DNA of 64,000 nt from Methanothrix harundinacea 6Ac. GTDB taxonomy: Archaea; Halobacteriota; Methanosarcinia; Methanotrichales; Methanotrichaceae. Position 1 is the stretch's first letter, and every line of letters starts with the position of its first letter. Of this stretch, positions 1 to 64,000 are shown piece after piece. Below the pieces are notes generated by a model. It ran no database searches. It saw only the letters and a program-made list of their open reading frames with translations, and had not been told where the DNA came from. The stretch covers positions 2,356,001 to 2,420,000 of the forward strand of contig NC_017527.1 in assembly GCF_000235565.1 (NCBI RefSeq). The letters are read 5' to 3'. A program made the position numbers and the translations under genes.

Positions 1-2100
1 GAGAGGTCCTTCGAGCTTTTGGGGGTCGACCGGCTCTGCAACGCCCTCCCTGACCGCTGGTCGGGGGGGAGGTGGGTCTACGGCGACTTCTGGGTCGTCG
101 GGGACGACACCGTCTACGGGAGCCTCGACACCGGAGCCGACAGGTTCCAGAAGAAGCTCTACGCCCTCGCCCCCGGAGACGTCGACTGGAGCTCCAAGTT
201 CCTCTTCTTCACCGACAGACCCCTCGCCAACGTCACCACCACCGCCTCGGGGGAGGTGGCGAGATGGACGATGGTCCAGCCCCTTCCGAGGACGATCCCC
301 GCCAACGGCCAGCGGATCTTCGGGATCGGGATGAGCGTCCCGGAGGGGGCGGCTCCGGGGCTCTACGAAGGGAGGATAGAGATATCCGAGAACGGGACCG
401 GGATCCTCTCCATCCCCATATCCGTGGAGGTGGCGGCGCCGGTGGAGATCGTCCGGGGCCGAGGATCGGCGGCGGGCTCCCTCGTCCGGGGCGAGTGGGA
501 TTACTACTACGTCGAGGTCCCCACCAGCACCGACGAGCTGAAGTGCTCCCTCCGGTGGGAGGGGGAGGCGGACCTGGACCTCTTCCTCCTCTCCCCCACC
601 AGCGAGTACGTCCCTGCGGAGGGGGGGGACGGCGTGGAGTCGGTCCTGGTGGAGACCCCCCCCACCGGCCGGTGGCTCCTCGCAGCCCACCCGAGGAACA
701 TAACGGGAGAGATCGACTACGTCCTGGAGGTGGAGAGGACCCTCCTCACCAGCTCGCCGAGGAGGTGGTCGGCGGGCTCCGCCATCCCAGGGGAGACGAA
801 GGAGGCGACCTTCAGCCTCCGGAACGGGGGCCCCCCCCTCGCCAACGTCACCTACGTCGGGATGATGGAGAAGGTGGAGAAGGTCGCCTGGAACGACTCG
901 ATCGGGGACAAGGTGATATGGACCGTCCCCATCGAGGTCCCGGCCAACGTCACCCGGCTGGGGGTGAGGCTCACCTGGGACGACCCCGATAGCGACCTCG
1001 CCCTCCTCCTCTTCAACCAGCGAGGCAGGCCCGTCGACGTCTCCTACGGCGGAGAGGTGGTGGAGGTGACGGGGGCGAGCCACCCCGCCCCCGGGATCTG
1101 GAGGGCGATAGTCTACGGCTATCACGTCACCACCAAGGCGAGGCAGACCTTCGACCTGGAGGCGACCTTCTACCTCCAGGACACCTGGTCCTGGGTCTCG
1201 GCCGAGGGCCCCGACCGCCTCGACTCCGGGACGGAGGGGAGCTTCAACGCCACCATCGCCGTCCCCCCCGACGCCCCCAGCGCCGGCCTGGAGGGGTACA
1301 TCCAGATCCGGTCCGACGAGGACCGGTTCACCATCCCCGTCAGCATCACCGTGGCGGGGGCGGCGCTGACGGGGTCGAGCAGGACTGAGCTCTTCGACGA
1401 GGACGGCGACGGCCTCTACGAGAGGCTCTGCGTCGAGGTGGGGGTGGACGTCACCTCCCCCGGCGTGTACAGGGTAGAGGGGAGCCTCCTGGACGGGAAC
1501 GGCTCTTCCATCGGCTGGTTCGGGAGCACCGAGGAGCTGGAGGCCTCCGGGTCGATCGAGATCTGCGTCAGCGGGACCGATATCTGGAGCCGGGGGAGGT
1601 GCGGACCCCTCAGCCTCGAGAACCTCTTCCTCTACAACGGGGAGGGCGAGATCATCGATCGGTACCAGGGGAACATCACCATCTTCCAGTGCCCCCAGGA
1701 CTTCCAGCCCCTATCGGCGAGGTTTACGGGGATCTTCGTTGACGAGACGAAGGAGGCAGCTCCGGAGGCGATCGTCATCGGGGTGGAGGTCGCCGTCCAG
1801 ACCTCGGGGAGCTACGAGATTGCGGGGAGGCTCGTAGACGACGAGGGGTTTGAGATCGACAGGACAGAGGTGCTGGTGAACCTGGAGGCGGGGGTGTCGA
1901 CCGTCCCCCTCGCCTTCAACCCCATCAGGTTCATCGTGAAGAACGCCCCCTCGAGGCTCCACCTCAAGGACCTCACCCTCCGCCAGGATGGCGAGGAGAT
2001 CGGCCTTGTGGAGAAGGCCTTCTCGACGGAGGCGCACCGGCCCGAGGCCTTCGCCACGGCGAAGGAGACCTACGTCATCTCCTCCCCGGCGGCGGCCTGA
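1..2100 (+). CDS. Large surface/secreted protein with PPC-like domains (5' end missing)
   Basis: The frame is already open at base 1, so the gene begins before the window; an in-frame TTG at 19 is only an internal codon. The visible ~700 residues are rich in Ser/Thr/Gly/Asp and form beta-type repeats. Two segments resemble pre-peptidase C-terminal (PPC) domains, with cores LRWEGEADLDLFLL (about residues 180-195) and LTWDDPDSDLALLLF (about 314-329), each ending in a Gly-Xaa-Trp turn (TGRW, PGIW). Two further beta-sandwich-like blocks (about 450-540 and 570-670) follow, including a DEDGDGLYERL calcium-loop-like motif. PPC domains usually sit at the C-terminus of exported proteases such as subtilases, so a protease head upstream is possible but not visible. 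No membrane anchor is seen at the C-terminus. The base composition matches the core genome. Confidence 0.75.
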   Translation, partial: ERSFELLGVDRLCNALPDRWSGGRWVYGDFWVVGDDTVYGSLDTGADRFQKKLYALAPGDVDWSSKFLFFTDRPLANVTTTASGEVARWTMVQPLPRTIPANGQRIFGIGMSVPEGAAPGLYEGRIEISENGTGILSIPISVEVAAPVEIVRGRGSAAGSLVRGEWDYYYVEVPTSTDELKCSLRWEGEADLDLFLLSPTSEYVPAEGGDGVESVLVETPPTGRWLLAAHPRNITGEIDYVLEVERTLLTSSPRRWSAGSAIPGETKEATFSLRNGGPPLANVTYVGMMEKVEKVAWNDSIGDKVIWTVPIEVPANVTRLGVRLTWDDPDSDLALLLFNQRGRPVDVSYGGEVVEVTGASHPAPGIWRAIVYGYHVTTKARQTFDLEATFYLQDTWSWVSAEGPDRLDSGTEGSFNATIAVPPDAPSAGLEGYIQIRSDEDRFTIPVSITVAGAALTGSSRTELFDEDGDGLYERLCVEVGVDVTSPGVYRVEGSLLDGNGSSIGWFGSTEELEASGSIEICVSGTDIWSRGRCGPLSLENLFLYNGEGEIIDRYQGNITIFQCPQDFQPLSARFTGIFVDETKEAAPEAIVIGVEVAVQTSGSYEIAGRLVDDEGFEIDRTEVLVNLEAGVSTVPLAFNPIRFIVKNAPSRLHLKDLTLRQDGEEIGLVEKAFSTEAHRPEAFATAKETYVISSPAAA

Positions 2101-2204
2101 GGGGTCGGGACCGTCCGGACCCAGCCTCGAACTCCTCCCTCATGGGAGGAGGGCCGGGCTGGGGGAGGGACTTTTTCTGGAAGTTTATTACATCATGGAT
2201 AATC

Positions 2205-2214
2205 CTTATAAAAG
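2205..2214 (+). promoter_or_regulatory. TATA-box-like element before the small hypothetical gene
   Basis: CTTATAAAAG lies in an AT-rich patch between two GC-rich genes, about 80 bases before the preferred ATG at 2292. It is the reason the start was placed there and not at the longer ORF start. Confidence 0.5.
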
Positions 2215-2291
2215 AGGAGGCTCTGAATATAGGGATTAGACGCCGCCCCGAAGAGGATCAGAAGGAAAAGGTGGCGGAGGGATGGAGAGGG

Positions 2292-2693
2292 ATGAGGCAT
2301 GGAGAGGAAGGCGGGAGGGACGATTATTTGGATAACGTGAAGTTGAGGCTGAAGGCGGACCCCCTTTACACCAATTTTAAGCATGACGTCACCCCCGAGG
2401 GGCTGGCCCTCGCCTTCAGATGGGTCCCCGAGGCGACGGGGCTGAGCGAGGTGGAGAGGGAGATGTTGATGCTGAAGGCCCGGGAGGACCTGGAGGCGAT
2501 CTGGCCGGAGGCGAGGGACGAGAGGGAGGCGATGGCCCTCTTCCAGGAGAGGACCAGGACGATCCAGGACCCCGAGAAGCTGAAGGTCTACCTCTGCGAG
2601 TTCCTCCGGGGGCTTGCGATCCTCGCCTCCGCCTGGGTGGAGGGGCGGGAGAGGGCAGGGATGAACGCCAGCGCCCAGAGGATGTACGGCTGA
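2292..2693 (+). CDS. Hypothetical protein, helical and charged
   Basis: The protein has 133 residues from the ATG at 2292, which follows a purine-rich stretch (GGAGAGGG) and lies downstream of a TATA-like element. The ORF extends further 5' to 2142, but that part runs across the promoter and looks non-coding. The protein is soluble, rich in Glu, Arg and Leu and predicted mostly helical, with no signal peptide, membrane segment or recognised motif. Codon use is like the core genome. I do not recognise the family. No operon partner is visible; the next gene downstream on the same strand is the transposase of the inserted IS element. Confidence 0.6.
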   Translation: MRHGEEGGRDDYLDNVKLRLKADPLYTNFKHDVTPEGLALAFRWVPEATGLSEVEREMLMLKAREDLEAIWPEARDEREAMALFQERTRTIQDPEKLKVYLCEFLRGLAILASAWVEGRERAGMNASAQRMYG

Positions 2694-2752
2694 GGCGCGG
2701 CGTCTCGATCGGCAGACGCCCACAGGCCGGATTTGGAGGCGATACCCACCCA

Positions 2753-2926
2753 TCATCCCCGACTCACCTCGAGCGCCGCCTTCCTCATCTCCGGGATCGT
2801 ATGGGGCCCCGACGGGAGCTCGCCATCCCTAACCCGAATTAGAGGCGTACGCCAGGGTCCGAGGGGGCCCTCCCGCCCCTCCGCCCCGCCCGGACGGCGG
2901 TCCAATCCCCCCTCCTTCGAGGACAT
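2753..2926 (-). CDS. Possible small protein (57 aa), doubtful
   Basis: This is an open frame with an ATG at 2926 and TGA at 2753. The C-terminal half reads like a structured peptide (TIPEMRKAALEVSRG), but there is no Shine-Dalgarno sequence and no recognised family. It lies immediately outside the IS left end, so it could be a gene fragment cut by the insertion or a chance ORF. Confidence 0.2.
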   Translation of the reverse strand: MSSKEGGLDRRPGGAEGREGPLGPWRTPLIRVRDGELPSGPHTIPEMRKAALEVSRG

Positions 2927-2952
2927 TTTTTAGGACGAACCCAGGGCTAATC

Positions 2953-2972
2953 CCCGCCTTTTCAAAGGCGGG
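2953..2972. repeat. IS left-end hairpin
   Basis: A perfect 9-bp stem (CCCGCCTTT / AAAGGCGGG) with a 2-base loop. This is the kind of subterminal hairpin that TnpA binds on single-stranded IS200/IS605 ends. Confidence 0.7.
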
Positions 2973-2983
2973 ATACAGCCCGT

Positions 2984-2997
2984 ACCTATCGATAGGT
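2984..2997. repeat. 14-bp perfect palindrome upstream of tnpA
   Basis: ACCTATCGATAGGT directly precedes the TATA-like TATTTATAC. It may be a second end hairpin or a repressor site overlapping the tnpA promoter. Confidence 0.5.
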
Positions 2998-3032
2998 ATT
3001 TATACAAATGGTCACCATATGTATGAATCAGG

Positions 3033-3443
3033 ATGACCAAACAAGGGCATTGGATAAGCGCAAGAGGATGCGTCTATAACGTGTATTACCACTTCGTATG
3101 GTCAACAAAGTATCGAAGGAAGGTTCTTATTGGTTCAATCGCCGAAGACCTTCATGGGTTGCATGAATTGATAGCAACGCAGAAGGGTATTACATTGATC
3201 AATCAGGAAATCATGCCTGATCACGTTCATATCTTTGTAACTGCCCATCCTATATTTGCTCCTGCTAACATTGCCAAAATATTCAAGGGTATTACCGCGA
3301 AGAAGCTCTTTGAAAAGCACCCAGAATTGAGAAATCAGCTTTGGAATGGACATCTCTGGAATCCGTCTTATTATGTTGGCACCTGTGGAGATACTACCAA
3401 AGATGTAATAGAACGCTATGTTGAAATGCAAAAGGTGAAGTGA
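3033..3443 (+). CDS. tnpA: IS200/IS605 transposase TnpA (Y1 HUH nuclease)
   Basis: This 136-residue protein is the usual size for the family, which cuts and rejoins single-stranded IS ends through a 5'-phosphotyrosine. The HUH metal-binding motif is PDHVHIFV (His64, His66). The C-terminal helix VIERYVEMQ carries the presumed catalytic Tyr129, with Gln133 four residues later, matching the Tyr/Gln spacing in the family. SYYVGT (112-117) is the conserved loop before that helix. The ATG at 3033 follows a TATA-like element by about 30 bases. The stop codon is separated from the TTG start of tnpB by one base, so the two are probably co-transcribed. All key residues are present and the element could be active. 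Confidence 0.93.
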   Translation: MTKQGHWISARGCVYNVYYHFVWSTKYRRKVLIGSIAEDLHGLHELIATQKGITLINQEIMPDHVHIFVTAHPIFAPANIAKIFKGITAKKLFEKHPELRNQLWNGHLWNPSYYVGTCGDTTKDVIERYVEMQKVK

Positions 3444-3444
3444 T

Positions 3445-4545
3445 TTGCTGAAAGTGCTTCGCTATAGGATCTATCCTACAAAATCTCAGAGAACCAAGAT
3501 GGCTGACACCTTGGAGCTTTGCAGATGGACCTATAACGAAGTACTAGCCGTCAGGAAGAACGCTTACGAGCAAGAAGGCAAATCTCTCTCCTATTACGAT
3601 ACCAAGAAGCTTTTGCCAGGATGGAAAGAAGAAAAGCCCAAAATGAAGGAAGTCCATTCTCAAGTTCTACAGGAAGTAGTTAAGAGAGTTGACCTGGCAT
3701 ATCAAGCATTCTTCAGAAGAGTCAAGAACGGAGAAGAACCAGGATATCCAAGGTTCAAGGGTTATGGTAGGTACGATAGCTTCACTTACACCCAATCAGG
3801 ATTCTCCTTGAAACCTGGCAAGCTTTGGCTTTCTAAGATCGGAGACATCAAAATTAAGCTGCATAGAGACATTGTCGGAGAGATCCAGAGGCTTAACATC
3901 AGGAGAATGCCCACTGGAAAATGGTTTGCATCTCTCTTGGTTAAAGTTGAACCAGATGAACCTATTCCAAAGACCGGATTATCGATGGGTGTTGACGTTG
4001 GTCTGAAGAGTTTCATCACCCTATCAAGTGGCGAACATGTAGATAACCCAAGGTTCTTCGTTCATGAAGAGAATGCTCTGGCAAGAGCCCAGAGAAAGCT
4101 ATCCAAGGCCGGAAAAGGAACACCAGAAAGGGCTAGGGCCTTGAAAGTGGTTCATAGGGTTCATGAAAGAATCACCAACAAGAGGGATGATTTTGTTCAA
4201 AAGTTATCCTTGTCCTTGGTCAAATCCTATGACTTGATAGCCTTTGAAGACTTGAATATCAAGGGCATGGTCAAGAATCATTGTCTTGCAAAGCATATAG
4301 CGGATGCTGCTTGGAACCAACTGATAACTGCCACGTCTTACAAGGCAGAATGGGCCGGTAAACGTGTTGAACTGGTGAATCCTTCAAAGACATCCCAAAT
4401 ATGCTCTGGCTGTGGCCAGGTGGTTCAAAAAGTTCTATCCGAGAGAGTCCACAGATGTCCTTTCTGTGGTCTGACTCTGGATAGAGATCATAATGCAGCC
4501 ATAAACATTCTCAGACTGGGGCTACAGTCTGTGGCGAAAGCCTAG
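3445..4545 (+). CDS. tnpB: RNA-guided nuclease TnpB of the IS605 element
   Basis: This 366-residue protein starts at TTG 3445. TnpB is an RNA-guided RuvC-fold nuclease, the ancestor of Cas12, which uses an RNA from the IS right end as guide. The RuvC residues are intact: Asp184 (GVDVGLKSF), Glu268 (IAFEDLNI) and Asp348 (DRDHNAA). The zinc ribbon has Cys320, Cys323, Cys338 and Cys341. The N-terminal KVLRYRIYPTKSQ and the PRFKG motif are typical. The stop codon lies three bases before the right-end hairpin. The protein is clearly related to the second copy at 32.6 kb (same length and motif spacing) and only distantly to the one at 9.6 kb. Confidence 0.93.
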   Translation: MLKVLRYRIYPTKSQRTKMADTLELCRWTYNEVLAVRKNAYEQEGKSLSYYDTKKLLPGWKEEKPKMKEVHSQVLQEVVKRVDLAYQAFFRRVKNGEEPGYPRFKGYGRYDSFTYTQSGFSLKPGKLWLSKIGDIKIKLHRDIVGEIQRLNIRRMPTGKWFASLLVKVEPDEPIPKTGLSMGVDVGLKSFITLSSGEHVDNPRFFVHEENALARAQRKLSKAGKGTPERARALKVVHRVHERITNKRDDFVQKLSLSLVKSYDLIAFEDLNIKGMVKNHCLAKHIADAAWNQLITATSYKAEWAGKRVELVNPSKTSQICSGCGQVVQKVLSERVHRCPFCGLTLDRDHNAAINILRLGLQSVAKA

Positions 4546-4548
4546 ATG

Positions 4549-4568
4549 CCCGCCAATTTATTGGCGGG
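4549..4568. repeat. IS right-end hairpin / probable 3' part of the TnpB guide RNA scaffold
   Basis: A perfect 9-bp stem (CCCGCCAAT / ATTGGCGGG) with a 2-base loop, directly after the tnpB stop, then AGTGGTCAC. In known IS605 elements the guide (omega) RNA spans the tnpB 3' end and the right end. Applying that here is inference. Confidence 0.65.
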
Positions 4569-4618
4569 AGTGGTCACGCAAAGAACAAATATCATAATTA
4601 TCCTATCTTCTGAATATC

Positions 4619-5992
4619 ATGGATGGGAGAGCGCGACCCTCGAAGATCAAGCATCCACCCCAGATAAAGAGGCTGAGCCTCCAGCTCCAGTCTCTCATCA
4701 AGGGGAGGATGTGGCTGAAGGTCCTCCTGGGGATGGTCCTGGGGACGGCCCTCGGCATCTCCATCGGCCCCGCGGCGGGAGTCGTAGACCCGGGGGTCTC
4801 CAAGGCCCTCAGCGAGTGGCTATCCCTCCCGGGATACATATTCCTCGGCCTGTTGCAGATGATCGTCGTCCCCCTCGTCTTCTCCTCCATCATCCTGGGC
4901 ATCGCCGCAAATCAGGAGATGGAGATGGTAAAAAGGCTGGGGGTCCTCGCAGGCCTCTACTTCGTGGCGACGACCGCCGTAGCCATCGCCATCGGGATAG
5001 GGATCGCCCTCCTGATCAATCCGGGGCAGTACATCCAGGGGGAGGAGGTGATCCTCCTGGCGGCCGCCCCTCAAGGGTCCCAGGAGGTCGCGGATCTGCC
5101 CGAGATCGCCGAGATCCCGGGGATCATCGGCGGCCTCTTCCCCACCAACCCCCTCGACGCCATGGCCAGCGGCCAGATGCTCCAGGTTGTCCTCTTCTCC
5201 GTCATCGTCGGGATCGCGGTCCTCACCCTCTCCCCCCGGAGCTCCGCCCCCTTCATGGACATCCTCGGGTCCCTCCAGGAGATCTGCATGACCGTCGTCA
5301 GGTGGAGCATGCTCCTCGCCCCCCTGGCGGTCTTCGGCCTGATGGCGAAGTTCACCGCCCAGCTGGGGCTGGAGACCCTTCTGGGGATGGGGGTCTACGT
5401 GGCGGCCGTCCTCCTCGGCCTCTTCATCCTCCTCATCCTATACCTGGCGATAATTCTGGCCTACCTCCGGAGGGACCCCCTCCGGTTCCTCGCCGACTCC
5501 AGAGACGCCATCCTCATCGCCTTCTCCACCTCCAGCTCCGCCGCCACCATGCCCGTCTCCATCAAGGTCGCCGAGGAGAAGCTCGGGATCAGGCCGGCGG
5601 TCGGCCAGTTCATCATACCCCTGGGGGCGACGATCAACATGAACGGGACCGCCCTCTATCAGGGGGTGGCGACGGTATTCCTCGCCCAGGTCTTCGGGGT
5701 GGAGCTGACGATGGCCCAGCTCCTCCTGGTGATGATCATCGCCGTGGGGGCTTCGATCGGGACCCCCTCCACCCCCGGCGTTGGGATCGTCATCCTCGCG
5801 ACGATCCTCGCGAGCGTCGGGGTTCCGGCGGAGGGGGTGGCCCTCATCATCGGCGTAGACCGGATCCTGGACATGAGCAGGACCTCGGTGAACGTCGCCG
5901 GCGACCTCGTCGCCTCCGCCGTCATGGACAGGCTAGCCCGGGGGAGGCTGGACACCCTCCTGGATATCGGGGATGGGGATGAGGGAGGATGA
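4619..5992 (+). CDS. Dicarboxylate/amino acid:cation symporter (DAACS family)
   Basis: This 457-residue membrane transporter is of the GltP/DctA type, importing glutamate, aspartate or C4-dicarboxylates with H+ or Na+. Family signatures are present: a Ser-rich re-entrant loop (FSTSSSAATMP), NMNGT in TM7, the second re-entrant loop with GTPSTPG, and DRILDMSRTSVNVAGD in TM8, where the Arg and Asp contact substrate. The first helix starts near residue 31 after a basic cytoplasmic segment. The ATG at 4619 is used because the N-terminal amphipathic stretch is typical; the ATG at 4709 is an alternative. There is no Shine-Dalgarno sequence. The IS right end lies only ~40 bases upstream, so the native promoter may have been displaced and replaced. 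Confidence 0.9.
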   Translation: MDGRARPSKIKHPPQIKRLSLQLQSLIKGRMWLKVLLGMVLGTALGISIGPAAGVVDPGVSKALSEWLSLPGYIFLGLLQMIVVPLVFSSIILGIAANQEMEMVKRLGVLAGLYFVATTAVAIAIGIGIALLINPGQYIQGEEVILLAAAPQGSQEVADLPEIAEIPGIIGGLFPTNPLDAMASGQMLQVVLFSVIVGIAVLTLSPRSSAPFMDILGSLQEICMTVVRWSMLLAPLAVFGLMAKFTAQLGLETLLGMGVYVAAVLLGLFILLILYLAIILAYLRRDPLRFLADSRDAILIAFSTSSSAATMPVSIKVAEEKLGIRPAVGQFIIPLGATINMNGTALYQGVATVFLAQVFGVELTMAQLLLVMIIAVGASIGTPSTPGVGIVILATILASVGVPAEGVALIIGVDRILDMSRTSVNVAGDLVASAVMDRLARGRLDTLLDIGDGDEGG

Positions 5993-6082
5993 GGCGGCGG
6001 GGAAGCTTTCCCCCCCCCCGCCGGCCGGACCCGAGGATCCCGGACCATATCAAAGACGAGTCGGGGGCGGCTGCCCGCCCTT

Positions 6083-7801
6083 TCAACGGAGGTAGTAGGC
6101 GTTCAGGACGTACTCCTGCATCATCCTCTGGGTATTGAAGAAGGAGCCGTTGATGGCGACGGAGTGGATCATCACGTCCGTCCACCCCTCTCTATCCTGG
6201 TAGAATAGGGGGATTATCACCCCCTCCAGCTTCTCGTAGAGGGAGGCGGCGTCCCTGGAATTGTCCCGCCCTTCCCCCTTCCCCCGGACGGGGTCGCCGA
6301 TGGACCAGCCGGTGAGCCCCTCGATATGCCCCTCGACCCACCAACCGTCGAGGACGGAGAAGCTGGGGACGCCGTTCAAGGCCGCCTTCATCCCGCTCGT
6401 CCCCGAGGCCTCCATCGGCGGCTCGGGGGTATTGAGCCATAAATCGACGCCGGAGGTGATCATCCCCCCCAGGGTCATGCTGTAGTCTTCTAGGTAGGCG
6501 ATCTTGATATCGTCCCGGAGGGCATCCTTTGCCTGGAAGATCCGCCTTATCAGCTCTTTGCCGCCCTGGTCCCGGGGGTGGGCCTTTCCGGCGTAGACGA
6601 GCTGGATCTCCCCCGCCCCCCGGGAGATCCTCGCCAGCCGCTCACCATCCCGGAAGATGAGGTCCCCCCTCTTGTACGGTGTCGCCCGCCGGGCGAAGCC
6701 GATGGTGAGGATCTCCTCCTCCATCTCGACGCCGGCCTCCTCCCGGACGTATCCCAATAGCCTCCTCTTCGCCTCCGTATGGGCGGACCAGACCTCCTCG
6801 CGAGGGATGGAGAGGGCGTAGCGGAGGCTGAAGTTGTCCCGACGCCACATGGGGACGTGGCGGTCGAAGAGCTCGGCGAAGGGGGGAGAGACCCACCTTC
6901 CGACGTGAACCCCGTTGGTGATGGCGTCGATGCAGTATCCAGCGAAGAGGAGCCTGGAGATCTCCCCGTGCTTTTTGGCGACGCCGTTGATGTACCGGCT
7001 CATGTTCAGCCCCAGGTAGGTCATGTTGAGGAGATTCCCCTCGTAGAGGACCCCTCCGAGGCCGAAGAAGTCGTCCCTATCTCCGATGACCTTTCGGGCG
7101 AGGCCGATGGGAAACTTGTCGTGGCCCGCGGGGACGGGGGTGTGGGTGGTGAAGACGCACCGGTCCTGGACGGCCCTCTTGTCCTCCTCGGTCACCTCTC
7201 GCCTCCCCGCCGCCCTCGCCGCCTCGTCGAGGATCTCCAGGGTCAGGAGGGCTGCGTGACCCTCGTTCATGTGGAAGCTCTTGACGTCGCCGTAGCCGAG
7301 CTCCCGGAGGATCCTGACGCCTCCGATCCCCAGGATCACCTCCTGGGAGAGGCGGTAGTGGTCGTCCCCCCCGTAGAGGTGATGGGTGAGGGTCCGATCC
7401 CAGTCGGAGTTCTCGGAAAGGTCGGAGTCGATGAAGTAGACGGGGACGGCGAAGCCGTCGATCCCCGTCACCTCCCTCTTCCAGGCCCTCAGGTGGACGG
7501 TCCTCCCCTCCACCTCTACGGCGGTCCTCGCCCCCATCTCTTCGAGGTGCTCCTCCACAGGCCAGGCCGCCGCCACCTCCCGCTGCCACCCGTCATCCCC
7601 GATCTCCTGGCGGAAGTGCCCCTTCCGGTAGAGGAGGGTGACTGCTGCCATCGGAACCCTGAAGTCTGCGGCGGAGCGGATGGTGTCCCCGGCCAGGACT
7701 CCCAGGCCGCCGCTGTAGGTGTGGATCCCCTCCTCGAGGCCTATCTCCATGGAGAAGTAGGCCACCGACGAATTATCTCCATTATCTCGTCCCATCTCCA
7801 A
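6083..7801 (-). CDS. glgP: Alpha-glucan (glycogen/maltodextrin) phosphorylase, GT35
   Basis: The 572-residue short-form phosphorylase releases glucose-1-phosphate from alpha-1,4-glucans using phosphate and PLP. The N-terminus [21 protein letters not shown] is the usual start of archaeal and short bacterial members. [20 protein letters not shown] and [12 protein letters not shown] are conserved active-site segments, and the C-terminal [13 protein letters not shown] holds the PLP lysine. The length is typical for this subfamily and well below the ~820 residues of the enteric/animal type. It lies 312 bases downstream of the pfkB-type kinase on the same strand, which fits glycogen breakdown feeding the sugar-phosphate pool. 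The start ATG at 7801 follows GGTGGTTGG. Confidence 0.93.
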
Positions 7802-8113
7802 CCACCTGATATCGCCGGCGAAGGACTCTCGACAGCCGCCCTTTCGGCCGTCATGCCGCTTTCTGATCAGATCAAAAGACGCCCCTCGTCTCGCCGTCCA
7901 CCATTATTAATAAGATCAATTGAGATAAAAGGAGAACGGTTAAAGGGAGAGGAGGCCACCCCAGGCCGTTTGCCTACCCCTCAAGGACCGTCAGTCTTCG
8001 GATTTCTGACGATCCCCGGAGGAGCCTCCCCAGGATGTCGGCCCCGGTGATGACCCGCCTTCCCTCTCCCTCCGCCGTCGCCCCGGTGCTCCGGCGGAGG
8101 CGCATCGGGGATT
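7802..8113. other. Intergenic region between the PfkB kinase and glgP genes
   Basis: This 312-base gap contains an AT-rich patch (about 7900-7940). Read on the minus strand, it has CTTTTATC and TTATTAATAATGG elements that probably form the glgP promoter. A 43-codon ORF (7974-8105, minus) begins 8 bases after the kinase stop. Confidence 0.45.
7974..8105 (-). CDS. Possible small protein (43 aa) downstream of the sugar kinase
   Basis: ATG at 8105 and TAG at 7974. The peptide is basic, with a central VITGADILGRLLRG. Codon use resembles coding DNA, but no Shine-Dalgarno sequence or known family is visible. It could be a real small gene co-transcribed with the kinase or a chance ORF. Confidence 0.25.
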   Translation of the reverse strand: MRLRRSTGATAEGEGRRVITGADILGRLLRGSSEIRRLTVLEG

Positions 8114-9052
8114 TCAGTCGCGATCCGCTCGGAGCTTCCTGTAGAGCCGCTCTGCGTCCTCCTTTCGGCAGAGCTCCGAGCCGGGGGTCATGACGGCGGC
8201 GGCCCCGGCGGCGATCCCGAAGAGGGCCGCGTCCCGGGGCGCCATCCCCCGGGCGAGGCTGAGGGTGATCCCCGCCACCATGCTGTCGCCCGCCCCCACC
8301 TTGCTGACGATCCTGACCGTCGGCGGCCTCATGTGGGCGACCGCCTCCCGGCTGACGAATAGAGCTCCTGCAGAGCCCAGGGAGATGACGAGGAGCTCGC
8401 AGCCGCCGCCGGCCACCACCTTCCGGGCCGCCGCCTCGATCTCCGCCTCATCCCTCAGGTCCCCGTCCACCAGCTCCCGGAACTCCCGGAGGTTCGGCTT
8501 TATCAGGTAGACCCCCTCCTGGAGGGCCCTCTTCAGGGGCTCGCCGGAGGTGTCGACGATCACCTTCGCCCCCGCCCCCTTCCCGGCCCGGGCGACCCGG
8601 GCGTAGAAGTCAGCCGGGACCCCCGGGGGAAGGCTCCCGCTGGCGACGAGGAAGCCGGAGTCCGGGGAGGAGGCGGCGACCTCCTCCAGGGCGAGCTGCA
8701 CCTCCTCCTCCTTCAGCACCGGCCCCGGCATCCCGAACCTGTACTGCTGCCCCGTCGACTCCTCCAGGACGGCGAAGCTCTCCCGGGTCATCCCCGCCAG
8801 GGGGAGCCGCCGGCTCCGGAGCCCCTCCCCCGCCAGGAGCTCCTCGAGGAGGTCGCCGTTGAGCCCCCCGGCGGCGTAGAGGAGGGTCGACTCGCCCCCG
8901 AGCTTCCTGACCGCCCGGGAGACGTTCACCCCGCCCCCGCCCGGCTCGATGGTGGGGGCGGTGCAGCGGAGCTTCCTCCCGGGGACGACGAACTCGACGC
9001 TGGAGCTCTTGTCGATCGTCGGGTTGATGGCTAAAGAGACGATTGCTTTCAT
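8114..9052 (-). CDS. PfkB-family sugar-phosphate kinase (phosphofructokinase-like)
   Basis: The ribokinase/PfkB-fold kinase has 312 residues from ATG 9052 (MKAIVSLAINPTIDKS, the usual beginning for this subgroup; an earlier in-frame start at 9070 adds six residues). PEGGGGVNVSRAVRKLGG-like substrate-binding Gly-rich and Asn-Val-Ser motifs occur near residues 36-52, LIKPNLREF in the middle, and VGAGDSMVAGI near the C-terminus with the catalytic Asp. The subgroup covers 6-phosphofructokinase type 2, 1-phosphofructokinase and tagatose-6-phosphate kinase; sequence reading cannot decide between them. Its position upstream of glgP suggests sugar-phosphate metabolism from stored glycogen. Confidence 0.87.
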   Translation of the reverse strand: MKAIVSLAINPTIDKSSSVEFVVPGRKLRCTAPTIEPGGGGVNVSRAVRKLGGESTLLYAAGGLNGDLLEELLAGEGLRSRRLPLAGMTRESFAVLEESTGQQYRFGMPGPVLKEEEVQLALEEVAASSPDSGFLVASGSLPPGVPADFYARVARAGKGAGAKVIVDTSGEPLKRALQEGVYLIKPNLREFRELVDGDLRDEAEIEAAARKVVAGGGCELLVISLGSAGALFVSREAVAHMRPPTVRIVSKVGAGDSMVAGITLSLARGMAPRDAALFGIAAGAAAVMTPGSELCRKEDAERLYRKLRADRD

Positions 9053-9189
9053 GATGATCCGAAGGATCAATCTCGCCCGCGTTATCTAAGGGTGGTGGTC
9101 CCCGGGGGCGATGCCAAAGATTAATACGGAAGTCGGCGGAGAGGTGTTGGGATAGACCGAACCGAGCAAAGGAGGTGAGAGAGACGAGA

Positions 9190-9444
9190 ATGAAGGGGTT
9201 TATGACGCTTCTGGCGGCCCTGTCCGTCCTGACGATGGCGGCCGCCGCAGGGGGCATGTATCAGGGGGTCTCCGGGGGGCCGTCGATGAGCTACGCCGGG
9301 GTATCGGGGTCGATCGACGGCGTCTTCGCCAGCTACCCGAAGGCGCCGGCCGCCTTCCCGGGGCCGCTCTTCATGAACGGCGAGGAGTTCTGCCAGTTTG
9401 TCGCAGCCCACCTCGCAGACCCGCCGACCGCCTGGAGGTGGTGA
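9190..9444 (+). CDS. Small secreted protein (84 aa)
   Basis: The ATG at 9190 is preceded by a strong Shine-Dalgarno sequence (GGAGGTGAG, about 9171-9179). The N-terminus MKGFMTLLAALSVLTMAAAA is a clear signal peptide, followed by a short mature region rich in Gly, Ser and Pro with a conserved tail NGEEFCQFVAAHLAD and a single Cys. The function is unknown. A decayed second copy lies at about 11.59-11.84 kb, and the last 72 coding bases plus 49 bases past the stop are nearly identical between the copies. This suggests either recent duplication of the 3' part or selection on it. No neighbour explains its role. Confidence 0.7.
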   Translation: MKGFMTLLAALSVLTMAAAAGGMYQGVSGGPSMSYAGVSGSIDGVFASYPKAPAAFPGPLFMNGEEFCQFVAAHLADPPTAWRW

Positions 9445-9493
9445 CGGGTCCTGAGCGGAGCGCAAGGGCGGACCGAAAAGCCCGGCTCCCGGG
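9373..9493 (+). repeat. 121-bp direct repeat, copy 1
   Basis: It aligns without gaps to 11765-11885 (offset 2392) with four mismatches. The repeat covers the 3' end of the small secreted gene and continues 49 bases past its stop into a GC-rich stretch ending AAAAGCCCGGCTCCCGGG. The two copies flank a tnpB element and a RelE-like toxin. Confidence 0.9.
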
Positions 9494-9608
9494 ATAGGGG
9501 GCCGGGCCTCGAACTGCCGGGATGCGGTGCTGCCGGGCAGCGCAATGCTGGCGTGCGGCGTCACCGCCGGGGGGGGGCCGGAGACGGAAATTGGTGCATC
9601 GTTGTCAA

Positions 9609-10742
9609 CTACCCGCCAATGAATTGGCGGGCATGAGGCTCGCCAGTATTGGGGGCTTGCGGCTCCGCAAAAAATCGGGCCACGATGGGTAGGTTGACAG
9701 CCACCCTTGCAGCTATGTTTCGAGCTGCGACGGTGTCAGCAGGGCCAGAGAAACCACAGCAGACACATGCAAACCGATCTCGAGTAGGTCGGTTTGACCG
9801 GGATATATGATGACAAATGGGGCATTCCTGGGACGTATAGTCAGGGTCGATGTAGACCACTGGAACTCCAGCGATCGCTGCCTTGTACTCGACGAACTGC
9901 CTGTGCTGATAGAATCCCCAGCTATGCTGTTTGCGTCTCTGAGCCTTCGAAACCGTCATCCTCTCCCGGATACCCTGAAGATCTTCGAGGGCGATCACGG
10001 AAGAGGTGTCTTTAGCTTTCGCAACCAGTTTTTTGGAGATGCAGTGGTTCACGTCTCGACGAAACCTAGCCTCCCGACCCGAGAGTTTCTTGAGATGACG
10101 TTTGGCGCTATCGGTCCCGCAGCTTTGAAGATCGGCCTTGAGGTTATCTATCTTGGATCGAACGTTCTCGATACCGTCACCGGAGAACTCTTCGCCGGTC
10201 GAATCAACGGCAATGTTCGTGATCCCGAGATCGACGCCGATAACACCAATCGGTTCGATCTTCGGAGACTCGGGAACTTCGACGACGACGCAGAGATAGA
10301 ACTCACCCCGTTCGAAAATGAGGTCGGCCTGTCCTCGGATCCGATTGAGCCGGGGTTCGTGGTACTCGCAGATGACAACAGGGACCTTTATCCTGCCTTC
10401 GAGAGTCAAGAGAGAAACGAGATCGAGACCTTTCCAGGACATGAGTCTCTGATCGTAAACGACAGATCCGTCAGGATCGAAGGTCGGTTTGATCGATTTG
10501 TCTCTCTTGTAGGCTTCGCAGGTCTTAGAGATAGCTCTGACCGCCATCTGAGCGGAGAGGTTAAATTGTTCCCGAATCGGATAATAAACGACCTTCTGCA
10601 GCTCGATTTTATTGGCGGTATGAAGCTCAAACGCTTTGTCAGCCACGAAGTTGCAGGCGGCGTTAAACTGATGCATCGTCTCGCGAATAGCTTGAACCTG
10701 TTCTGGGGTCGGTTCAAGCTTGACCTTGAGCGTCTGCATCAT
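9609..10742 (-). CDS. tnpB: TnpB RNA-guided nuclease, divergent type
   Basis: The protein has 377 residues. The RuvC residues are intact: Asp171 (GVIGVDLGITN), Glu253 (VIALEDLQGI) and Asp336 (GPADTVAARNIA). The zinc ribbon has CPIC (307/310) and CVCCG (326-329). It belongs to a different TnpB branch from the other two copies: RuvC-III reads ADTVAARN where they have DRDxNAA, and the N-terminus reads MQTLKVKLEPT. The last seven residues (ARQFIGG) are encoded inside the right-end hairpin, so the mRNA end and the likely guide RNA scaffold overlap. ATG 10742 and ATG 10739 are equivalent starts. An orphan tnpB with intact catalytic residues may be kept for guide-directed cutting at the donor site. 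Confidence 0.9.
   Translation of the reverse strand: MMQTLKVKLEPTPEQVQAIRETMHQFNAACNFVADKAFELHTANKIELQKVVYYPIREQFNLSAQMAVRAISKTCEAYKRDKSIKPTFDPDGSVVYDQRLMSWKGLDLVSLLTLEGRIKVPVVICEYHEPRLNRIRGQADLIFERGEFYLCVVVEVPESPKIEPIGVIGVDLGITNIAVDSTGEEFSGDGIENVRSKIDNLKADLQSCGTDSAKRHLKKLSGREARFRRDVNHCISKKLVAKAKDTSSVIALEDLQGIRERMTVSKAQRRKQHSWGFYQHRQFVEYKAAIAGVPVVYIDPDYTSQECPICHHISRSNRPTRDRFACVCCGFSGPADTVAARNIAARVAVNLPIVARFFAEPQAPNTGEPHARQFIGG
9612..9631. repeat. Right-end hairpin of the tnpB-only element
   Basis: CCCGCCAAT / ATTGGCGGG with a GA loop. The stem is identical to the right-end hairpin of the IS at 4549-4568 although the two TnpB proteins are only distantly related. Confidence 0.75.
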
Positions 10743-10816
10743 GTGTATAGACGTATCCCATCTATGGATATGAACATTTCGGTGCCAAGGAGAAGCGGGA
10801 GTAGGTACGCATTCCT

Positions 10817-10836
10817 CCCCCGACTGAAGTCGGGGG
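10817..10836. repeat. Left-end hairpin of the tnpB-only element
   Basis: CCCCCGACT / AGTCGGGGG with a GA loop, located about 75 bases upstream of the tnpB start. Confidence 0.65.
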
Positions 10837-10880
10837 CATCCTGCTGAGATTTTCGTGAAAATTAGCCCAGGGGGGATAAC

Positions 10881-11006
10881 ATGGATTCAAGAGTTCAAGG
10901 ACTCATTTGGCGGGGGTGGGATCAAATTCTGAGAGTTCAAAGAGGCTGGGATAAGGCGCTGAAGTACAAACTTGATGCGAAAGGTCAGATAACAGAGATG
11001 TTGTAG
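10881..11006 (+). CDS. Possible small antitoxin or gene remnant (41 aa)
   Basis: ATG at 10881 is preceded by AGGGGGGATAAC, and TAG is at 11004-11006. The short peptide contains an internal near-repeat (RGWDQILRVQ / RGWDKALKYK). It ends 28 bases before a RelE-like toxin on the same strand, the position expected for an antitoxin, but it is short and not recognised. It may be a truncated remnant cut by the adjacent tnpB element. Confidence 0.35.
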   Translation: MDSRVQGLIWRGWDQILRVQRGWDKALKYKLDAKGQITEML

Positions 11007-11034
11007 GCTGGGAAATAACGGGAGGGGTGAGGCG

Positions 11035-11316
11035 TTGTCGTATACCGTTATCGTATTGCCAAAAGCCGAGAAGCATCTCATCAAGCTGGATCAGAGGGCA
11101 TTTGATAAGATCTATGAACATATCGAAGAATTGAGAAATAATCCATACAATCCGCGCCCCAATGCCGATATCAAGAAGCTAAGAGGATTTAAATCCCCGC
11201 CAATGTACAGACTTAGGATCGGAAAGCAGAGATTAGAGTATTTCGTCGACGAATCGGACAAAACGATATACATCGCCGATGCATTTATGAGATCTGGCGA
11301 GTCGGATTATAGATAA
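11035..11316 (+). CDS. RelE/ParE-superfamily toxin
   Basis: The protein has 93 residues. RelE-type toxins are ribosome-dependent mRNA endonucleases; ParE relatives act on gyrase. The typical pattern is visible: YTVIVLPKAEKHLIKL at the N-terminus, a helical middle, KKLRGFKSPPMYRLRIGKQR and a final YIADAFMRSGESDYR. The basic Arg-rich strand RLRIGKQRLEYFV matches the substrate face. The start is TTG 11035 behind a good ribosome site (GGGAGGGGTGAG). The upstream 41-codon ORF or the downstream 48-codon ORF could be the antitoxin. The composition is more AT-rich than core genes, so acquisition by transfer is likely. Confidence 0.8.
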   Translation: MSYTVIVLPKAEKHLIKLDQRAFDKIYEHIEELRNNPYNPRPNADIKKLRGFKSPPMYRLRIGKQRLEYFVDESDKTIYIADAFMRSGESDYR

Positions 11317-11358
11317 GAGTATATACGAATGCGATTAGAATAGAAGTGGTGGTGGAGA

Positions 11359-11505
11359 ATGGAAGCCGCAAAAGTCGTAAAAAAAGACGACTACAGCGAA
11401 GCAGAGCACGTCGATTCCCAATATGAATATTTGGTCAAGAATAAAGATAAGGGAATCACGCTTGACGAGCTGTGCCGCAGGCGAACTGCCGGCCGCGATC
11501 TTTAA
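11359..11505 (+). CDS. Small charged protein (48 aa), possible antitoxin
   Basis: ATG at 11359 follows GTGGTGGAGA, and TAA is at 11503-11505. The peptide is very charged (AAKVVKKDDYSEAEH at the start, GITLDELCRRR near the end) and starts 42 bases after the RelE-like toxin. Size, charge and position fit an antitoxin, but no known family was recognised. Confidence 0.4.
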   Translation: MEAAKVVKKDDYSEAEHVDSQYEYLVKNKDKGITLDELCRRRTAGRDL

Positions 11506-11589
11506 CCGGCGGCGATATGCCGCTTGATCATACTGTTTTTGCCAAAAAAGCCCGGCTGCGCCTTCAAGAATCCGGACCATCATTTCGGT

Positions 11590-11836
11590 TTTTTCGGATC
11601 TGGCAGCTCTATCTCGATTGGCAGCGGCTGCCCCTCCCGCCGGGATCTTCGAGGGGGGTGTCCGGGGGCCATCCACGAGCCGCGCCGAGGTCCCGGGGTA
11701 GATGGACGGAGTCTTCGCGAGCTATCCCGATCCCGAGGCTCCCGCCTTTCCGGCTCCATGGCCCATGAACGGCAAGAAGTTCTGCCAGTTTGTCGCAGCC
11801 CACCTCGCAGACCAGCCGACCGCCTGGAGGTGGTGA
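11590..11836 (+). pseudogene. Decayed second copy of the small secreted gene
   Basis: In the frame ending at TGA 11834-11836, the translation aligns along its whole length with the protein at 9190-9444. A degenerate signal peptide (LAALSRLAAAA) is followed by GGVRGPSTSRAEVPG, an in-frame TAG at 11699-11701 where the intact copy has Ser, then DGVFASYP and NGKKFCQFVAAHLAD. The 5' part is strongly diverged while the 3' part is almost identical. An ATG directly after the stop (11702) could in principle give a 44-residue peptide without signal sequence. Confidence 0.75.
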
Positions 11837-11885
11837 CGGGTCCTGAGCGGGGCGCAAGGGCGGACCGAAAAGCCCGGCTCCCGGG
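11765..11885 (+). repeat. 121-bp direct repeat, copy 2
   Basis: It is the partner of 9373-9493, with four mismatches and no gaps. Recombination between the copies would delete the 2.4-kb segment with the tnpB element and the RelE-like toxin. Confidence 0.9.
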
Positions 11886-11930
11886 GCGGGGATGGACCGC
11901 TCTAGTCTATTTTTGCCGGGGGAAGCCCAG

Positions 11931-12039
11931 GGGGCGGAGGATCGGCGATTTTGACGAGGTGATCGCATCAATCGCCCTCGTCCACGACCGGGAGATCGGG
12001 ACGCGGGACCTCCGGTTTAGGGAGGTGTTGGGGTGGTGA
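11931..12039 (+). pseudogene. C-terminal remnant of a VapC-type PIN toxin
   Basis: The frame ending at TGA 12037-12039 reads RIGDFDEVIASIALVHD and then IGTRDLRFREV, the usual end of VapC (an Asp in the central helix, then the TRDxxxF strand). No PIN N-terminus with its first Asp is found upstream; that space is taken by the duplicated secreted-gene copy, which seems to have replaced it. VapC toxins are tRNA/rRNA nucleases; this piece cannot be active. Confidence 0.65.
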
Positions 12040-12445
12040 GGAGGAGAGGACTTTTTAAGAGGGTATTAAGATACGAATTCGCAATAATAATCTGGTAGGC
12101 GAAGTTCAAATCCTGTAAATCTCTGAGAGCCTGATGCATTGGTTATCTATTTAAGGGAAAACTCGTGATGTGTTACCAGTCAGTGTAACAAGTGATCTGA
12201 GTCCGGCCGGATCAAAATGGGTGCAGAAATCTTTTCTCGAATAATTCTGCATTCAGTCTCGCAACGCATAAATAGTAATATGAACTTTTGGATTAAGATA
12301 AAAGCATTTTACTCCCTTAACCGATGAACAATGAATGGCGCTTATACCATTCGTCTCTAAAGGATTTTCATGCAGAGTGTGCAGCGTTATATGGGACAAA
12401 TCATCGAGGGATACTTATATATGTTATTATCACCGATTTCATTTT
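12040..12445. other. Non-coding gap before the PIN/membrane module
   Basis: This 406-base AT-rich gap has no convincing gene. It marks the change from GC-rich remnants to the very AT-rich module. It contains a 17-bp sequence at 12315-12331 found again with one mismatch at 16135-16151, and a TATA-like stretch near 12414. Confidence 0.5.
12414..12421 (+). promoter_or_regulatory. TATA-like element of the PIN/membrane module
   Basis: CTTATATA lies about 32 bases before ATG 12446. This would give a leaderless or very short-leader transcript and favours that start over the upstream ATG at 12335. Confidence 0.5.
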
Positions 12446-14290
12446 ATGGCGGCGAACCAAATATATACATACGCCTTAATTAAGGCTCTCCAGCAAAGTG
12501 GAGGTGATTATGTTGGATCATTTACTACCTATGTGATTAAATGCTTAAAAAAAGACGAATATATGAGTACTGTTTCCATACAAAAGCAAATTCAAGATGA
12601 ATTTAAGTTTAAGATACCTATAAGAATAATTGAAATTATTTTGCGCAAAGCTGAACGGGACGGTTATGTAGAATTTACAGAAGACGAAATCGGCATGGGG
12701 TTATATCGCCTTACAGAGGAGGGGATGCAATTCCCTATTATCTTTAATAATCAAAAGGAAGTAAAAAAAGAAGTCGATGCATTGGTAGAAGATTTAACTA
12801 AATATATAAAATATAACTCCGATTTAGACGCTAAAGAAGAAGAAATTTATCAATCCCTTTTAGCATTTATCGGTAAGAATGTAGATCCTATAATAAATTA
12901 TATTGAAGATCCGAGCAAAATTGACACCAAAAAACCCTGCACTGAAGAGTGGTGCTATTGCCAATTGGATCACACTGTCGAGAAGCTTATATGTGATTAT
13001 ATCAGGCTTAGTAACAAAGGGGTAGAGGCTCATCGTGAGACATTGAGGAAGATGATCCTAGGTGCGATAATTTCATTAAGTTTTGAGGATAAAGTATCAA
13101 ATAAATCTGATTCAGAGTTTGCAAATACGACCCTTTATTTAGATACAAATGTATTATTTAGCTTATTGGGTCTTCACTATGAGGAATTTGATAAACCTCT
13201 TCAAGAGCTGTTCGCTTTAATTAAACAAAATAAATTTAAGATAAAAACATTTAAATTTACTGTCAACGAAGCTAGAAGATTCTTACTGAAATGTGCTAGT
13301 AGCCCTGATATTTATCATAAACCCATCAAAGTAAATTCTATTTGCGCATATCTTAAAAAAGAGAAGGATATGCCATCTCAAGAGATACTGGAATTAGCTT
13401 CTACTTTAGAATCTAAGATAGAGAGTATTGGTATAGAAATCGAATCAAAATATCATAACATAGATATCCCTAATTACGTTCCTAATGATGTTGAATTAGA
13501 AAATGATCTGCAAATATATAAAAAATATCAGCCAGATAATGCGAGGAAACACGACATCGCAGCTATAGAAATAATTAAAGAAATTCGGGTACAAGATAAA
13601 ATATTTAATATTGCTGATAGCAAAGCAATGTTTTTAACAGTAGATGGTGTATTAAGCAGATTCAATTATGAAAGAGATCATCAGGATGGATCCATACCAG
13701 AAGTCATCATGGATAGGCTATTGGTAAATACATTATGGTTAAAAGATCCTAATATATATATTCCAATAGAATTGTTAATTGCGACCTGCTGTAGAGACGT
13801 ATTTATAAAAAGAAATGTCTGGAGAAAGTTTTCAAAGGTAGTCCGTGAATTAAATGATAGCAAAGAACTCGATAAACACGATTTTCTAACACTTTATCAT
13901 TTGAAGTATGCAGAAACAATACTATGTGGGTTAGACGAAAAGGATACTGATATGATAACAGATGAGTTTATAAAAGAAAAATTAAAAAATGCGGATAAAT
14001 ATTTTACAGATCGAACCGGAAAAAACATAAGGCAATTTGTAACTAAAGGCATACAGAAAATAAAGAGGTTAATTTTTGCAATCGCAACGATCGCAATCAT
14101 AACCTTAATTGCTTTATTAATTATAAACAACTCGAATATTCTTTATGCATATATAATTGGAATCATGTGGATCGTAATTTTATTGATTCTATTGGAATTT
14201 GGCCCAAGCAAAATATTATGGGAAAAAATAGAAATTGATTTAATAAAAAGTTTGGATAACTTATATCCGAAAGTAGCGGAGGAAGAATGA
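12446..14290 (+). CDS. PIN-like nuclease with N-terminal winged-helix-like region and C-terminal membrane anchor
   Basis: The protein has 614 residues from ATG 12446 (the ORF is open back to 12335, but that part overlaps the promoter). The first ~100 residues look like a winged helix (KQIQDEF, then RKAERDGYVEF and YRLTEEG). A central PIN-like nuclease core follows: TTLYLDTNVLFSLLG (Asp233), NEARRF (Glu275), KHDIAAIEII (Asp370) and NIADSKAMFLTVDG (Asp391, Asp400). Two membrane helices lie at about 542-560 and 565-585, with a short cytoplasmic tail. Its ATGA overlap with the next gene implies translational coupling. It is far more AT-rich than the host genes, indicating transfer. The family is not recognised; a membrane-linked RNase effector for phage defence is inference. 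Confidence 0.65.
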   Translation: MAANQIYTYALIKALQQSGGDYVGSFTTYVIKCLKKDEYMSTVSIQKQIQDEFKFKIPIRIIEIILRKAERDGYVEFTEDEIGMGLYRLTEEGMQFPIIFNNQKEVKKEVDALVEDLTKYIKYNSDLDAKEEEIYQSLLAFIGKNVDPIINYIEDPSKIDTKKPCTEEWCYCQLDHTVEKLICDYIRLSNKGVEAHRETLRKMILGAIISLSFEDKVSNKSDSEFANTTLYLDTNVLFSLLGLHYEEFDKPLQELFALIKQNKFKIKTFKFTVNEARRFLLKCASSPDIYHKPIKVNSICAYLKKEKDMPSQEILELASTLESKIESIGIEIESKYHNIDIPNYVPNDVELENDLQIYKKYQPDNARKHDIAAIEIIKEIRVQDKIFNIADSKAMFLTVDGVLSRFNYERDHQDGSIPEVIMDRLLVNTLWLKDPNIYIPIELLIATCCRDVFIKRNVWRKFSKVVRELNDSKELDKHDFLTLYHLKYAETILCGLDEKDTDMITDEFIKEKLKNADKYFTDRTGKNIRQFVTKGIQKIKRLIFAIATIAIITLIALLIINNSNILYAYIIGIMWIVILLILLEFGPSKILWEKIEIDLIKSLDNLYPKVAEEE

Positions 14291-14919
14291 TGGAAGACAT
14301 AACTCTTCTCTTTTTTACCATCCTCTGGGCTCTGTTCGTGTCTTTAATAATTAGCGCTATAAATTATTTGATAGGCGTTCTATATATATATGGGAGTTTT
14401 TTCAAGAAAATGGGAAATATCATATTAAGTCCATTTATTTGCGGTGAGAAAAGAACTGATGATTGTAGAGCAGAGGACTTAAAAAAAATACTTGATCAAA
14501 TTTTAGAAGATTACAATGTGGTCAATAAGAAAAAACAAGGGTTAATAACATACGGGACAGATTTGGCTGCTATTGCAATTACATTGGATTTTACAGCATA
14601 TGGGATTTGGTATACTAACAACCAATCATTTTTGTTCTTCTCAAAATTAACTACGCACCCGAACTCAGCCTGGATTTGGATCATAATTATACACGCTATA
14701 TTGTTAGTGATTTCGGTGACTCTGAAATACGTTCATAGCGAAAAGATCGGATCCCTGGCACCTCACCAAATTATAGACATATTTAATCCAAATGAACGCA
14801 GTTTTAAATCTTGGGCGGCACAAAACATTGTGATGATAGCTGCAGTTATTGTTGGATTTTTAACACTATTATCAAGTTTTGCCATCTTCATGGATACCAT
14901 TTCATTGGTCATCGGTTAA
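14287..14919 (+). CDS. Four-helix membrane protein, partner of the PIN protein
   Basis: The 210-residue protein overlaps the PIN gene by four bases (ATGA). Hydrophobic segments lie at about 6-36, 86-106, 124-145 and 171-206, with a cytoplasmic-looking charged region at 45-85 (EDLKKILDQILEDYNVVNKKKQG). No catalytic motif is visible. The base composition matches the PIN gene and the two probably form one unit: membrane partner, pore or sensor, and nuclease. I do not recognise the family. ATG 14290 is an equally possible start. Confidence 0.65.
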   Translation: MMEDITLLFFTILWALFVSLIISAINYLIGVLYIYGSFFKKMGNIILSPFICGEKRTDDCRAEDLKKILDQILEDYNVVNKKKQGLITYGTDLAAIAITLDFTAYGIWYTNNQSFLFFSKLTTHPNSAWIWIIIIHAILLVISVTLKYVHSEKIGSLAPHQIIDIFNPNERSFKSWAAQNIVMIAAVIVGFLTLLSSFAIFMDTISLVIG

Positions 14920-14984
14920 GCCCACCACTCCTCAGTAAATCGCGTTCTACTTACTTGCGGATCTACCGCCCCAATCATACTAAA

Positions 14985-15990
14985 TTAGTGAGATGTTTTT
15001 GAGGAAGTTTCTAATCCCATATGATGAAGGACGCCAGCCAGTAGAGAGCTTGCGTTTTCGGTGAAGATATTGCTCCATCTAAGGGTGGAAAATCTTGCCA
15101 TCTTCACCTCCTTATTTAAGGCTCGCACAACTTTTAAAATTTTCCTACTTATTATTAGCATTAGTATAGCTATCCAGATTATAACCTCAATCGCTTGAGG
15201 ATTATACGTAGGAACCATATACAGTACGTACCTGCTCTTGAGTTCCTTAAATAGAATCTCGACCACCCATCGAGCCGCGTAAATCCTCGCTACTTCGTCA
15301 GGTTCTAACAACTCTGAAGAAATATTTGTGATATACATATGGTACCTGTCTTCATCCTTGTTAAATATCGACACAAACCTGAACCGCTCGGTGTACTTTT
15401 TCTCCTCGCCTCGATAAGAACGGGGGTTGAAGCTCATCTCAACTTCGACATCTAATATCTGTCTCTTAAGTCCTTCAAGACATCCTGAAGATGTTTTCCT
15501 CGAACATCGATGCTTCGGCCACACCATTTACTATAGTTTTCGATGATAGCTGGATTAGCGTTGTTTTTCAGCCTTGAAGCGAAGTATCCGCCGTTCTCCT
15601 TGATCCGAGTAAAAATCTGATACTTGTAGAACCCCAGATCAATAAGCAGGATCTGGTCCTTTATCCATGGCCCCATCCTCAGGTTCTTTACGTCGCTTGT
15701 ATTTTAGGAGAAGAGAGCAACACTCTTCGGACCACAGGCTACTTCACTAGTGAGAACGGAAACCTTGACGCCTGCTTCCACTTCTGCTTAGAATATATCT
15801 CATAGTCACGCTTCCGAGCGGCAAGAGTCCGTTGAAGAAAGAACCCATGGCCTATCGATAATGACCAGAACATATAAATTGGATCGATCTTAAGATCACG
15901 TTTTATCAAACCCGTCTATTTCGCTTTATCTCTTAGCCTTTCAGGCGGAAATAGAGCACAGAGTTCCATCATGATCAGGTTGATATCCAC
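14985..15990 (-). pseudogene. Degraded IS4-type DDE transposase
   Basis: Minus-strand pieces of one transposase lie in order but are interrupted. The N-terminal VDINLIMMELCALFPPERL ends at an in-frame TAG. The frame then resumes with IKRDLKIDPIYMFWSLSIG and LQRTLAARKRDYEIYS before further stops. ILLIDLGFYKYQIFTRI (first part of the DDE core) is in the frame 15452-15676, and the C-terminal part, with the family signature YAARWVVEILFKELKSR, is in the frame 14985-15527. At least two stops and one frameshift make it inactive. Its ends are not clear; the sequence 16005-16035 may hold the outer repeat. It separates the PIN module from the MazF remnant. Confidence 0.8.
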
Positions 15991-16147
15991 TTTTAAGTAA
16001 CGAGAGACCACTGATGCTACCCCCGGTTAATTATATATCAGTGGTCCATAGTAGCTACATGTTATTAATAAAGTGATGCTACTGCAAGTATAATGGGAGA
16101 GGCATTAAAAATCAGCGAAACTATTTAAATCGTTCCTTAACCGATGA

Positions 16148-16462
16148 TCAACGGAGCTTGAAGTTGATCTCTGCTTTAAGGTCGTCGTCCGCCTCACCTA
16201 GGACGCGGATGATTAGCCGCTTCTCAACGGTGGCGGGCTTATTGAGCATTATGACTGAGTCAGTTAATAACCCCGTGCCCTTGAATGAGGCAGAGGCGCT
16301 AGATACCAAGACCTCGGCCGGCGAAAGACGCTCTGGAACTCTTGAATATATATAAGCCACGATGACGTCGTCTCTGTATTTGCGGAGAAGAAGGGCGGGC
16401 CTTCTCTTGGAGCTCATCAAATCTGTGAAGGGGAAGGGTACGACGACGATCTAGCCTTTCAT
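16148..16462 (-). pseudogene. mazF: MazF/PemK-type toxin gene with an amber stop at codon 4
   Basis: Read from ATG 16462, the frame gives MKG, a TAG at 16453-16451, then IVVVPFPFTDLMSSKRRPA, an unmistakable MazF N-terminus, and continues to a normal TGA at 16148-16150. The stop replaces the residue that is usually Asp or Glu in GDIVLVPFPF. MazF proteins are sequence-specific mRNA endonucleases. Everything after the stop is intact, so the loss is either recent or bypassed: a TTG at 16420 could start a 90-residue protein lacking the first strand. The ATG overlaps the TGA of the upstream 53-codon ORF (TGATG), as in toxin-antitoxin operons. Confidence 0.85.
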
Positions 16463-16623
16463 CAATATTGGTCCGGTTCTTTGTCTGCATATTTGGAGAG
16501 CGCCCCCTCCGAGAGGCGCATCAATGCCCAGGAGATCTCCGCCTCATCCTTGGGCCCCTCAAGGTCGTAGGGGAGGCTCTCAGAAGGGCGCTTCGCCTCT
16601 TTCGAGACGGATCGGGAGGACAT
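16462..16623 (-). CDS. Putative antitoxin (53 aa) upstream of the mazF remnant
   Basis: ATG at 16623 and TGA at 16462-16464, which overlaps the mazF start. The peptide is charged: a basic N-terminus (SVSKEAKRP), an acidic centre (DLEGPKDEAEISW) and a C-terminal MRLSEGALSKYADKE. Short, acidic and translationally coupled to the toxin, it fits an antitoxin or the toxin-binding tail of one. No DNA-binding fold is obvious, and the family is not recognised. Confidence 0.55.
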   Translation of the reverse strand: MSSRSVSKEAKRPSESLPYDLEGPKDEAEISWALMRLSEGALSKYADKEPDQY

Positions 16624-16965
16624 AGAAATAGCTAAGAGGGTTTGGATATATGATATTTGTCGTGATTTCCGTCCAAAAAGGAGAGAAGGTATAGATACCG
16701 CTCCAATGCAGACGGAATTTACAGAGCCGAGAACCAGGGTTTTGGACGGCTGGAGATAAAATCGGCACCAAGATCAACTTGAACCGCTACTTCTATTAAC
16801 CACAAGCTACTTACCCTGTCCAGCCTTGAAGGATCATTATCCGAAAATCCTGGGCGATATAGATTGAAAGAGATGAATAGAAAAAATTTGGTGATTCATT
16901 TCAGCAGAAAGTTAATATTGAATGCTATTTATAATGAACAGGGGCGAGAACAAAGGTGAACTACC
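16624..16965. other. Non-coding gap with the promoter of the methylase operon
   Basis: This 342-base gap is AT-rich. Only short broken frames are seen. Its right end carries the TATA-like element and ribosome site of the hsdM-like gene. Confidence 0.5.
16926..16934 (+). promoter_or_regulatory. TATA-like element of the methylase operon
   Basis: ATTTATAAT lies about 30-40 bases before ATG 16966. A ribosome site AAAGGTGA (16952-16959) follows at normal spacing. Confidence 0.5.
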
Positions 16966-18972
16966 ATGAACCAGTCAATACAAAATTTTCTGGAACAGGC
17001 CTTGAATGAAGGCCATCTGCAACTCATCACAAGCGGCAAGAGTGAGAAAATCCGTTATGTCGCGGTCAACGTTACTGAAAAGTGGAGCGATCCAGAAGAG
17101 AAGATTCGCGCCGCCTACTATGCCGAACTGATTTACCGTTATGGCTACAAGCCCGATTGCATTGGCGTGGAAGTCACCGTGCCAGACCGCACGCCAGCAG
17201 ATCGTGCGGATCTAGTGATATTTCATGATGCCACCCGCACGCGACCTTTCGCAGTCATCGAATGCAAGCGTGATGATATCTCTGATACTGAGTTCAAGCA
17301 GGCCATCGACCAAGCTTTCGGAAACGGTCACGCCCATAAATTCCGTGCGTCTTACGTCGGTGTTATCGCAGGTCATACTCGTGGCTTCTTCGACTGCTCC
17401 GACAAGTTCGGCGTGCTGGAGCGTGAAGCCAACGTCGTTGCCGACTTGCCAGTGCAATACGGCAAGCCAGAAGAGTTCAAGTATTATTTCAAAGCGCCAC
17501 CCAAGCCAGACATCGCAGCCGTTAGCCGTGATGATCTGATCAAGACCATTCGTAAATGCCACCAGACTTTGTGGGGTGGCGGGCGACTCTCGCCACCGAT
17601 GGCTTTTGGTGAATTGACAAAGCTCATCTTTCTTAAAACGCGGGATGAAAAAGCTCCGCGAAAGTCAGGGAAACCCTATGCATTCCAGATCAAAACCAAC
17701 GAAACACCCGAACGGCTGGCCCGTCGCATTAAAGATATGTATTCAAAGGAACGGGAGAAAGAGCCAGATGTATTCAACGACGATATCAAGATAGACAACA
17801 TAACCCTCAAGAATGTGGTTTTGCATCTGGAGGGCTTGAACCTCAATGCCACCGACCTCGACACGAAGGGAGTGGCTTTCGAGCAGTTTATGGATGGCTT
17901 TTTTAAGGGCGATTTTGGCCAATACTTCACTCCGAGAAACATCATCGCTTTTGCTATACAGATGCTCGATATAAAGGAAGATGACACCGTGATAGACCCG
18001 GCCTGCGGCTCCGGCGGTTTCTTATTACACGCGCTTGACCATGTGCGCCATAAAGCCTCTGATTACTGGCCCGAAGACAGCAAAGAGCACTATGAATATT
18101 GGCACAGTTTTGCGGAGAAGCGCCTCTTCGGTATCGAGATCAACGAAGAGATCGCCCGCGTCGCCAAGATGAATATGATCGTGCACGACGACGGCCACAC
18201 AAACATCATCGGTCAGGATGCACTCCAACCTCTGGCCGCAATCGCCAAGCGTAATCAGGGTTTCGCCAAGATCTTAGGCATAAATCCCGACACCGGTCAG
18301 CGGGATGAGCAGAAGGGCTTTTCCAAAATTCCTACAAATCCGCCCTTTGGCGCGGTAGTTAAAGAGGAGCTGCACAGCTATCTTAGCACCTATGAACTCT
18401 CACGCTACGGAAAAGAGACGGCGGTCAAACAACGAGCTAGTGTTAAGACCGAAATCATCTACTGCGAACGAGTCTGGCAACTTCTCAAGCCGGGTGGTCA
18501 AGCTGCTGTGGTACTTCCCGACGGACTTCTAACAACCTCCAGCTTGCAGAGAGTACGCAACTGGATTCTAGAGCGCTTTAAGATACTAGCTGTGGTCAGC
18601 CTTCCACAGTTCGCTTTTGCTCACTTCGGAGCAGGGGTCAAATCCTCAGTTGTGTTCCTGGAGAAGCGAGGTATGGATGAGTCTGCCTCGGATGATGAAG
18701 CCATCTTTATGGCTATGGCTGAGAACATCGGCTATGATGCCACTGGAAGCACCACTTACGAGGTGGAAGTGCTGGACGAGGTGCCAAAGAAGGAACGCAT
18801 TGAACGCCAATGCTGCGACCTGTTCGATTGGGATGTTCAATTCGACTGGAAGCCCGGCGAAGGCAAAAAACCCGGGCGATGGAGCGAACGGCGCCGCCAT
18901 GTGGTGCAGGGCAGCGGCTTATTAGGTCAATATGCTAATTTTAAGCGTGATCCGAAACCTTTTTTCGTCTAG
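16966..18972 (+). CDS. Type I-like N6-adenine methylase fused to an HsdR_N-like nuclease domain
   Basis: The protein has 668 residues. The N-terminal ~170 residues look like the HsdR N-terminal PD-(D/E)xK fold (AELIYRYGY with Glu54, RADLVIF with Asp82, AVIECKR with Glu99 and Lys101). A methylase of HsdM type follows: FGQYFTPRNI (318-327), SAM motif I DPACGSGGF (344-352) and catalytic NPPF (458-461). This fusion is longer than plain HsdM (~500 residues), and no separate HsdR translocase is present. It heads a three-gene operon with hsdS and a DGQHR-type protein. Its codon use is close to that of a mid-GC bacterium and unlike the flanking genes, suggesting transfer. A methylating and perhaps cutting subunit that recognises sites through HsdS is inference. 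Confidence 0.85.
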   Translation: MNQSIQNFLEQALNEGHLQLITSGKSEKIRYVAVNVTEKWSDPEEKIRAAYYAELIYRYGYKPDCIGVEVTVPDRTPADRADLVIFHDATRTRPFAVIECKRDDISDTEFKQAIDQAFGNGHAHKFRASYVGVIAGHTRGFFDCSDKFGVLEREANVVADLPVQYGKPEEFKYYFKAPPKPDIAAVSRDDLIKTIRKCHQTLWGGGRLSPPMAFGELTKLIFLKTRDEKAPRKSGKPYAFQIKTNETPERLARRIKDMYSKEREKEPDVFNDDIKIDNITLKNVVLHLEGLNLNATDLDTKGVAFEQFMDGFFKGDFGQYFTPRNIIAFAIQMLDIKEDDTVIDPACGSGGFLLHALDHVRHKASDYWPEDSKEHYEYWHSFAEKRLFGIEINEEIARVAKMNMIVHDDGHTNIIGQDALQPLAAIAKRNQGFAKILGINPDTGQRDEQKGFSKIPTNPPFGAVVKEELHSYLSTYELSRYGKETAVKQRASVKTEIIYCERVWQLLKPGGQAAVVLPDGLLTTSSLQRVRNWILERFKILAVVSLPQFAFAHFGAGVKSSVVFLEKRGMDESASDDEAIFMAMAENIGYDATGSTTYEVEVLDEVPKKERIERQCCDLFDWDVQFDWKPGEGKKPGRWSERRRHVVQGSGLLGQYANFKRDPKPFFV

Positions 18973-19007
18973 CCCCTGTCCCCGCTGGGCAGCCAGTCTG
19001 CTTTGCG

Positions 19008-20387
19008 GTGAGACGGGGGGAAACACAAGCTACACGTAGCGACCCGTTTTACCACTGGCCACGGTTCACCACAATCGAGCGGATTCTGACTCAGATTTCA
19101 GCTCAGCCCTTGGGGCAGTTAACGCGCTTTTCGAAGGAAACTTGGTCACCAGAAAACCATAACACGTCTACATTTTTTTATATTGAGATAGGTGGTGTGG
19201 ATCGGTTTACTGCTGCTGTTACGGCAAACGAAATACCTGTAGCTGATGCACCAAGTCGCGCAAGAATGAAAGTTAGAACAGGCGACATCATCGTCAGTCT
19301 TACGCGTCCGCATCACGGTTCGATTGCTCTAATAAAGAAAGAGCATCATGGGTGTATTGCTTCGACCGGATTTGCCATCATTCGTAATATTGATGAAACA
19401 CAAATCTCGAAGGAATACCTTGTTCATACGTTACGCTCATCGATTTGCCTTGATCAAATGCTTAGGCGAAGCAGTGGAGGTAATTATCCTGCGATTACTG
19501 AAGAGGAGCTTGCCAATATTAAAATCCCCGTCCCACCGGCTGAAATTCAGTGTCGCCTAGTGGCCGAACTTGATCCTGCTCGCGTCCAACGTGACCAATC
19601 ATTGGCAGAGGCGGAGAGCCTGTTGGCTTCCATCGATAGCTATGTTCTGGAGCTGTTAGCCATTCTGCCTCACCAGGACCCACGCCGGGTATTTGCTGTG
19701 CGACGAGATCAAGTCTCATCACGCCTTGATGCTGATTATCACAGCCCGCAATTCCAGCGCCTTCGGCGTGCTATAGAAAACGGCAATTATCCATCCAAGT
19801 ATCTTAGCGAATTGGTAGTGTTTATGCGCTCCGGTTTTGCAGCGGGTCGCCGAGATCAAGCTCTTGGCGGCGAACCAGCAGTGCCGCATTTGAGACCTTT
19901 GAACTTAAGCGCCTGGGGCGAACTATCCATCGATAAAACCAAAAGTGTACCCGCATCCAGCGTCAAGCCAGATGACTATCTAGTTCACGGTGAAGTGCTG
20001 TTTAACAACACTAATTCGGCCGAATGGGTGGGCAAAAGTGGCGTGTACGATTTAGAAACGCCTTGCGCTTGTTCAAACCACATGACCCGTATAAGCCTGA
20101 AACCAGGAATCGATCCGTATTTCATCGCTGCTCTGCTCAACGCCTTCCGCGGCATTGGTTACTTCTCTGCGCTGAGCACGTTTTTCAACAACCAGGCAGG
20201 CATTAACACCGCCACACTCGCAGAACTGCGGGTGCCGGTGCCAAGCGAGACTGTGCAGAAAGCCATAGCTAAAGAGGTGGTTCAACGTAAAGCCAAAGCT
20301 ATGCGCCTGCGAACCCACGCCGAAAATATCTGGCAAGAAGCTCTCTCACATTTCGAGCAGCAACTCTTGCATGGAGGTATTACATGA
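19008..20387 (+). CDS. hsdS: Type I restriction specificity subunit (HsdS-like)
   Basis: The protein has 459 residues from GTG 19008, 35 bases after the methylase stop. Two target-recognition domains are visible in the usual order: the first ends with NYPAITEEELANIKIPVPP (about 165-183), then a helical spacer (RVQRDQSLAEAESLLASID). The second (about 250-420) ends with GINTATLAELRVPVP, then a second conserved helix (IAKEVVQRKAKAMRLR). The paired TRD-helix layout is that of HsdS, which sets the methylated sequence. Its stop overlaps the next start (ATGA), showing translational coupling to the third gene. Confidence 0.87.
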   Translation: MRRGETQATRSDPFYHWPRFTTIERILTQISAQPLGQLTRFSKETWSPENHNTSTFFYIEIGGVDRFTAAVTANEIPVADAPSRARMKVRTGDIIVSLTRPHHGSIALIKKEHHGCIASTGFAIIRNIDETQISKEYLVHTLRSSICLDQMLRRSSGGNYPAITEEELANIKIPVPPAEIQCRLVAELDPARVQRDQSLAEAESLLASIDSYVLELLAILPHQDPRRVFAVRRDQVSSRLDADYHSPQFQRLRRAIENGNYPSKYLSELVVFMRSGFAAGRRDQALGGEPAVPHLRPLNLSAWGELSIDKTKSVPASSVKPDDYLVHGEVLFNNTNSAEWVGKSGVYDLETPCACSNHMTRISLKPGIDPYFIAALLNAFRGIGYFSALSTFFNNQAGINTATLAELRVPVPSETVQKAIAKEVVQRKAKAMRLRTHAENIWQEALSHFEQQLLHGGIT

Positions 20388-21979
20388 TATTTTCCGGCAT
20401 CTTCCATTCTTCTCTCGGAGGCTTCACTGTGATAAGGGGTGTTGCCCCCTTGGGCGATTTGGCACGTTGCTCTAAGTTCGACCCGGACTTTCAGCGCAAC
20501 CTGATCGATACCCACTGCCAAGAAATTGTGCGCTTCTTGGCTGACCAACATTACTGCTTCTTTCCTGAAGTCGTCCTTTCCGCTTCATTGCAGTTCGACT
20601 TTGATAAGTTCAAAGGGAGAGACCGTCGCAGCCCATTAGCTCGAATCTATGAAAGCCAATCTTTCAGTTCTAACGTTAACGGCCTTTCGATAAAGGTGGT
20701 CAAATCGAAACTTCCCAAGCTGATCCTGGGCGGTTCTAATGCACCAGAAATCGCCTATCTAGATCTACCGGAGGACCGACTTGAAGAAGGCCTCAGACTA
20801 ATTCGAATTGACGGCAACCACCGGCTCAGTGCCTTAAACGACGCAAGTCCAGGAGATGCACGAAACAAGTTGCCTACTCCATTTTGTATAGTGCTGCATG
20901 AATATGCCGATAATGCCCAGCGTTTCGAAAAGGTGACATTCCACAACATAAACTCCAAGCAAATTCCGCTCACATCAGAAGAAAATTTACGGCTGATCCT
21001 GCAAGACAGCACGTTGTTCGACGACAAGACACTGCTGGAAAGCCAGAGCTTCGGCCCTGCCTACTACCTGGCGCGCAAGGTTCTGGCTGATATCGAGGAT
21101 CGCTATCTTGCGGGGCTCGCCAAGCCTTTAGAGAACCGCCGCACGCTGGCACTCTCGCTTACGCAATTTCTCGTCGCACGTGACGATACAATCTCTCAGG
21201 CCAAAGATGCCGCCACGCTGGATGCACAAGTGCCCAGGCTGCGGAACGCGTTTCAGATGGTGAACGCCATTTATCAAAGGCCCAATCGTGATAAGCTGCG
21301 CGAAAATGGCTGCCACGGCGTGCTGATCGCCTTCCTCTACTTTTCGCTGCAAAATGAAGGGAAACAGCTTCAGGCCTTCGAGCGCTGGGTCGTGAACAAC
21401 CGCATCGATCACCTAGCACCGGCCAGCACCATTCGAGGCTTAGGCTATCATTACCATCTTGGCCGCACGCAAGCAGTTGATGTGGCAAGCTTGGTAAGCG
21501 TGTTCGAGAGCATTATGACCGCTCGTAAAAGGCAGATATTTATCTCTATGGCCTTCCAAGAGGAAACAAAAGAAACCTACGAGACAATTAAAAAAACGGT
21601 GCAGCAGATCAATGAAAAATACCAATTGGATATTGAGCTGCGTGAAATCCGCATCGATTTTTTCAACAAGGGCCACAGCTACACCATTGATGATGAAGTC
21701 CTCAATGTCATAGAAGGTTCGGGCCTTCTAATCGCTGATCTCACATTTGGCAATCGCAACGTCTATCATGAGATCGGTTATCTGATGGGGTTAAACCGAG
21801 GCAAAGGACTGGAGCAGGAAAATTTCATCCTAATTGCAGACAAGAAAGCTCGGGGAGAAGAGCTCGAAAGTAACATCGGATTCAATCTCAAGAGTTGGCA
21901 GCAGTTGCGCTTTGATAGCACGCGGCAGCTGGAAGAGGGACTTACTGAGTCATTAGAGATCTTCTACAGGTTGAAGTGA
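20384..21979 (+). CDS. DGQHR/DndB-like domain fused to a nucleoside deoxyribosyltransferase-like domain
   Basis: The protein has 531 residues. The N-terminal ~370 residues contain RIDGNHRLSAL (141-151) and FHNINSKQIPL (186-196), the signatures of DGQHR/DndB/ParB-like proteins found with DNA modification systems. The C-terminal ~150 residues begin RQIFISMAF (383-391) and contain GLLIADLTFGNRNVYHEIGY (447-466), the pattern of nucleoside 2-deoxyribosyltransferase/TIR-like Rossmann domains that act on nucleotides or NAD in defence proteins. The gene overlaps hsdS by four bases. The architecture suggests a sensor of DNA state or modification joined to a nucleotide-consuming effector; this is inference. 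I do not recognise the combination with HsdM/HsdS as a named system. Confidence 0.7.
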   Translation: MIFSGIFHSSLGGFTVIRGVAPLGDLARCSKFDPDFQRNLIDTHCQEIVRFLADQHYCFFPEVVLSASLQFDFDKFKGRDRRSPLARIYESQSFSSNVNGLSIKVVKSKLPKLILGGSNAPEIAYLDLPEDRLEEGLRLIRIDGNHRLSALNDASPGDARNKLPTPFCIVLHEYADNAQRFEKVTFHNINSKQIPLTSEENLRLILQDSTLFDDKTLLESQSFGPAYYLARKVLADIEDRYLAGLAKPLENRRTLALSLTQFLVARDDTISQAKDAATLDAQVPRLRNAFQMVNAIYQRPNRDKLRENGCHGVLIAFLYFSLQNEGKQLQAFERWVVNNRIDHLAPASTIRGLGYHYHLGRTQAVDVASLVSVFESIMTARKRQIFISMAFQEETKETYETIKKTVQQINEKYQLDIELREIRIDFFNKGHSYTIDDEVLNVIEGSGLLIADLTFGNRNVYHEIGYLMGLNRGKGLEQENFILIADKKARGEELESNIGFNLKSWQQLRFDSTRQLEEGLTESLEIFYRLK

Positions 21980-22226
21980 TATTTAATTAATATTAAAAAT
22001 TCTAAATCTGGGGGCTACATCATTTTCGGCCACCCTTATCTTCTTCAATCCCGCAGGTTAATTTAATACTGAGCTGCGTATAGATAAGGACGTTTGAACT
22101 ATCATGAACACCATAAGAAGTTAGAGAAGGTCCCTCTGCCGTAGGGGTGGAGCTGCCTCATTTGCCATATCAACCGGATCAGGAAGGGGGCGCCCCCTCC
22201 CTCTCTCGCCCCCCTCCCCCCGCTCC
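21980..22226. other. Right edge of the accessory region
   Basis: The AT-rich spacer starts with a TTAATTAATATTAA stretch just after the operon and changes to GC-rich host DNA near 22180. No gene, repeat or tRNA is visible. Confidence 0.5.
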
Positions 22227-23069
22227 TTAAAACATTATCCCGCAGTCGTACGCCACCAGCACCTCCTCCCTCTCGCCGATGATCAGGTGGGGAGCCTCCC
22301 TCTCCATCAATATCGACCTCTTGATAAACCCGCCCCACTTGGTGAAGACGACCGCCTCCACCTTCACCAGGTCCCCATTCATGGAGACGGTCGGGGCGAG
22401 GTCGTACTCTGCCAGGTCCGAGAGGAGCCTCTCGACGACGCCCTCGTCTGCGCCGAATCCGCCTCCCAGCCCCGCCCTGGCCTCCTCCAGGTCGGAGATG
22501 ATCCGGTCGTCGTTGTAGGCGTCATGCCAGAACTGGTAGAACTGCTCGCCCTGGATGCGCAGGAGGGCGAGCTGGAAGAAGCTCTCCGGCGACCCGTCGG
22601 CGGCGAGGTGGCGGAGGTAGAAGTCCTCCCTATCCGCCCGCTTCTCTGGGGAAGCGGCGGCGTACTCGGAGTAGTTCCGGTAAGGGGCGGCTTGGGCTTT
22701 GCGGGCGTAGAGGACCGGTCCGCCCCCGATCCCGGCGTAGCGGTAGACGTAGTCGAGGACGTATCCGCGCTGCGGGGAGATCCGGTCGAGGACCTCGAAG
22801 TAGAGGTTCGCGTCGAAGTCGCCTTCGGTCTTTTCGGCGTCCTCGGCCGCCAGATGGTCGGGGAAGCCCAGGGGCTCCTGGAGCGCCTCGAACTCGGCGA
22901 CGACCTCTTTCGAGTAGGAGGGAGAGATCGTCGTCACCAGGAGCCACGACGGCTCTGCGATCGCCATGTCGTCATCCGCCATCTCGCCCTGGGAGCAGGA
23001 AGGCTGGAGGGATACGGCGAGGATGGAGAGGAAGAGAAAGATCTGCAGGAGGGTTTTATGGCTCATCAT
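22227..23069 (-). CDS. Secreted protein of unknown function
   Basis: The 280-residue protein has an N-terminal signal peptide ending in a lipobox-like or small-residue region (LAVSLQPSCSQ; Cys about residue 25). The mature part is acidic, with many aromatic residues (DFYLRHLAADGSPESFFQLALLR, then QFWHDAYNDDRII) and a C-terminal beta-rich segment (GDLVKVEAVVFTKWGG). No catalytic motif is recognised. It is transcribed divergently from the HicB-like gene; the spacer carries a 3 x 12-bp tandem repeat. Cys25 could anchor a lipid, which would make it a surface lipoprotein. Confidence 0.75.
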   Translation of the reverse strand: MMSHKTLLQIFLFLSILAVSLQPSCSQGEMADDDMAIAEPSWLLVTTISPSYSKEVVAEFEALQEPLGFPDHLAAEDAEKTEGDFDANLYFEVLDRISPQRGYVLDYVYRYAGIGGGPVLYARKAQAAPYRNYSEYAAASPEKRADREDFYLRHLAADGSPESFFQLALLRIQGEQFYQFWHDAYNDDRIISDLEEARAGLGGGFGADEGVVERLLSDLAEYDLAPTVSMNGDLVKVEAVVFTKWGGFIKRSILMEREAPHLIIGEREEVLVAYDCGIMF

Positions 23070-23125
23070 ATATCATACCGCCCGAATTTTTTTAGATGCC
23101 TTTTGAGATATTCTCTTGAGCCGAT

Positions 23126-23161
23126 CTAGTCGGTCTTCTAGTCGGTCTTCTAGTCGGTCTA
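23126..23161. repeat. Three tandem copies of a 12-bp unit
   Basis: CTAGTCGGTCTT is repeated three times (last base changed) in the spacer between the divergent secreted-protein and HicB-like genes. Position and 12-bp phasing suggest a regulator binding array or simple slippage. Confidence 0.75.
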
Positions 23162-23259
23162 TTACTATTCATATTATTTAATGGTATTTCGCCCCGGATC
23201 GCCGGGAGGATATGGCGGCAAATATAAAGCCATGATGATCTATGGCCACAGGTGATATG

Positions 23260-23481
23260 ATGGATCGGAAGATGACCGGCCTGAACCTGACCGCCTCCCT
23301 GAACCTGACCGCCACGATCTGGGAAGAGGATGGCGCCTACGTCTCCAAGTGCTCTGAGCTGCAGGTCGCCAGCTGGGGCATGACGCCCGCGGAGGCGCTT
23401 CGATGCCTGAAAGAGGCTGTAGAGCTATACCTGGAGAATGCTGAGGAGCTGGGCCTCTTCCCATATTCTAGAAGCGGATAA
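23260..23481 (+). CDS. HicB-like protein without HicA
   Basis: The protein has about 73 residues from ATG 23260 (ATG 23257 and 23242 are in frame). The pattern LTATIWEEDGAYVSKCSELQVASWGMTPAEALRCLKEAVELYLE is the UPF0150/HicB fold, a partial RNase-H-like antitoxin domain. Normal HicB pairs with a HicA mRNA interferase, but no HicA-like ORF is found on either side. Archaeal orphans of this family are common. A TATA-like AATATAAAG lies ~35 bases upstream, so the mRNA may be nearly leaderless. Confidence 0.75.
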   Translation: MDRKMTGLNLTASLNLTATIWEEDGAYVSKCSELQVASWGMTPAEALRCLKEAVELYLENAEELGLFPYSRSG

Positions 23482-23506
23482 AAAATAGTTGATCCCGGGG
23501 CTCCCC

Positions 23507-24406
23507 TCACCCCAGGATCTCGTGCAGCTTGAAGAGATGGGGGCCGAGCTTCCCCTCGAAGTTCCCGGCCGATATCTTGACGACGCCGGGGACCTTGCAG
23601 GCCGCCATGATCCCGGAGCGCATCGACCTCTCGATCGCCTCCCGGCTGACGCCGTTGATCACCACCTCGTAGGAGGCCCGGATGGAGGGCGGCAGGATGC
23701 AGACCCCCTCGTCCTGGAGGGTCGGACAGAACCTCTCGTTCGTCGAGGCCTTCAGGAACTTGTAGCGGCTCCCCACCTTCGAGCCGCTGGCGACGACACC
23801 GCCGGGAAATGGGGTGATCGTCCCCTCCTCTTCCCGGATGGCGTCGACGGCCGCCTCGGCGGCCATGAGGGCGGCGGCCTGGTTCTCGGCCATGATGTAG
23901 AAGTTCCCCCCGGCGATCCCGTCTACGGCCCCCATCTTCTCCTCGACGATGAAGTCTCCGGACATCACCGGGATGCTGCAGACCCCCCGGTCGCAGTAGG
24001 CCATCTCCTTCTGGAAGCCGTCCCCGAAGAACTTCAGCTTCGCCCCCGTATCGAACTGCTTCTCCGCCTCGGGGAGGCCGTTGAAGACCGCCGTCGTCGG
24101 CGCCGTCAGGACGCACTGGCCTATCCGGGCGAGGAGGGACGCCTCCAGGTTCTTGAAGCTCATGTTGCAGATCTGGATGTAAACCCCCGGCCTCCCGTCG
24201 GGGGTCTCAGCCCGCCGGGCCAGCCGCTCGATCCCCGCCTCCGCCGGGCACATGATGACGGAGGTCCCAAAGCCCGTCGCCTCCCGGGCCGCCTCCATCG
24301 CCCACCGCTCCGTTATCGCCGTGATCAGAACCCGCGCCACCTTTATCGGAAAGCCCTCCGCAAAGGTATCCTCAATCTCTACGCCGCTTATCTCCATCCC
24401 GTCCAC
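23507..24406 (-). CDS. ftr: Formylmethanofuran:tetrahydromethanopterin formyltransferase
   Basis: The 299-residue protein moves the formyl group between methanofuran and tetrahydromethanopterin (or tetrahydrosarcinapterin) in the C1 pathway. The N-terminus GVEIEDTFAEGFPIKVARVLITA, then EATGFGTSVIMCPAEAGIE and the C-terminal SAGNFEGKLGPHLFKL are family hallmarks, and the length is exactly usual. In acetate-using methanogens the enzyme works in the oxidative direction or for biosynthesis. It lies 43 bases downstream of purO and is probably co-transcribed with it and with the por genes. Confidence 0.97.
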   Translation of the reverse strand: MDGMEISGVEIEDTFAEGFPIKVARVLITAITERWAMEAAREATGFGTSVIMCPAEAGIERLARRAETPDGRPGVYIQICNMSFKNLEASLLARIGQCVLTAPTTAVFNGLPEAEKQFDTGAKLKFFGDGFQKEMAYCDRGVCSIPVMSGDFIVEEKMGAVDGIAGGNFYIMAENQAAALMAAEAAVDAIREEEGTITPFPGGVVASGSKVGSRYKFLKASTNERFCPTLQDEGVCILPPSIRASYEVVINGVSREAIERSMRSGIMAACKVPGVVKISAGNFEGKLGPHLFKLHEILG

Positions 24407-24449
24407 TCCTCAAAATCATCAAAATCTGAATGCTTCTCGTTTGGCGACC

Positions 24450-25079
24450 TCATTTTGTTGCCGGGTTGTACGCCGCCAGCTTGAAGCTGCTGCATCCGTC
24501 GCCACCCGCATCGCTCCCGGCATCGAAGGCCGCGGCAGAGCATACCGGCTTTTCGTAGTCCATCTCGAAGGCGGCTTTTGCTATCTCTCCGGCGCTCCCG
24601 CCACCCAGAGAGATCTCCTCGAACTCCGTCTTCTCGTAGGTGGCGACCATGAAGGCCCCATCCCCGGAGAGGTCGTACTCCTTAGCCCAGATCTCGTCTT
24701 TTCGGGCTATCCCCAGCCACCCCCGCCCCCCCATCACCGCCCCGGCGATCCGGGGGGTGTCCAGCTCGTCCCTCTCGTAGCCGAAGGCGATGAGGCTCAG
24801 GGCGATCGCCTCCAGGGGCCTCGTCCCGTCAGCGATCTTCTCTCCTATCATGTCGGCGTGGGTCCCGTTGGCGACGACCGCCGCCTTCCCGGCGATCCTG
24901 ATGCAGTTGTAGGCTATATAGGGGTTCTTCTCCAGATCCAGCGGATCCACAGGCGATACGAGGACTGAATCACCCCTCACCTTAGCTTTGCGGTTTGGAA
25001 AGGAGCGGGACGATACCCGGTACCCGACCCAGGCCCGGCCTCCCGTCCCCCCTATGATCACGATCCTTCCTACGTACAT
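24450..25079 (-). CDS. purO: Archaeal IMP cyclohydrolase
   Basis: This 209-residue enzyme closes the ring of FAICAR to give IMP, the last step of purine synthesis in many euryarchaea, which lack the PurH cyclohydrolase. The YVGRIVIIG start, YRVSSRSFPNRKA and NGTHADMI motifs identify PurO. It lies between porB and ftr with gaps of 55 and 43 bases, so a porCDAB-purO-ftr transcript is likely. Formyl-tetrahydromethanopterin or formate chemistry links purine synthesis to the C1 pathway, which may explain the ftr neighbourhood. Confidence 0.95.
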   Translation of the reverse strand: MYVGRIVIIGGTGGRAWVGYRVSSRSFPNRKAKVRGDSVLVSPVDPLDLEKNPYIAYNCIRIAGKAAVVANGTHADMIGEKIADGTRPLEAIALSLIAFGYERDELDTPRIAGAVMGGRGWLGIARKDEIWAKEYDLSGDGAFMVATYEKTEFEEISLGGGSAGEIAKAAFEMDYEKPVCSAAAFDAGSDAGGDGCSSFKLAAYNPATK

Positions 25080-25134
25080 CTTCCCCCTCCAAAATAGACC
25101 GATGACGAGGGGCCGGAGGGCCCCTCAGGCTCCC

Positions 25135-26013
25135 TCAGTCGAGGAGGCCGAACTTCTCGGCGTTGGCGTCGGCCATAGCCTGGACCTGGGCCAGGACCCG
25201 GGCCCCCGCCTCGCCCTTGAAGAGGTGCTTGTACCTCCCCTGGGTCTTGAGGTAATCCTCCACGGGCCTCTTCCTCCGGACCTTCGTCACCCCGGCGAGG
25301 GCCCCGTCGACGTACTCGTATAAAGGCCATAGGCAGGTCTCGACGACGAGCCTAGCCTGCTCGATGGTGTCCCCCGCCTCATAGCTCCAGCCGGTGATGC
25401 AGGGGGCGTTCACCTGGATGTAGGCGGGACCGTCGGCCGATAGAGACCTTCTGACCTTCCGCCGGAGGTCCACGGGGTAGGCGATGGAGGCGGTGGCGAC
25501 GTAAGGGACGCCGTGGGCTACGGCTATCGCCGGCAGGTCCTTCTTCGGCCTGGGGTTTCCTAGGCTCAGCTTCCCCGTGGGCGTCGTCGTCGTCTTAGCG
25601 CAGAAGGGGGTCGATCCGCTCCTCTGGACCCCGGTGTTCATGTAGGCCTCGTTGTCGTAGCAGACGTAGGTGATCCTGTGACCCCGGTCGAACATCCCCG
25701 ATATGGAGCCGAAGCCGATGTCGAAGGTGCTTCCGTCGCCGCCTATGACCAGGAGGTTTATGTCGGTCTTTTTGAACCTCTTGAGGGCCACCTCCACCCC
25801 GGAGGCGACGGCCGCGGGGTTCTCGAAGAGGGAGTGGATCCAGGGGACCCTCCAGGAGCTCTCTGGGAAGGGGGTCGAGGTGACCTCGAGGCATCCCGTA
25901 GGCGAGACGACGATGGTGTTGGGCCCCGCGGCGTCCAGGACGAGCTTTATCGCCGTGGGCATTCCACATCCTGCGCAGGCCCTGTGGCCGGGCGCAAACA
26001 AACTCTCTTCCAT
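25135..26013 (-). CDS. porB: Pyruvate:ferredoxin oxidoreductase, beta subunit
   Basis: The 292-residue subunit binds thiamine diphosphate (GGDGSTFDIGFGS with the GDG...N-type site, then CYDNEAYMNTG) and contributes cysteines for a [4Fe-4S] cluster (HRACAGCGMP near the N-terminus and further Cys in SPTGC and FCAK). The complex interconverts acetyl-CoA + CO2 and pyruvate with ferredoxin; in methanogens it mainly makes pyruvate for biosynthesis. It starts ten bases after porA ends. SGSTPFCAKTTTTPTGK is diagnostic for PorB and separates it from 2-oxoglutarate enzymes. Confidence 0.95.
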   Translation of the reverse strand: MEESLFAPGHRACAGCGMPTAIKLVLDAAGPNTIVVSPTGCLEVTSTPFPESSWRVPWIHSLFENPAAVASGVEVALKRFKKTDINLLVIGGDGSTFDIGFGSISGMFDRGHRITYVCYDNEAYMNTGVQRSGSTPFCAKTTTTPTGKLSLGNPRPKKDLPAIAVAHGVPYVATASIAYPVDLRRKVRRSLSADGPAYIQVNAPCITGWSYEAGDTIEQARLVVETCLWPLYEYVDGALAGVTKVRRKRPVEDYLKTQGRYKHLFKGEAGARVLAQVQAMADANAEKFGLLD

Positions 26014-26023
26014 GATAATCCTC

Positions 26024-27202
26024 CTAGAGACACTCTGGCTTCACGTCGAAGATCTCAAACTCGGCCTCGATCCCGGCGCCTCTGACCTTCGACGCCCTCT
26101 CGACGATCCTTCTTATCTGCTTGACCCCGATGTCCCGGCCGCCGAGGCCTGCCGCAAACCCGACGATCGGCACCCTGATGGGGCTGTTGTAGAAGGCTCC
26201 CTTGAGGTCGGTGAGGAGGGCGCTCTCGTACCCCATCGATACATCCTTTTCGATCGTCACTATGACCTCTGCATCCTTCAGGGCCTCCTTCAGCTCCTCC
26301 TCGGGGAAGGGCCGGTAGCTCCTGATCTTGACGAGGCCCACCTTCACCCCCTCGGACCTGAGGCCGTCGATCGCCTCCTTGACGGTCCCGACGACGGAGC
26401 CCATGGTGACGAGGGCGACCTCGGCATCCTCCATGGAGTAGGTATCGATGAGGCCGCCGTATCCGCGGCCGAAGACCTCCTCAAACTCCTTTGAGACCAG
26501 AGCGATCTTCTTTTTAGCCCTCTCCATCGCCTGGTACTGGAGGTACTTGAACTCTGTAAACCAGCTCGGGTCGGCGAAGGCTCCGAAGGTCTTGGGGTCT
26601 TTCGGGTCGAGGACGTCCTCGGGCCGATAGGGCGGGAGGAACTCTCTGACCTTCTCGATATCCAAAAACTCCACCGGCTCGTAGACGTGGGTGAGGATGA
26701 ACCCGTCCATGCAGGCCATGGAGGGGGTGAGGATCTTCGGGTCCTCGGAGATCTTGTAGAGCTGGGGGGTGAGGTCCATCGCCTCCTGGACGTTCTCGGC
26801 GTAGATCTGGATCCAGCCCGCCTCCCGGGCGGCCATGGCGTCCTGCTGATCGTTCCAGATGGAGAGGGGGGCGCTGAGGGCCCGGTTCACCGTCGTCATG
26901 ACGATGGGAAGCCTCATCCCCGAGACGTTGAAGAGGACCTCGAACATCAGGGCGAGCCCCTGGGAGGTGGTCGAGGTGTAGGTTCGGGCTCCAGCGGCGG
27001 ACGCCCCGATGAGGGAGGAGAGGGAGGAGAACTCCGACTCGACGTTGATGTACTGGCAGTCGAGCTTTCCGTCGGCGACGAACTCCGAGAGGTGCTCGAC
27101 GATGTGGGTCTGGGGGGTGATCGGATAGACCGATATGACGTCGGGAGAGCAGCACCGGACGGCATCGGCTATCCCATAGGATCCTTCTACCACTTTCTTC
27201 AT
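26024..27202 (-). CDS. porA: Pyruvate:ferredoxin oxidoreductase, alpha subunit
   Basis: This is the 392-residue alpha subunit, containing the pyrimidine-binding and transketolase C-terminal domains. YPITPQTHIVEHLSE near the N-terminus and SSLIGASAAGARTYTSTTSQGL are typical, as is ALVTMGSVVGTVKEAID in the C-terminal third. The start ATG at 27202 follows directly on the porD stop. Length is normal. It works with porC, porD and porB, all in the same operon. Confidence 0.96.
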   Translation of the reverse strand: MKKVVEGSYGIADAVRCCSPDVISVYPITPQTHIVEHLSEFVADGKLDCQYINVESEFSSLSSLIGASAAGARTYTSTTSQGLALMFEVLFNVSGMRLPIVMTTVNRALSAPLSIWNDQQDAMAAREAGWIQIYAENVQEAMDLTPQLYKISEDPKILTPSMACMDGFILTHVYEPVEFLDIEKVREFLPPYRPEDVLDPKDPKTFGAFADPSWFTEFKYLQYQAMERAKKKIALVSKEFEEVFGRGYGGLIDTYSMEDAEVALVTMGSVVGTVKEAIDGLRSEGVKVGLVKIRSYRPFPEEELKEALKDAEVIVTIEKDVSMGYESALLTDLKGAFYNSPIRVPIVGFAAGLGGRDIGVKQIRRIVERASKVRGAGIEAEFEIFDVKPECL

Positions 27203-27463
27203 CTACTTCTCCTCCAGGACCATGGTGATCGCTCCCCTCGGACATTCGTGGGCGCAGACGCTGCACCCCTTGCAGTAGTCCAGATCCGGAACGAAGTTCC
27301 CATCGATCTGGTGGATGCAGCTCTCGGGGCAGTAGATCTCGCAGAGGCTGCACTTGATGCACTTGGCGTGATCGAAGACGGGAACGAAGGTTCTCCAGGC
27401 GCCGGTCTTGGTGATCTCGGAGCTCCCCGGCTCCACCACCATCCTAACTTCGCATCTAGTCAT
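27203..27463 (-). CDS. porD: Pyruvate:ferredoxin oxidoreductase, delta (ferredoxin-like) subunit
   Basis: The 86-residue protein has two [4Fe-4S] motifs, [12 protein letters not shown] and [12 protein letters not shown], which pass electrons to external ferredoxin. The four-base overlap with porC and immediate contact with porA show tight coupling. Confidence 0.97.
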
Positions 27464-27999
27464 CGGCTGACCCCCTCGTAAGCGGTCTTTATGGCTGCCA
27501 GGTTCTTCTCGCCCAGGGAGCCGCTGAACCGGCTCAGAATCGCCTTGTTTACGCTCTCGAGGCTCACCTCGCCGGTGGCGCCGCAGAAGGCTCCGAGCAT
27601 GGTGGTGTTGACGATCGGCCTCCCCAGCTTCTCGAGGGCGATCCTGGTGGCATCGATGGTGACGACCTCCGCCCCGGTCTTGAGCTTGAGGTCCTTTGGA
27701 TCCCTGTCGGTGTTGATGATGATCTTCCCCTCCGGCTTGAGGCCGCTCGCCACGTCTACGACCTCCAGGAGGGTCACATCCTGGACGATGACGTAATCGG
27801 GCTCGTAGATCTGGCTTCTGATCCGGATCGGCTCGCTGGCAATTCGGGCAAAAGCCATGACTGGAGCGCCTCGCCGCTCCACACCAAAGGCGGGGAAAGC
27901 CTGGGAGTACTTTTTATCCTCAAAAGCCGCAATTGCTATCAATTCAGCAGCAGTGACAGCTCCCTGGCCACCCCGGCCGTGAAATCGAATCTCCTTCAA
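27460..27999 (-). CDS. porC: Pyruvate:ferredoxin oxidoreductase, gamma subunit
   Basis: The protein has 179 residues from TTG 27999, chosen because a strong ribosome site (GGAGGTCAG) lies seven bases upstream and the family begins [14 protein letters not shown]. The ORF stays open to 28305, but that extension runs across the divergent promoter and reads as low-complexity Ser-rich sequence. The subunit contains the GRGGQG motif and [13 protein letters not shown]. It is first in the operon porC-porD-porA-porB. Confidence 0.95.
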
Positions 28000-28082
28000 C
28001 CGGCTGACCTCCTCATCGGCGTGAGGCGGGGACAGGATATAGCCTTTTCGGAGACGGAATCGACGGCGGCGCATCACCACAT

Positions 28083-28090
28083 TTTTATAT
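28083..28090 (+). promoter_or_regulatory. TATA-like element in the divergent porC / conserved-gene spacer
   Basis: TTTTATAT lies 30-38 bases before ATG 28121, followed by the ribosome site AAGGAGAG. The 121-base spacer must also hold the por operon promoter on the other strand. Confidence 0.45.
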
Positions 28091-28120
28091 CCGACGGGAG
28101 CCTTAAGGAGAGAGTTTCCC

Positions 28121-28843
28121 ATGAAGGATGATGCTGAAGAGGAGAACGATAGAGACGAACTGGAGGGCGACGGCGAGCTGCTCTTCGCGGTGAAGGCGGC
28201 CCAGCAGAGCCTCCCCGAGGGGACGGGCCCCAACGTCTGGGAGGTCCTCGCCTTCGTGGAGGGGATGGCCCCCTTCATCGATAAGGAGACCCTGATCAAG
28301 CTCAAATGCGCAAGCTGCGACCACTACGCCCCCGCCTTCTTCTCCGGAGAGGAGGAGTTAGGCGTCGTGGAGCCGCGAGCCTACTGCCACTCCAAAAGGC
28401 AGCCCCTCCATCACCTCAGCCTCTTCACCATAGCGAAATGCCCGGAACACTCCCGGGAGGAGCAGGAACAGCTGATGGATCTGGCGAACTCGGTGGTGGA
28501 GGAGGACCTCCGGCCAGCCCTCGCCGACAAGAAGCTCTACGACAGGAACGCCTTCGCCAGCTACGATGTCGACTACCGGACGATCTCGAAGAGGAACATG
28601 GCCTGCATCTTCTTCGGCCACCGGGACGAGGGGGAGTTCGTAGAGAGCGGGATCCGGGTCTGCATTCTCAGGAGGCTGGACCCGGGCTTCGGCGAGGATA
28701 CCGCCAAGATCAGGGCGGTCCAGACCTACGGCCGGCCCGTCATGGTGGTGATGGCCGCCCGCCAGATCCGGCGACAGATGGATATCGACGAGGTCTTCGA
28801 AGGGATCGCCGAGAAAAGGGAGATGGACATCGTCTATCTCTGA
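28121..28843 (+). CDS. Conserved hypothetical protein with possible zinc site
   Basis: The 240-residue soluble protein has ATG 28121 behind AAGGAGAG. Cysteine/histidine pairs KCASCDHY (about 66-73), AYCHSK and AKCPEH could bind a metal. The C-terminal half is alpha/beta ([24 protein letters not shown], then [17 protein letters not shown]). Divergent transcription from the por operon may mean shared regulation. I do not recognise a family with known function. Confidence 0.75.
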
Positions 28844-28900
28844 TCTCTTCTTGGCTTCGATCATAAGTACTAAATAACTAATTGAAGGATGTTTATTGCA

Positions 28901-30712
28901 ATGGCAGACTGCATAGTGCCCGATACGAGCGTCGTGATCGACGGCAGGGTTTCGGCCAGGGTCGTCAGCGGCGAGTTTATGGGCAAAAGAGTTGTAGTCC
29001 CCGAGGCGGTGGTGGCGGAGCTGGAGGCCCAGGCAAACCACGGCCGCGAGACGGGGATCAAGGGGCTTGAAGAGCTGAGACGCCTCTCGGAGCTGGCGAA
29101 GGCCGGGAAGATCGAGCTGGAGTACGTGGGGGTGAGGCCGGACCTGGACCAGATCAAGCTCGCCGGAGGCGGCGAGATCGACGCCATGATCAGGGACGTG
29201 GCCCTGGAGATAGGGGCCTACTTCCTCACCAGCGACTCCATCCAGTCGAGGGTGGCGGGGGCGATGGGGCTGGAGGTGGAGTACGTCCGACCCCAGCGGG
29301 AGGAGATCAAGCAGATCTCCCTGGAGAAGTACTTCACCCCGGATACCCTCTCCGTCCACCTGAAGGAGGGGACGATCCCCATGGCCAAGAGGGGGAAGGT
29401 CGGCGAGTTCAGCCTCGTAAAGATCGGAAATAGGAACCTCAGCGAGAGGGACCTCCGGGATATGGTGAGGGAGATCTTCGAGAGGGTCAAGTCCGACCCG
29501 GGCGCCCACATCGAAATGGAGAAGATCGGCGCCGCCGTCGCCCAGCTCGGCCCCATGAGGATCGCCATCGCCCGGCCACCCTTCTCCGACGGCCTCGAGA
29601 TAACGGCGGTGAGGCCCGTGGCCAGGGTCGACCTGGAGGACTACCGCCACAGCGACGAGCTGAAGGCGAGGCTGAAGGAAGCCCACAGGGGGATCATGAT
29701 CGCAGGCCCCCCCGGCTCGGGGAAATCCACCTTCGCCGCCGGGGTCGCCAAGTACCTCCAGAAGTGCGACCACATCGTCAAGACCCTGGAGGCTCCAAGA
29801 GACCTCCAGGTCCCGCCGGAGATCACCCAGTACGGACCCCTGGAGGGGTCGATGGAGGCCTCCGCCGACATCCTCCTCCTGGTGAGGCCCGACTACACCA
29901 TCTACGACGAGGTGAGGAAGACGAACGACTTCCAGGTCTTCGCCGACCTGAGGATGGCGGGGGTCGGGATGATCGGGGTCGTCCACGCCAATAAGCCCAT
30001 CGACGCCCTCCAGAGGCTGATCGGCAGGGTCGACCTGGGGATGATCCCCCAGGTGATCGACACTATCGTCTTCATCGAGAAGGGGGAGGTGACGAAGGTC
30101 ATGGACGTCGAGTTCATGGTGAAGGTCCCCTCGGGGATGACGGAGGCGGACCTCGCCAGGCCCGTCATCGTCGTCAAAGACTTCGAGACCGGGAAGGCGG
30201 AGTACGAGCTCTACACCTACGGCGAGGAGATCGTCATCATGCCGATCTCCCCCGAGGGGAAGAAGCCCGCCTCCTGGGACCTCGCCACCCTCCAGGTCCA
30301 GAAGGAGATGGCTACCCACCTCAAGGGCCCCTTCGAGGTGGAGATGATCAGCGACTCCTCGGCGGTGGTGAAGGTCCAGGAGAACGAGGCGGCGAGGATC
30401 ATAGGCAAGTCCGGCAAGAGGATCGAGGAGATCGAGCGGACCCTGGGGATCCACATCGACGTCCAGACCTTCGACGGCCGGGAGGAGCCCCTGGCGCCCC
30501 ACATCGAGGACACCGGCCGCCACCTGGCGATCTGGGTCGGCGGAAAGCCCGGCGAGCGGGTGGAGATCTTCCTCGGAAAGGAGCCGGTCTTCACCGCCAC
30601 CGTCGGCCGGAGGGGCGACATCCGGATGGTGAAGTCCTCAGACCTGGCAAAGCAGATCATGCTGAGGCTGAAGCACGGCGAGAAGCTGGAGGCGAGGAAG
30701 ATCCGGGAGTGA
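28901..30712 (+). CDS. PIN domain - PilT-like ATPase - KH domain protein
   Basis: The protein has 603 residues from ATG 28901 (ATG 28889 is in frame; GAAGGATG fits the later start better). The N-terminal PIN domain (VPDTSVVIDGRVS, Asp8; VVAELEAQA, Glu40; YFLTSDS, Asp112) is a predicted RNase. The central secretion-type ATPase has the Walker A sequence GPPGSGKS (269-276) and a Walker B-like DILLLVRPDYTIYDEVRKTNDF. The C-terminal KH domain has AARIIGKSGKRIEEIE. This three-part architecture is conserved in archaea and thought to act in RNA handling or ribosome-linked processing, but its exact function is unknown. Confidence 0.92.
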   Translation: MADCIVPDTSVVIDGRVSARVVSGEFMGKRVVVPEAVVAELEAQANHGRETGIKGLEELRRLSELAKAGKIELEYVGVRPDLDQIKLAGGGEIDAMIRDVALEIGAYFLTSDSIQSRVAGAMGLEVEYVRPQREEIKQISLEKYFTPDTLSVHLKEGTIPMAKRGKVGEFSLVKIGNRNLSERDLRDMVREIFERVKSDPGAHIEMEKIGAAVAQLGPMRIAIARPPFSDGLEITAVRPVARVDLEDYRHSDELKARLKEAHRGIMIAGPPGSGKSTFAAGVAKYLQKCDHIVKTLEAPRDLQVPPEITQYGPLEGSMEASADILLLVRPDYTIYDEVRKTNDFQVFADLRMAGVGMIGVVHANKPIDALQRLIGRVDLGMIPQVIDTIVFIEKGEVTKVMDVEFMVKVPSGMTEADLARPVIVVKDFETGKAEYELYTYGEEIVIMPISPEGKKPASWDLATLQVQKEMATHLKGPFEVEMISDSSAVVKVQENEAARIIGKSGKRIEEIERTLGIHIDVQTFDGREEPLAPHIEDTGRHLAIWVGGKPGERVEIFLGKEPVFTATVGRRGDIRMVKSSDLAKQIMLRLKHGEKLEARKIRE

Positions 30713-30771
30713 AGAATTCTCCATCCGAGTCCAGTTCCAGGAAGGATAGAAAAGAGGTGGAGAGATAGAAA

Positions 30772-31119
30772 ATGGAACCGAATAAGGAATCGGCCTCCCC
30801 CGATGGGCTCAAAGGCCGGCCCATCAGGCTGGCTGATCTCGTGGGCTACCAGAAGGGGGCTGTGGTCAGCAGGACCCTCATCGATGAAAGGACGGGGACG
30901 GTGACCCTCTTCGCCTTCGACGAGGGGCAGCGGCTGAGCGAGCATACCGCCCCCTTCGACGCCGTGGTGAACGTCATCGAGGGGGAGGCGGAGATCACCA
31001 TCTCCGGGGAGGCGATGAGGCTCTCCGGCGGGGAGATGGTGATCATGCCAGCAGGCGAGCCCCACTCAGTCGCCGCCGTCAAGCCCTTCAAGATGATCCT
31101 CACCATGATAAGGTCGTGA
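30772..31119 (+). CDS. Small cupin-domain protein
   Basis: The 115-residue single-domain cupin starts at ATG 30772 with a GAGGTGGAG ribosome site. The two cupin motifs are partial: HTAPFDAVVNVIEGEAEI (motif 1, with one His and Asp) and PAGEPHSVAAV (motif 2, with His). The metal site therefore has fewer histidines than catalytic cupins, so a binding or regulatory role is possible. It follows the PIN-ATPase gene by 59 bases. Confidence 0.85.
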   Translation: MEPNKESASPDGLKGRPIRLADLVGYQKGAVVSRTLIDERTGTVTLFAFDEGQRLSEHTAPFDAVVNVIEGEAEITISGEAMRLSGGEMVIMPAGEPHSVAAVKPFKMILTMIRS

Positions 31120-31139
31120 GATTCCGAGGATGGCATCAG

Positions 31140-31290
31140 GGCAGGGAGAAAATCGAGCTGCTCCTCCTCTTCAGCCGGAAAGAAGAGGAGAAAGGAAGGA
31201 TAGGGGAGATCTTGGAGATGGTGGGGCTCGGTGATCGGGGAGATCATCTGCCAGGCCAGCTATCCGGGGGCGAGATGCAGGCGGTGCTAG
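31140..31290 (+). pseudogene. Fragment of an ABC-transporter ATPase
   Basis: In the frame just after the cupin gene, ILEMVGLGDRGDHLPGQL followed by SGGEMQAV is the classical helical-domain/ABC-signature region (LSGGE-Q) of an ABC ATPase. No Walker A precedes it and no Walker B follows: the frame passes straight into the complement of the next gene. It is a leftover of a deleted transporter gene. Confidence 0.65.
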
Positions 31291-32144
31291 ATTCTTGCCG
31301 GTGGAGGGCTGACCTCTCTCTCCTCCCCAGCCCCCAGGTCGAAGAGATCCGAATAAAGCTCGGAGATCCCCTGGAGGGCCTTATATCCCCTGGCGGTGAT
31401 CATGTAGTCCCCCCTCTCATGCCTCTGAATGATCATCCGGGCCTCCGATAGCTTCTGGAGGTGGAAGAGGAGGTTTCCGCCCCGCAGCCCCGTCAGCTTC
31501 GAGAGGGCCGAGAAGCTCTTCGTCTCCAGGGCGAGGGCCTTCATAATCTGGAGCCTCTGACCGCTCCCGAGAGGATCGAGAAGCCCCCGGACCGCCCCCT
31601 CTTCGTCGAGATCCTCGATCGAGCCCCTCTCGATATCCGGGTCTCGATACACCCGGAGGGAGCGGAAGAGATCAACCTGCTTCTCCAGGAGCCTTCCCGC
31701 CTCCGAGAAGCATCTAGCGCACTCCTCCCTGGGGGCCTTCCTCCTCATATCCTCCATCTTCGACCTGGCCCCTCCTATCGCCTCCTCCGATATCCCCCCG
31801 GCCTTGATGTGGTGGAGGTTCCCCTTCAGGAGGTCGGAGAAGAGGGCTTTGCAGACGGCCTTCATCTGACAGTCCCCGACCATATTCGCCTCCAGCCCCC
31901 CCTCGATCTCGTCGAGGGCGTAGCCGAGGATCGCCCTGCTGTAGTCGACTCTACACCCATCGAGGATCGAGGAGAGATGCTGCTGGTTTGACCTCTCCGC
32001 GAACCTCAAGAGCTCCTCATGGACGGCCTCGAGCTTCAACCTGATGTCGGCGACATCCCTCTCCAGATCCGAACCCATGAAAAGATCCCTCCCCTCCGGG
32101 GTAAAAAGGTTTCCATCCTGTATTTCTGAGTCAATTCGATACAT
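31287..32144 (-). CDS. ArsR-like wHTH transcriptional regulator with long N-terminal domain
   Basis: The protein has 285 residues from ATG 32144. The first ~190 residues are helical with Cys-containing segments (ILDGCRVDYS, GDCQMKAVCKALFSD, REECARCFSEAGR) that may sense metal, redox state or a ligand. Residues ~200-270 form a winged helix (GSGQRLQIMKALALE, SALSKLTGLRGGNLLFHLQKL, ARMIIQRHERGDYMITARGYKAL). The domain order resembles the large euryarchaeal family of predicted regulators with a helical sensor. It is divergent from the MTH865-like gene across a 77-base promoter region and may control it. Confidence 0.82.
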   Translation of the reverse strand: MYRIDSEIQDGNLFTPEGRDLFMGSDLERDVADIRLKLEAVHEELLRFAERSNQQHLSSILDGCRVDYSRAILGYALDEIEGGLEANMVGDCQMKAVCKALFSDLLKGNLHHIKAGGISEEAIGGARSKMEDMRRKAPREECARCFSEAGRLLEKQVDLFRSLRVYRDPDIERGSIEDLDEEGAVRGLLDPLGSGQRLQIMKALALETKSFSALSKLTGLRGGNLLFHLQKLSEARMIIQRHERGDYMITARGYKALQGISELYSDLFDLGAGEEREVSPPPARI

Positions 32145-32177
32145 CGGCGTGACCCTTGTATAGTTTCATGACGCTAA

Positions 32178-32187
32178 AGTATAAATT
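32178..32187 (+). promoter_or_regulatory. TATA-like element of the MTH865-like gene
   Basis: AGTATAAATT lies 35-44 bases before ATG 32222 in the short spacer shared with the divergent regulator gene. Confidence 0.5.
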
Positions 32188-32221
32188 AGTAACCCGCCAT
32201 AGGAGAGGATGGTGAAAAACC

Positions 32222-32461
32222 ATGAGCATAAGAGATGAGATCCACGCCCAGATCGAGGGAGCCCTCAAGGACGCGAAGTTCCCCATAAAAACCCCCGACG
32301 AGCTTCTGGCGGCCATGCCTCAGGGTGCGGCCACCAGGTGCAAGGCCGGAGATTGCGAGCTGACGGCAGCAGACGCCGGAAAGGTCCTGAAGGAGACGGA
32401 CTTCCCCTTCAAGAGCGCAAAAGAGGTCGCCGACGTCATCGTCGAGAGGGCGGGGCTCTGA
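32222..32461 (+). CDS. MTH865-family protein
   Basis: The 79-residue protein matches the archaeal MTH865 family: an EF-hand-like pair of helix units, FPIKTPDELLAAMPQGA and FPFKSAKEVADVIVERA, with KAGDCELTAADAGKVL between. The structure of the family is known but its function is not. A ribosome site GGAGAGG precedes the ATG. The divergent ArsR-like regulator is its only close neighbour. Confidence 0.9.
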   Translation: MSIRDEIHAQIEGALKDAKFPIKTPDELLAAMPQGAATRCKAGDCELTAADAGKVLKETDFPFKSAKEVADVIVERAGL

Positions 32462-32563
32462 AGGCCGCCCCAAACCTCCCTTCTGCTCCCTCCCCACTTT
32501 TTTTCCCAGCGTATCGAGAAGGTTTATATTCCTTATATAGTTGGGGTGCAGGGGTAGAGAAAA

Positions 32564-32583
32564 CCCCGGTCTTTAGGCCGGGG
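32564..32583. repeat. Left-end hairpin of the second tnpB-only element
   Basis: CCCCGGTC / GGCCGGGG with a TTTA loop and one G-T pair, ~60 bases upstream of tnpB. Confidence 0.6.
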
Positions 32584-32644
32584 ATGAATCGTACCCCGCC
32601 TTATGTCATGAATCTTAAATACTTTAACAGCATAAGTGAGTGTA

Positions 32645-33775
32645 ATGCTTAAAGCCTTCAAATATAGGATCTATCCGACAAAAGCACAGCGGTCTAAGAT
32701 GGAACAGACCTTGGAGCTGTGTAGATGGACCTATAACGAGACTTTAGCATATCGAAAAAACTCTTTCGAACAACAAGGCAAATCCATATCTAAGTATGAG
32801 ACTCACAACTTGCTTCCAGTGTGGAAGAAAAACAAACCAGAACTAAATGAGGTATTCTCTCAAACCCTCCAGAACGTCCAAGAACGGGTAGATCTGGCCT
32901 TTAAAGCGTTCTTCCGAAGGGTCAAAGCAGGAGAGACCCCAGGGTATCCCAGGTTCAAAGGAAAAGGATGGTACGATTCGTTCACCTATCCACAGCTGGG
33001 ATTCAAACTGTCTTTCGGGAAGCTGCGTCTCTCCAAGATCGGAGATATCAAGATCAAGCTCCACCGACCCATCGAAGGTAAAATCAAGAGGTTAACCGTT
33101 CGGAGATCATCGACCGGAAAATGGTTTGCCTGTTTCTCAGTGGAGATCGACGATCCTCCGAAGCCTCCCTGGAAAGATGGGTTGATGGCGGGCATCGATG
33201 TGGGGCTGGAGAGTTTCGCTACACTGTCCAACGGAGAGAAGATCGATAACCCACGGTTCTTCAGATCTGAGGAGAAGGCGTTGGCCAAAGCTCAAAGACG
33301 ACTATCCAAATATGAGAAAGGAACTCCTGAGAGGTGGAAAGCTCTCAAAGTCGTCCAGCGGACCCATGAGCGGATTGCCAACCGCAGATACGATTTTGCT
33401 CATCAAGTCAGTCATAACCTGGTCGAAAGGTTTGGGCTGATTGCTTTCGAGGATCTGAGTATCACGAACATGCTTAAGAACCACTGCCTGGCTAAAGGCA
33501 TATCAGACGCTGCCTGGAGGATGCTAGTAATAACCACATCGTACAAGGCTGAGAGCGCCGGTTCGAAAGTGGTTCTAGTAGATCCTAGGAACACAAGTCA
33601 GCTATGTTCCAGGTGCGGTCTTAAAGTCAACAAGTCGCTATCGGATCGGGTCCATGAATGTCCTCAATGTGGGCTGGTCATGGACCGTGACGAGAATGCG
33701 GCGATAAACATTTTGAGACTGGGGCTACAGTCTCTGCCAAAAGCTAGAAGCTCCGCCCTTCAGGGCGGGGAGTAG
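32645..33775 (+). CDS. tnpB: TnpB RNA-guided nuclease
   Basis: The protein has 376 residues from ATG 32645 (GTG 32636 is also in frame). The RuvC triad is intact: Asp185 (AGIDVGLESF), Glu269 (IAFEDLSI) and Asp349 (DRDENAA). Zinc-ribbon cysteines are 321, 324, 339 and 342. It is close to the 366-residue TnpB at 3.4 kb through nearly the whole length (for example DSFTYxQxGF, KIGDIKIKLHR). The last codons lie in the right-end hairpin, and the TAG stop is the TAG of GAGTAGTCAC, so the gene and the element end together. Confidence 0.93.
   Translation: MLKAFKYRIYPTKAQRSKMEQTLELCRWTYNETLAYRKNSFEQQGKSISKYETHNLLPVWKKNKPELNEVFSQTLQNVQERVDLAFKAFFRRVKAGETPGYPRFKGKGWYDSFTYPQLGFKLSFGKLRLSKIGDIKIKLHRPIEGKIKRLTVRRSSTGKWFACFSVEIDDPPKPPWKDGLMAGIDVGLESFATLSNGEKIDNPRFFRSEEKALAKAQRRLSKYEKGTPERWKALKVVQRTHERIANRRYDFAHQVSHNLVERFGLIAFEDLSITNMLKNHCLAKGISDAAWRMLVITTSYKAESAGSKVVLVDPRNTSQLCSRCGLKVNKSLSDRVHECPQCGLVMDRDENAAINILRLGLQSLPKARSSALQGGE
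33753..33768. repeat. Right-end hairpin of the second tnpB-only element
   Basis: CCGCCCT / AGGGCGG with a TC loop, overlapping the 3' end of tnpB. It is probably part of its guide RNA scaffold. Confidence 0.65.
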
Positions 33776-33808
33776 TCACACAGAAGAGCTATAGATCTAT
33801 GGTGGAAT

Positions 33809-34138
33809 ATGAAGCTTCCATGTGAATCCGCCGTATGGGACACCCTTCCGAACATAAGGGCCGCCTTCGCCAAAGAGCTGGTGGACCGGGGGCTGTCGCA
33901 GAGAGAGGTCTCGCGGCTATTGAAGATCAGCCCCCCCGCCGTCTCCCAGTACGTCACAAAGAAGAGGGGGTACAGCATAGTCTTCAGCGAAGAGGTGAGC
34001 CTGGCAATCCGAAGGCTGGCGGATGAGATCATCCTGAATGAGGAGGTTGACCCCTCCGATAAGATCTGCGAGATCTGCAGGATGATCAGGGAGGGGGAAG
34101 AGGCTGGGGCCCGGGATGGATGTGAAGGCTGCAGGTGA
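33809..34138 (+). CDS. HTH transcriptional regulator (COG2522-like)
   Basis: The 109-residue protein has an N-terminal helix-turn-helix (LVDRGLSQREVSRLLKISPPAVSQYVTKKRG) and a C-terminal CEICRMIREGEEAGARDGCEGC cluster with four cysteines that could bind a metal or Fe-S cluster. The tnpB-only element ends 30 bases upstream, so the original promoter may have been lost. The 3' end overlaps the larE-like gene by 23 bases, suggesting co-expression and local control. Confidence 0.85.
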   Translation: MKLPCESAVWDTLPNIRAAFAKELVDRGLSQREVSRLLKISPPAVSQYVTKKRGYSIVFSEEVSLAIRRLADEIILNEEVDPSDKICEICRMIREGEEAGARDGCEGCR

Positions 34139-34991
34139 GATGACCCGGCATGATCTGGGTGAGGGGATCGATAAGCTGGATAGGCTGAAGGATATCCTCC
34201 GGGCGGATTATAGGATTTTGATAGCCTTCTCCGGCGGCCTCGACAGCTCCTTCCTCGCCGCCGTGGCCGCCGGGGTCCTCGGCGAGGGGGTCCTCCTAGT
34301 AACCCTCGACTCGGCGGCGATCCCCCGGAGCGAGCTGCTGGAGGCGGTGGAGATCGCCCGGTCCTTGGGCCTCCGCCATCGGGTCGTCCCCTTCGAGATC
34401 CTGGAGGCCGAGGGGGTGGCCGATAACCCCCCCCACCGATGCGCCCTCTGCAAGAGGGCCGCCTCCAGGCTCCTCAAGAGGATCGCCGCCGAGGCGGGGA
34501 TAACGAGGGTCGCCGACGGGGTGAACCTCTCAGACTACGGTGAGTACAGGCCGGGGATCGGGGCCTCCGACGAGGAGGGGCTGATCCACCCCCTCGCCGA
34601 GGCGGGGATGACGAAGTCGGATATCAGGCTTTTGGCGAAGGAGATGGGCCTCCCCTTCTCGGATAAGCCGGCGACGGCGTGCCTCGCCACCCGGGTCCCC
34701 TACGGCGAGGCGATCACCCCCGAGAAGCTCCGGATGGCGGAGGAGGCCGAAGATCTCATCCGGGGGCTGGGGATCTCCGGGGCGAGGGTGAGGGTCCACG
34801 GCCCCATGGCGAGGATAGAGGTCCCTTCCGCCGACCTGGAGAGGGCCCTCTCCCGGAGGATAGAGATCGCCGGAGGGCTGAAGAAGATCGGCTTCTCCTA
34901 CGTCGCCCTGGACCTGGAGGGGTACAGGCCGGGGAGGATGGACGAGGCGCTGGGTCGCGCCCCCAGCCTCAGATCCCCAGGGTCAGCCTGA
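34116..34991 (+). CDS. larE: LarE-like ATP-dependent sulfur transferase
   Basis: The 291-residue PP-loop protein has SGGLDSSFLA (ATP pyrophosphatase motif), PPHRCALCKR and KPATACLATRVPYGE, where the Cys near ACLA corresponds to the sacrificial cysteine of LarE. LarE sulfurises a nicotinate-derived precursor of the nickel-pincer cofactor of lactate racemase; some archaeal relatives may serve other sulfur transfers. No larB or larC is nearby, so the pathway is not proven. The start ATG at 34116 overlaps the upstream regulator; ATG 34140 just after the regulator stop is an alternative. Confidence 0.87.
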   Translation: MDVKAAGEMTRHDLGEGIDKLDRLKDILRADYRILIAFSGGLDSSFLAAVAAGVLGEGVLLVTLDSAAIPRSELLEAVEIARSLGLRHRVVPFEILEAEGVADNPPHRCALCKRAASRLLKRIAAEAGITRVADGVNLSDYGEYRPGIGASDEEGLIHPLAEAGMTKSDIRLLAKEMGLPFSDKPATACLATRVPYGEAITPEKLRMAEEAEDLIRGLGISGARVRVHGPMARIEVPSADLERALSRRIEIAGGLKKIGFSYVALDLEGYRPGRMDEALGRAPSLRSPGSA

Positions 34992-35772
34992 TGGTGTTTC
35001 TCACCGCCGGGGCGAGCCCCAGGGTCAGGAGGGCGAAGAGGGTCAGGTTCTTCAGGGACGGATCGTCCCGGAGGGCTCCATCGACGACTGCGAGGACGGG
35101 GATGAGGATGAGGAGCTTGAGGGGGAACATCACCAGGGCGGTCCCGGCGGCCTCGATCAAGAGGCTGGGGACGACGTGCTTCTCGACGTAGCCGAACCAG
35201 TCCACCCCGACGTAGGTGGAGGCGGCGTCGAACATGTGGGCGAAGAGGATGAGGAGGCTTTGCCCTCCCGATATGGGGGAGGAGATCAGCCTCGACCCCG
35301 CCGCCACCAAGGCCGTCGCCGCCACCCCGAGGGCTAGGATCGCGATGGGGATCGTGCTCCTCTCCACCCCCAGGGGGGCGAGGAGGGCGAGGTTTCCTGC
35401 GGTCCAGAGGAGGCCGACGGCGGCGTACCCCAAAAGCCATCGATCCCCCAGGGCCTGCCGGCAGAGGAGGAGGGCCGTCATCGTCCCCGCGGCGGCGAGG
35501 AAGTATATCAGAGGGGTTATCAGCAGGTACTTTAGGGGGGCTGCCACCAGCTCCGCATCCTCGACGACCCGGAGGCTCGCCCCCGCCAGGACGTAGGGGG
35601 CGGTGGCGAGGAAGAACCGCTCGTCGAAGGAGACCTCCAGCCGCCGGAGGAGCCTGAGGATGAGAAGGATCATCCCCCCCAGGATTAGGGCCCAGGTGAC
35701 GGTGTTGACGGGGTTGTATCCGGCGTCGTAGAGGATGGGCTCGACGTAGTGGTGGTATATCCAGGGGTGCAA
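34969..35772 (-). CDS. DUF63-family membrane protein
   Basis: The 267-residue protein has seven or more membrane helices. MHPWIYHHYVEPILYDAGYNPVNTVTWALIL at the start and AHMFDAASTYVGVDWFGYVEKHV in the middle are DUF63 hallmarks; the family is euryarchaeal and of unknown function. It is convergent with the larE-like gene, overlapping by 23 bases at the 3' ends. Confidence 0.9.
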   Translation of the reverse strand: MHPWIYHHYVEPILYDAGYNPVNTVTWALILGGMILLILRLLRRLEVSFDERFFLATAPYVLAGASLRVVEDAELVAAPLKYLLITPLIYFLAAAGTMTALLLCRQALGDRWLLGYAAVGLLWTAGNLALLAPLGVERSTIPIAILALGVAATALVAAGSRLISSPISGGQSLLILFAHMFDAASTYVGVDWFGYVEKHVVPSLLIEAAGTALVMFPLKLLILIPVLAVVDGALRDDPSLKNLTLFALLTLGLAPAVRNTIRLTLGI

Positions 35773-35970
35773 GGGTCCCAGCTCCTGCCGAAGGCCTCAG
35801 ACCGCAGGTTGAGGGAGAATGGTGGCGGCATGGTATATTAGCGGATCGTTCCCGGGTAGGACGACAGGAGGCCGAAGCCCGTCTGGGTAGAGCCGGTGAG
35901 GGAGCAAGAGGTCAGACCAACCACCCCTGCCACGACTTTTCTCCATCGGGGGCGGTAAGGGCGCGGAAGA

Positions 35971-35978
35971 TTTATATA
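35971..35978 (+). promoter_or_regulatory. TATA box of the proteasome beta gene
   Basis: TTTATATA lies ~56 bases before ATG 36034, in the expected archaeal context (GC-rich then A/T-rich). Confidence 0.6.
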
Positions 35979-36033
35979 GTGATGGTGGCGAAGAGAACTC
36001 GTCCGTTTTCTGATTTTAATTCGAGGTATTTAG

Positions 36034-36657
36034 ATGGTCGAGGTGTTCAAAGGCACAACTACGGTGGGAATCGTCTGCAAAGATGGGGTAGTCCTAGCTT
36101 CGGAGAGCCGGGCCACCATGGGCCACTTCATCGCCAGCACCACAGCTCAGAAGATATACCAGATCGCCGACCGCGTCGGCCTCACCACCGCAGGAGTGGT
36201 CGGCGACGCCCAGTCCCTCGTCAGGATGATCCAGGTGGAGTCGAAGCTCTACAACATGCAGAGGGGCGAGCCGATGACGGTCCGGGGGACGACATCCCTT
36301 TTATCCAACGTCCTCGCCTCGAGGCGGTACTTCCCCTTCATGGTCCAGCTCCTCCTCGGCGGGGTGGACAAGAAGGGGCCCCAGCTCTTCTCCCTGGACG
36401 CCCTCGGAGGCTCGATCCAGGAGCAGAAGGTGGTGGCCACAGGATCCGGCTCCCCCACCGCCTACGGCGTCCTGGAGGCGCTCTACGACCCCGAGATGAC
36501 CGTCGAGGAGGGTATGAAGCTGGGGGTCCGCGCCATCCACAACGCCATGAAGAGGGATTCCGCCTCCGGCGACGTCATTCAGGCGGTCAAGATCACCGCC
36601 GGGGGGTACGAGGTGGCAGATGAGTCCGAGGTGGAGAAGATCCGGCGGTCGCTCTGA
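36034..36657 (+). CDS. psmB: Proteasome subunit beta
   Basis: The 207-residue catalytic subunit of the archaeal 20S proteasome has a short propeptide MVEVFKG that would be cleaved to expose Thr8 ([17 protein letters not shown]) as the N-terminal nucleophile. Lys and Asp of the active site are in the conserved [15 protein letters not shown] and early strands. The length is normal. The gene precedes the aCPSF1 gene by 28 bases, a gene pair often seen in methanogens. Confidence 0.96.
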
Positions 36658-36685
36658 AAAATAAACTTTTTTTGGATGGGTTTAA

Positions 36686-38593
36686 TTGTCTGTTGAGGAA
36701 GTGCTCCTTGAGCTGAAGCGGCGGGTGCAGACCAAACTGCCTCCGAACATAAACGTCACCGGCATAGAATTCGAGGGCCCCGAGCTGGTAATATACACCG
36801 ACGACCCGAGAAGGCTGGCAGACGATGGTGAGATAGTCCGATCCCTGGCGAAAGACCTGAGGAAGAGGGTGGTGGTGAGGCCTGACCTGAAGGTCCTGGC
36901 CGACCCCGAGGGAGCGGTGAAGAAGATCCAGCAGGTCGTCCCCCCTGAGGCGGGGCTGACCAACTACTACTTCGACGGCGAGACCGGAGAGGTGGTGATC
37001 GAGGCGGAGAAGCCGGGGCTGGTGATCGGACGGCACGGTGCCACCCTGCGGGAGATCACAAAGCTGATCGGCTGGACCCCCAAGGTGGTGAGGACCCCCC
37101 CGGTCCGATCCAGCACCATCGCCAACACCAAAGAGTACCTCCGGTCCGTCCAGTCCGAGCGGAAGGAGATCCTCAAGACGATCGGCCGGAGGATCCACCG
37201 GGACGTCGCCTCGAAGGACCAGTGGGTGAGGATAACCACCCTGGGCGGGTGCCGGGAGGTCGGCAGGAGCTGCATGCTCCTCTCGACCCCCGAGTCGAAG
37301 ATCATCGTCGACTGCGGCGTCAACGTCGGCTCCGACGACAGCGCGACCCCTTACCTCTACGTCCCCGAGGCCTACCCCTTAAACCAGATCGACGCCGTCG
37401 TCCTCACCCACGCCCACCTGGACCATGCCGGCCTCGTCCCGATGCTCTACAAGTACGGGTACGAGGGGCCGATCTACTGCACCCCCCCCACCCGGGACCT
37501 CTTCGTCCTCCTCCAGCTCGACTACATCGACATCGCCGGGCGGGAGGGGAAGAGGATGCCCTACGAGTCGGCGATGATCCGGGAGGCGCTGAAGCACACC
37601 ATCACCCTGAACTACGGCGACGTCACCGACATCGCCCCCGATACGAAGCTGACGATGCACAACGCCGGCCACATCCTCGGCTCTTCCATCTGCCACTTCC
37701 ACGTGGGGGACGGCCTCTACAACGTAGCCTTCACCGGGGACTTCAAGTTCGAGAAGACGAGGCTCTTCGACCCCGCCGTCCACACCTTCCCGAGGCTGGA
37801 GACCCTGGTGATGGAGGCGACGTATGGCGGGTCGAACAGCACCCAGCCCTCCCGAAAGGAGGCAGAGGGGCGGCTCCTGAAGGTCGTCCGGGATACCATA
37901 AAGCGGGGCGGAAAGGTGATCATCCCCGCCTTCGCCGTCGGCAGAAGCCAGGAGGTGATGATCGCCCTGGAGGAGGCGATCCGGAAGAAGTCCCTGGAGG
38001 AGATCAGCGTCTACCTCGACGGGATGATCTACGAGGCGACAGCGATCCACACCACCTACCCCGAGTACCTGAACAACGAGCTCCGGGACCTGATCTTCCA
38101 CAAGGGTATCAACCCCTTCCTATCGGAGTGCTTCGTCCAGGTGGAGACCTCAAGCCAGAGATCGAAGATCGTGGATGGGGACCCCTGCGTCGTCCTGGCG
38201 ACGAGCGGGATGATGAACGGCGGCCCGATCCTGGAGTACCTGAAGGCCCTCGGCCCCGACGAGCGGAACACCCTGGTGATCGTCGGCTACCAGGCGGAGG
38301 GGACCCTCGGCCGCCGGATCCAGAAGGGGTGGAACGAGATCCCCCTCTCCGCCGAGGGGAAGACCCAGACGGTCAAGATCAACCTGGAGGTGGTCACCGT
38401 CGACGGATTCTCCGGCCACTCGGACCGAAACCAGCTGATGGACTACGTCCGGAGGGTCTACCCCAAGCCCTCCAGGGTGATCACAAACCACGGCGATGAG
38501 AGCAACTGCCTCGACCTCGCGAGCTCCATCTACAAGAAGCACAGGATCCCGACGATGGCGCCGATGAACCTGGAGACGGTGAGGCTCGTCTGA
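36686..38593 (+). CDS. aCPSF1/FttA: KH - metallo-beta-lactamase - beta-CASP ribonuclease
   Basis: This 635-residue protein is the archaeal CPSF73-like nuclease that cuts nascent RNA to end transcription. Two N-terminal KH domains contain [11 protein letters not shown] (111-121). The MBL core follows with HAHLDH (242-247) and later metal ligands ([17 protein letters not shown]), then beta-CASP and the final SGHSDRNQL and TNHGDESN. The TTG start at 36686 matches the family N-terminus ([10 protein letters not shown]). It is probably co-transcribed with psmB. Essential in methanogens studied. Confidence 0.95.
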
Positions 38594-38717
38594 TCCGGCC
38601 TCGAAGGGGGACGGACCGTCCCCTCCGCCCTTTTTTGCCGAATCCAGCATTTTGGGCGGGGGTTATCAATAAGATTTATCAAATTTGAGCGCCAATGGAG
38701 GCGCGAGGTTTTGTGCG

Positions 38718-39233
38718 ATGGGAAAGAGAACTCGGATCATCAATGATCCCTCAGATCTGGTTCCTCTGCTCCTGGCTTTCGGTTCAGAAGTTCACAAACG
38801 GGTCTTCGAAGAGCTCTGCGAGGAATGGAGGACGGAGGTGGAACTCGCCGAGATCATGAGCGACGAAAGGGGGGTTCACAGGAGCCTGGAGCTTCTGAAG
38901 AAGAGCGGCCTTGTGGAGACGAAGTGGAAGATGCCGAAGCCCGGCGAGAGCCCAGAGAAGGAGTACCATTCGAGCTACTCTCGGGTCCAGGCCAACTTCG
39001 TATGCCCCCTGGAGGATCTGAGCGAGCTGATCTATCTCACCTCGATGTCAGATGATGAGCTCCGGGAGAAGACCGAGAGGATCCAGCGACTCGTCGCCAA
39101 CGGCAACACCTCCCTAACCAACCTCTCTCGAGAGCTGAATCTCAGCCAGGCCTTCATAAGAGGGGCTGCCAAAAGGGCGGAGGGGCTGGCCGTCAGGGGT
39201 CAGAGGATCGAGCTCTCCAAGGAAGAGGGTTGA
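38718..39233 (+). CDS. wHTH transcriptional regulator (ArsR-like)
   Basis: The protein has 171 residues from ATG 38718, which has a purine-rich ribosome site (GGAGGCGAGG) upstream; the ORF is open from 38685. The winged helix is in residues ~20-85 (VHKRVFEELCEEW, TEVELAEIMSDERGVHRSLELLKKSGLVETKW). A second helical half (NTSLTNLSRELNLSQAFIRGAAKRAE) looks like another HTH. It ends three bases before the next regulator gene, forming a regulator pair. Confidence 0.85.
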   Translation: MGKRTRIINDPSDLVPLLLAFGSEVHKRVFEELCEEWRTEVELAEIMSDERGVHRSLELLKKSGLVETKWKMPKPGESPEKEYHSSYSRVQANFVCPLEDLSELIYLTSMSDDELREKTERIQRLVANGNTSLTNLSRELNLSQAFIRGAAKRAEGLAVRGQRIELSKEEG

Positions 39234-39236
39234 AGA

Positions 39237-40025
39237 ATGGTAGACGTTCTACAGAGCAAGAGGGACAGCTCGCGGTTTCAGATCCTGGTGGAGATCGCCG
39301 CAAACCAGCCGAACGTCCGGCAGAAGGAGGTGGCGGAGAGGCTCGGGGTCACCCCCCAGGCGATCTCCGAGTACATCAAGGACCTGGTAGCCGACGGCCT
39401 CGTGATATCCGACGGGAGGATGAGGTACCGGATCACGAAGGAGGGGGTGGAGATGCTCCTGGAGAGCGCCGCCGAGCTGAAGCGGTATGCTAGGTACGTC
39501 ATGGAGGAGATCATCAGCCACGTCTCGGTCTGGGGGGCGATCGCCGACGTCGACCTCGCGGAGGGGGAGACCGTCTCCCTGGAGATGAGGGGCGGCCTCC
39601 TCTACGCCGGCCGGAAGGAGGGGGTGGAGGCGAGCGGGGTCACCATCGCCGAGGCCCGGGCCGGGGAGGACGTGGGGGTCTCAAACCTCAGGGGGCTGAT
39701 CAGCCTCAAAGAGGGGAAGGTCACCGTCTGCAAGGTCCCCCGGGTCCAGATGGGCGGCTCCCGGAACGTCGACCTCGAGGCCCTCGCCAGGATCGCCCGG
39801 GACGGAGAGATGGTGGGTGCCCTGGGGATAGAGTCCCTCGTCGCCCTCAGGAAGGTCGGGCGGGAGCCGGACGTCTTCTTCGGGGCGAAGGAGTCGGCGG
39901 TGGAGTCGGCCTTCCACGGGGTATCCTCGGTGATCGTCTGCGTCGACGAGCAGGTTCCAAACCTCATGGGGAGGCTCGAGGGCGAGGGGCTGAAGTACGA
40001 GCTCGTCGACCTCACCGTGGGCTGA
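39237..40025 (+). CDS. MarR-like wHTH regulator with C-terminal ligand domain (COG1497-like)
   Basis: The 262-residue protein has a winged helix at residues 12-80 (FQILVEIAANQPNVRQKEVAERL, TPQAISEYIKDLVADGLV), then an alpha/beta domain of ~170 residues common to a euryarchaeal family of predicted regulators. It is immediately downstream of the other wHTH gene and 10 bases upstream of the helicase gene, so the three may form one transcript. Confidence 0.85.
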   Translation: MVDVLQSKRDSSRFQILVEIAANQPNVRQKEVAERLGVTPQAISEYIKDLVADGLVISDGRMRYRITKEGVEMLLESAAELKRYARYVMEEIISHVSVWGAIADVDLAEGETVSLEMRGGLLYAGRKEGVEASGVTIAEARAGEDVGVSNLRGLISLKEGKVTVCKVPRVQMGGSRNVDLEALARIARDGEMVGALGIESLVALRKVGREPDVFFGAKESAVESAFHGVSSVIVCVDEQVPNLMGRLEGEGLKYELVDLTVG

Positions 40026-40035
40026 TCGGGTCGAG

Positions 40036-42474
40036 ATGCCGATCGCCGTTCTGGCCAGGGCCGAGAAGGGCCGGGTCCTCATCCTCCCCCTCCGGGGAGG
40101 GGTGACCCTCTTCGAGGGGCATCTCCGCCTCCAGGATACGCCGAAGGGCCCCCGCCCCAAGAAGTTCCTCATAAACAAGGACGGGGACGAGAGGTACCTC
40201 CAGCCCGACGACCTGGTGAGGCTCCTCCGGAAGGCGGGGGCGATCTACGTCGCCCGGGGGGACCCCTCCCTGGAGGCGAAGTTCCTCGAGTTTCTCGACG
40301 GCTATCAGATCCCCCACCGGAAGGTCTCGATCTGCCACCACTGCCTCTCGGAGAAGAGGAGCTTCACCCCCCTGGACGGAAAGGCCGTCCGGCACAAGGG
40401 CGGCCTGATCTGCGAGCGGTGCGCCCTGGAGGAGCTCCAGAGGGAGGCGGATTTCCGGCACCTCGGCCGGGCGGCGAAGGTCCACATGGCGAGGCTCCTC
40501 CTCAGGAGGAGGGACCTCGACGAGGTCCTCGGCCTCCTGGCCCTCGATAGGCTCGAGGCCGATCTTACTAAGTTCGACGAGATCCCGGCCGAGAGGGAGG
40601 AGAACCCGATGGCCGTCGAGGCCCTCGACCTCCCTCCCGAGCTGAAGAGCTTTCTTTTGGGGAGGACGAAGTCCCTCCTCCCGGTTCAGGCGAAGGCGAT
40701 CCGGATGGGGCTTTTGGAGGGGAAAAACCTCCTGGTAGTCTCCGCCACCGCCACCGGGAAGAGCCTCGTGGGGGAGATGGCGGGGATAAAAAACTTCCTG
40801 GAAGGGAGGGGGAAGCTCCTCTTCCTCGTCCCCCTCGTCGCCCTCGCAAACCAGAAGTACGACCAGCTATCCCTCTACCGGGACCTGGGGGCGAGGGCCG
40901 CCATCCGGGTCGGGGTCTCCAGGATAAAGCTCGGCAAGGCGAAGAGGATGAACCAGGACCTCAACTCGGAGATCATCGTCGGGACCTACGAGGGGATCGA
41001 CCAGCTCCTCCGGACCGGCAGGGGCCTGGGGAGGGTGGGGACCGTCGTCATCGACGAGGTCCACATGCTGGAGGAGAAGGAACGTGGCCACCGCCTCTCG
41101 GGGCTGATCGCAAGGCTCCGGTTCTCTTACCCCGCCGCCCAGTTCATCTACCTCTCGGCGACCGTCGGAAACCCCGCCGCCCTGGCCGCCCAGCTCGGCT
41201 CCGACCTCGTAGACTACCAGGTGAGGCCGGTGGCCCTCGAGCGCCACCTGATCTTCGCAGAGTTCCGGGAGAAGAGGGGGCTGTTGAGGAGGCTGGTCCG
41301 GGAGGCGGCCTCCAAGACCTCCTCCACGGGGTACCGGGGCCAGACGATAATCTTCACCAACTCGCGGAAGAACTGCAACAGCCTGGCGTTGGCGATACCC
41401 AACTCCGCCGCCTACCACGCCGGGATGCAGTACGACCAGCGGAGGAAGGTGGAGGCCCTCTTCGCCGAAGGGAAGGTCGACGCCGTGGTGACGACGGCGG
41501 CCCTGGCCGCCGGGGTCGACTTTCCCGCCTCCCAGGTGATCTTCGACTCCCTGGCCATGGGGATCGAGTGGCTCAGTGTCCACGAGTTCAACCAGATGCT
41601 GGGAAGGGCCGGAAGGCCCGGCTACCACGACCGGGGGATCGTCTACCTCCTCCCCGAGCCGGGCAAGAAGTACCAGGGGGGGAAGGGCGAGGCGGAGGAC
41701 GAGGTGGCCCTCCGCCTCCTCCGGGGGGCGATGGAGGACGTCCTCCCCGAGTACGGGGAGGAGGAGCAGCTGGAGGAGGTCCTGGCCAACGCCGGGGTGG
41801 CGAAGAGCCGGGAGGAGCTGGTCCGGCTCCACCGGCTGACGATCGGCCTCGACGACCTGGGGTCGAGCCTCGCCGCCCTGGAGGAGGCGGACCTCCTCCG
41901 GGGGATCTCCCCCACCCGGATCGGGAGGGCTGCCTCCGCCCACTTCCTCACCCCAGAGGAGGTGGTGGTCATAAGGAAGGGGCTCGCCGAAGGGAAGGGG
42001 GCCCTGGATATAGCCGTCGACCTGGAGAGGTTCGATGACCTCTACCTCAAGGCCGCCGAGAGGATCTCGGCGACCCTGAGGATGCAGGTCTCCTCGAGGG
42101 CGCTCCACGGCTCGGTGATGGACCTCCTCAGCAGCGAAGACCTCACCAAGCTCGACCCGAAGCTGAGGGAGGAGCTCTTGAGCTTCGCCAAAGATTTCAC
42201 CCGCTGCGGCTGCCGGGACTCCCCCTACTGCGGCTGCCCCGAGAGGGGGGCGTCCCTCAAGATCCTGGAGCTCCGGGCCGAGGGGATGAGCCCGAGCCGG
42301 ATCATCCAGGAGTTCACCGACTCTTACGGGATCTACGCCTACACCGGCGACCTGATAAACTATCTGGATGCGATCGTCCGCCGGCTGGAGGCGATCGAGG
42401 AGATGGCCCGGGTCCTGGGGAAGAAGGAGACGGCGGCGGAGGCGAGGCGCCTCCGGGTGAGGGTCGAGGGGTGA
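40036..42474 (+). CDS. DEAD/DEAH-box helicase with zinc site (DUF5814-type)
   Basis: The 812-residue superfamily 2 helicase resembles Hel308/Ski2 in its core: ATP site SATATGKS (236-243), DEVH (340-343), SAT (374-376) and motif VI LGRAGRPGYHDRG. The N-terminal extension contains a probable zinc site (Cys100, Cys103, Cys126, Cys129), and the C-terminus has CGCRDSPYCGCPER. This layout is found in a conserved euryarchaeal helicase of unknown role, probably in DNA repair or RNA processing. Confidence 0.93.
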   Translation: MPIAVLARAEKGRVLILPLRGGVTLFEGHLRLQDTPKGPRPKKFLINKDGDERYLQPDDLVRLLRKAGAIYVARGDPSLEAKFLEFLDGYQIPHRKVSICHHCLSEKRSFTPLDGKAVRHKGGLICERCALEELQREADFRHLGRAAKVHMARLLLRRRDLDEVLGLLALDRLEADLTKFDEIPAEREENPMAVEALDLPPELKSFLLGRTKSLLPVQAKAIRMGLLEGKNLLVVSATATGKSLVGEMAGIKNFLEGRGKLLFLVPLVALANQKYDQLSLYRDLGARAAIRVGVSRIKLGKAKRMNQDLNSEIIVGTYEGIDQLLRTGRGLGRVGTVVIDEVHMLEEKERGHRLSGLIARLRFSYPAAQFIYLSATVGNPAALAAQLGSDLVDYQVRPVALERHLIFAEFREKRGLLRRLVREAASKTSSTGYRGQTIIFTNSRKNCNSLALAIPNSAAYHAGMQYDQRRKVEALFAEGKVDAVVTTAALAAGVDFPASQVIFDSLAMGIEWLSVHEFNQMLGRAGRPGYHDRGIVYLLPEPGKKYQGGKGEAEDEVALRLLRGAMEDVLPEYGEEEQLEEVLANAGVAKSREELVRLHRLTIGLDDLGSSLAALEEADLLRGISPTRIGRAASAHFLTPEEVVVIRKGLAEGKGALDIAVDLERFDDLYLKAAERISATLRMQVSSRALHGSVMDLLSSEDLTKLDPKLREELLSFAKDFTRCGCRDSPYCGCPERGASLKILELRAEGMSPSRIIQEFTDSYGIYAYTGDLINYLDAIVRRLEAIEEMARVLGKKETAAEARRLRVRVEG

Positions 42475-42829
42475 GAGGAAGATCTCATCCCCGGCGCCGA
42501 TGGCGCCCATCGCCGCGACCGGCTCTGAGGGGGCGATTATTTTATAAAGTTAACAATATATTATAGTATTACATAATGAATTAATATGTTCTGATGAGCC
42601 ATATAAAGTAAAGTAAATAATCAAAAAAACAGAAAAGTATAACTAATACCTGCGCCCATCTTGTTTTGATAGATCTGGAGGATCCTCAGAGATCTTCAAG
42701 ATCTTATCGGAACAAAATGGAGCTGACTGAGTAGAAATAATGGAGATTCATTATAGCATGAGAAGGGCGTATCTCCATCTCTATTCTGATATCGGCCATC
42801 CCGAAGATAGAAGAAGGAGTTGAAATAAG
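42475..42829. other. AT-rich promoter region before the cysteine protease
   Basis: This 355-base gap begins with a GGCGCC-GAT-GGCGCC hairpin (42495-42509), a possible terminator for the helicase, followed by ~230 bases of strongly AT-rich DNA with several TATA-like sites (TTATTTTATAAAG near 42537). Its last part carries the ribosome site GAAGGAGTTG. The long leader is unusual beside the short leaders elsewhere. Confidence 0.5.
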
Positions 42830-44059
42830 ATGTCTTTAGAGGAGTTGAAGACGATAAGGGAGGAGATCAGCAAAAAGCTGTATCCGTGGTCAGCAGGAAA
42901 GACGTCCATCAGCGAGCTTTCTGACGACAAGAGGAAGGCGTACCTCGGCCTCGCGACGGACGAGAAAGATATGGCGATGATGGCCACGGCCCGGGTCGAG
43001 GAAGATGCCCTGATGGCTAGCGAAGGCCTCCGGTTCGCCTATCTCACCAGCTGGAACTGGAGGAACGTCGGCGGGGTCGACTGGACGACCCCGGTGAAGG
43101 ATCAGAAGGGGTGCGGCTCGTGCGTCTCCTTCGCCACGTCCGCCGTCGTCGAGGCGAACCTGGAGATATTCAGGCGTAACCCTTACCTGAACCCGAACCT
43201 ATCGGAGGCGGACCTCTTCTTCTGCGGCTGCGGCAAATGCTGCGCCAGCGGCTGGAACTTCCCTCCGGCCCTCGACTACGCCAAGAGCAAGGGGATCCCC
43301 GACGACGCCTGCTACCCCTACACCGATAAGGACCAGCCCTGCAAGCCCTGCGCCGACAGGGCGAAGAGGATCATAAAGATCCAGGGATGGAGATCCTTGA
43401 GCACCGCGTCCCAGGCGAAGGAGTGGATATGCAGACACGGCCCGGTGATCACGGGGATGGCGGTCTACACCGACTTCTTCAGCTACAGGGGCGGAGTATA
43501 CAGACACGCCAGCGGCCGCCTGGAAGGGTATCACGCCATAGCCGTCGTCGGCTACAGCGAGACCGAGCAGTGCTGGATATGCAAGAACAGCTGGGGAACC
43601 GGCTGGGGAGAGGGGGGCTGGTTCAGGATAAGGTACGGTGAATGCGGGATCGGCAGCACCTTCCCCTTCTACACCGTCGAGTTTCCGGCCCTCAACGACG
43701 ACGTGATCATGCCGAAGACCGGGAAGGTGGTGGCCAAGCTCAAGAGCAAATCCGCTGCCTTTGAGAACGAGTTCAGGCTCTACTCTCCGACGAACAAGCT
43801 GATATTCAAGGCGGCCGACTCTCAGGTGGGCAAGACCTTCGACGTGGGCACCTTCAGCGCAGGCCAGAAGCTGATCTTCGCCCTCAAGACCCCTGACGGG
43901 AACACCTACTACACCACCCACGCCTGGAACAAGGACGCCTGCGACCACGTCATCAAGGTGCAGACCGGCAACTACAAGTGGGAGCTGAGGTGGGAGGACC
44001 TCTACGGCCTCGGAGACCAGGACTACAACGACGTCGTGGCAGAGATCGAGATCAAGTGA
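42830..44059 (+). CDS. Papain-like (C1A) cysteine protease with DUF4114-like C-terminus
   Basis: The protein has 409 residues. The papain fold has DQKGCGSCVSFA (catalytic Cys98), GYHAIAVVGYS (His235) and CKNSWGTGWGEGGWFRI (Asn253). Gln92 forms the oxyanion hole. A Cys-rich insert FFCGCGKCCASG (130-141) and other Cys pairs suggest disulfides. The last ~110 residues end LGDQDYNDVVAEIEI, a DUF4114-type calcium-binding motif. No signal peptide or membrane anchor is evident, which is strange for such a domain. The ~80-residue N-terminal part may be a propeptide. The downstream gene encodes a chagasin-type inhibitor. Confidence 0.9.
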   Translation: MSLEELKTIREEISKKLYPWSAGKTSISELSDDKRKAYLGLATDEKDMAMMATARVEEDALMASEGLRFAYLTSWNWRNVGGVDWTTPVKDQKGCGSCVSFATSAVVEANLEIFRRNPYLNPNLSEADLFFCGCGKCCASGWNFPPALDYAKSKGIPDDACYPYTDKDQPCKPCADRAKRIIKIQGWRSLSTASQAKEWICRHGPVITGMAVYTDFFSYRGGVYRHASGRLEGYHAIAVVGYSETEQCWICKNSWGTGWGEGGWFRIRYGECGIGSTFPFYTVEFPALNDDVIMPKTGKVVAKLKSKSAAFENEFRLYSPTNKLIFKAADSQVGKTFDVGTFSAGQKLIFALKTPDGNTYYTTHAWNKDACDHVIKVQTGNYKWELRWEDLYGLGDQDYNDVVAEIEIK

Positions 44060-44127
44060 GGAACGAGGGGGGGGGCTTATATCCCTCCCTTCAACATTTA
44101 TTGGATTGTGGCAGGAGGGAGGCGCTG

Positions 44128-44415
44128 ATGAACCATGCCGAGGTGAAGGTTAAGGTGGCGGAGGAGTTCGAGATATCCCTGGAATCGGTCCCGACCACGG
44201 GATACGTCTGGGAGGCGAAGTTCGACGGGGAGATGATGAGGCTGAAGGATAGGAGCTTTCTTGCGAGCCAGCCCGGGGCGATCGGCGGAGGCGGCAACGA
44301 GATATTCACCTTCGTCCCCCTCCAGACCGGCGAGACGGAGGTCGCCATGATCCGAAAACGGTCCTGGGAGAGGGAGGCGGCAGAGGAGCGGACCTACAGA
44401 ATAAAAATAATCTGA
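44128..44415 (+). CDS. Chagasin-type (I42) cysteine protease inhibitor
   Basis: The protein has 95 residues from ATG 44128, with AGGAGG upstream. Inhibitory loop motifs are visible: VPTTGYVWEA (loop 4-type NPTTGY), the Gly-rich GAIGGGGNEIFTF and KRSWEREAAEERTYRI (RPW-like). Chagasin proteins block papain-family proteases by inserting these loops in the active-site cleft. The gene starts 68 bases after the papain-like protease, so a protease-inhibitor pair is likely. It lacks a signal peptide, like the protease. Confidence 0.85.
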   Translation: MNHAEVKVKVAEEFEISLESVPTTGYVWEAKFDGEMMRLKDRSFLASQPGAIGGGGNEIFTFVPLQTGETEVAMIRKRSWEREAAEERTYRIKII

Positions 44416-44567
44416 CCCCTGAAGAGGACCGGGGGATGGTCCGAGGCTGGAGGCCTCTTCCCGAAGGCCCGATCCCCTGCCATCCCGACCCCTCCGATGA
44501 TCGTCCCCTGGCGGAGGGACCTTTTTTATTTCTTCCCGCTCCATCAGCTTATAAGATCCGGGACCCC

Positions 44568-45422
44568 TCAGACCCCGATATCAGGGTTGATCCGATGGGG
44601 ACCGGAATAGATCATCCCCGGACCTATCCCTCGACCTCCTCCGGGACGAGGGCCGACACCCTGGACCCGGAGGAGGGGATCGGACCCCTCCGGCCATGGC
44701 CCCATCCAGGACCCGGGGCGGATCGTCGGCGGAATTTCGGTGCCGTATTCATCCCGCCATGCCGCGGACCCAAGCTGATGGTGCCCCCCCATCCCCCGGC
44801 CCGCGGCGGGGCTGAGGATCACGGCGTAGCTCCCGGCGTCAGCTCCGCCGAAGATGACGAGCCTCCCGACCCGGATCTCCGACCCCTCCCGGCGGATGGT
44901 TTCGATAGAGGCCCGCCCCGCCGCCTCCAGCCCTCCCCCGGGGGCGGGGGGGATCGAACCCCACCCGCCGACGGGGACCATCAGGTCCGCCTCCAGGGTG
45001 GTATTCCCACCCTCGGCGGTGAGGTTGATGCGGTCCAGGAGGTAGGATGAGCGGCCGAGGCGGAGGTTTCCACGATAGGCGTATTCCCCCTCCGCCCCCT
45101 CGATCTCCGCCCTGATCTCCCCCAGGGTCCGGTTCTCCCCGAGGAGCCTCCGGATTCGGGAGGGGTCGACGCCCCTCACCCTCTCCACCTGGAGCCTCAG
45201 GGGCAGGACCTCCTCCTCGTCCCCCAGGGCGAACCCCGCCTCCGAGAGGACTATGGAGATCAGCCCTTTGGGACAATCCATCGGAGGGGGGAGGTCGGAG
45301 AGGATGGGGCAGGCCCCCCCAAACCCCCCGCCGCCGGGGATGGGATGGCCGGACCCCAGGGAGGCGAAGAGGATCAGGGCCACCATCCCCACCAGGAGGC
45401 CCCATGGGAACGGGTGCCTCAT
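44568..45422 (-). CDS. Exported or membrane-anchored protein of unknown function
   Basis: The protein has about 284 residues from ATG 45422, chosen because it begins a clear signal/anchor (MRHPFPWGLLVGMVALILFA). The mature part is Gly/Pro/Arg-rich with many Glu, and contains no recognised domain. Codon use and frame continuity support coding. It starts 70 bases downstream of the membrane-anchored regulator gene on the same strand and may be co-expressed with it. Confidence 0.6.
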   Translation of the reverse strand: MRHPFPWGLLVGMVALILFASLGSGHPIPGGGGFGGACPILSDLPPPMDCPKGLISIVLSEAGFALGDEEEVLPLRLQVERVRGVDPSRIRRLLGENRTLGEIRAEIEGAEGEYAYRGNLRLGRSSYLLDRINLTAEGGNTTLEADLMVPVGGWGSIPPAPGGGLEAAGRASIETIRREGSEIRVGRLVIFGGADAGSYAVILSPAAGRGMGGHHQLGSAAWRDEYGTEIPPTIRPGSWMGPWPEGSDPLLRVQGVGPRPGGGRGIGPGMIYSGPHRINPDIGV

Positions 45423-45492
45423 CCTGCGACCCCCTGGGGCACCAGCCAGAGCCTCGGGGACGGCCGCGGTACCGCCGGGATGAAGATCCGCC

Positions 45493-46494
45493 TCATCTCC
45501 CTCCACCCCAGTTGAGCCGCTCCGACAGCTCGATGACGTTCGTCCTTCCCCGTTCCTTCTTGGTCACGATATTCCGCCTCTCCAGGGAGACGATGATCCC
45601 GGTGAGGGAGGATTTGGGGATCCCCGTCTCGTACCTGATATCGGCCTGGGTCATCTTCCCCTCGTTCTTCATCAGCGCCTCCAGGACAGACCTCTCCCTA
45701 TCGGTGAGGGTATCCATCACCGCCGCCATCTCCCCCGAGATCCGAGCCCCCCCCGTGCCGGCAGGGGATGATCCGGGGTCCGGGGGCTCGGTGGGGGCTG
45801 AGACCGCCAGGGCCGCCCCGGACGCCTCCTCTGGACCGGCCCCGGCGGAGGCCTCCCCCAGCGGGAGGGGACGGGCCTTACCCCACCCCCCCAGGCTCGC
45901 GGCTCCGAGGACGGCGAGGACGACGATCACCGCCCCCGCCAGGAGGAGGCGGGGCCTGGAGGCCCCCACCGGCGGGAGGGATTCCACAGCCGCCCCCCCG
46001 CCGCCGACGGGCTGGCGGTACCTTATGGTGGCGGCGGGGCTCGATACGTCGTAGCCGTGGAACTCCACCAGGAAGGACTCGCTGGAGGAGGAGGAGACGA
46101 GGTAATCGATCCCCTCGGTGCCGGTGATGTTGGTGAGCTGGACCTTCTCCGAGAGGTAAAAGGTGACGTGATACTCGCCGTAGCTGCCAGCGGCGGATAG
46201 ACCGATCTCCCAGTCGTCCCCCCTCTTGGCGGTGAGGGAGTTGGTCACGGCGTAGAGCTGGCGGGCCTCCTCATCGTACTGGTATTCGGAACCGTTGAGG
46301 AAGGCCAGTCCGTCGATCCTCATGGCGTATCCCGTCACCAGGGCCTTGCCGGCGTCGTCGACGTAAACGTCCAGGACGAGCCCCGCCGCCTCGGAGCCCG
46401 CGGCCTCCGCCGCCCAGGAGCCAGAGCTGAGGACGGCTGCCGCGAATGCGAGGAGAAGCACAGGCCATCGGCAGAGCCCCATTATATCCGTCAT
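45493..46494 (-). CDS. Membrane-anchored wHTH regulator with extracytoplasmic domain
   Basis: The protein has 333 residues from ATG 46494 behind GAAGGATTTG. The order is a signal peptide (to about 30), an extracytoplasmic beta-domain of ~130 residues, one membrane helix (LLLAGAVIVVLAVLGAASL), a Pro/Ala-rich cytoplasmic linker and a C-terminal winged helix (TDRERSVLEALMKNEGKMTQADI and GIPKSSLTGIIVSLERRNIVTKKERG). The layout is that of a one-component sensor that binds DNA from the membrane, as in many archaeal predicted regulators. Its likely targets are the surrounding surface-protein genes. Divergent from the surface protein at 46664. Confidence 0.85.
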   Translation of the reverse strand: MTDIMGLCRWPVLLLAFAAAVLSSGSWAAEAAGSEAAGLVLDVYVDDAGKALVTGYAMRIDGLAFLNGSEYQYDEEARQLYAVTNSLTAKRGDDWEIGLSAAGSYGEYHVTFYLSEKVQLTNITGTEGIDYLVSSSSSESFLVEFHGYDVSSPAATIRYRQPVGGGGAAVESLPPVGASRPRLLLAGAVIVVLAVLGAASLGGWGKARPLPLGEASAGAGPEEASGAALAVSAPTEPPDPGSSPAGTGGARISGEMAAVMDTLTDRERSVLEALMKNEGKMTQADIRYETGIPKSSLTGIIVSLERRNIVTKKERGRTNVIELSERLNWGGGR

Positions 46495-46663
46495 CAAATC
46501 CTTCGCCAACCCCGATCCTGATCGGAATTTGGTGGCCGTATATATTTAAGATTTGGGAAGATCGAAATCGCCGCCGAAGGCCGTAACGGCGCCGGCCCCC
46601 CTCAAAAACTGACCCCGGGACGCATAATTCATAAACGATCAGGTCTAAATATGGACGTTCTAC

Positions 46664-47785
46664 ATGACGGGGATCTCTCATAGGGCCGGGGCGGGCACCA
46701 GGCACCTCCTCGGGCGGGCCTTCCTCCTCCTCCTGATCTCATCCGCCCTCGTCCTCGGGTCGGCGGGGCTGGAGGCGAACGAGTACGGCGAGATCGATGT
46801 GGTCCCAGAGGCCGAGCCCTCCGGAGAGGAGGTGACCCCCCCCGCCGCAGCCGTTGATGGGGAAGCTCCGGCCCCGGGCCCCTCCGCCCCGGAGGTGGAG
46901 CCGGGAGAAGCGGAGCCGGAGGCTTATTCCGCCTCGGAAGAGGTGGAGAAGACCGCCGAGGCGGTCGTCTACGTCTTCAACCGGGACGACGACGCCCTGA
47001 GCATATCCCTCTTCATCGACTCGGAGCTGGTGGGGACCGAGGAGGTCCCCAAGGAGAAGGAGAAGAAGTTCGGGAGCTACGAGCTGGCGGCCGGACCCCA
47101 CGACTTCAGGATCAGCTGGTGGGACGACGACACCAAGAAGACCCACCGGGAGGACCTGGCGGTGGAGGTGGAGGGGACGACGGCGGTCACCCTATACGCC
47201 GCCCAGAACAAGGGGGCGGAGAAGTTCGAGGTCAACGTGATGTTGAGGAACGACAACGACGAGGATCTGGAGGCGTACCTCTACGTCGACGGCGTATACG
47301 AGAAGCTGAAGACTGCGAAGAAGAAGAGCACCACCGACTTCGGCAAGTTCGACCTGGAGGAGGGGACCCACGTCCTGGCGGTGAGGTGGCAGGACCCGGC
47401 GACGAAGATCGAGTACGAGAAGAGGAAGACGATCCGGATCAGCGGGAAGGAGGCGATCACCTTCTACGCCCCCGCGGGGATGACCTTCGAGGAGGTGGAG
47501 GCGAAGGCCGACACCCCGAAGGCCGGCGCCTCCCCTTCTACCGCGAAGACGGTGAGGGAGACGCCCCCGGCGGCTGAGGGGGAGGGGTCCGCAACCCCCG
47601 CCGGAGCTGATCCGAAGGCGGAGGCGGCCGAATCCCGAGAGGAGAGGGGAGACGCCGGAAGGACGGAGGCGACCGGCTCCCCGGAACCCGACCGGGAGGC
47701 GGCCTCGAGCCCCGCAGGGTCGACCTTGGTCGTATCCGCCGCGGCGGCGATCCTGGCCATCTACATCCTCTTCTTCAGGCGTTGA
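46664..47785 (+). CDS. Surface protein with two tandem beta-repeats and C-terminal anchor
   Basis: The protein has 373 residues: a signal peptide (residues 10-38), an acidic Pro/Ala/Glu linker, two similar ~85-residue domains (YVFNRDDDALSISLFIDSE to VTLYAA and VMLRNDNDEDLEAYLYVDG to ITFYAP), a long Ala/Glu/Pro-rich stalk and a C-terminal membrane helix (TLVVSAAAAILAIYILFF) with final RR. The repeats look like PEGA-type or S-layer beta domains. The stop overlaps the next gene's reading frame, so it is coupled with it. Confidence 0.75.
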   Translation: MTGISHRAGAGTRHLLGRAFLLLLISSALVLGSAGLEANEYGEIDVVPEAEPSGEEVTPPAAAVDGEAPAPGPSAPEVEPGEAEPEAYSASEEVEKTAEAVVYVFNRDDDALSISLFIDSELVGTEEVPKEKEKKFGSYELAAGPHDFRISWWDDDTKKTHREDLAVEVEGTTAVTLYAAQNKGAEKFEVNVMLRNDNDEDLEAYLYVDGVYEKLKTAKKKSTTDFGKFDLEEGTHVLAVRWQDPATKIEYEKRKTIRISGKEAITFYAPAGMTFEEVEAKADTPKAGASPSTAKTVRETPPAAEGEGSATPAGADPKAEAAESREERGDAGRTEATGSPEPDREAASSPAGSTLVVSAAAAILAIYILFFRR

Positions 47786-47790
47786 TTCCG

Positions 47791-49293
47791 ATGAGAGCCC
47801 TCCTGGCATATCTTCTCCTGGCATCGATGATCGGGACGGCGGTGGAGTGGGGGGACCGGGCGGAGGGGGAGCTCCATTGGGGAGAGGCCCTCTCCATCGG
47901 AGGCTATAGCCTGGAGGTGGCGGACTTCACCCCCGAGGAGAGGACGCCGAGGATGGTGATGCTCCACCTCCGGAAGGGGGACGAGCTGATCGCCACCCGA
48001 GCCCTGGGGCCGGGGGAGAGCTTCTCCTTCGATGACGTGGTGATGGTGAGGGCCGAGGAGGTGATGATGAGAGACTACCTCCTGGACGGATCGGCGGAGC
48101 CCCGGGCCCGGGTCGCCCTCATCCTCCGGGCGGTCCCCGACCTCACCGTCCGGGTAGTACCGAAGGAGGAGGCTTACCGGGGAGGGGATCGGGCGAGGCT
48201 CGAGGTTGAGGTGGAGAACGTCGGGATGGCGGCGGCGGAGGAGGTCGAGCTGGAGGTGGCCTTCGGCCCCGGGATCCCCTCGGCGAGGCATTCGATATCC
48301 AGCCTCGCCCCGGGGGAGGTCTGGGACGAGGACCCTTCCACCCGGGAGGTCGAGCCCCTGAGGGTGAGCTTCAGAGGGCCGCCGGTGGCGGGGCCCCAGG
48401 AGCTCCGGGTCGAGGCGAGGGCCCGTTACCTCGACCCCGAGGGGGGGGTCCACGAAGCGGTGGGCGGGACGAGCCTCGAGATCTTCGGCCCCCTCCGGGT
48501 CTTCAAATACGCTGAGGAGGAGGTCCGGTTCGGCGAGGAGAGCTACGTCCACCTCTCCGTCAGCAACACCGGCCCCAGGCCCCAGGAGGTGGTCCTCACC
48601 GACTCGGTGGGCCGAGACTTCCTGACGGGGGCCACCCTGGAGTGGAGGATGACGGTCCCCCCGGGGGAGAGCGAGGGGGCGAGCTACACCGTCACCGCGA
48701 AGAGGCCGGGGGAGGGGCAGGCCCTCCCCCCGGCGGAGGCGACCTACTCCGTCGACGGGAAGGGGTACCGGGTGAGGTCGATGGCCCCCGTCGTCGACGT
48801 CGTCGGACCCCTGGTGGAGGTGGAGAAGAGGGCCTCCACCTCCAGGGTCGGGGTGGGGGAGGAGGTGACGGTGACGGTGACGGCGAAGAACGCGGGGAAC
48901 CGGAGGGCTAAGGCCTCCCTCCAGGAGACGGTCCCCCCCTGGGCGACCCTCGTCGGGGGGGAGACGGAGCTCTCCCTCCTCCTCCTGCCGGGGGAGGAGG
49001 CGGCGATCGTCTACAACCTGTCGTGCCCGGAGCCGGGGAGCTTCACCATCCCGGCCACCACCGTCTGCTACCGGGACGACCGGGGGACCGCCTGCACCCT
49101 CGAGTCCTCGCGGCTGAGGATCACCGTCGAGGAGGAGGAGGAGGCCACCGCCGAGGAGGCACCTGGGCGGGAAGAGGGGCGTGATCCCCCCTCCGCCGGG
49201 CCGCAGACCGCCCCCGGATCCGGAGGGGGGTTCCTCTGGGCCGTCCCCGCCCTGATCCTGATGATATTCATCGCCTTCGATCGATATATTTAG
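47791..49293 (+). CDS. Surface protein with CARDB/DUF11-like repeats and C-terminal anchor
   Basis: The protein has 500 residues from ATG 47791 (TTG 47782 overlaps the preceding stop). Signal peptide MRALLAYLLLASMIGTAVEW. At least three beta-sandwich repeats (VPDLTVRVVPKEEAYRGGD, LRVFKYAEEEVRFGEES, LVEVEKRASTSRVGVGEEV) resemble CARDB/DUF11 adhesion modules. An acidic linker and a C-terminal helix (WAVPALILMIFIAF) follow. It probably stands on the cell surface with its upstream partner. Confidence 0.8.
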   Translation: MRALLAYLLLASMIGTAVEWGDRAEGELHWGEALSIGGYSLEVADFTPEERTPRMVMLHLRKGDELIATRALGPGESFSFDDVVMVRAEEVMMRDYLLDGSAEPRARVALILRAVPDLTVRVVPKEEAYRGGDRARLEVEVENVGMAAAEEVELEVAFGPGIPSARHSISSLAPGEVWDEDPSTREVEPLRVSFRGPPVAGPQELRVEARARYLDPEGGVHEAVGGTSLEIFGPLRVFKYAEEEVRFGEESYVHLSVSNTGPRPQEVVLTDSVGRDFLTGATLEWRMTVPPGESEGASYTVTAKRPGEGQALPPAEATYSVDGKGYRVRSMAPVVDVVGPLVEVEKRASTSRVGVGEEVTVTVTAKNAGNRRAKASLQETVPPWATLVGGETELSLLLLPGEEAAIVYNLSCPEPGSFTIPATTVCYRDDRGTACTLESSRLRITVEEEEEATAEEAPGREEGRDPPSAGPQTAPGSGGGFLWAVPALILMIFIAFDRYI

Positions 49294-49304
49294 AGCTGAA
49301 TTGA

Positions 49305-50512
49305 ATGGACGGCTTGGTGAGGATGGGACCGGACGATCTTGGATGGGATGGGGCGTCCCCAGAACGCCCCCGGAGGCTTGCAGCCCTGGTGGGGGCAGCT
49401 CTCCTCCTCCTCCAGCCCGCCCTCGGCCAGGCCCCGGACCTCCTCTGGGAGAAGGCCTTCGGCGGCCCGGGGGAGGAGAGGGGGATCTCCCTCCAGGAGA
49501 CGGCCGACGGCGGGATCATCGTCGCGGGCTACACCACCTCCCGGGGGGGCGGCGGCCGGGACCTTTGGCTGGTGAAGACCGACTCCGAGGGGGAGCTGGA
49601 GTGGGATAGGACGATCGGCGGCCCTGGGGACGAGGAGGGGTGGGCGGTCCTGGAGGTGGAGGACGGGTACGTGGTGGCGGGGGTCTCCTCCTCCGGGGAA
49701 GGCGGCGGAAGAGACCTCCTCCTCCTCAAGACCTACTCCGACGGCTACGAGAGGTGGTCGAAGACCTTCGGGGGGGCGGGGGACGGACTGGGGGGTCGGC
49801 CCTGGTGAAGACGGAGGGGGGATACCTCGTCGCCGGGTCCACCACCTCCCGGGGCTCGGGGGGGTCCGACGGCTGGATCCTCCTCGCCGACCCCGACGGG
49901 AACCCGGATTGGGAGGTCGCCATCGGCGGGTCCAAGAACGACGGCCTCTCCTCGATCCTGGAGGTGGCGGACGGTTACGTCGCCGTCGGGACGACCGAGT
50001 CCTACGGGGGGGGAGGCAAGGACGTCTGGCTCGTCAAGACGGACCGGGAGGGGGCGAGGATCTGGGAGAAGACCTTCGGAAAGGGCGGCGACGAGAGGGG
50101 AAACTCCGTCCTGAAGGTGGCGGACGGCTACCTCATCGTCGGGACGACGGCCTCTGAGGGGTCGAGCGGGAGGGACCTCCTCCTCCTCAAGACCGACCTC
50201 CAGGGGGAGAAGGTCTGGGAGGAGACGATGGGGGGACCCGGGGAGGACGGGGGCTGGCAGGCCCTGGAGGCGGGGGGCGGCCTCGTCGTCGTCGGCTACA
50301 CCCGGGGCGCCGCCGATCAGGACGTCTGGCTCCTCTCGGTCAGCTCCGCCGGCGAGAAGGTCTGGGATGCGACCTTCGGGGGGCCGGGCTTCGACCTGGG
50401 GAGGGCCATCGTCCCGACGGGCGACGGGGCGATGGCGATGACGGGCTGGACGGAGTCCCGGGGATCGGGGGGCCAGGACCTCTGGCTCGGAAAGACCGAG
50501 GCGGTGGATTGA
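49305..50512 (+). pseudogene. Secreted beta-propeller repeat protein, broken by a one-base frameshift
   Basis: The two reading frames together encode one protein of ~402 residues. The first (49305-49808) has a signal peptide (RRLAALVGAALLLLQPALG) and repeats of ~50 residues (GGIIVAGYTTSRGGGGRDLW, LVKTDSEGELEWDRTIGGPG). The second continues the same repeats from SALVKTEGGYLVAGSTTS to the end at 50512. The shift lies in CTGGGGGGTCG near 49789-49796; one extra G restores a single frame. The whole span plus one base is a multiple of three. It could be a true mutation, a phase-variable G-run or a sequence error. The repeats suggest a six-bladed propeller. Confidence 0.8.
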
Positions 50513-51111
50513 CGGGCCGACCCCCCGGGAGGGGGAGAGGGGCGGCCCCGGGGGACGAGGTCTACGAGCCGGCTGAGGACTCCCGCCTCCTCCTCGCCGC
50601 CGCCCTGGAGGAGGTGACCCCCGAGGATCGGGTCCTGGAGATCGGGTGCGGCAGCGGCATCATATCCAGGGCCCTCCTCCCCCGGGCCCGGCGGGTCGTC
50701 GCCACCGACGTCAACCCCGCCGCCTTGGGCTCCCTCCGGGGGACGGGGGTCGATGCCGTCCGGGCCGACCTCTTCTCCGGGATCCGGCAGCGGTTCGACC
50801 TCATCCTCTTCAACCCTCCGTACCTCCCGACGGGGGAGGAGGAGGTTCTGGAGGGGTGGCTCAACTTCGCCTTCGACGGCGGAGAGACAGGGAGGGAGAC
50901 GATATGCCGGTTCCTGGAGGGGCTGAAAGACCACCTGGAGCCGGCGGGGGGGCGCGCCCTCCTCCTCCTATCGAGCCTCTGCGGCCCCGGGGAGGTGGAG
51001 GCGAAGGCGCGAGCCGAGGGGCTCGCCGTCGAGGTCGTCCTTCGCGAGAGGTACTTCTTCGAGGAGCTCCTGGTCATGAGGCTCAACCCCGCGGAATCGT
51101 TCGGAGAATAG
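50509..51111 (+). CDS. Release-factor/protein N5-glutamine methyltransferase-like (HemK2/PrmC type)
   Basis: The 200-residue SAM-dependent methylase has YEPAEDSRLLL at the N-terminus, SAM motif VLEIGCGSGIISRAL and the catalytic NPPYLP, the pattern of the short HemK2/Mtq2 group that methylates the GGQ glutamine of aRF1 in archaea and eukaryotes. Start TTG 50509 overlaps the upstream stop. There is no N-terminal PrmC domain, as expected for this group. Confidence 0.88.
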   Translation: MTGRPPGRGRGAAPGDEVYEPAEDSRLLLAAALEEVTPEDRVLEIGCGSGIISRALLPRARRVVATDVNPAALGSLRGTGVDAVRADLFSGIRQRFDLILFNPPYLPTGEEEVLEGWLNFAFDGGETGRETICRFLEGLKDHLEPAGGRALLLLSSLCGPGEVEAKARAEGLAVEVVLRERYFFEELLVMRLNPAESFGE

Positions 51112-51283
51112 GAAACGTTTAATCCAGATGGGCCGTCATCTTCATATCCGGCCATAAGTTGGGGGGGGCTCGGACCTGGCGGCGGAGGGGGGCGCGTTTT
51201 TGCTTTTTTCGAGCATAAATGTTGGAATTGAATAAACTTAAATGCGATGAACAACAACCTGTTATAGCAGAGGTGATCCCGTG

Positions 51284-51685
51284 ATGAAGATCCGAGTCGT
51301 GAGTTCTAAGAAGGAGATCGACGAGCTGAACCGAAACGAGCAGATTATACACCTGGCCTTCAGAGCCTCCAACACCGATATATTCAGGCTCCTCCAGACC
51401 TGTCCCAGACTGAAGGCGATCCAGGTTCCCTCCTCGTATTACAAGACCATGTCCCACGCCGGCCAGATGTTTCTGGAGATGCAGGGGGTCGAGATCGTCG
51501 AGGGGGACGTCTGGGGCCACCGGAAGGACATCGACGAGTACTACACCGTGGACGACAAGGTGATGGAGAGGATAACCTCCCTCCAGTCCGAAGGGGTCAA
51601 CCTCGAAGAGATCGCCGGCCGAGTCTCCCGGGAGTCGAAGCTCTCCCCCGCGATGGTCAGGTACATGATAAAGCAGGCGGCTTGA
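51284..51685 (+). CDS. DUF1699-family protein, first copy
   Basis: The protein has 133 residues from ATG 51284 (GTG 51281 in frame) behind GAGGTGAT. The family is restricted to methanogens of the Methanosarcinales and relatives; function unknown. The core HLAFRASNTDIFRLLQTCPRL, QVPSSYYKTMS and GVEIVEGDVWGHRKDIDEYY is shared with the next gene. The C-terminal ~45 residues (ITSLQSEGVNLEEIAGRVS) are helical and HTH-like. Confidence 0.88.
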   Translation: MKIRVVSSKKEIDELNRNEQIIHLAFRASNTDIFRLLQTCPRLKAIQVPSSYYKTMSHAGQMFLEMQGVEIVEGDVWGHRKDIDEYYTVDDKVMERITSLQSEGVNLEEIAGRVSRESKLSPAMVRYMIKQAA

Positions 51686-51730
51686 GGGAGCGGGTGGTTC
51701 AGAACCTCCCGCAGGGATTTTGGTGGTATC

Positions 51731-52135
51731 ATGATTAAGATCAGGATAGTGAGCTCCAAGGATGAGATAAAAGACCTCACGCGAGGCGATCATACCGTCC
51801 ACCTGGCCTACAGGGCCTCCAGCACCGACATGTTCAGGCTCCTCCAGTACAGTCCCCGCCTCCGGGCCGTCCAGGTCCCGCCATCGTACTACAGGAACAT
51901 GCCGACAACGGCCCGGGCCTTCCTGGAGACCCAGGGGGTGGAGATCATCGAGGGGGACGTCTGGGGCCACCGGAAGGACATCGACGAGTACTTCGTCATC
52001 GACGACGAGATGATAGAGAGGATAACGCGCCTCCAGTCCGACGGCCTGAAGGTAGAAGAGATCTCCTCGAGGATATCCTGGGAGTCGAAGCTCTCCCCGG
52101 CGATGGTCAACTACATCATCAAAAAGAACGCATGA
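51731..52135 (+). CDS. DUF1699-family protein, second copy
   Basis: This 134-residue protein is a tandem paralogue of the preceding gene. The central GDVWGHRKDIDEY and the C-terminal ESKLSPAMV are identical between the two, while the N-terminal third is more diverged. The spacing of 45 bases with GATTTTGGTGG before the ATG allows either co-transcription or a separate promoter. The duplicated pair suggests a heteromer or differential use; function unknown. Confidence 0.88.
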   Translation: MIKIRIVSSKDEIKDLTRGDHTVHLAYRASSTDMFRLLQYSPRLRAVQVPPSYYRNMPTTARAFLETQGVEIIEGDVWGHRKDIDEYFVIDDEMIERITRLQSDGLKVEEISSRISWESKLSPAMVNYIIKKNA

Positions 52136-52167
52136 CCGGGGCCTAGGACGGCCTTGAGATCCCGGGC

Positions 52168-53130
52168 CTACCCCTCTTTTCTATTCTCCAGCTCGCCGCC
52201 CTCGAGCGACTCCAGCATCTCCACCATCCGGTCCAGAACCTCGGCTACGCCGTCGCCGCTGAGGGTGGACATCCCCATCTCCGCCCCCTGGTAGCCGGCG
52301 AGGTCGACCTTGTTCGCCACCACCAGGACCGGGAGGCTGAGCCAGCTCTTCACGTCGGCGAGGAGGCGGAGCTGCTCCTCCAGGGAGAAGCCGCAGTACT
52401 CGCTCGGGTCGAGGATGAAGAGGACGGCGCCCCGGAGGTGCCTGAGGGCTGCCACCGCCTGAAGCTCGATCTCGTTCTTCGCCGATAAGGGACGGTCCAG
52501 GAGCCCGGGGGTGTCCACCACCTGGTACCTCTGATGGCCCCGGGTGAAGTGGCCCACCCCCACCCCCCGGGTCGTGAACGGATAGCTCGCGATCTCCGGC
52601 CGCGCCCCGCTGACGGCGGAGATGAAGCTCGACTTCCCGACGTTCGGGTATCCAGCGACGATGATGGTGGGGAGGTCCGGATCGACCGTCGGCAGAACCC
52701 TCAGCTTCTGGCGGGCGTCGTTGAGGAAGAGGAGGTCCGGGTCGATCGACTTCATCACCGAGGCCATCCTCCCGAAGGCGGCCCTCCTCACCAAGGGCTT
52801 ATCTTGTGCCCCCTTCATCCTGGTCAGGTGGTCCCGGGTTATCGACCTGATGGTGGAGCCGGCCCAGGATACCCGGGAGAGGTGGACCCTCATCTCATCC
52901 ACCCCCACGGCGGCGTCGGCGAGGTCGTGGTAGAAGGGGGGGATGTTCATGAAGGAGGGGTACTTTCGGACCAGGTTCGTCAGATTGTCGGCGAGGATGT
53001 TCCCCGCGGTCATCAGCATCGCCTCGTCCTTCTTCTTACCCGTCGCCGCCCTCTTCGACCGTCTGAAAGCCCGGTCCACCAGCTCCTGGGAGGTGGGGAC
53101 GGTTGGAAGCCTTTCGAACATAACCCCCAT
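52168..53130 (-). CDS. NOG1-family GTPase
   Basis: The protein has 320 residues from ATG 53130 (MGVMFERLP; ATG 53121 is an alternative). The ORF's 5' extension to 53265 runs across the divergent promoter and is not used. The GTPase motifs are G1 AGYPNVGKSSF, G3 DTPG and G4 NKVD. The N-terminal helical region (PSFMNIPPFYHDLADAAVGVDEM) is typical of NOG1, which acts in large-subunit ribosome assembly. Divergent from gar1. Confidence 0.93.
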   Translation of the reverse strand: MGVMFERLPTVPTSQELVDRAFRRSKRAATGKKKDEAMLMTAGNILADNLTNLVRKYPSFMNIPPFYHDLADAAVGVDEMRVHLSRVSWAGSTIRSITRDHLTRMKGAQDKPLVRRAAFGRMASVMKSIDPDLLFLNDARQKLRVLPTVDPDLPTIIVAGYPNVGKSSFISAVSGARPEIASYPFTTRGVGVGHFTRGHQRYQVVDTPGLLDRPLSAKNEIELQAVAALRHLRGAVLFILDPSEYCGFSLEEQLRLLADVKSWLSLPVLVVANKVDLAGYQGAEMGMSTLSGDGVAEVLDRMVEMLESLEGGELENRKEG

Positions 53131-53202
53131 GGACGTCCCTCGGAGGAGATAAACTTTGAGTCCCGGAGAGGTGGAGTCATCGAATAAAATGTTTGCGGAA
53201 CA

Positions 53203-53210
53203 TTTATATA
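53203..53210 (+). promoter_or_regulatory. TATA box of the gar1-tfb operon
   Basis: TTTATATA lies ~36 bases before the TTG start of gar1. The NOG1 gene is divergent, so this short spacer serves both directions. Confidence 0.6.
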
Positions 53211-53245
53211 GCTTGAGCCCGAACAAGTTGGGGTGAGGTGACCGG

Positions 53246-53521
53246 TTGAAGAGGTTGGGGACCACCCATCACTCCGTCCAGAAGAAGTTGATAGTGCGCG
53301 TTGAAGCCAGCGGTGAAAAGAAGGAAGAGCTGCCGAAGATCAATTCTGTCGTCGTAGATCAGAAGAAATTCAAGATCGGCCGGGTTTTTGACATATTCGG
53401 CCCTACGGATCGGCCCTACGTCGTCGTCAAACCTTATAAGAACGTCGATCCGGAAGTTCACCTGGGAAAGAAACTCTATTTCGAGGAGCGCGGATTTGGT
53501 GGAAGAAATAGAAAAGATTAG
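53246..53521 (+). CDS. gar1: H/ACA snoRNP protein Gar1
   Basis: The 91-residue protein has TTG 53246 with a ribosome site GGGGTGAGGTGA. Core beta-barrel: [21 protein letters not shown], then GKKLYF. Gar1 is part of the guide-RNA pseudouridylation complex with Cbf5, Nop10 and L7Ae. The 3' end overlaps tfb by 26 bases. The gar1-tfb arrangement is conserved in euryarchaea. Confidence 0.95.
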
Positions 53522-54512
53522 GGAGATCGAACGGTCTGAGAAGGAGAAGATCCAGGAGAAGATCAAGCTCAGGCGGGAGAAGGAGAAGGTAGACGAGTTC
53601 GAGAAGTTCATCGTCGAGTGCCCTGAGTGCGGTAGCCACGCCCTCGTCCACGACTACGAGAGGGCGGAGCTGGTCTGCTCCGACTGCGGCCTCGTCATCG
53701 ACGAGAACTTCATCGACCAGGGGCCTGAGTGGAGGGCCTTCGACCACGACCAGAGGATGAAGAGGTCGAGGGTCGGCGCTCCCATGACCTACACCATCCA
53801 CGACAAGGGCCTCTCGACGATGATAGACTGGAGGAACCGGGACTCCTACGGCAAGACGATATCATCCAAGAACCGAGCCCAGCTCTACCGCCTCCGAAAG
53901 TGGCAGCGGCGGATCCGGGTCAGCAACGCCACGGAGCGGAACCTCGCCTTCGCGTTGTCCGAACTGGACAGGATGGCCTCGGCCCTGGGCCTCTCCCGGA
54001 ACGTGAGGGAGACGGCCGCCGTGATATATAGAAAGGCCGTCGACAAGAACCTGATCCGCGGAAGGTCCATCGAGGGGGTCGCCGCCGCCGCCCTCTACGC
54101 CGCATGCCGGCAGTGCAACGTCCCCAGGACCTTAGACGAGATCGCCGAGGTCTCGAGGGTTTCGAGGAAGGAGATCGGCAGGACCTACAGGTTCGTATCC
54201 CGGGAGCTCGCCCTGAAGCTGATGCCTACGAGCCCCATCGACTACATACCCCGGTTCTGCTCCGGGCTGAGCCTGAAAGGCGAGGTCCAGGCGAAGGGGA
54301 TCGAGATCCTCCGCCAGGCGGCGGAGAAGGAGCTGACGAGCGGCCGGGGCCCCACGGGGGTCGCGGCGGCGGCGATCTACATCGCCTCTATCCTCTGCGG
54401 CGACCGGAGGACCCAGCGCGAGGTGGCGGACGTCGCCGGGGTGACGGAGGTCACCATCCGGAACCGCTACAAGGAGCTGGCCGAGGAGCTGGGGATCGAG
54501 ATCATCCTCTGA
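53496..54512 (+). CDS. tfb: Transcription initiation factor TFB
   Basis: The protein has 338 residues from TTG 53496, preferred because GAGGAGCG precedes it and the family normally begins a short charged leader before the zinc ribbon; the ORF is open to 53388, but that part is gar1 in another frame. Zinc ribbon Cys42/45/61/64 (CPECGSH, CSDCGLV), B-finger region ([10 protein letters not shown]) and two cyclin-like repeats (about 140-220 and 235-330) are present. It recruits RNA polymerase to TBP-bound promoters. Confidence 0.95.
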
Positions 54513-55311
54513 GCTCCTCCATGGACCTGGCGAGGACCCCCGTCGCCTCCGCCAGGGCCAGATCTATTTTCCAGGCCTTGTCTAGCCTCTCCTTTGCCAT
54601 CCTCATGGAGTAGGGCTCGATATTCCAATTTACTCCGGGGTATCCGACGTCCATCATGACCAGCCCCTCCGCCGGGGCGGGGGCGACCCCCCGGTTGGTC
54701 CGGGGATCGAGGAGGGCTTCGACCCAGGCCAGGTCCCGGTCTCCGGACCCCACCAGCTCCAGGACCTTCGCCATCTTCCTCACCATGTTCCAGAGGAAGC
54801 CGTCGGCCCTGACGTCGATGACGACGATCCCCCTCTCCTCCGTCAGATCGAGCTTCATCAGGTTCCGGATCGATGGCCCCCTCTTCTCCGAAGAGAGGTT
54901 TCTGAAGTCGTGGACGCCGAGGAGCTCTCCTGCCGCCTCCCGCATCGCCTCGAGGTCGAGGCCGCCGCCGGGGAGGTGGTACCGGTACTCCCGCCAGAGG
55001 GCGGCGTGGCGGGCGCTGAAGTTCTCGGGGACGGGGGCCCAGGCCCAGGCCCAGACGTCGGTGGGGAGCCGGCTGTTTACGACCCGGGGGACGGCGAGAT
55101 CGGCCTTGGCGGGTTGGACGTAGAAGTCGATAACCTGGCCGAGGGCAGATACCCCCCGGTCGGTCCTCCCGGCGTAGCAGAAGCTCCCGTCGTTTATCCC
55201 CAGGGACCGGAGGGCGCGGCCTACCACGGCCTGGACGGTGGGGGCGGCGGGCTGGAGCTGGAAGCCGTGGTAGCCCCGGCCGAGGTAGCCGAGCTTGAAG
55301 GCGACTTTCAT
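54502..55311 (-). CDS. truA: tRNA pseudouridine synthase TruA
   Basis: The 269-residue protein has the catalytic [12 protein letters not shown] motif with Asp in the N-terminal half, and the C-terminal [11 protein letters not shown] and [13 protein letters not shown] are typical of TruA, which modifies positions 38-40 of tRNA anticodon loops. It is convergent with tfb; the stop codons overlap by 11 bases. Confidence 0.95.
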
Positions 55312-55380
55312 GTTAACGGATCATCCAAGAGAGCTTCGGTGGTCGAGGCCGTCGGGATCGGACCTGCTACCGGCTTCGGA

Positions 55381-56643
55381 TCAGATCTCCCTCGGGTCGT
55401 TGATCTCCCCGGTGATCGCCCCGGCCGCCGCCGTCGCCGGGGAGCAGAGGTAGACCCGGGCCTTGGGGCTCCCCTGGCGGCCCTGGAAGTTCCGGTTCGA
55501 GGTGGAGAGGGACGCCTCCCCGTCCCCGAGGAGGCCGAAGCTTCCGCCCATGCAGGGGCCGCAGCAGGGGGATTCGACTATGGCCCCCGCCTCCATGAAC
55601 TTCTCGACGAGCCCCGCCCGGAGGGCCTTCATGTACTCAGTCCTGCTGGCGGGGATCACCACCATCCGCACCCCCCGGGCCACGGGCTCGCCTCTCATCA
55701 CCTCGGCGGCGAGGGCTAGGTCCTCGAACCTGCCGTTGGTGCAGGAGCCGAGAAAGACCTGGTCGATCTTCGTCCCGGCGAGGTCCCCGGCGGGGACGAC
55801 GTGGTCGACGTTGTGGGGGACGGCGACCTGGGGCGGAAGGTCGGAGACCTCCCAGCCCCGCTCGGTGAAGGAGGCGTCCTCATCGCCGTGGAGGACCCTC
55901 TCGCCGTCGAAGTCCGGCACCCGTTCTCGGATGTAACCCAGAGTCGTCTCGTCGGGGTCGACGAGGCCGGCCTTCCCCCCCATCTCGATCGCCATGTTCG
56001 TCATCGTCATCCTCTCGGGGACGGACATCCTCGATACCGCGGAGCCGGCGAACTCGCAGGCCTGGTAGGTGGCGCCGTCGGCGCCGATGTCGCCGATCAT
56101 CCTCAGGATGACGTCCTTGGAGGTGACGAGTCGGGGAAGCGTCCCCTCGGCCCTGAGCCGCAAGGTCTCGGGGACCATGAACCAGAGCTTCCCCGTGGCG
56201 AAGACCGAGGCCATGTCGGTGCTGCCTATCCCGGTGGAGAAGGCCCCCAGGGCGCCGTAGGCGCAGGTGTGAGAGTCGGAGCCGACGATGAGGTCGCCGG
56301 GGAGGACGTGCCCCTTCTCCGGCATCACCTGGTGGCAGACCCCCTCGAAGACGTCGTAGTTGAGAATCCCCTGCGAGGCCGCGAAGCTCCGGAGCATGAT
56401 GTGGTTCTCGGCGGCGGCGAGGCTATCTGCCGGGACCTGATGGTCGAAGAGGATCACTATCTTCTCGGGATCCCAGACGTGCGCGTCCTCGCCTGCGATC
56501 TCATAAAACCCCTTCACCGCCAGGGGGCCGGTGATGTCGTGGACCATGGCCCTGTCTATATCGGCCATCACGAACTCCCCGGCCCTCACCACCTTCTTCG
56601 AGGCTCGAGAGAAGATCTTCTCAGAGAGGGTTAGACCTGCCAT
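55381..56643 (-). CDS. Isopropylmalate/homoaconitate dehydratase large subunit
   Basis: The protein has 420 residues from ATG 56643 ([12 protein letters not shown]). The aconitase-type [4Fe-4S] cysteines are visible: GSCTNG and [33 protein letters not shown] is the HACN/IPMI large-subunit signature. Methanogens use two paralogues, LeuC for leucine and AksD for coenzyme B/2-oxosuberate synthesis; sequence reading cannot decide. The small subunit gene is not beside it. Confidence 0.92.
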
Positions 56644-56857
56644 GGCCAGGGAGATCTCCGCCAAAATAGATAAAGCTTGACCCGACCCCCCGGGGTTCGA
56701 TGATGAGATGACGGGATGGGAGGACGGATCGATAACGGACTTTATTGTTGAAATTTAGAGAGAGAAAGAGTCCCCAAAACCCTTAAATAACGCCGCCATC
56801 ATTACCCCAATGCACATTAGAGTACATCAAAACTCATCGTTTCTGGAGGATACGCCT

Positions 56858-58210
56858 TTGCAAACTAAAATTCTGCTGGATGAAGAAGAGATGCCGAAGC
56901 GGTGGTACAACGTCGCCGCAGACCTCCTGACCCCCCTGGACCCGCCCCTCCACCCCCAGACGGGAAAGCCCCTGTCTCCAACTGACCTGGAGGCGATCTT
57001 CCCGAAGGAGCTGATCCGTCAGGAGATGTCCACCGAGCGGTGGATCAACATTCCCGACGAGGTCCGGGAGATCCTCAAGCTCTGGAGGCCGACCCCCCTC
57101 TTCCGGGCCCACCGGCTCGAGGAGCACCTCAAGACCCCGGCGAAGATTTATTACAAGTACGAGGGGGTGAGCCCCGCCGGGAGCCACAAGCCTAACACCG
57201 CCGTAGCCCAGGCCTACTTCAACATGAAGGCCGGAATCGAGAGGATCGCCACCGAGACCGGCGCCGGCCAGTGGGGCTCGGCTCTCTCCATGGCCACGAG
57301 CTTCTTCGGCCTCGCCTGCCGGGTCTACATGGTCCGGGCCTCCTTCGACCAGAAGCCGTACCGGAAGTCCATCATGCAGGTCTGGGGCGCCGAGTGCGTC
57401 GCGAGCCCCAGCGAGCTGACGAACGCCGGCAGGATGATCTTGAAGGAGCACCCCGACACCGGCGGAAGCCTGGGGATCGCCATCTCCGAGGCGGTCGAGG
57501 ACGCCGCGACCCACGACAACACCAACTACGCATTGGGATCGGTCTTAAACCACGTCCTCCTCCACCAGACTGTGGAGGGCCAGGAGCTGAAGGAGCAGCT
57601 TGCGATCGTCGACGATTACCCCGACGTCATATACGGCTGCGTCGGCGGAGGCTCCAACTTCCCCGGGATGTGCTTCCCCTTCGTCCCCGACAAATTGAAG
57701 GAGAAGAAGGAGATCAGGATGGTCGCCTGCGAGCCCGCCGCCTGCCCGACCCTGACTAAGGGGATCTACACCTACGACTTCGGGGACACGGCGAAGCTCA
57801 CCCCCCTCCTCAAGATGTACACCCTCGGCCACGACTTCATCCCGCCCTCGATCCACGCCGGAGGGCTCCGATACCACGGCGACGCCCCCCTCCTCTGCAA
57901 CCTCGTCCACGACGGCGTCATCGAGGCGATGTCCTTCCACCAGAACGAGGTCTTCCAGGCGGCCGTCACCTTCGCCAGGACCGAGGGGATCCTCCCCGCC
58001 CCCGAGTCCTCCCACGCCATAAAGCCCGCCATCGACGACGCCATCGCCTGCAAGAAGACCGGCGAGGAGAAGACGATCGTCATCTCCCTCAGCGGCCACG
58101 GCCACTTCGACCTCTCCAGCTACGACGCCTACTTCGCAGGAAACCTGGTGGACTACGAATACCCCGAGGAGCTGGTGAAGCAGTCCCTGGCGAAGATCCC
58201 CAAGTTCTGA
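56858..58210 (+). CDS. Tryptophan synthase beta chain, TrpB2 type
   Basis: The protein has 450 residues from TTG 56858, chosen because GGAGGA lies seven bases upstream; ATG 56810 is an earlier in-frame start without ribosome site. The PLP lysine is in [11 protein letters not shown], and [15 protein letters not shown] binds the phosphate of [13 protein letters not shown] at the start and the long N-terminal region mark the TrpB2 branch, which works without TrpA in many archaea. No trpA is nearby. It could make tryptophan from serine and free indole (salvage) or act on another indole source. Confidence 0.93.
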
Positions 58211-58214
58211 TGGG

Positions 58215-59360
58215 GTGGGGCTGGTGAAGAAGGTGGGGTTCCTCGTCAACCCCGTAGCCGGCATGGGCGGAGCCGTCGGCCTCAAGGGGACCGACGGCCT
58301 CGCCGAGGAGGCCCGGGCCAGGGGGGCGGTCCCCGTCGCACCCCAGCGGGCGGCGGCGGCCCTGGCGGGGCTCGCCGACCTCGACGCCCTCTTTCTGACC
58401 GCCGCCGGCGAGATGGGGGAGGAGTCCCTCCGAAGGGCCGGCCTCCGATCTCGGGTCGTCCACCGGCCTTCGGGCCCATCGACGGCGGAGGACACCCGGG
58501 TCGCCTGCCGATTATTCGTCGAGGAGGGGGTAGACCTGATCGTCTTCTCCGGCGGCGACGGGACCGCCCGGGACGTCGCCGGGGTCGTGGGATCGAGGGT
58601 GCCCATCATCGGGATACCCGCCGGCGTCAAGATGCACTCGGGGGTCTTCGCCGTGAGCCCCCGGGCGGCGGGGGAGCTCCTCCGGGGATACCTGGCGGGG
58701 GTGCTCCGGACGAGGGAGACGGAGATCCTGGACGTCGACGAGGAGAAGTACCGGGCCGGGACCCTCGATACCCAGATCTACGGGGTCGCCTCCGTCCCCT
58801 ACCTGCCGGTCCTCGTCCAGGAGAGGAAGCAGATCTACTCCGCCACCGACGAGGAGGAGATAAAGGAGGAGATCGCCGCCTTCGCCTCGGAGTTCATGCG
58901 GGACGGCTCCGCCTACATCCTGGGGGCGGGGACGACCACCGCCAAGATCGCCGAGCTCCTCGGAGTTGAGAAGACCCTCCTGGGGGTGGACGTCGTCCAG
59001 GACGGCCGGACCATCTGCCGCGACGCCTCTGAGGAGGACCTCCTCCGGACGATCGAGGCGGCGGGGAGGACGAAGATCGTGGTGAGCCCCATCGGCGCCC
59101 AGGGGTTCGTCCTGGGGAGGGGAAGCCAGCAGATAAGTTCCCGGGTCCTCCGAAGGGTGGGGCCTGAGAACCTGATCATCGTAGCCACCCCCCACAAGCT
59201 GAAGGAGACTCCCCGCCTCCTGGTGGATACCGGAGACCCCGAGCTGGACGCGGTGGTATCGGGGAAGAGGCTGGTGATCTGCGGCTACAGGATCGCCCAG
59301 CGTAAGGAGGTCGCCTCCGCCTCGATGGTCGGAAGGGGCGGGGAAGGGGAAGGCCTATAG
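58215..59360 (+). CDS. ATP-NAD kinase-like (AcoX/COG3199) protein
   Basis: The 381-residue protein begins with VGFLVNPVAGMGGAVGLKGTD and contains the diacylglycerol/NAD-kinase fold signature FSGGDGTARDV. The C-terminal part (GGRGSQ-like GRGSQQISSRVLRRVG) is typical of COG3199. The family is related to NAD kinase, but its substrate is not established. It starts four bases after trpB2, so the two are probably co-transcribed, an uncommon pairing. Confidence 0.88.
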   Translation: MGLVKKVGFLVNPVAGMGGAVGLKGTDGLAEEARARGAVPVAPQRAAAALAGLADLDALFLTAAGEMGEESLRRAGLRSRVVHRPSGPSTAEDTRVACRLFVEEGVDLIVFSGGDGTARDVAGVVGSRVPIIGIPAGVKMHSGVFAVSPRAAGELLRGYLAGVLRTRETEILDVDEEKYRAGTLDTQIYGVASVPYLPVLVQERKQIYSATDEEEIKEEIAAFASEFMRDGSAYILGAGTTTAKIAELLGVEKTLLGVDVVQDGRTICRDASEEDLLRTIEAAGRTKIVVSPIGAQGFVLGRGSQQISSRVLRRVGPENLIIVATPHKLKETPRLLVDTGDPELDAVVSGKRLVICGYRIAQRKEVASASMVGRGGEGEGL

Positions 59361-59506
59361 AAGCTGCTTTTAGGCTCATTGAAGCCCGATTTCTGATCCC
59401 ATCGGCGAATAGAATCAGGCCCGGGGCCGTCTTCGATAAATCCAAAAAATAGAGGCCGCAGGAGGTGCCCACCCCGGGATCTGCGGGAGAGGGCGCCCTC
59501 GGGCCT

Positions 59507-59683
59507 TCACCTCAAGGAGTTCCATAGGGCGATCAGGTGATCGCCGTACAGAACATAAATGAGGACGAACACCCCGAAGATGACGTACAGGTTCGAGATG
59601 TAGACCAGAACCTGTAGCAGTCTAGCCTTCTTCTCGGGGGTTCCAAACCACTCTTTCGCCTTTCGTTCAAGCAGGTTCGCCAT
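59507..59683 (-). CDS. AhaG-like small membrane protein at the end of the ATP synthase operon
   Basis: ATG 59683, stop 59507, 58 residues. A basic N-terminus (LLERKAKEW, TPEKKARLL) is followed by one membrane helix (YISNLYVIFGVFVLIYVLY) and a short tail. Its place directly after atpD matches ahaG of the Methanosarcina mazei gene order ahaHIKECFABDG. The role of AhaG is not known; the family assignment is from position, size and topology only. Confidence 0.7.
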   Translation of the reverse strand: MANLLERKAKEWFGTPEKKARLLQVLVYISNLYVIFGVFVLIYVLYGDHLIALWNSLR

Positions 59684-59704
59684 ACGATGAAGCCATAGAG
59701 ACGC

Positions 59705-60409
59705 TTATCCCGCCTTGGCTGTCGCCTTCTTGGTCGCAGCCAACTCCGCCAGCTTTGCGGCCTCCGCGGCCTTCGCTGCCCTCTGGGCCTTGCCCTTGAG
59801 CATCTTCAGCTTGACGAGGTTGTCTCTGTCCATCTCCTCGAGAGCGAAGCCGATGAACTTGACGGTATCCTTGATGTCGGGGATCACTTTGAACTCCAGA
59901 GCGTTCACCCGTCTCTTGGTAGCGTCAATGTCCTCCACCAGCTTGATCAGCGCGGTCTCCACCTCTGCAGCCGTGATGATCTTATCCACCAGGCTCTCGT
60001 AGGCCTCAGCAGCTTCGTCGATGGCGGCGCTCGTGCCGATGATGCCGTATCCGCGCTCGAACATCTGCTTCTGAACCGAATCTGCCGTAATCTTCGGCAC
60101 TACTACGCCCATGATGTTCCTGCTTTCCAGCTGTACAGCCGGCTCCTTCTGGAGGGCGAAGGCGACGCTCTTGATAGCGAGGGCACCTTCGGTAGCCTTG
60201 GCCATGTTGAGGCTCTGCTGAGCTTTTATGAAGTCCTCGACCAGCTCCTGACGGATGGTTCTCGCCTGATTGAGGACCTCAAAGAACTCGATCATCAGAC
60301 CGTCACGCTTCATCTTCAGAAGATTGTGACCCATCTTAGCGACCTTGATCCTCCTCTTGAGGGCGATAAGGACTGCCCTGGTCGGCTTCGTCCCTCTGAT
60401 TACGGCCAT
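59705..60409 (-). CDS. atpD: A-type ATP synthase subunit D
   Basis: This is the 234-residue central stalk subunit. The N-terminal RGTKPTRAVLIALKRRIKVAKMGHNLLKMKRDGLM is diagnostic, and long helices form the coiled-coil rotor axle inside the A3B3 head. The C-terminal tail is Ala/Lys-rich. It starts four bases after atpB ends. Confidence 0.97.
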   Translation of the reverse strand: MAVIRGTKPTRAVLIALKRRIKVAKMGHNLLKMKRDGLMIEFFEVLNQARTIRQELVEDFIKAQQSLNMAKATEGALAIKSVAFALQKEPAVQLESRNIMGVVVPKITADSVQKQMFERGYGIIGTSAAIDEAAEAYESLVDKIITAAEVETALIKLVEDIDATKRRVNALEFKVIPDIKDTVKFIGFALEEMDRDNLVKLKMLKGKAQRAAKAAEAAKLAELAATKKATAKAG

Positions 60410-60413
60410 GATC

Positions 60414-61796
60414 TCACTCTTTCTTCCTGTACCTGGGGTGGTACTTCTTGATGAGGTGGTCGTCGATCCTAGTCAGCATCGTCTCGGGGAGGGCCGATAG
60501 AAGGTTCCATCCGATGTCGAGAGTATCGAAGATCGTTCGGTCCTCGTCTCTGCCCTGGTTGACGAACTTCTGCTCGAAGGCGTCGGCGAACTCCAGGACG
60601 AGCCGGTCCCTCTCTGAGAGAGCTTCCTTACCGACGATGGCCACCAGGCCTCGCAGATCGCAGCCCTCTGCATAGTAGGCGTAGAGCTGGTCTGAGACCG
60701 CCCTGTGGTCCTCTCGGGTGTGGCCTGCGCCGATCCCGGAGTTCATCAGCCTGCTGAGGGACGGCCTGATGTCGATGGGCGGGTAGATCCCCTTTCGGTG
60801 AAGCTCACGAGAGACGATCAGCTGGCCCTCGGTGATGTAGCCGCTGAGGTCGGGGATGGGGTGGGTGATGTCGTCGCCGGGCATGGTGAGGATGGGGAAC
60901 TGGGTGATGGACCCCTTCTTCCCGGTGATGATTCCCGCCCGCTCGTACTGGATGGCGAGGTCGGTGTACATGTAGCCGGGATATCCTCTTCGGCCGGGCA
61001 CCTCTTCACGGGCCGCCCCCATCTGTCTCATCGCCTCGCAGTAGTTGGTCATGTCGGTGTAGATGACCAGCACGTGCATGTCGAGGTCGAAGGCGAGGTA
61101 CTCTGCGGTCGTCAGCCCCAGCCTGGGGGTGAGGAGCCTCTCGACGGCGGGGTCATCGGCCAGGTTCAGGAAGACGACCGCCCTCTCCAGGGCGCCGGTC
61201 CTCTCGAAGTCGGCCATGAAGTGCTGAGCCTCCTCGTTGGTGATCCCCATGGCGCAGAAGACGACGGCGAAGGACTCGGCCTCGCCGAGGGCCTTGGCCT
61301 GTCGGGCGATCTGGAGGGCCACGTCGTTGTGGGGAAGGCCTGCGCCGGAGAAGATGGGCAGCTTCTGGCCCCGGACTAAGGTGTTGGTCCCGTCGATGGT
61401 GGAGATGCCGGTCTGGATGAAAGCCCTCGGCTTCTCTCTTGCGGCGGGGTTGATGGCCGCGCCGGCGATCTCCCTCTCCACCTCGGGGACGATTGGAGGC
61501 CCGCCGTCTCGGGGCTGCCCGGACCCGGAGAGGACTCTCCCGATGATGTCGGGAGAGAGGGGCATCTTGATCACGTCGCCGGTGAACTTGACGGTGGACT
61601 CCTTGCCGAGGCCGCCCGTCCCCTCGAAGACCTGGACGACGACGACTTCGTTGGAGGTGTCCAGAACCTGGCCTCTCTTCATCTCCCCCGTCTCGGTCCG
61701 GATCTCCACCAGCTCGTTGAAACCTATGGGCTCAGTCTTCTCGACGAAGAGCAGAGGGCCCTTGATCTCGTTAATTGTCTTGTACTCCTTGGTCAT
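60414..61796 (-). CDS. atpB: A-type ATP synthase subunit B
   Basis: The 460-residue regulatory, non-catalytic head subunit contains [21 protein letters not shown] at the N-terminus and [20 protein letters not shown]. It lacks a catalytic Walker A (the loop reads GAGLPHND), as expected. Together with subunit A it forms the A3B3 hexamer. Confidence 0.97.
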
Positions 61797-61808
61797 TGAT
61801 AACCACCC

Positions 61809-63542
61809 TCATGACATCGTCTTGAACTCGCTCTCCATCTGAGCCAATACCCTGGAAAGCTCGGGTTCGTAGTCCTCGATGAGCCTGACCTTCGCCAGGG
61901 CGTCCTTTGAGGGCGTTCCGAGGATCACATCGGTGGGAACGCCCCGGGCGAGAGCCTCGAAGGCGTGGTCCCTGAACGAGAGGATAGCCTTGAGGAGGTC
62001 GAACTGCTTCTTGTATGGGCAGAAGGTGTCGACCGGGTGGAAGGCGCTCTGAGCCAGCCAGAAGTTGATGATCATCCTCGCGACCTCGAGGGTCAGCTGC
62101 TGGTCCTCGGGGAGGGCGTCGGATCCGACGAGCATCACGATCTCTTCCAGCTCGGCGTTCTCCTGGAGGATCTCCATGGCCCGCCTCTTATTCTTGTTCC
62201 AGTCAGGTGAGACGTTCTCAACGAACCAGGGCTCCAGGGCCAGGTCGTAGAGGGAGTAGCTGTCCAGCCAGTTAATCGACGGGAAGTGACGCCTCTGAGT
62301 GAGCTTCGAGTCGAGGGCCCAGAATACCTTGGTGATACGGAGGGTGTTCTGAGTGACGGGCTCGGTGAAGTCTCCGCCGGGCGGACTGACGGCTCCGACG
62401 ATGCTGATGGAACCCTCGGTCCCCTCCAGGGTCGTCACCCTGCCGGACCTCTCGTAGAAGTCGGCGAGCCTAGCCCCGAGGTAAGCGGGATATCCTTCCT
62501 CACCAGGCATCTCTTCAAGACGGCTGGAGAGCTCTCTCATCGCCTCGGCCCATCGAGAGGTGGAGTCGGCGGTCATCATCACGTCGTATCCCATGTCTCG
62601 GTAGTACTCTGCGGTGGTGATGCCGGTGTAGATGGACGCCTCTCGGGCGGCCACGGGCATGTTGGAAGTGTTGGCGTAGACGATGGACCTCTCCATCAGG
62701 GGCCTGTTGGTCCTGGGGTCCACCAGCTCCGGGAACTCGTGGAGCAGGTCTGCCATCTCGTTGCCGCGCTCGCCGCAGCCGACGTAGACGACGATGTCGA
62801 CGTCAGACCACTTGGAGAGGGTCTGCTGCATGACCGTCTTTCCGGTGCCGAACCCTCCGGGGATGGCCGCAGTGCCGCCCTTGGCCAGGGAGAAGAAGCC
62901 ATCGATGACCCTCTGCCCAGTCCTCAGGGGGATGGTGGGGGCCTGCTTGATCCGTGATGGCCTCGCTCTTCGGACCGGCCAGTACTGGATCATGGGGAGC
63001 TCCGTCCCGTCCTCCAGGACGCAGATCGTCTCCTCGACGGTGAAGTTTCCGGACTTGATCTCCTTTACTGTCCCCCTCTTCCCTGGGGGCACCATGATCT
63101 TGTGCTTGATGAGGAGCTGCTCCTGGACAGTACCGATGGTCTGCCCGGGCTCCACCTTGTCGCCCTTCTTAACGACGGGGGTGAACTCCCACTTCTTCTT
63201 GTGGTCGATACCATCAACGAATAGACCTCTGCTGATGAAGTTTCCAGACGCCTCCACCAGCTGGGGGAGAGGTCTCTGGATGCCGTCATAAATAGAGGTA
63301 AGAATCCCTGGACCGAGTTGTGCTACCAGCGGTGCTCCAGTCTCCTTGACGGGCTCCCCAGGCTTGACGCCCGCGGTATCCTCGTAAACCTGGATGACGT
63401 GCTTGTCCCCGGCGATGCCGATGATCTCGCTCATCAGCCCCTCTTCGCCGACCAGGACCAGGTCGTACATGTGAGATTTGAGACCTGTAGCCTGCACCAC
63501 CGGCCCGGCAACTCTGTGAACCTTGCCCGTGCCTACTTCCAT
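61809..63542 (-). CDS. atpA: A-type ATP synthase catalytic subunit A
   Basis: The 577-residue subunit has Walker A GGFGTGKTVMQ near residue 233 and the catalytic GCGERGNEMADLLHEFPEL, with the non-homologous insert (~90 residues) typical of A/V-type. The start overlaps atpF by ten bases. The enzyme makes ATP from the ion gradient of methanogenesis. Confidence 0.98.
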   Translation of the reverse strand: MEVGTGKVHRVAGPVVQATGLKSHMYDLVLVGEEGLMSEIIGIAGDKHVIQVYEDTAGVKPGEPVKETGAPLVAQLGPGILTSIYDGIQRPLPQLVEASGNFISRGLFVDGIDHKKKWEFTPVVKKGDKVEPGQTIGTVQEQLLIKHKIMVPPGKRGTVKEIKSGNFTVEETICVLEDGTELPMIQYWPVRRARPSRIKQAPTIPLRTGQRVIDGFFSLAKGGTAAIPGGFGTGKTVMQQTLSKWSDVDIVVYVGCGERGNEMADLLHEFPELVDPRTNRPLMERSIVYANTSNMPVAAREASIYTGITTAEYYRDMGYDVMMTADSTSRWAEAMRELSSRLEEMPGEEGYPAYLGARLADFYERSGRVTTLEGTEGSISIVGAVSPPGGDFTEPVTQNTLRITKVFWALDSKLTQRRHFPSINWLDSYSLYDLALEPWFVENVSPDWNKNKRRAMEILQENAELEEIVMLVGSDALPEDQQLTLEVARMIINFWLAQSAFHPVDTFCPYKKQFDLLKAILSFRDHAFEALARGVPTDVILGTPSKDALAKVRLIEDYEPELSRVLAQMESEFKTMS

Positions 63543-63832
63543 AAATCAACACCTATTGCCCTTTTAATCTTCTCTCTCATCTCTGTGCTCTGCTCAGTTC
63601 CGATGGCTATCACCGTTGGCTTGACGGATTCCGTCAGCGTACCCCTGAGCCTGGAAGGCAGATTGTTGAAGTCCCCCTGGCTCAGAACGACGATCCCGAC
63701 CTCGGGGTCCGCCATCACCGTTTCGATCTTTGAGATGAGCTCCTCCTGGGTAGTGGCCTCGTAAGCTTTCCTCACCCCAGCCAGGGTGAAGCCGATTACA
63801 GCATCACCGCTGCCGATAACTGCAATCTGCAT
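63533..63832 (-). CDS. atpF: A-type ATP synthase subunit F
   Basis: The 99-residue central stalk subunit has QIAVIGSGDAVIGFTLAGV at the N-terminus and GIVVLSQGDFNNLP in the middle. It overlaps atpC upstream (TAATG) and atpA downstream, showing tight translational coupling. Confidence 0.97.
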   Translation of the reverse strand: MQIAVIGSGDAVIGFTLAGVRKAYEATTQEELISKIETVMADPEVGIVVLSQGDFNNLPSRLRGTLTESVKPTVIAIGTEQSTEMREKIKRAIGVDLWK

Positions 63833-64000
63833 TACGCCACCACCTGTTCTTCGATGAGTTCAGCGGGAAGTCCCGCCTCCTTGCCTCGGACGATCTTCCT
63901 GATGTTGGAGACCTCGGTGTCCTTGCTGACGATGTAACCCAGCACCGGAAGGATGGATAGCGGATGATAGTTTGATATCGCCCAGGCGTACCTCACCAGG
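63832..64000 (-). CDS. atpC: A-type ATP synthase subunit C (C-terminal part; gene continues beyond the window)
   Basis: The last 55 residues are visible, ending [14 protein letters not shown] then [12 protein letters not shown] and TAA, matching the end of the V/A-type subunit C (d-type) that links the rotor ring to the central stalk. The stop overlaps the atpF start (TAATG). The remaining atp genes (H, I, K, E) should lie beyond the right edge. Confidence 0.92.

Follow-up and report, generated by a model that had tools for sequence, protein, structure and literature searches.

Why would a papain-like protease that carries no signal peptide be encoded next to a chagasin-type inhibitor that carries none either? 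The question is raised by two adjoining genes in a 64,000-nucleotide stretch of the Methanothrix harundinacea 6Ac genome (hereafter the window), which a first-pass annotation had read as an enzyme and its self-protection factor. Here, we propose that the pair is quite likely to be a zymogen kept in the cytoplasm together with its linked safety inhibitor, that is, a stand-alone protease-inhibitor module. The proposal draws on computed domains, catalytic residues, predicted folds, recurrence of the pair, and agreement in signal status between its partners.

A protease and an inhibitor 68 bases apart

The protease gene (positions 42830 to 44059, forward strand) has AAGGAG before its ATG and encodes 409 amino acids that match the C1A (papain) family profile over residues 74-277 (PF00112, 148.9 bits against a cut-off of 20.7). 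Its catalytic residues are intact: the same letter as in the window protease is found at Gln92 in 136 of 136 C1 domains, at Cys98 in 134 of 136, at His235 in 135 of 137, and at Asn253 in 136 of 137, counting only domains with a residue at that column and including the window protease itself. The Cys98 codon (43121 to 43123, forward) is followed by one for Val, at a position that Trp takes in many signal-bearing relatives; that of His235, placed by the C1 alignment, lies at 43532 to 43534, and that of Asn253, within CWICKNSWG, at 43586 to 43588 (both forward). The protein has no signal peptide, its frame being open for just 411 codons and closed upstream, which leaves no room for an N-terminal signal. 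Two further C1 genes lie elsewhere in the genome, in open frames of 880 and 901 codons, and both were scored as having a signal peptide.

Residues 1 to about 68 (42830 to 43033, forward), which include a WSAG motif, resemble the propeptide of cathepsin B. In the predicted structure (mean pLDDT 71.8, mostly good as far as residue 286 or so, with a poorly modelled tail), residues 1-40 have block means of 85-95, and the top matches are zymogens: Schistosoma cathepsin B1 (Z 30.6), rat procathepsin B (30.0), and its human counterpart (29.9). As procathepsin B zymogens align with the model from residue 1-2, the N-terminus is probably a propeptide, attached to a predicted papain fold. By sequence, the top match among solved structures is dipeptidyl peptidase 1 (cathepsin C), and the Pfam Propeptide_C1 profile was found in one of the 19 members of set A1 (relative L129, E 0.0014), at 18.5 bits, below its cut-off of 32.7. 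Procathepsin B, the best structural match (Z about 30), is matched along both its propeptide and its catalytic domain, and the window protease differs from it in having no signal peptide and an extra C-terminal tail. This tail (about residues 287-409; 43688 to 44056, forward), modelled with low confidence, was described at first pass as DUF4114-like, and the profile agrees, clearing its cut-off narrowly (PF13448, 29.2 bits against 27, residues 355-407, profile positions 29-83 of 85).

The inhibitor gene (44128 to 44415, forward strand) follows after 68 bases, and the intact C1A protease with an I42 neighbour that had been annotated here is borne out by both profiles and by the catalytic columns. 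The 95-residue product, without a signal peptide, is matched by the chagasin-family profile (PF09394, 81.9 bits against a cut-off of 27.2). Chagasin motifs, NPTTG included, are named in the excerpted text of PMC5014320. The corresponding loops can be read directly in the window inhibitor, as had been noted for the outer two: VPTTGY (residues 21-26; 44188 to 44205) for NPTTG, GGGG (residues 53-56; 44284 to 44295) for GxGG, and KRSW (residues 77-80; 44356 to 44367, all forward), in which the RPW position reads RSW, with Ser for Pro. A chagasin fold is predicted, the model (mean pLDDT 88.1) aligning most closely in a structure search with EhICP2 (Z 13.2, rmsd 2.4 over 95 residues) and with chagasin 2nnr (Z 12.0, rmsd 2.2 over 94 residues). 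No second I42 was found in the genome (2,571,034 bases, two contigs), and an NCBIfam search at E 0.01 found nothing for either window protein.

From any start 5' of the I42 domain, the top hydrophobic stretch reaches 0.4, versus 2.3-3.8 in I42s scored as exported; together with the closed protease frame, this upholds the annotated lack of a recognisable export signal on both proteins. Two close relatives have an in-frame hydrophobic extension 5' of I42, with 3 synonymous and 8 non-synonymous changes. The dN/dS of this extension is 0.87, from few codons (about 20), against 0.17 for the inhibitor proper, and the window has no start that would yield it; weighed as a signal peptide, it is on these grounds probably untranslated instead. 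Compared with an 89%-identical relative, dN/dS is 0.13 for the protease and 0.35 for the inhibitor, and both genes look to be under purifying selection.

Between the two genes lies a TATA-like TTATAT (44077 to 44082, forward), inside the block TATATCCCTC, which is invariant across three related genomes, and a AGGAGGGAGG run stands before the inhibitor ATG. The TATA-like block may serve as a separate promoter for the inhibitor, and it may uncouple the two genes. Upstream of the protease, the 300 bases at 42530-42829 have 34% GC versus 60% for the window, with blocks conserved in two relatives, and are a possible regulatory region. On the reverse strand, 45493-46509 encodes a 338-residue protein that seems to begin with a signal or membrane segment and ends in a winged-helix domain (DUF7343/MarR type), possibly a membrane-bound regulator.

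Recurrence and signal status across the class

How often are such genes neighbours? A search with a C1 family model covered 171 of the class's 237 genomes (outside it were 66, G092-G150 and G181-G187), and comparing the coordinates of C1 and I42 profile matches gave at least 30 pairs no more than 2 kb apart, with about one (1.05) expected under uniform placing, by which we rejected chance adjacency. The window's family contributes 14 pairs in 50 genomes (0.57 expected), genomes G001-G080 contribute 9 in 80 (0.07 expected), and at least 7 (0.41 expected) come from 41 further genomes (G081-G091, G151-G180), a batch selected chiefly for genomes already known to carry several I42s each. The 30 exclude L245, a fragmentary C1 gene with unread stretches next to an exported I42. 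The pairs span several C1 subfamilies and arrangements. In a gene-level set of 42 pairs, assembled from part of the class regions and from named loci and leaving aside a chance HMM match (L079, 9316), 33 pairs have I42 downstream of the C1 gene and 5 have it upstream, in both cases on one strand, and the remaining 4 are divergent. The triad of the signal-less paired enzymes is intact (Cys in 37 of 37, His in 37 of 38, Asn in 38 of 38). One pair from another C1 subfamily, at 3981581-3983072 of G151 (L255, G151:C1:3979500-3985500), has an uncertain I42 start.

The missing export signals had been called odd. They are instead usual for such pairs: by a hydropathy rule, not a trained predictor, 21 of the 30 class pairs have no signal on either partner, 5 have one on both (G206:C16, G227, G207:C210, G212, G167), 1 differs, and 3 depend on the choice of start codon. 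The differing pair, in G071, has a hydrophobic N-terminus on I42 only, which a later start would remove; the start-dependent I42 signals are those of G196, G198, and G151, the last hydrophobic only from an upstream TTG. Partners agree in signal status with Fisher values of 7e-5 without the three start-dependent pairs and 9e-4 counting them as mismatches, values that are not strict probabilities since the rows are related. Outside the class, a Kaistella locus (L137) is a further mismatch, with a lipoprotein-like I42. Within the window's family, export-type I42s make up 44 of 48 lone copies versus 7 of 15 beside C1 genes (Fisher 5e-4); the 48 leave out G191:C12, G221:C11, G222:C439, and G234:C48, and L233 is truncated where its contig ends. 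Exported pairs with hydrophobic N-termini on both protease and I42 are divergent in L110-L113 and on the same strand in L261.

Because missing signals are usual for such pairs, action inside the cell is the likelier of the two options that had been left standing; papain-type cysteines kept in bacterial signal-less relatives, and variable tails, leave room for the other, exit by a different route. Recurrence and the agreement in signal status make the reading as enzyme and self-protection factor a well supported one at the level of sequence, and the suggestion is borne out in part.

Homologous loci and the patchiness of the pair

A similarity scan of named genomes with the window protease gave 29 loci, which were selected by likeness to it and are not a random sample. 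Nearest is Methanothrix harundinacea UBA475 (89% identical). I42 adjoins 21 of the 24 signal-less homologues versus 0 of the 5 signal-bearing ones (L132, L147, L150, L152, L154). The 21 comprise loci from Thermoplasmata, Pseudomonadota, Nitrospira, Bacteroidota, and Cyanobacteriota, as well as the window's two close relatives. The other three of the 24 are L140, at a contig edge, L136, whose I42-like neighbour was grouped with the others by BLAST only, and L128, which has a frameshifted protease and no I42. Over the 29 loci, I42 is the sole widely common neighbour gene (17 by BLAST), the next families being common to at most 4, and none recurred past close relatives; a conserved operon with further genes was rejected on this ground. 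Single loci vary in their state. In Candidatus Methanocrinis natronophilus Mx (L127, 4995-6193) the protease is apparently frameshifted and I42 intact, and in a Methanotrichaceae MAG (L128, 4953-6222) the protease is likewise apparently frameshifted, with no I42 found adjoining. A cyanobacterial locus (L144, 2859-5780) encodes a 972-residue protein that has its C1 domain at the C-terminal end, and an I42 frame follows after about 240 bases.

The pair, whose occurrence in other methanogens had been put forward as a check, is conserved in kind, but patchily. Of the 9 genomes of the window's genus, 3 contain it. Beyond the genus, ten homologues at 49-59% identity (L067-L076, e.g. G203, G190, G202) have no adjoining I42 in 8 of 8 testable cases, these being the ones with more than 3 kb downstream (G208 and G224 have less than 200 bases to the contig end), and the window clade sits beside these ten on the tree. 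In nine of the ten the DUF4114-type tail occurs in three tandem copies (one in the window), the tenth being cut by the contig end. In G191, which is more closely related (67-74%), the protease is frameshifted and no I42 adjoins it. One of the ten, G234, has a signal-less I42 among the nearest relatives of the window inhibitor, on another contig, so that the partners may be unlinked.

Does the signal go with the inhibitor once ancestry is considered? Among 138 C1 domains, 49 have a signal and no I42, 47 have neither, 38 have I42 and no signal, and 4 have both; 47 of the 85 signal-less domains thus have no I42. The tree omits C1 fragments below about 150 residues and duplicates (L126-L128), and some of its signal-less rows are contig-edge or mis-started genes (e.g. 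L102, L179). On a quick tree the signal-less-with-I42 label has to change 12 times, with at least 8 of these changes forced by starred branches, and independent pairs on the tree of 138 domains showed no significant link between signal absence and I42 (median p 0.63). Protease and inhibitor distances correlate over the 42 pairs (r 0.49, reached in 0 of 5000 shuffles); deep co-divergence was not found among 16 divergent representatives (r -0.04, 2822 of 5000 shuffles), and so partners may have been exchanged or acquired afresh.

A proposed safety catch and its alternatives

In light of these findings, what might the pair do? The cell would synthesise the protease as a procathepsin-B-like zymogen that lacks a signal peptide, with the N-terminal segment covering the catalytic domain and the DUF4114 domain probably targeting or tethering the enzyme. 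The co-encoded I42 protein would restrain any enzyme turned active in the cytoplasm, its VPTTGY, GGGG, and KRSW loops plugging the active-site cleft in the way that chagasin blocks cathepsins. On balance, proteins would then be cleaved only once there is more active enzyme than inhibitor, as there might be in stressed, dying, or lysed cells. Binding, zymogen activation, the trigger, and the substrates are the parts of this proposal that we infer. Against it speak the I42-less relatives, the missing deep co-divergence, the failure of the tree-corrected link to signal status, the change of Pro to Ser in RPW, and the TATA-like block.

Could the protease be a weapon instead? Released without a Sec signal, by lysis, in vesicles, or through an unlinked secretion system, it might attack neighbours via a variable tail while I42 guards the producer and its siblings. 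The protease and inhibitor are indeed constant and the tails are not: besides DUF4114, 10 scanned proteins (6 of them signal-less) include DUF346 in 4 and BTRD1 in 1, and L129 has a CFI-box tail. Bacterial signal-less homologues also keep their papain-type cysteines in 17-20 of 20 cases (C95 20/20, C138 20/20, C132 18/20, C171 17/20), at what we take to be papain positions 22/63 and 56/95, which are paired in papain; over all signal-less paired enzymes, however, they are less constant (C95 25/37, C138 26/32, C132 24/38, C171 18/37). A like idea has been put forward for protealysin-emfourin (PMC9505478, excerpted text). On the other hand, the only neighbour family that recurs past close relatives is I42, the best PADLOC match among four proteins has E 0.038, and a Variovorax homologue used as query matched none of 50,697 phage records and five, partially, of 72,556 plasmid records. 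By the last result we also rejected phage or plasmid cargo, and known anti-phage defence was rejected because neither window protein matched any PADLOC family at E 0.1. We consider such an effector and immunity pair unlikely.

Decidedly less credible is that I42 guards against C1 proteases from outside, those of competitors or grazers, with shared regulation as the only reason for its place beside a C1 gene. The bacterial I42 Cip1 of P. syringae does act on tomato proteases (PMC5014320, excerpted text), and I42 lies away from C1 genes in many class genomes; yet the window inhibitor has no export signal, in contrast to most lone I42s, and tight linkage to C1 genes is repeated. Least probable of all, and barely tenable to us, is a chance or inherited neighbourhood with no functional link: patchy pairing and the lack of deep co-divergence would fit it, but the excess of pairs over expectation, the linkage in several C1 subfamilies, and the forced label changes on the tree speak against it.

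A cytoplasmic enzyme with a safety inhibitor has parallels in known systems. As in the window, staphopain-staphostatin (C47) and SpeB-Spi (C10) link the gene of a papain-fold protease to a small one for an inhibitor. Staphopains and SpeB are secreted, and their inhibitors belong to families other than I42. The window module shares the linked signal-less inhibitor, and differs in that its protease is a C1A enzyme without an export signal by hydropathy and its inhibitor an I42 protein. The presumed targets of staphostatin/Spi-type inhibitors are protease molecules that become active too early, while still in the cytoplasm (PMC3462683, excerpted text). In protealysin-emfourin (M4), as in our reading of the window, an intracellular protease and its inhibitor share one operon (PMC9505478, excerpted text). 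Protealysin is a metalloprotease, and emfourin is from another inhibitor family. A role in interbacterial competition has been proposed for this operon (PMC9505478, excerpted text). Protozoan chagasin/ICP and endogenous cysteine proteases belong to the same inhibitor and target families as the window pair, whose genes, unlike theirs, adjoin, in archaea and bacteria, with both partners apparently cytoplasmic. By analogy, the window module is best read as a variant of the staphopain-staphostatin and protealysin-emfourin kind.

Intracellular peptidase inhibitors are described as rare, and the IPI gene as not near the subtilisin gene in completely sequenced species, in the excerpted text of PMC3901451; the bacterial I42 of PMC5014320 is secreted, according to its excerpts. 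Our search, by titles and abstract openings and without most subscription journals, found no report of C1-I42 linkage in prokaryotes. In the literature searched, in part as excerpts, one bacterial I42 is described as acting on proteases of a plant host, and for prokaryotic I42s no endogenous target is named.

Linkage to intact C1 proteases, along with agreement in export status, yields specific candidate enzyme-inhibitor pairs. A bolder and rather doubtful extension is that prokaryotes repeatedly built a cytosolic cathepsin and chagasin switch, a disulfide-capable zymogen held under an I42 lock, freed on lysis or oxidation and directed by exchangeable target-choosing tails, which would serve archaea and bacteria alike for self-sacrifice or as a competition weapon. 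The theme of an inhibitor encoded beside a papain-like protease, found in bacterial C10 and C47 systems, would in any case extend to apparently cytoplasmic C1A enzymes of archaea and bacteria, and the recurring pairs in both point to a built-in safety catch.
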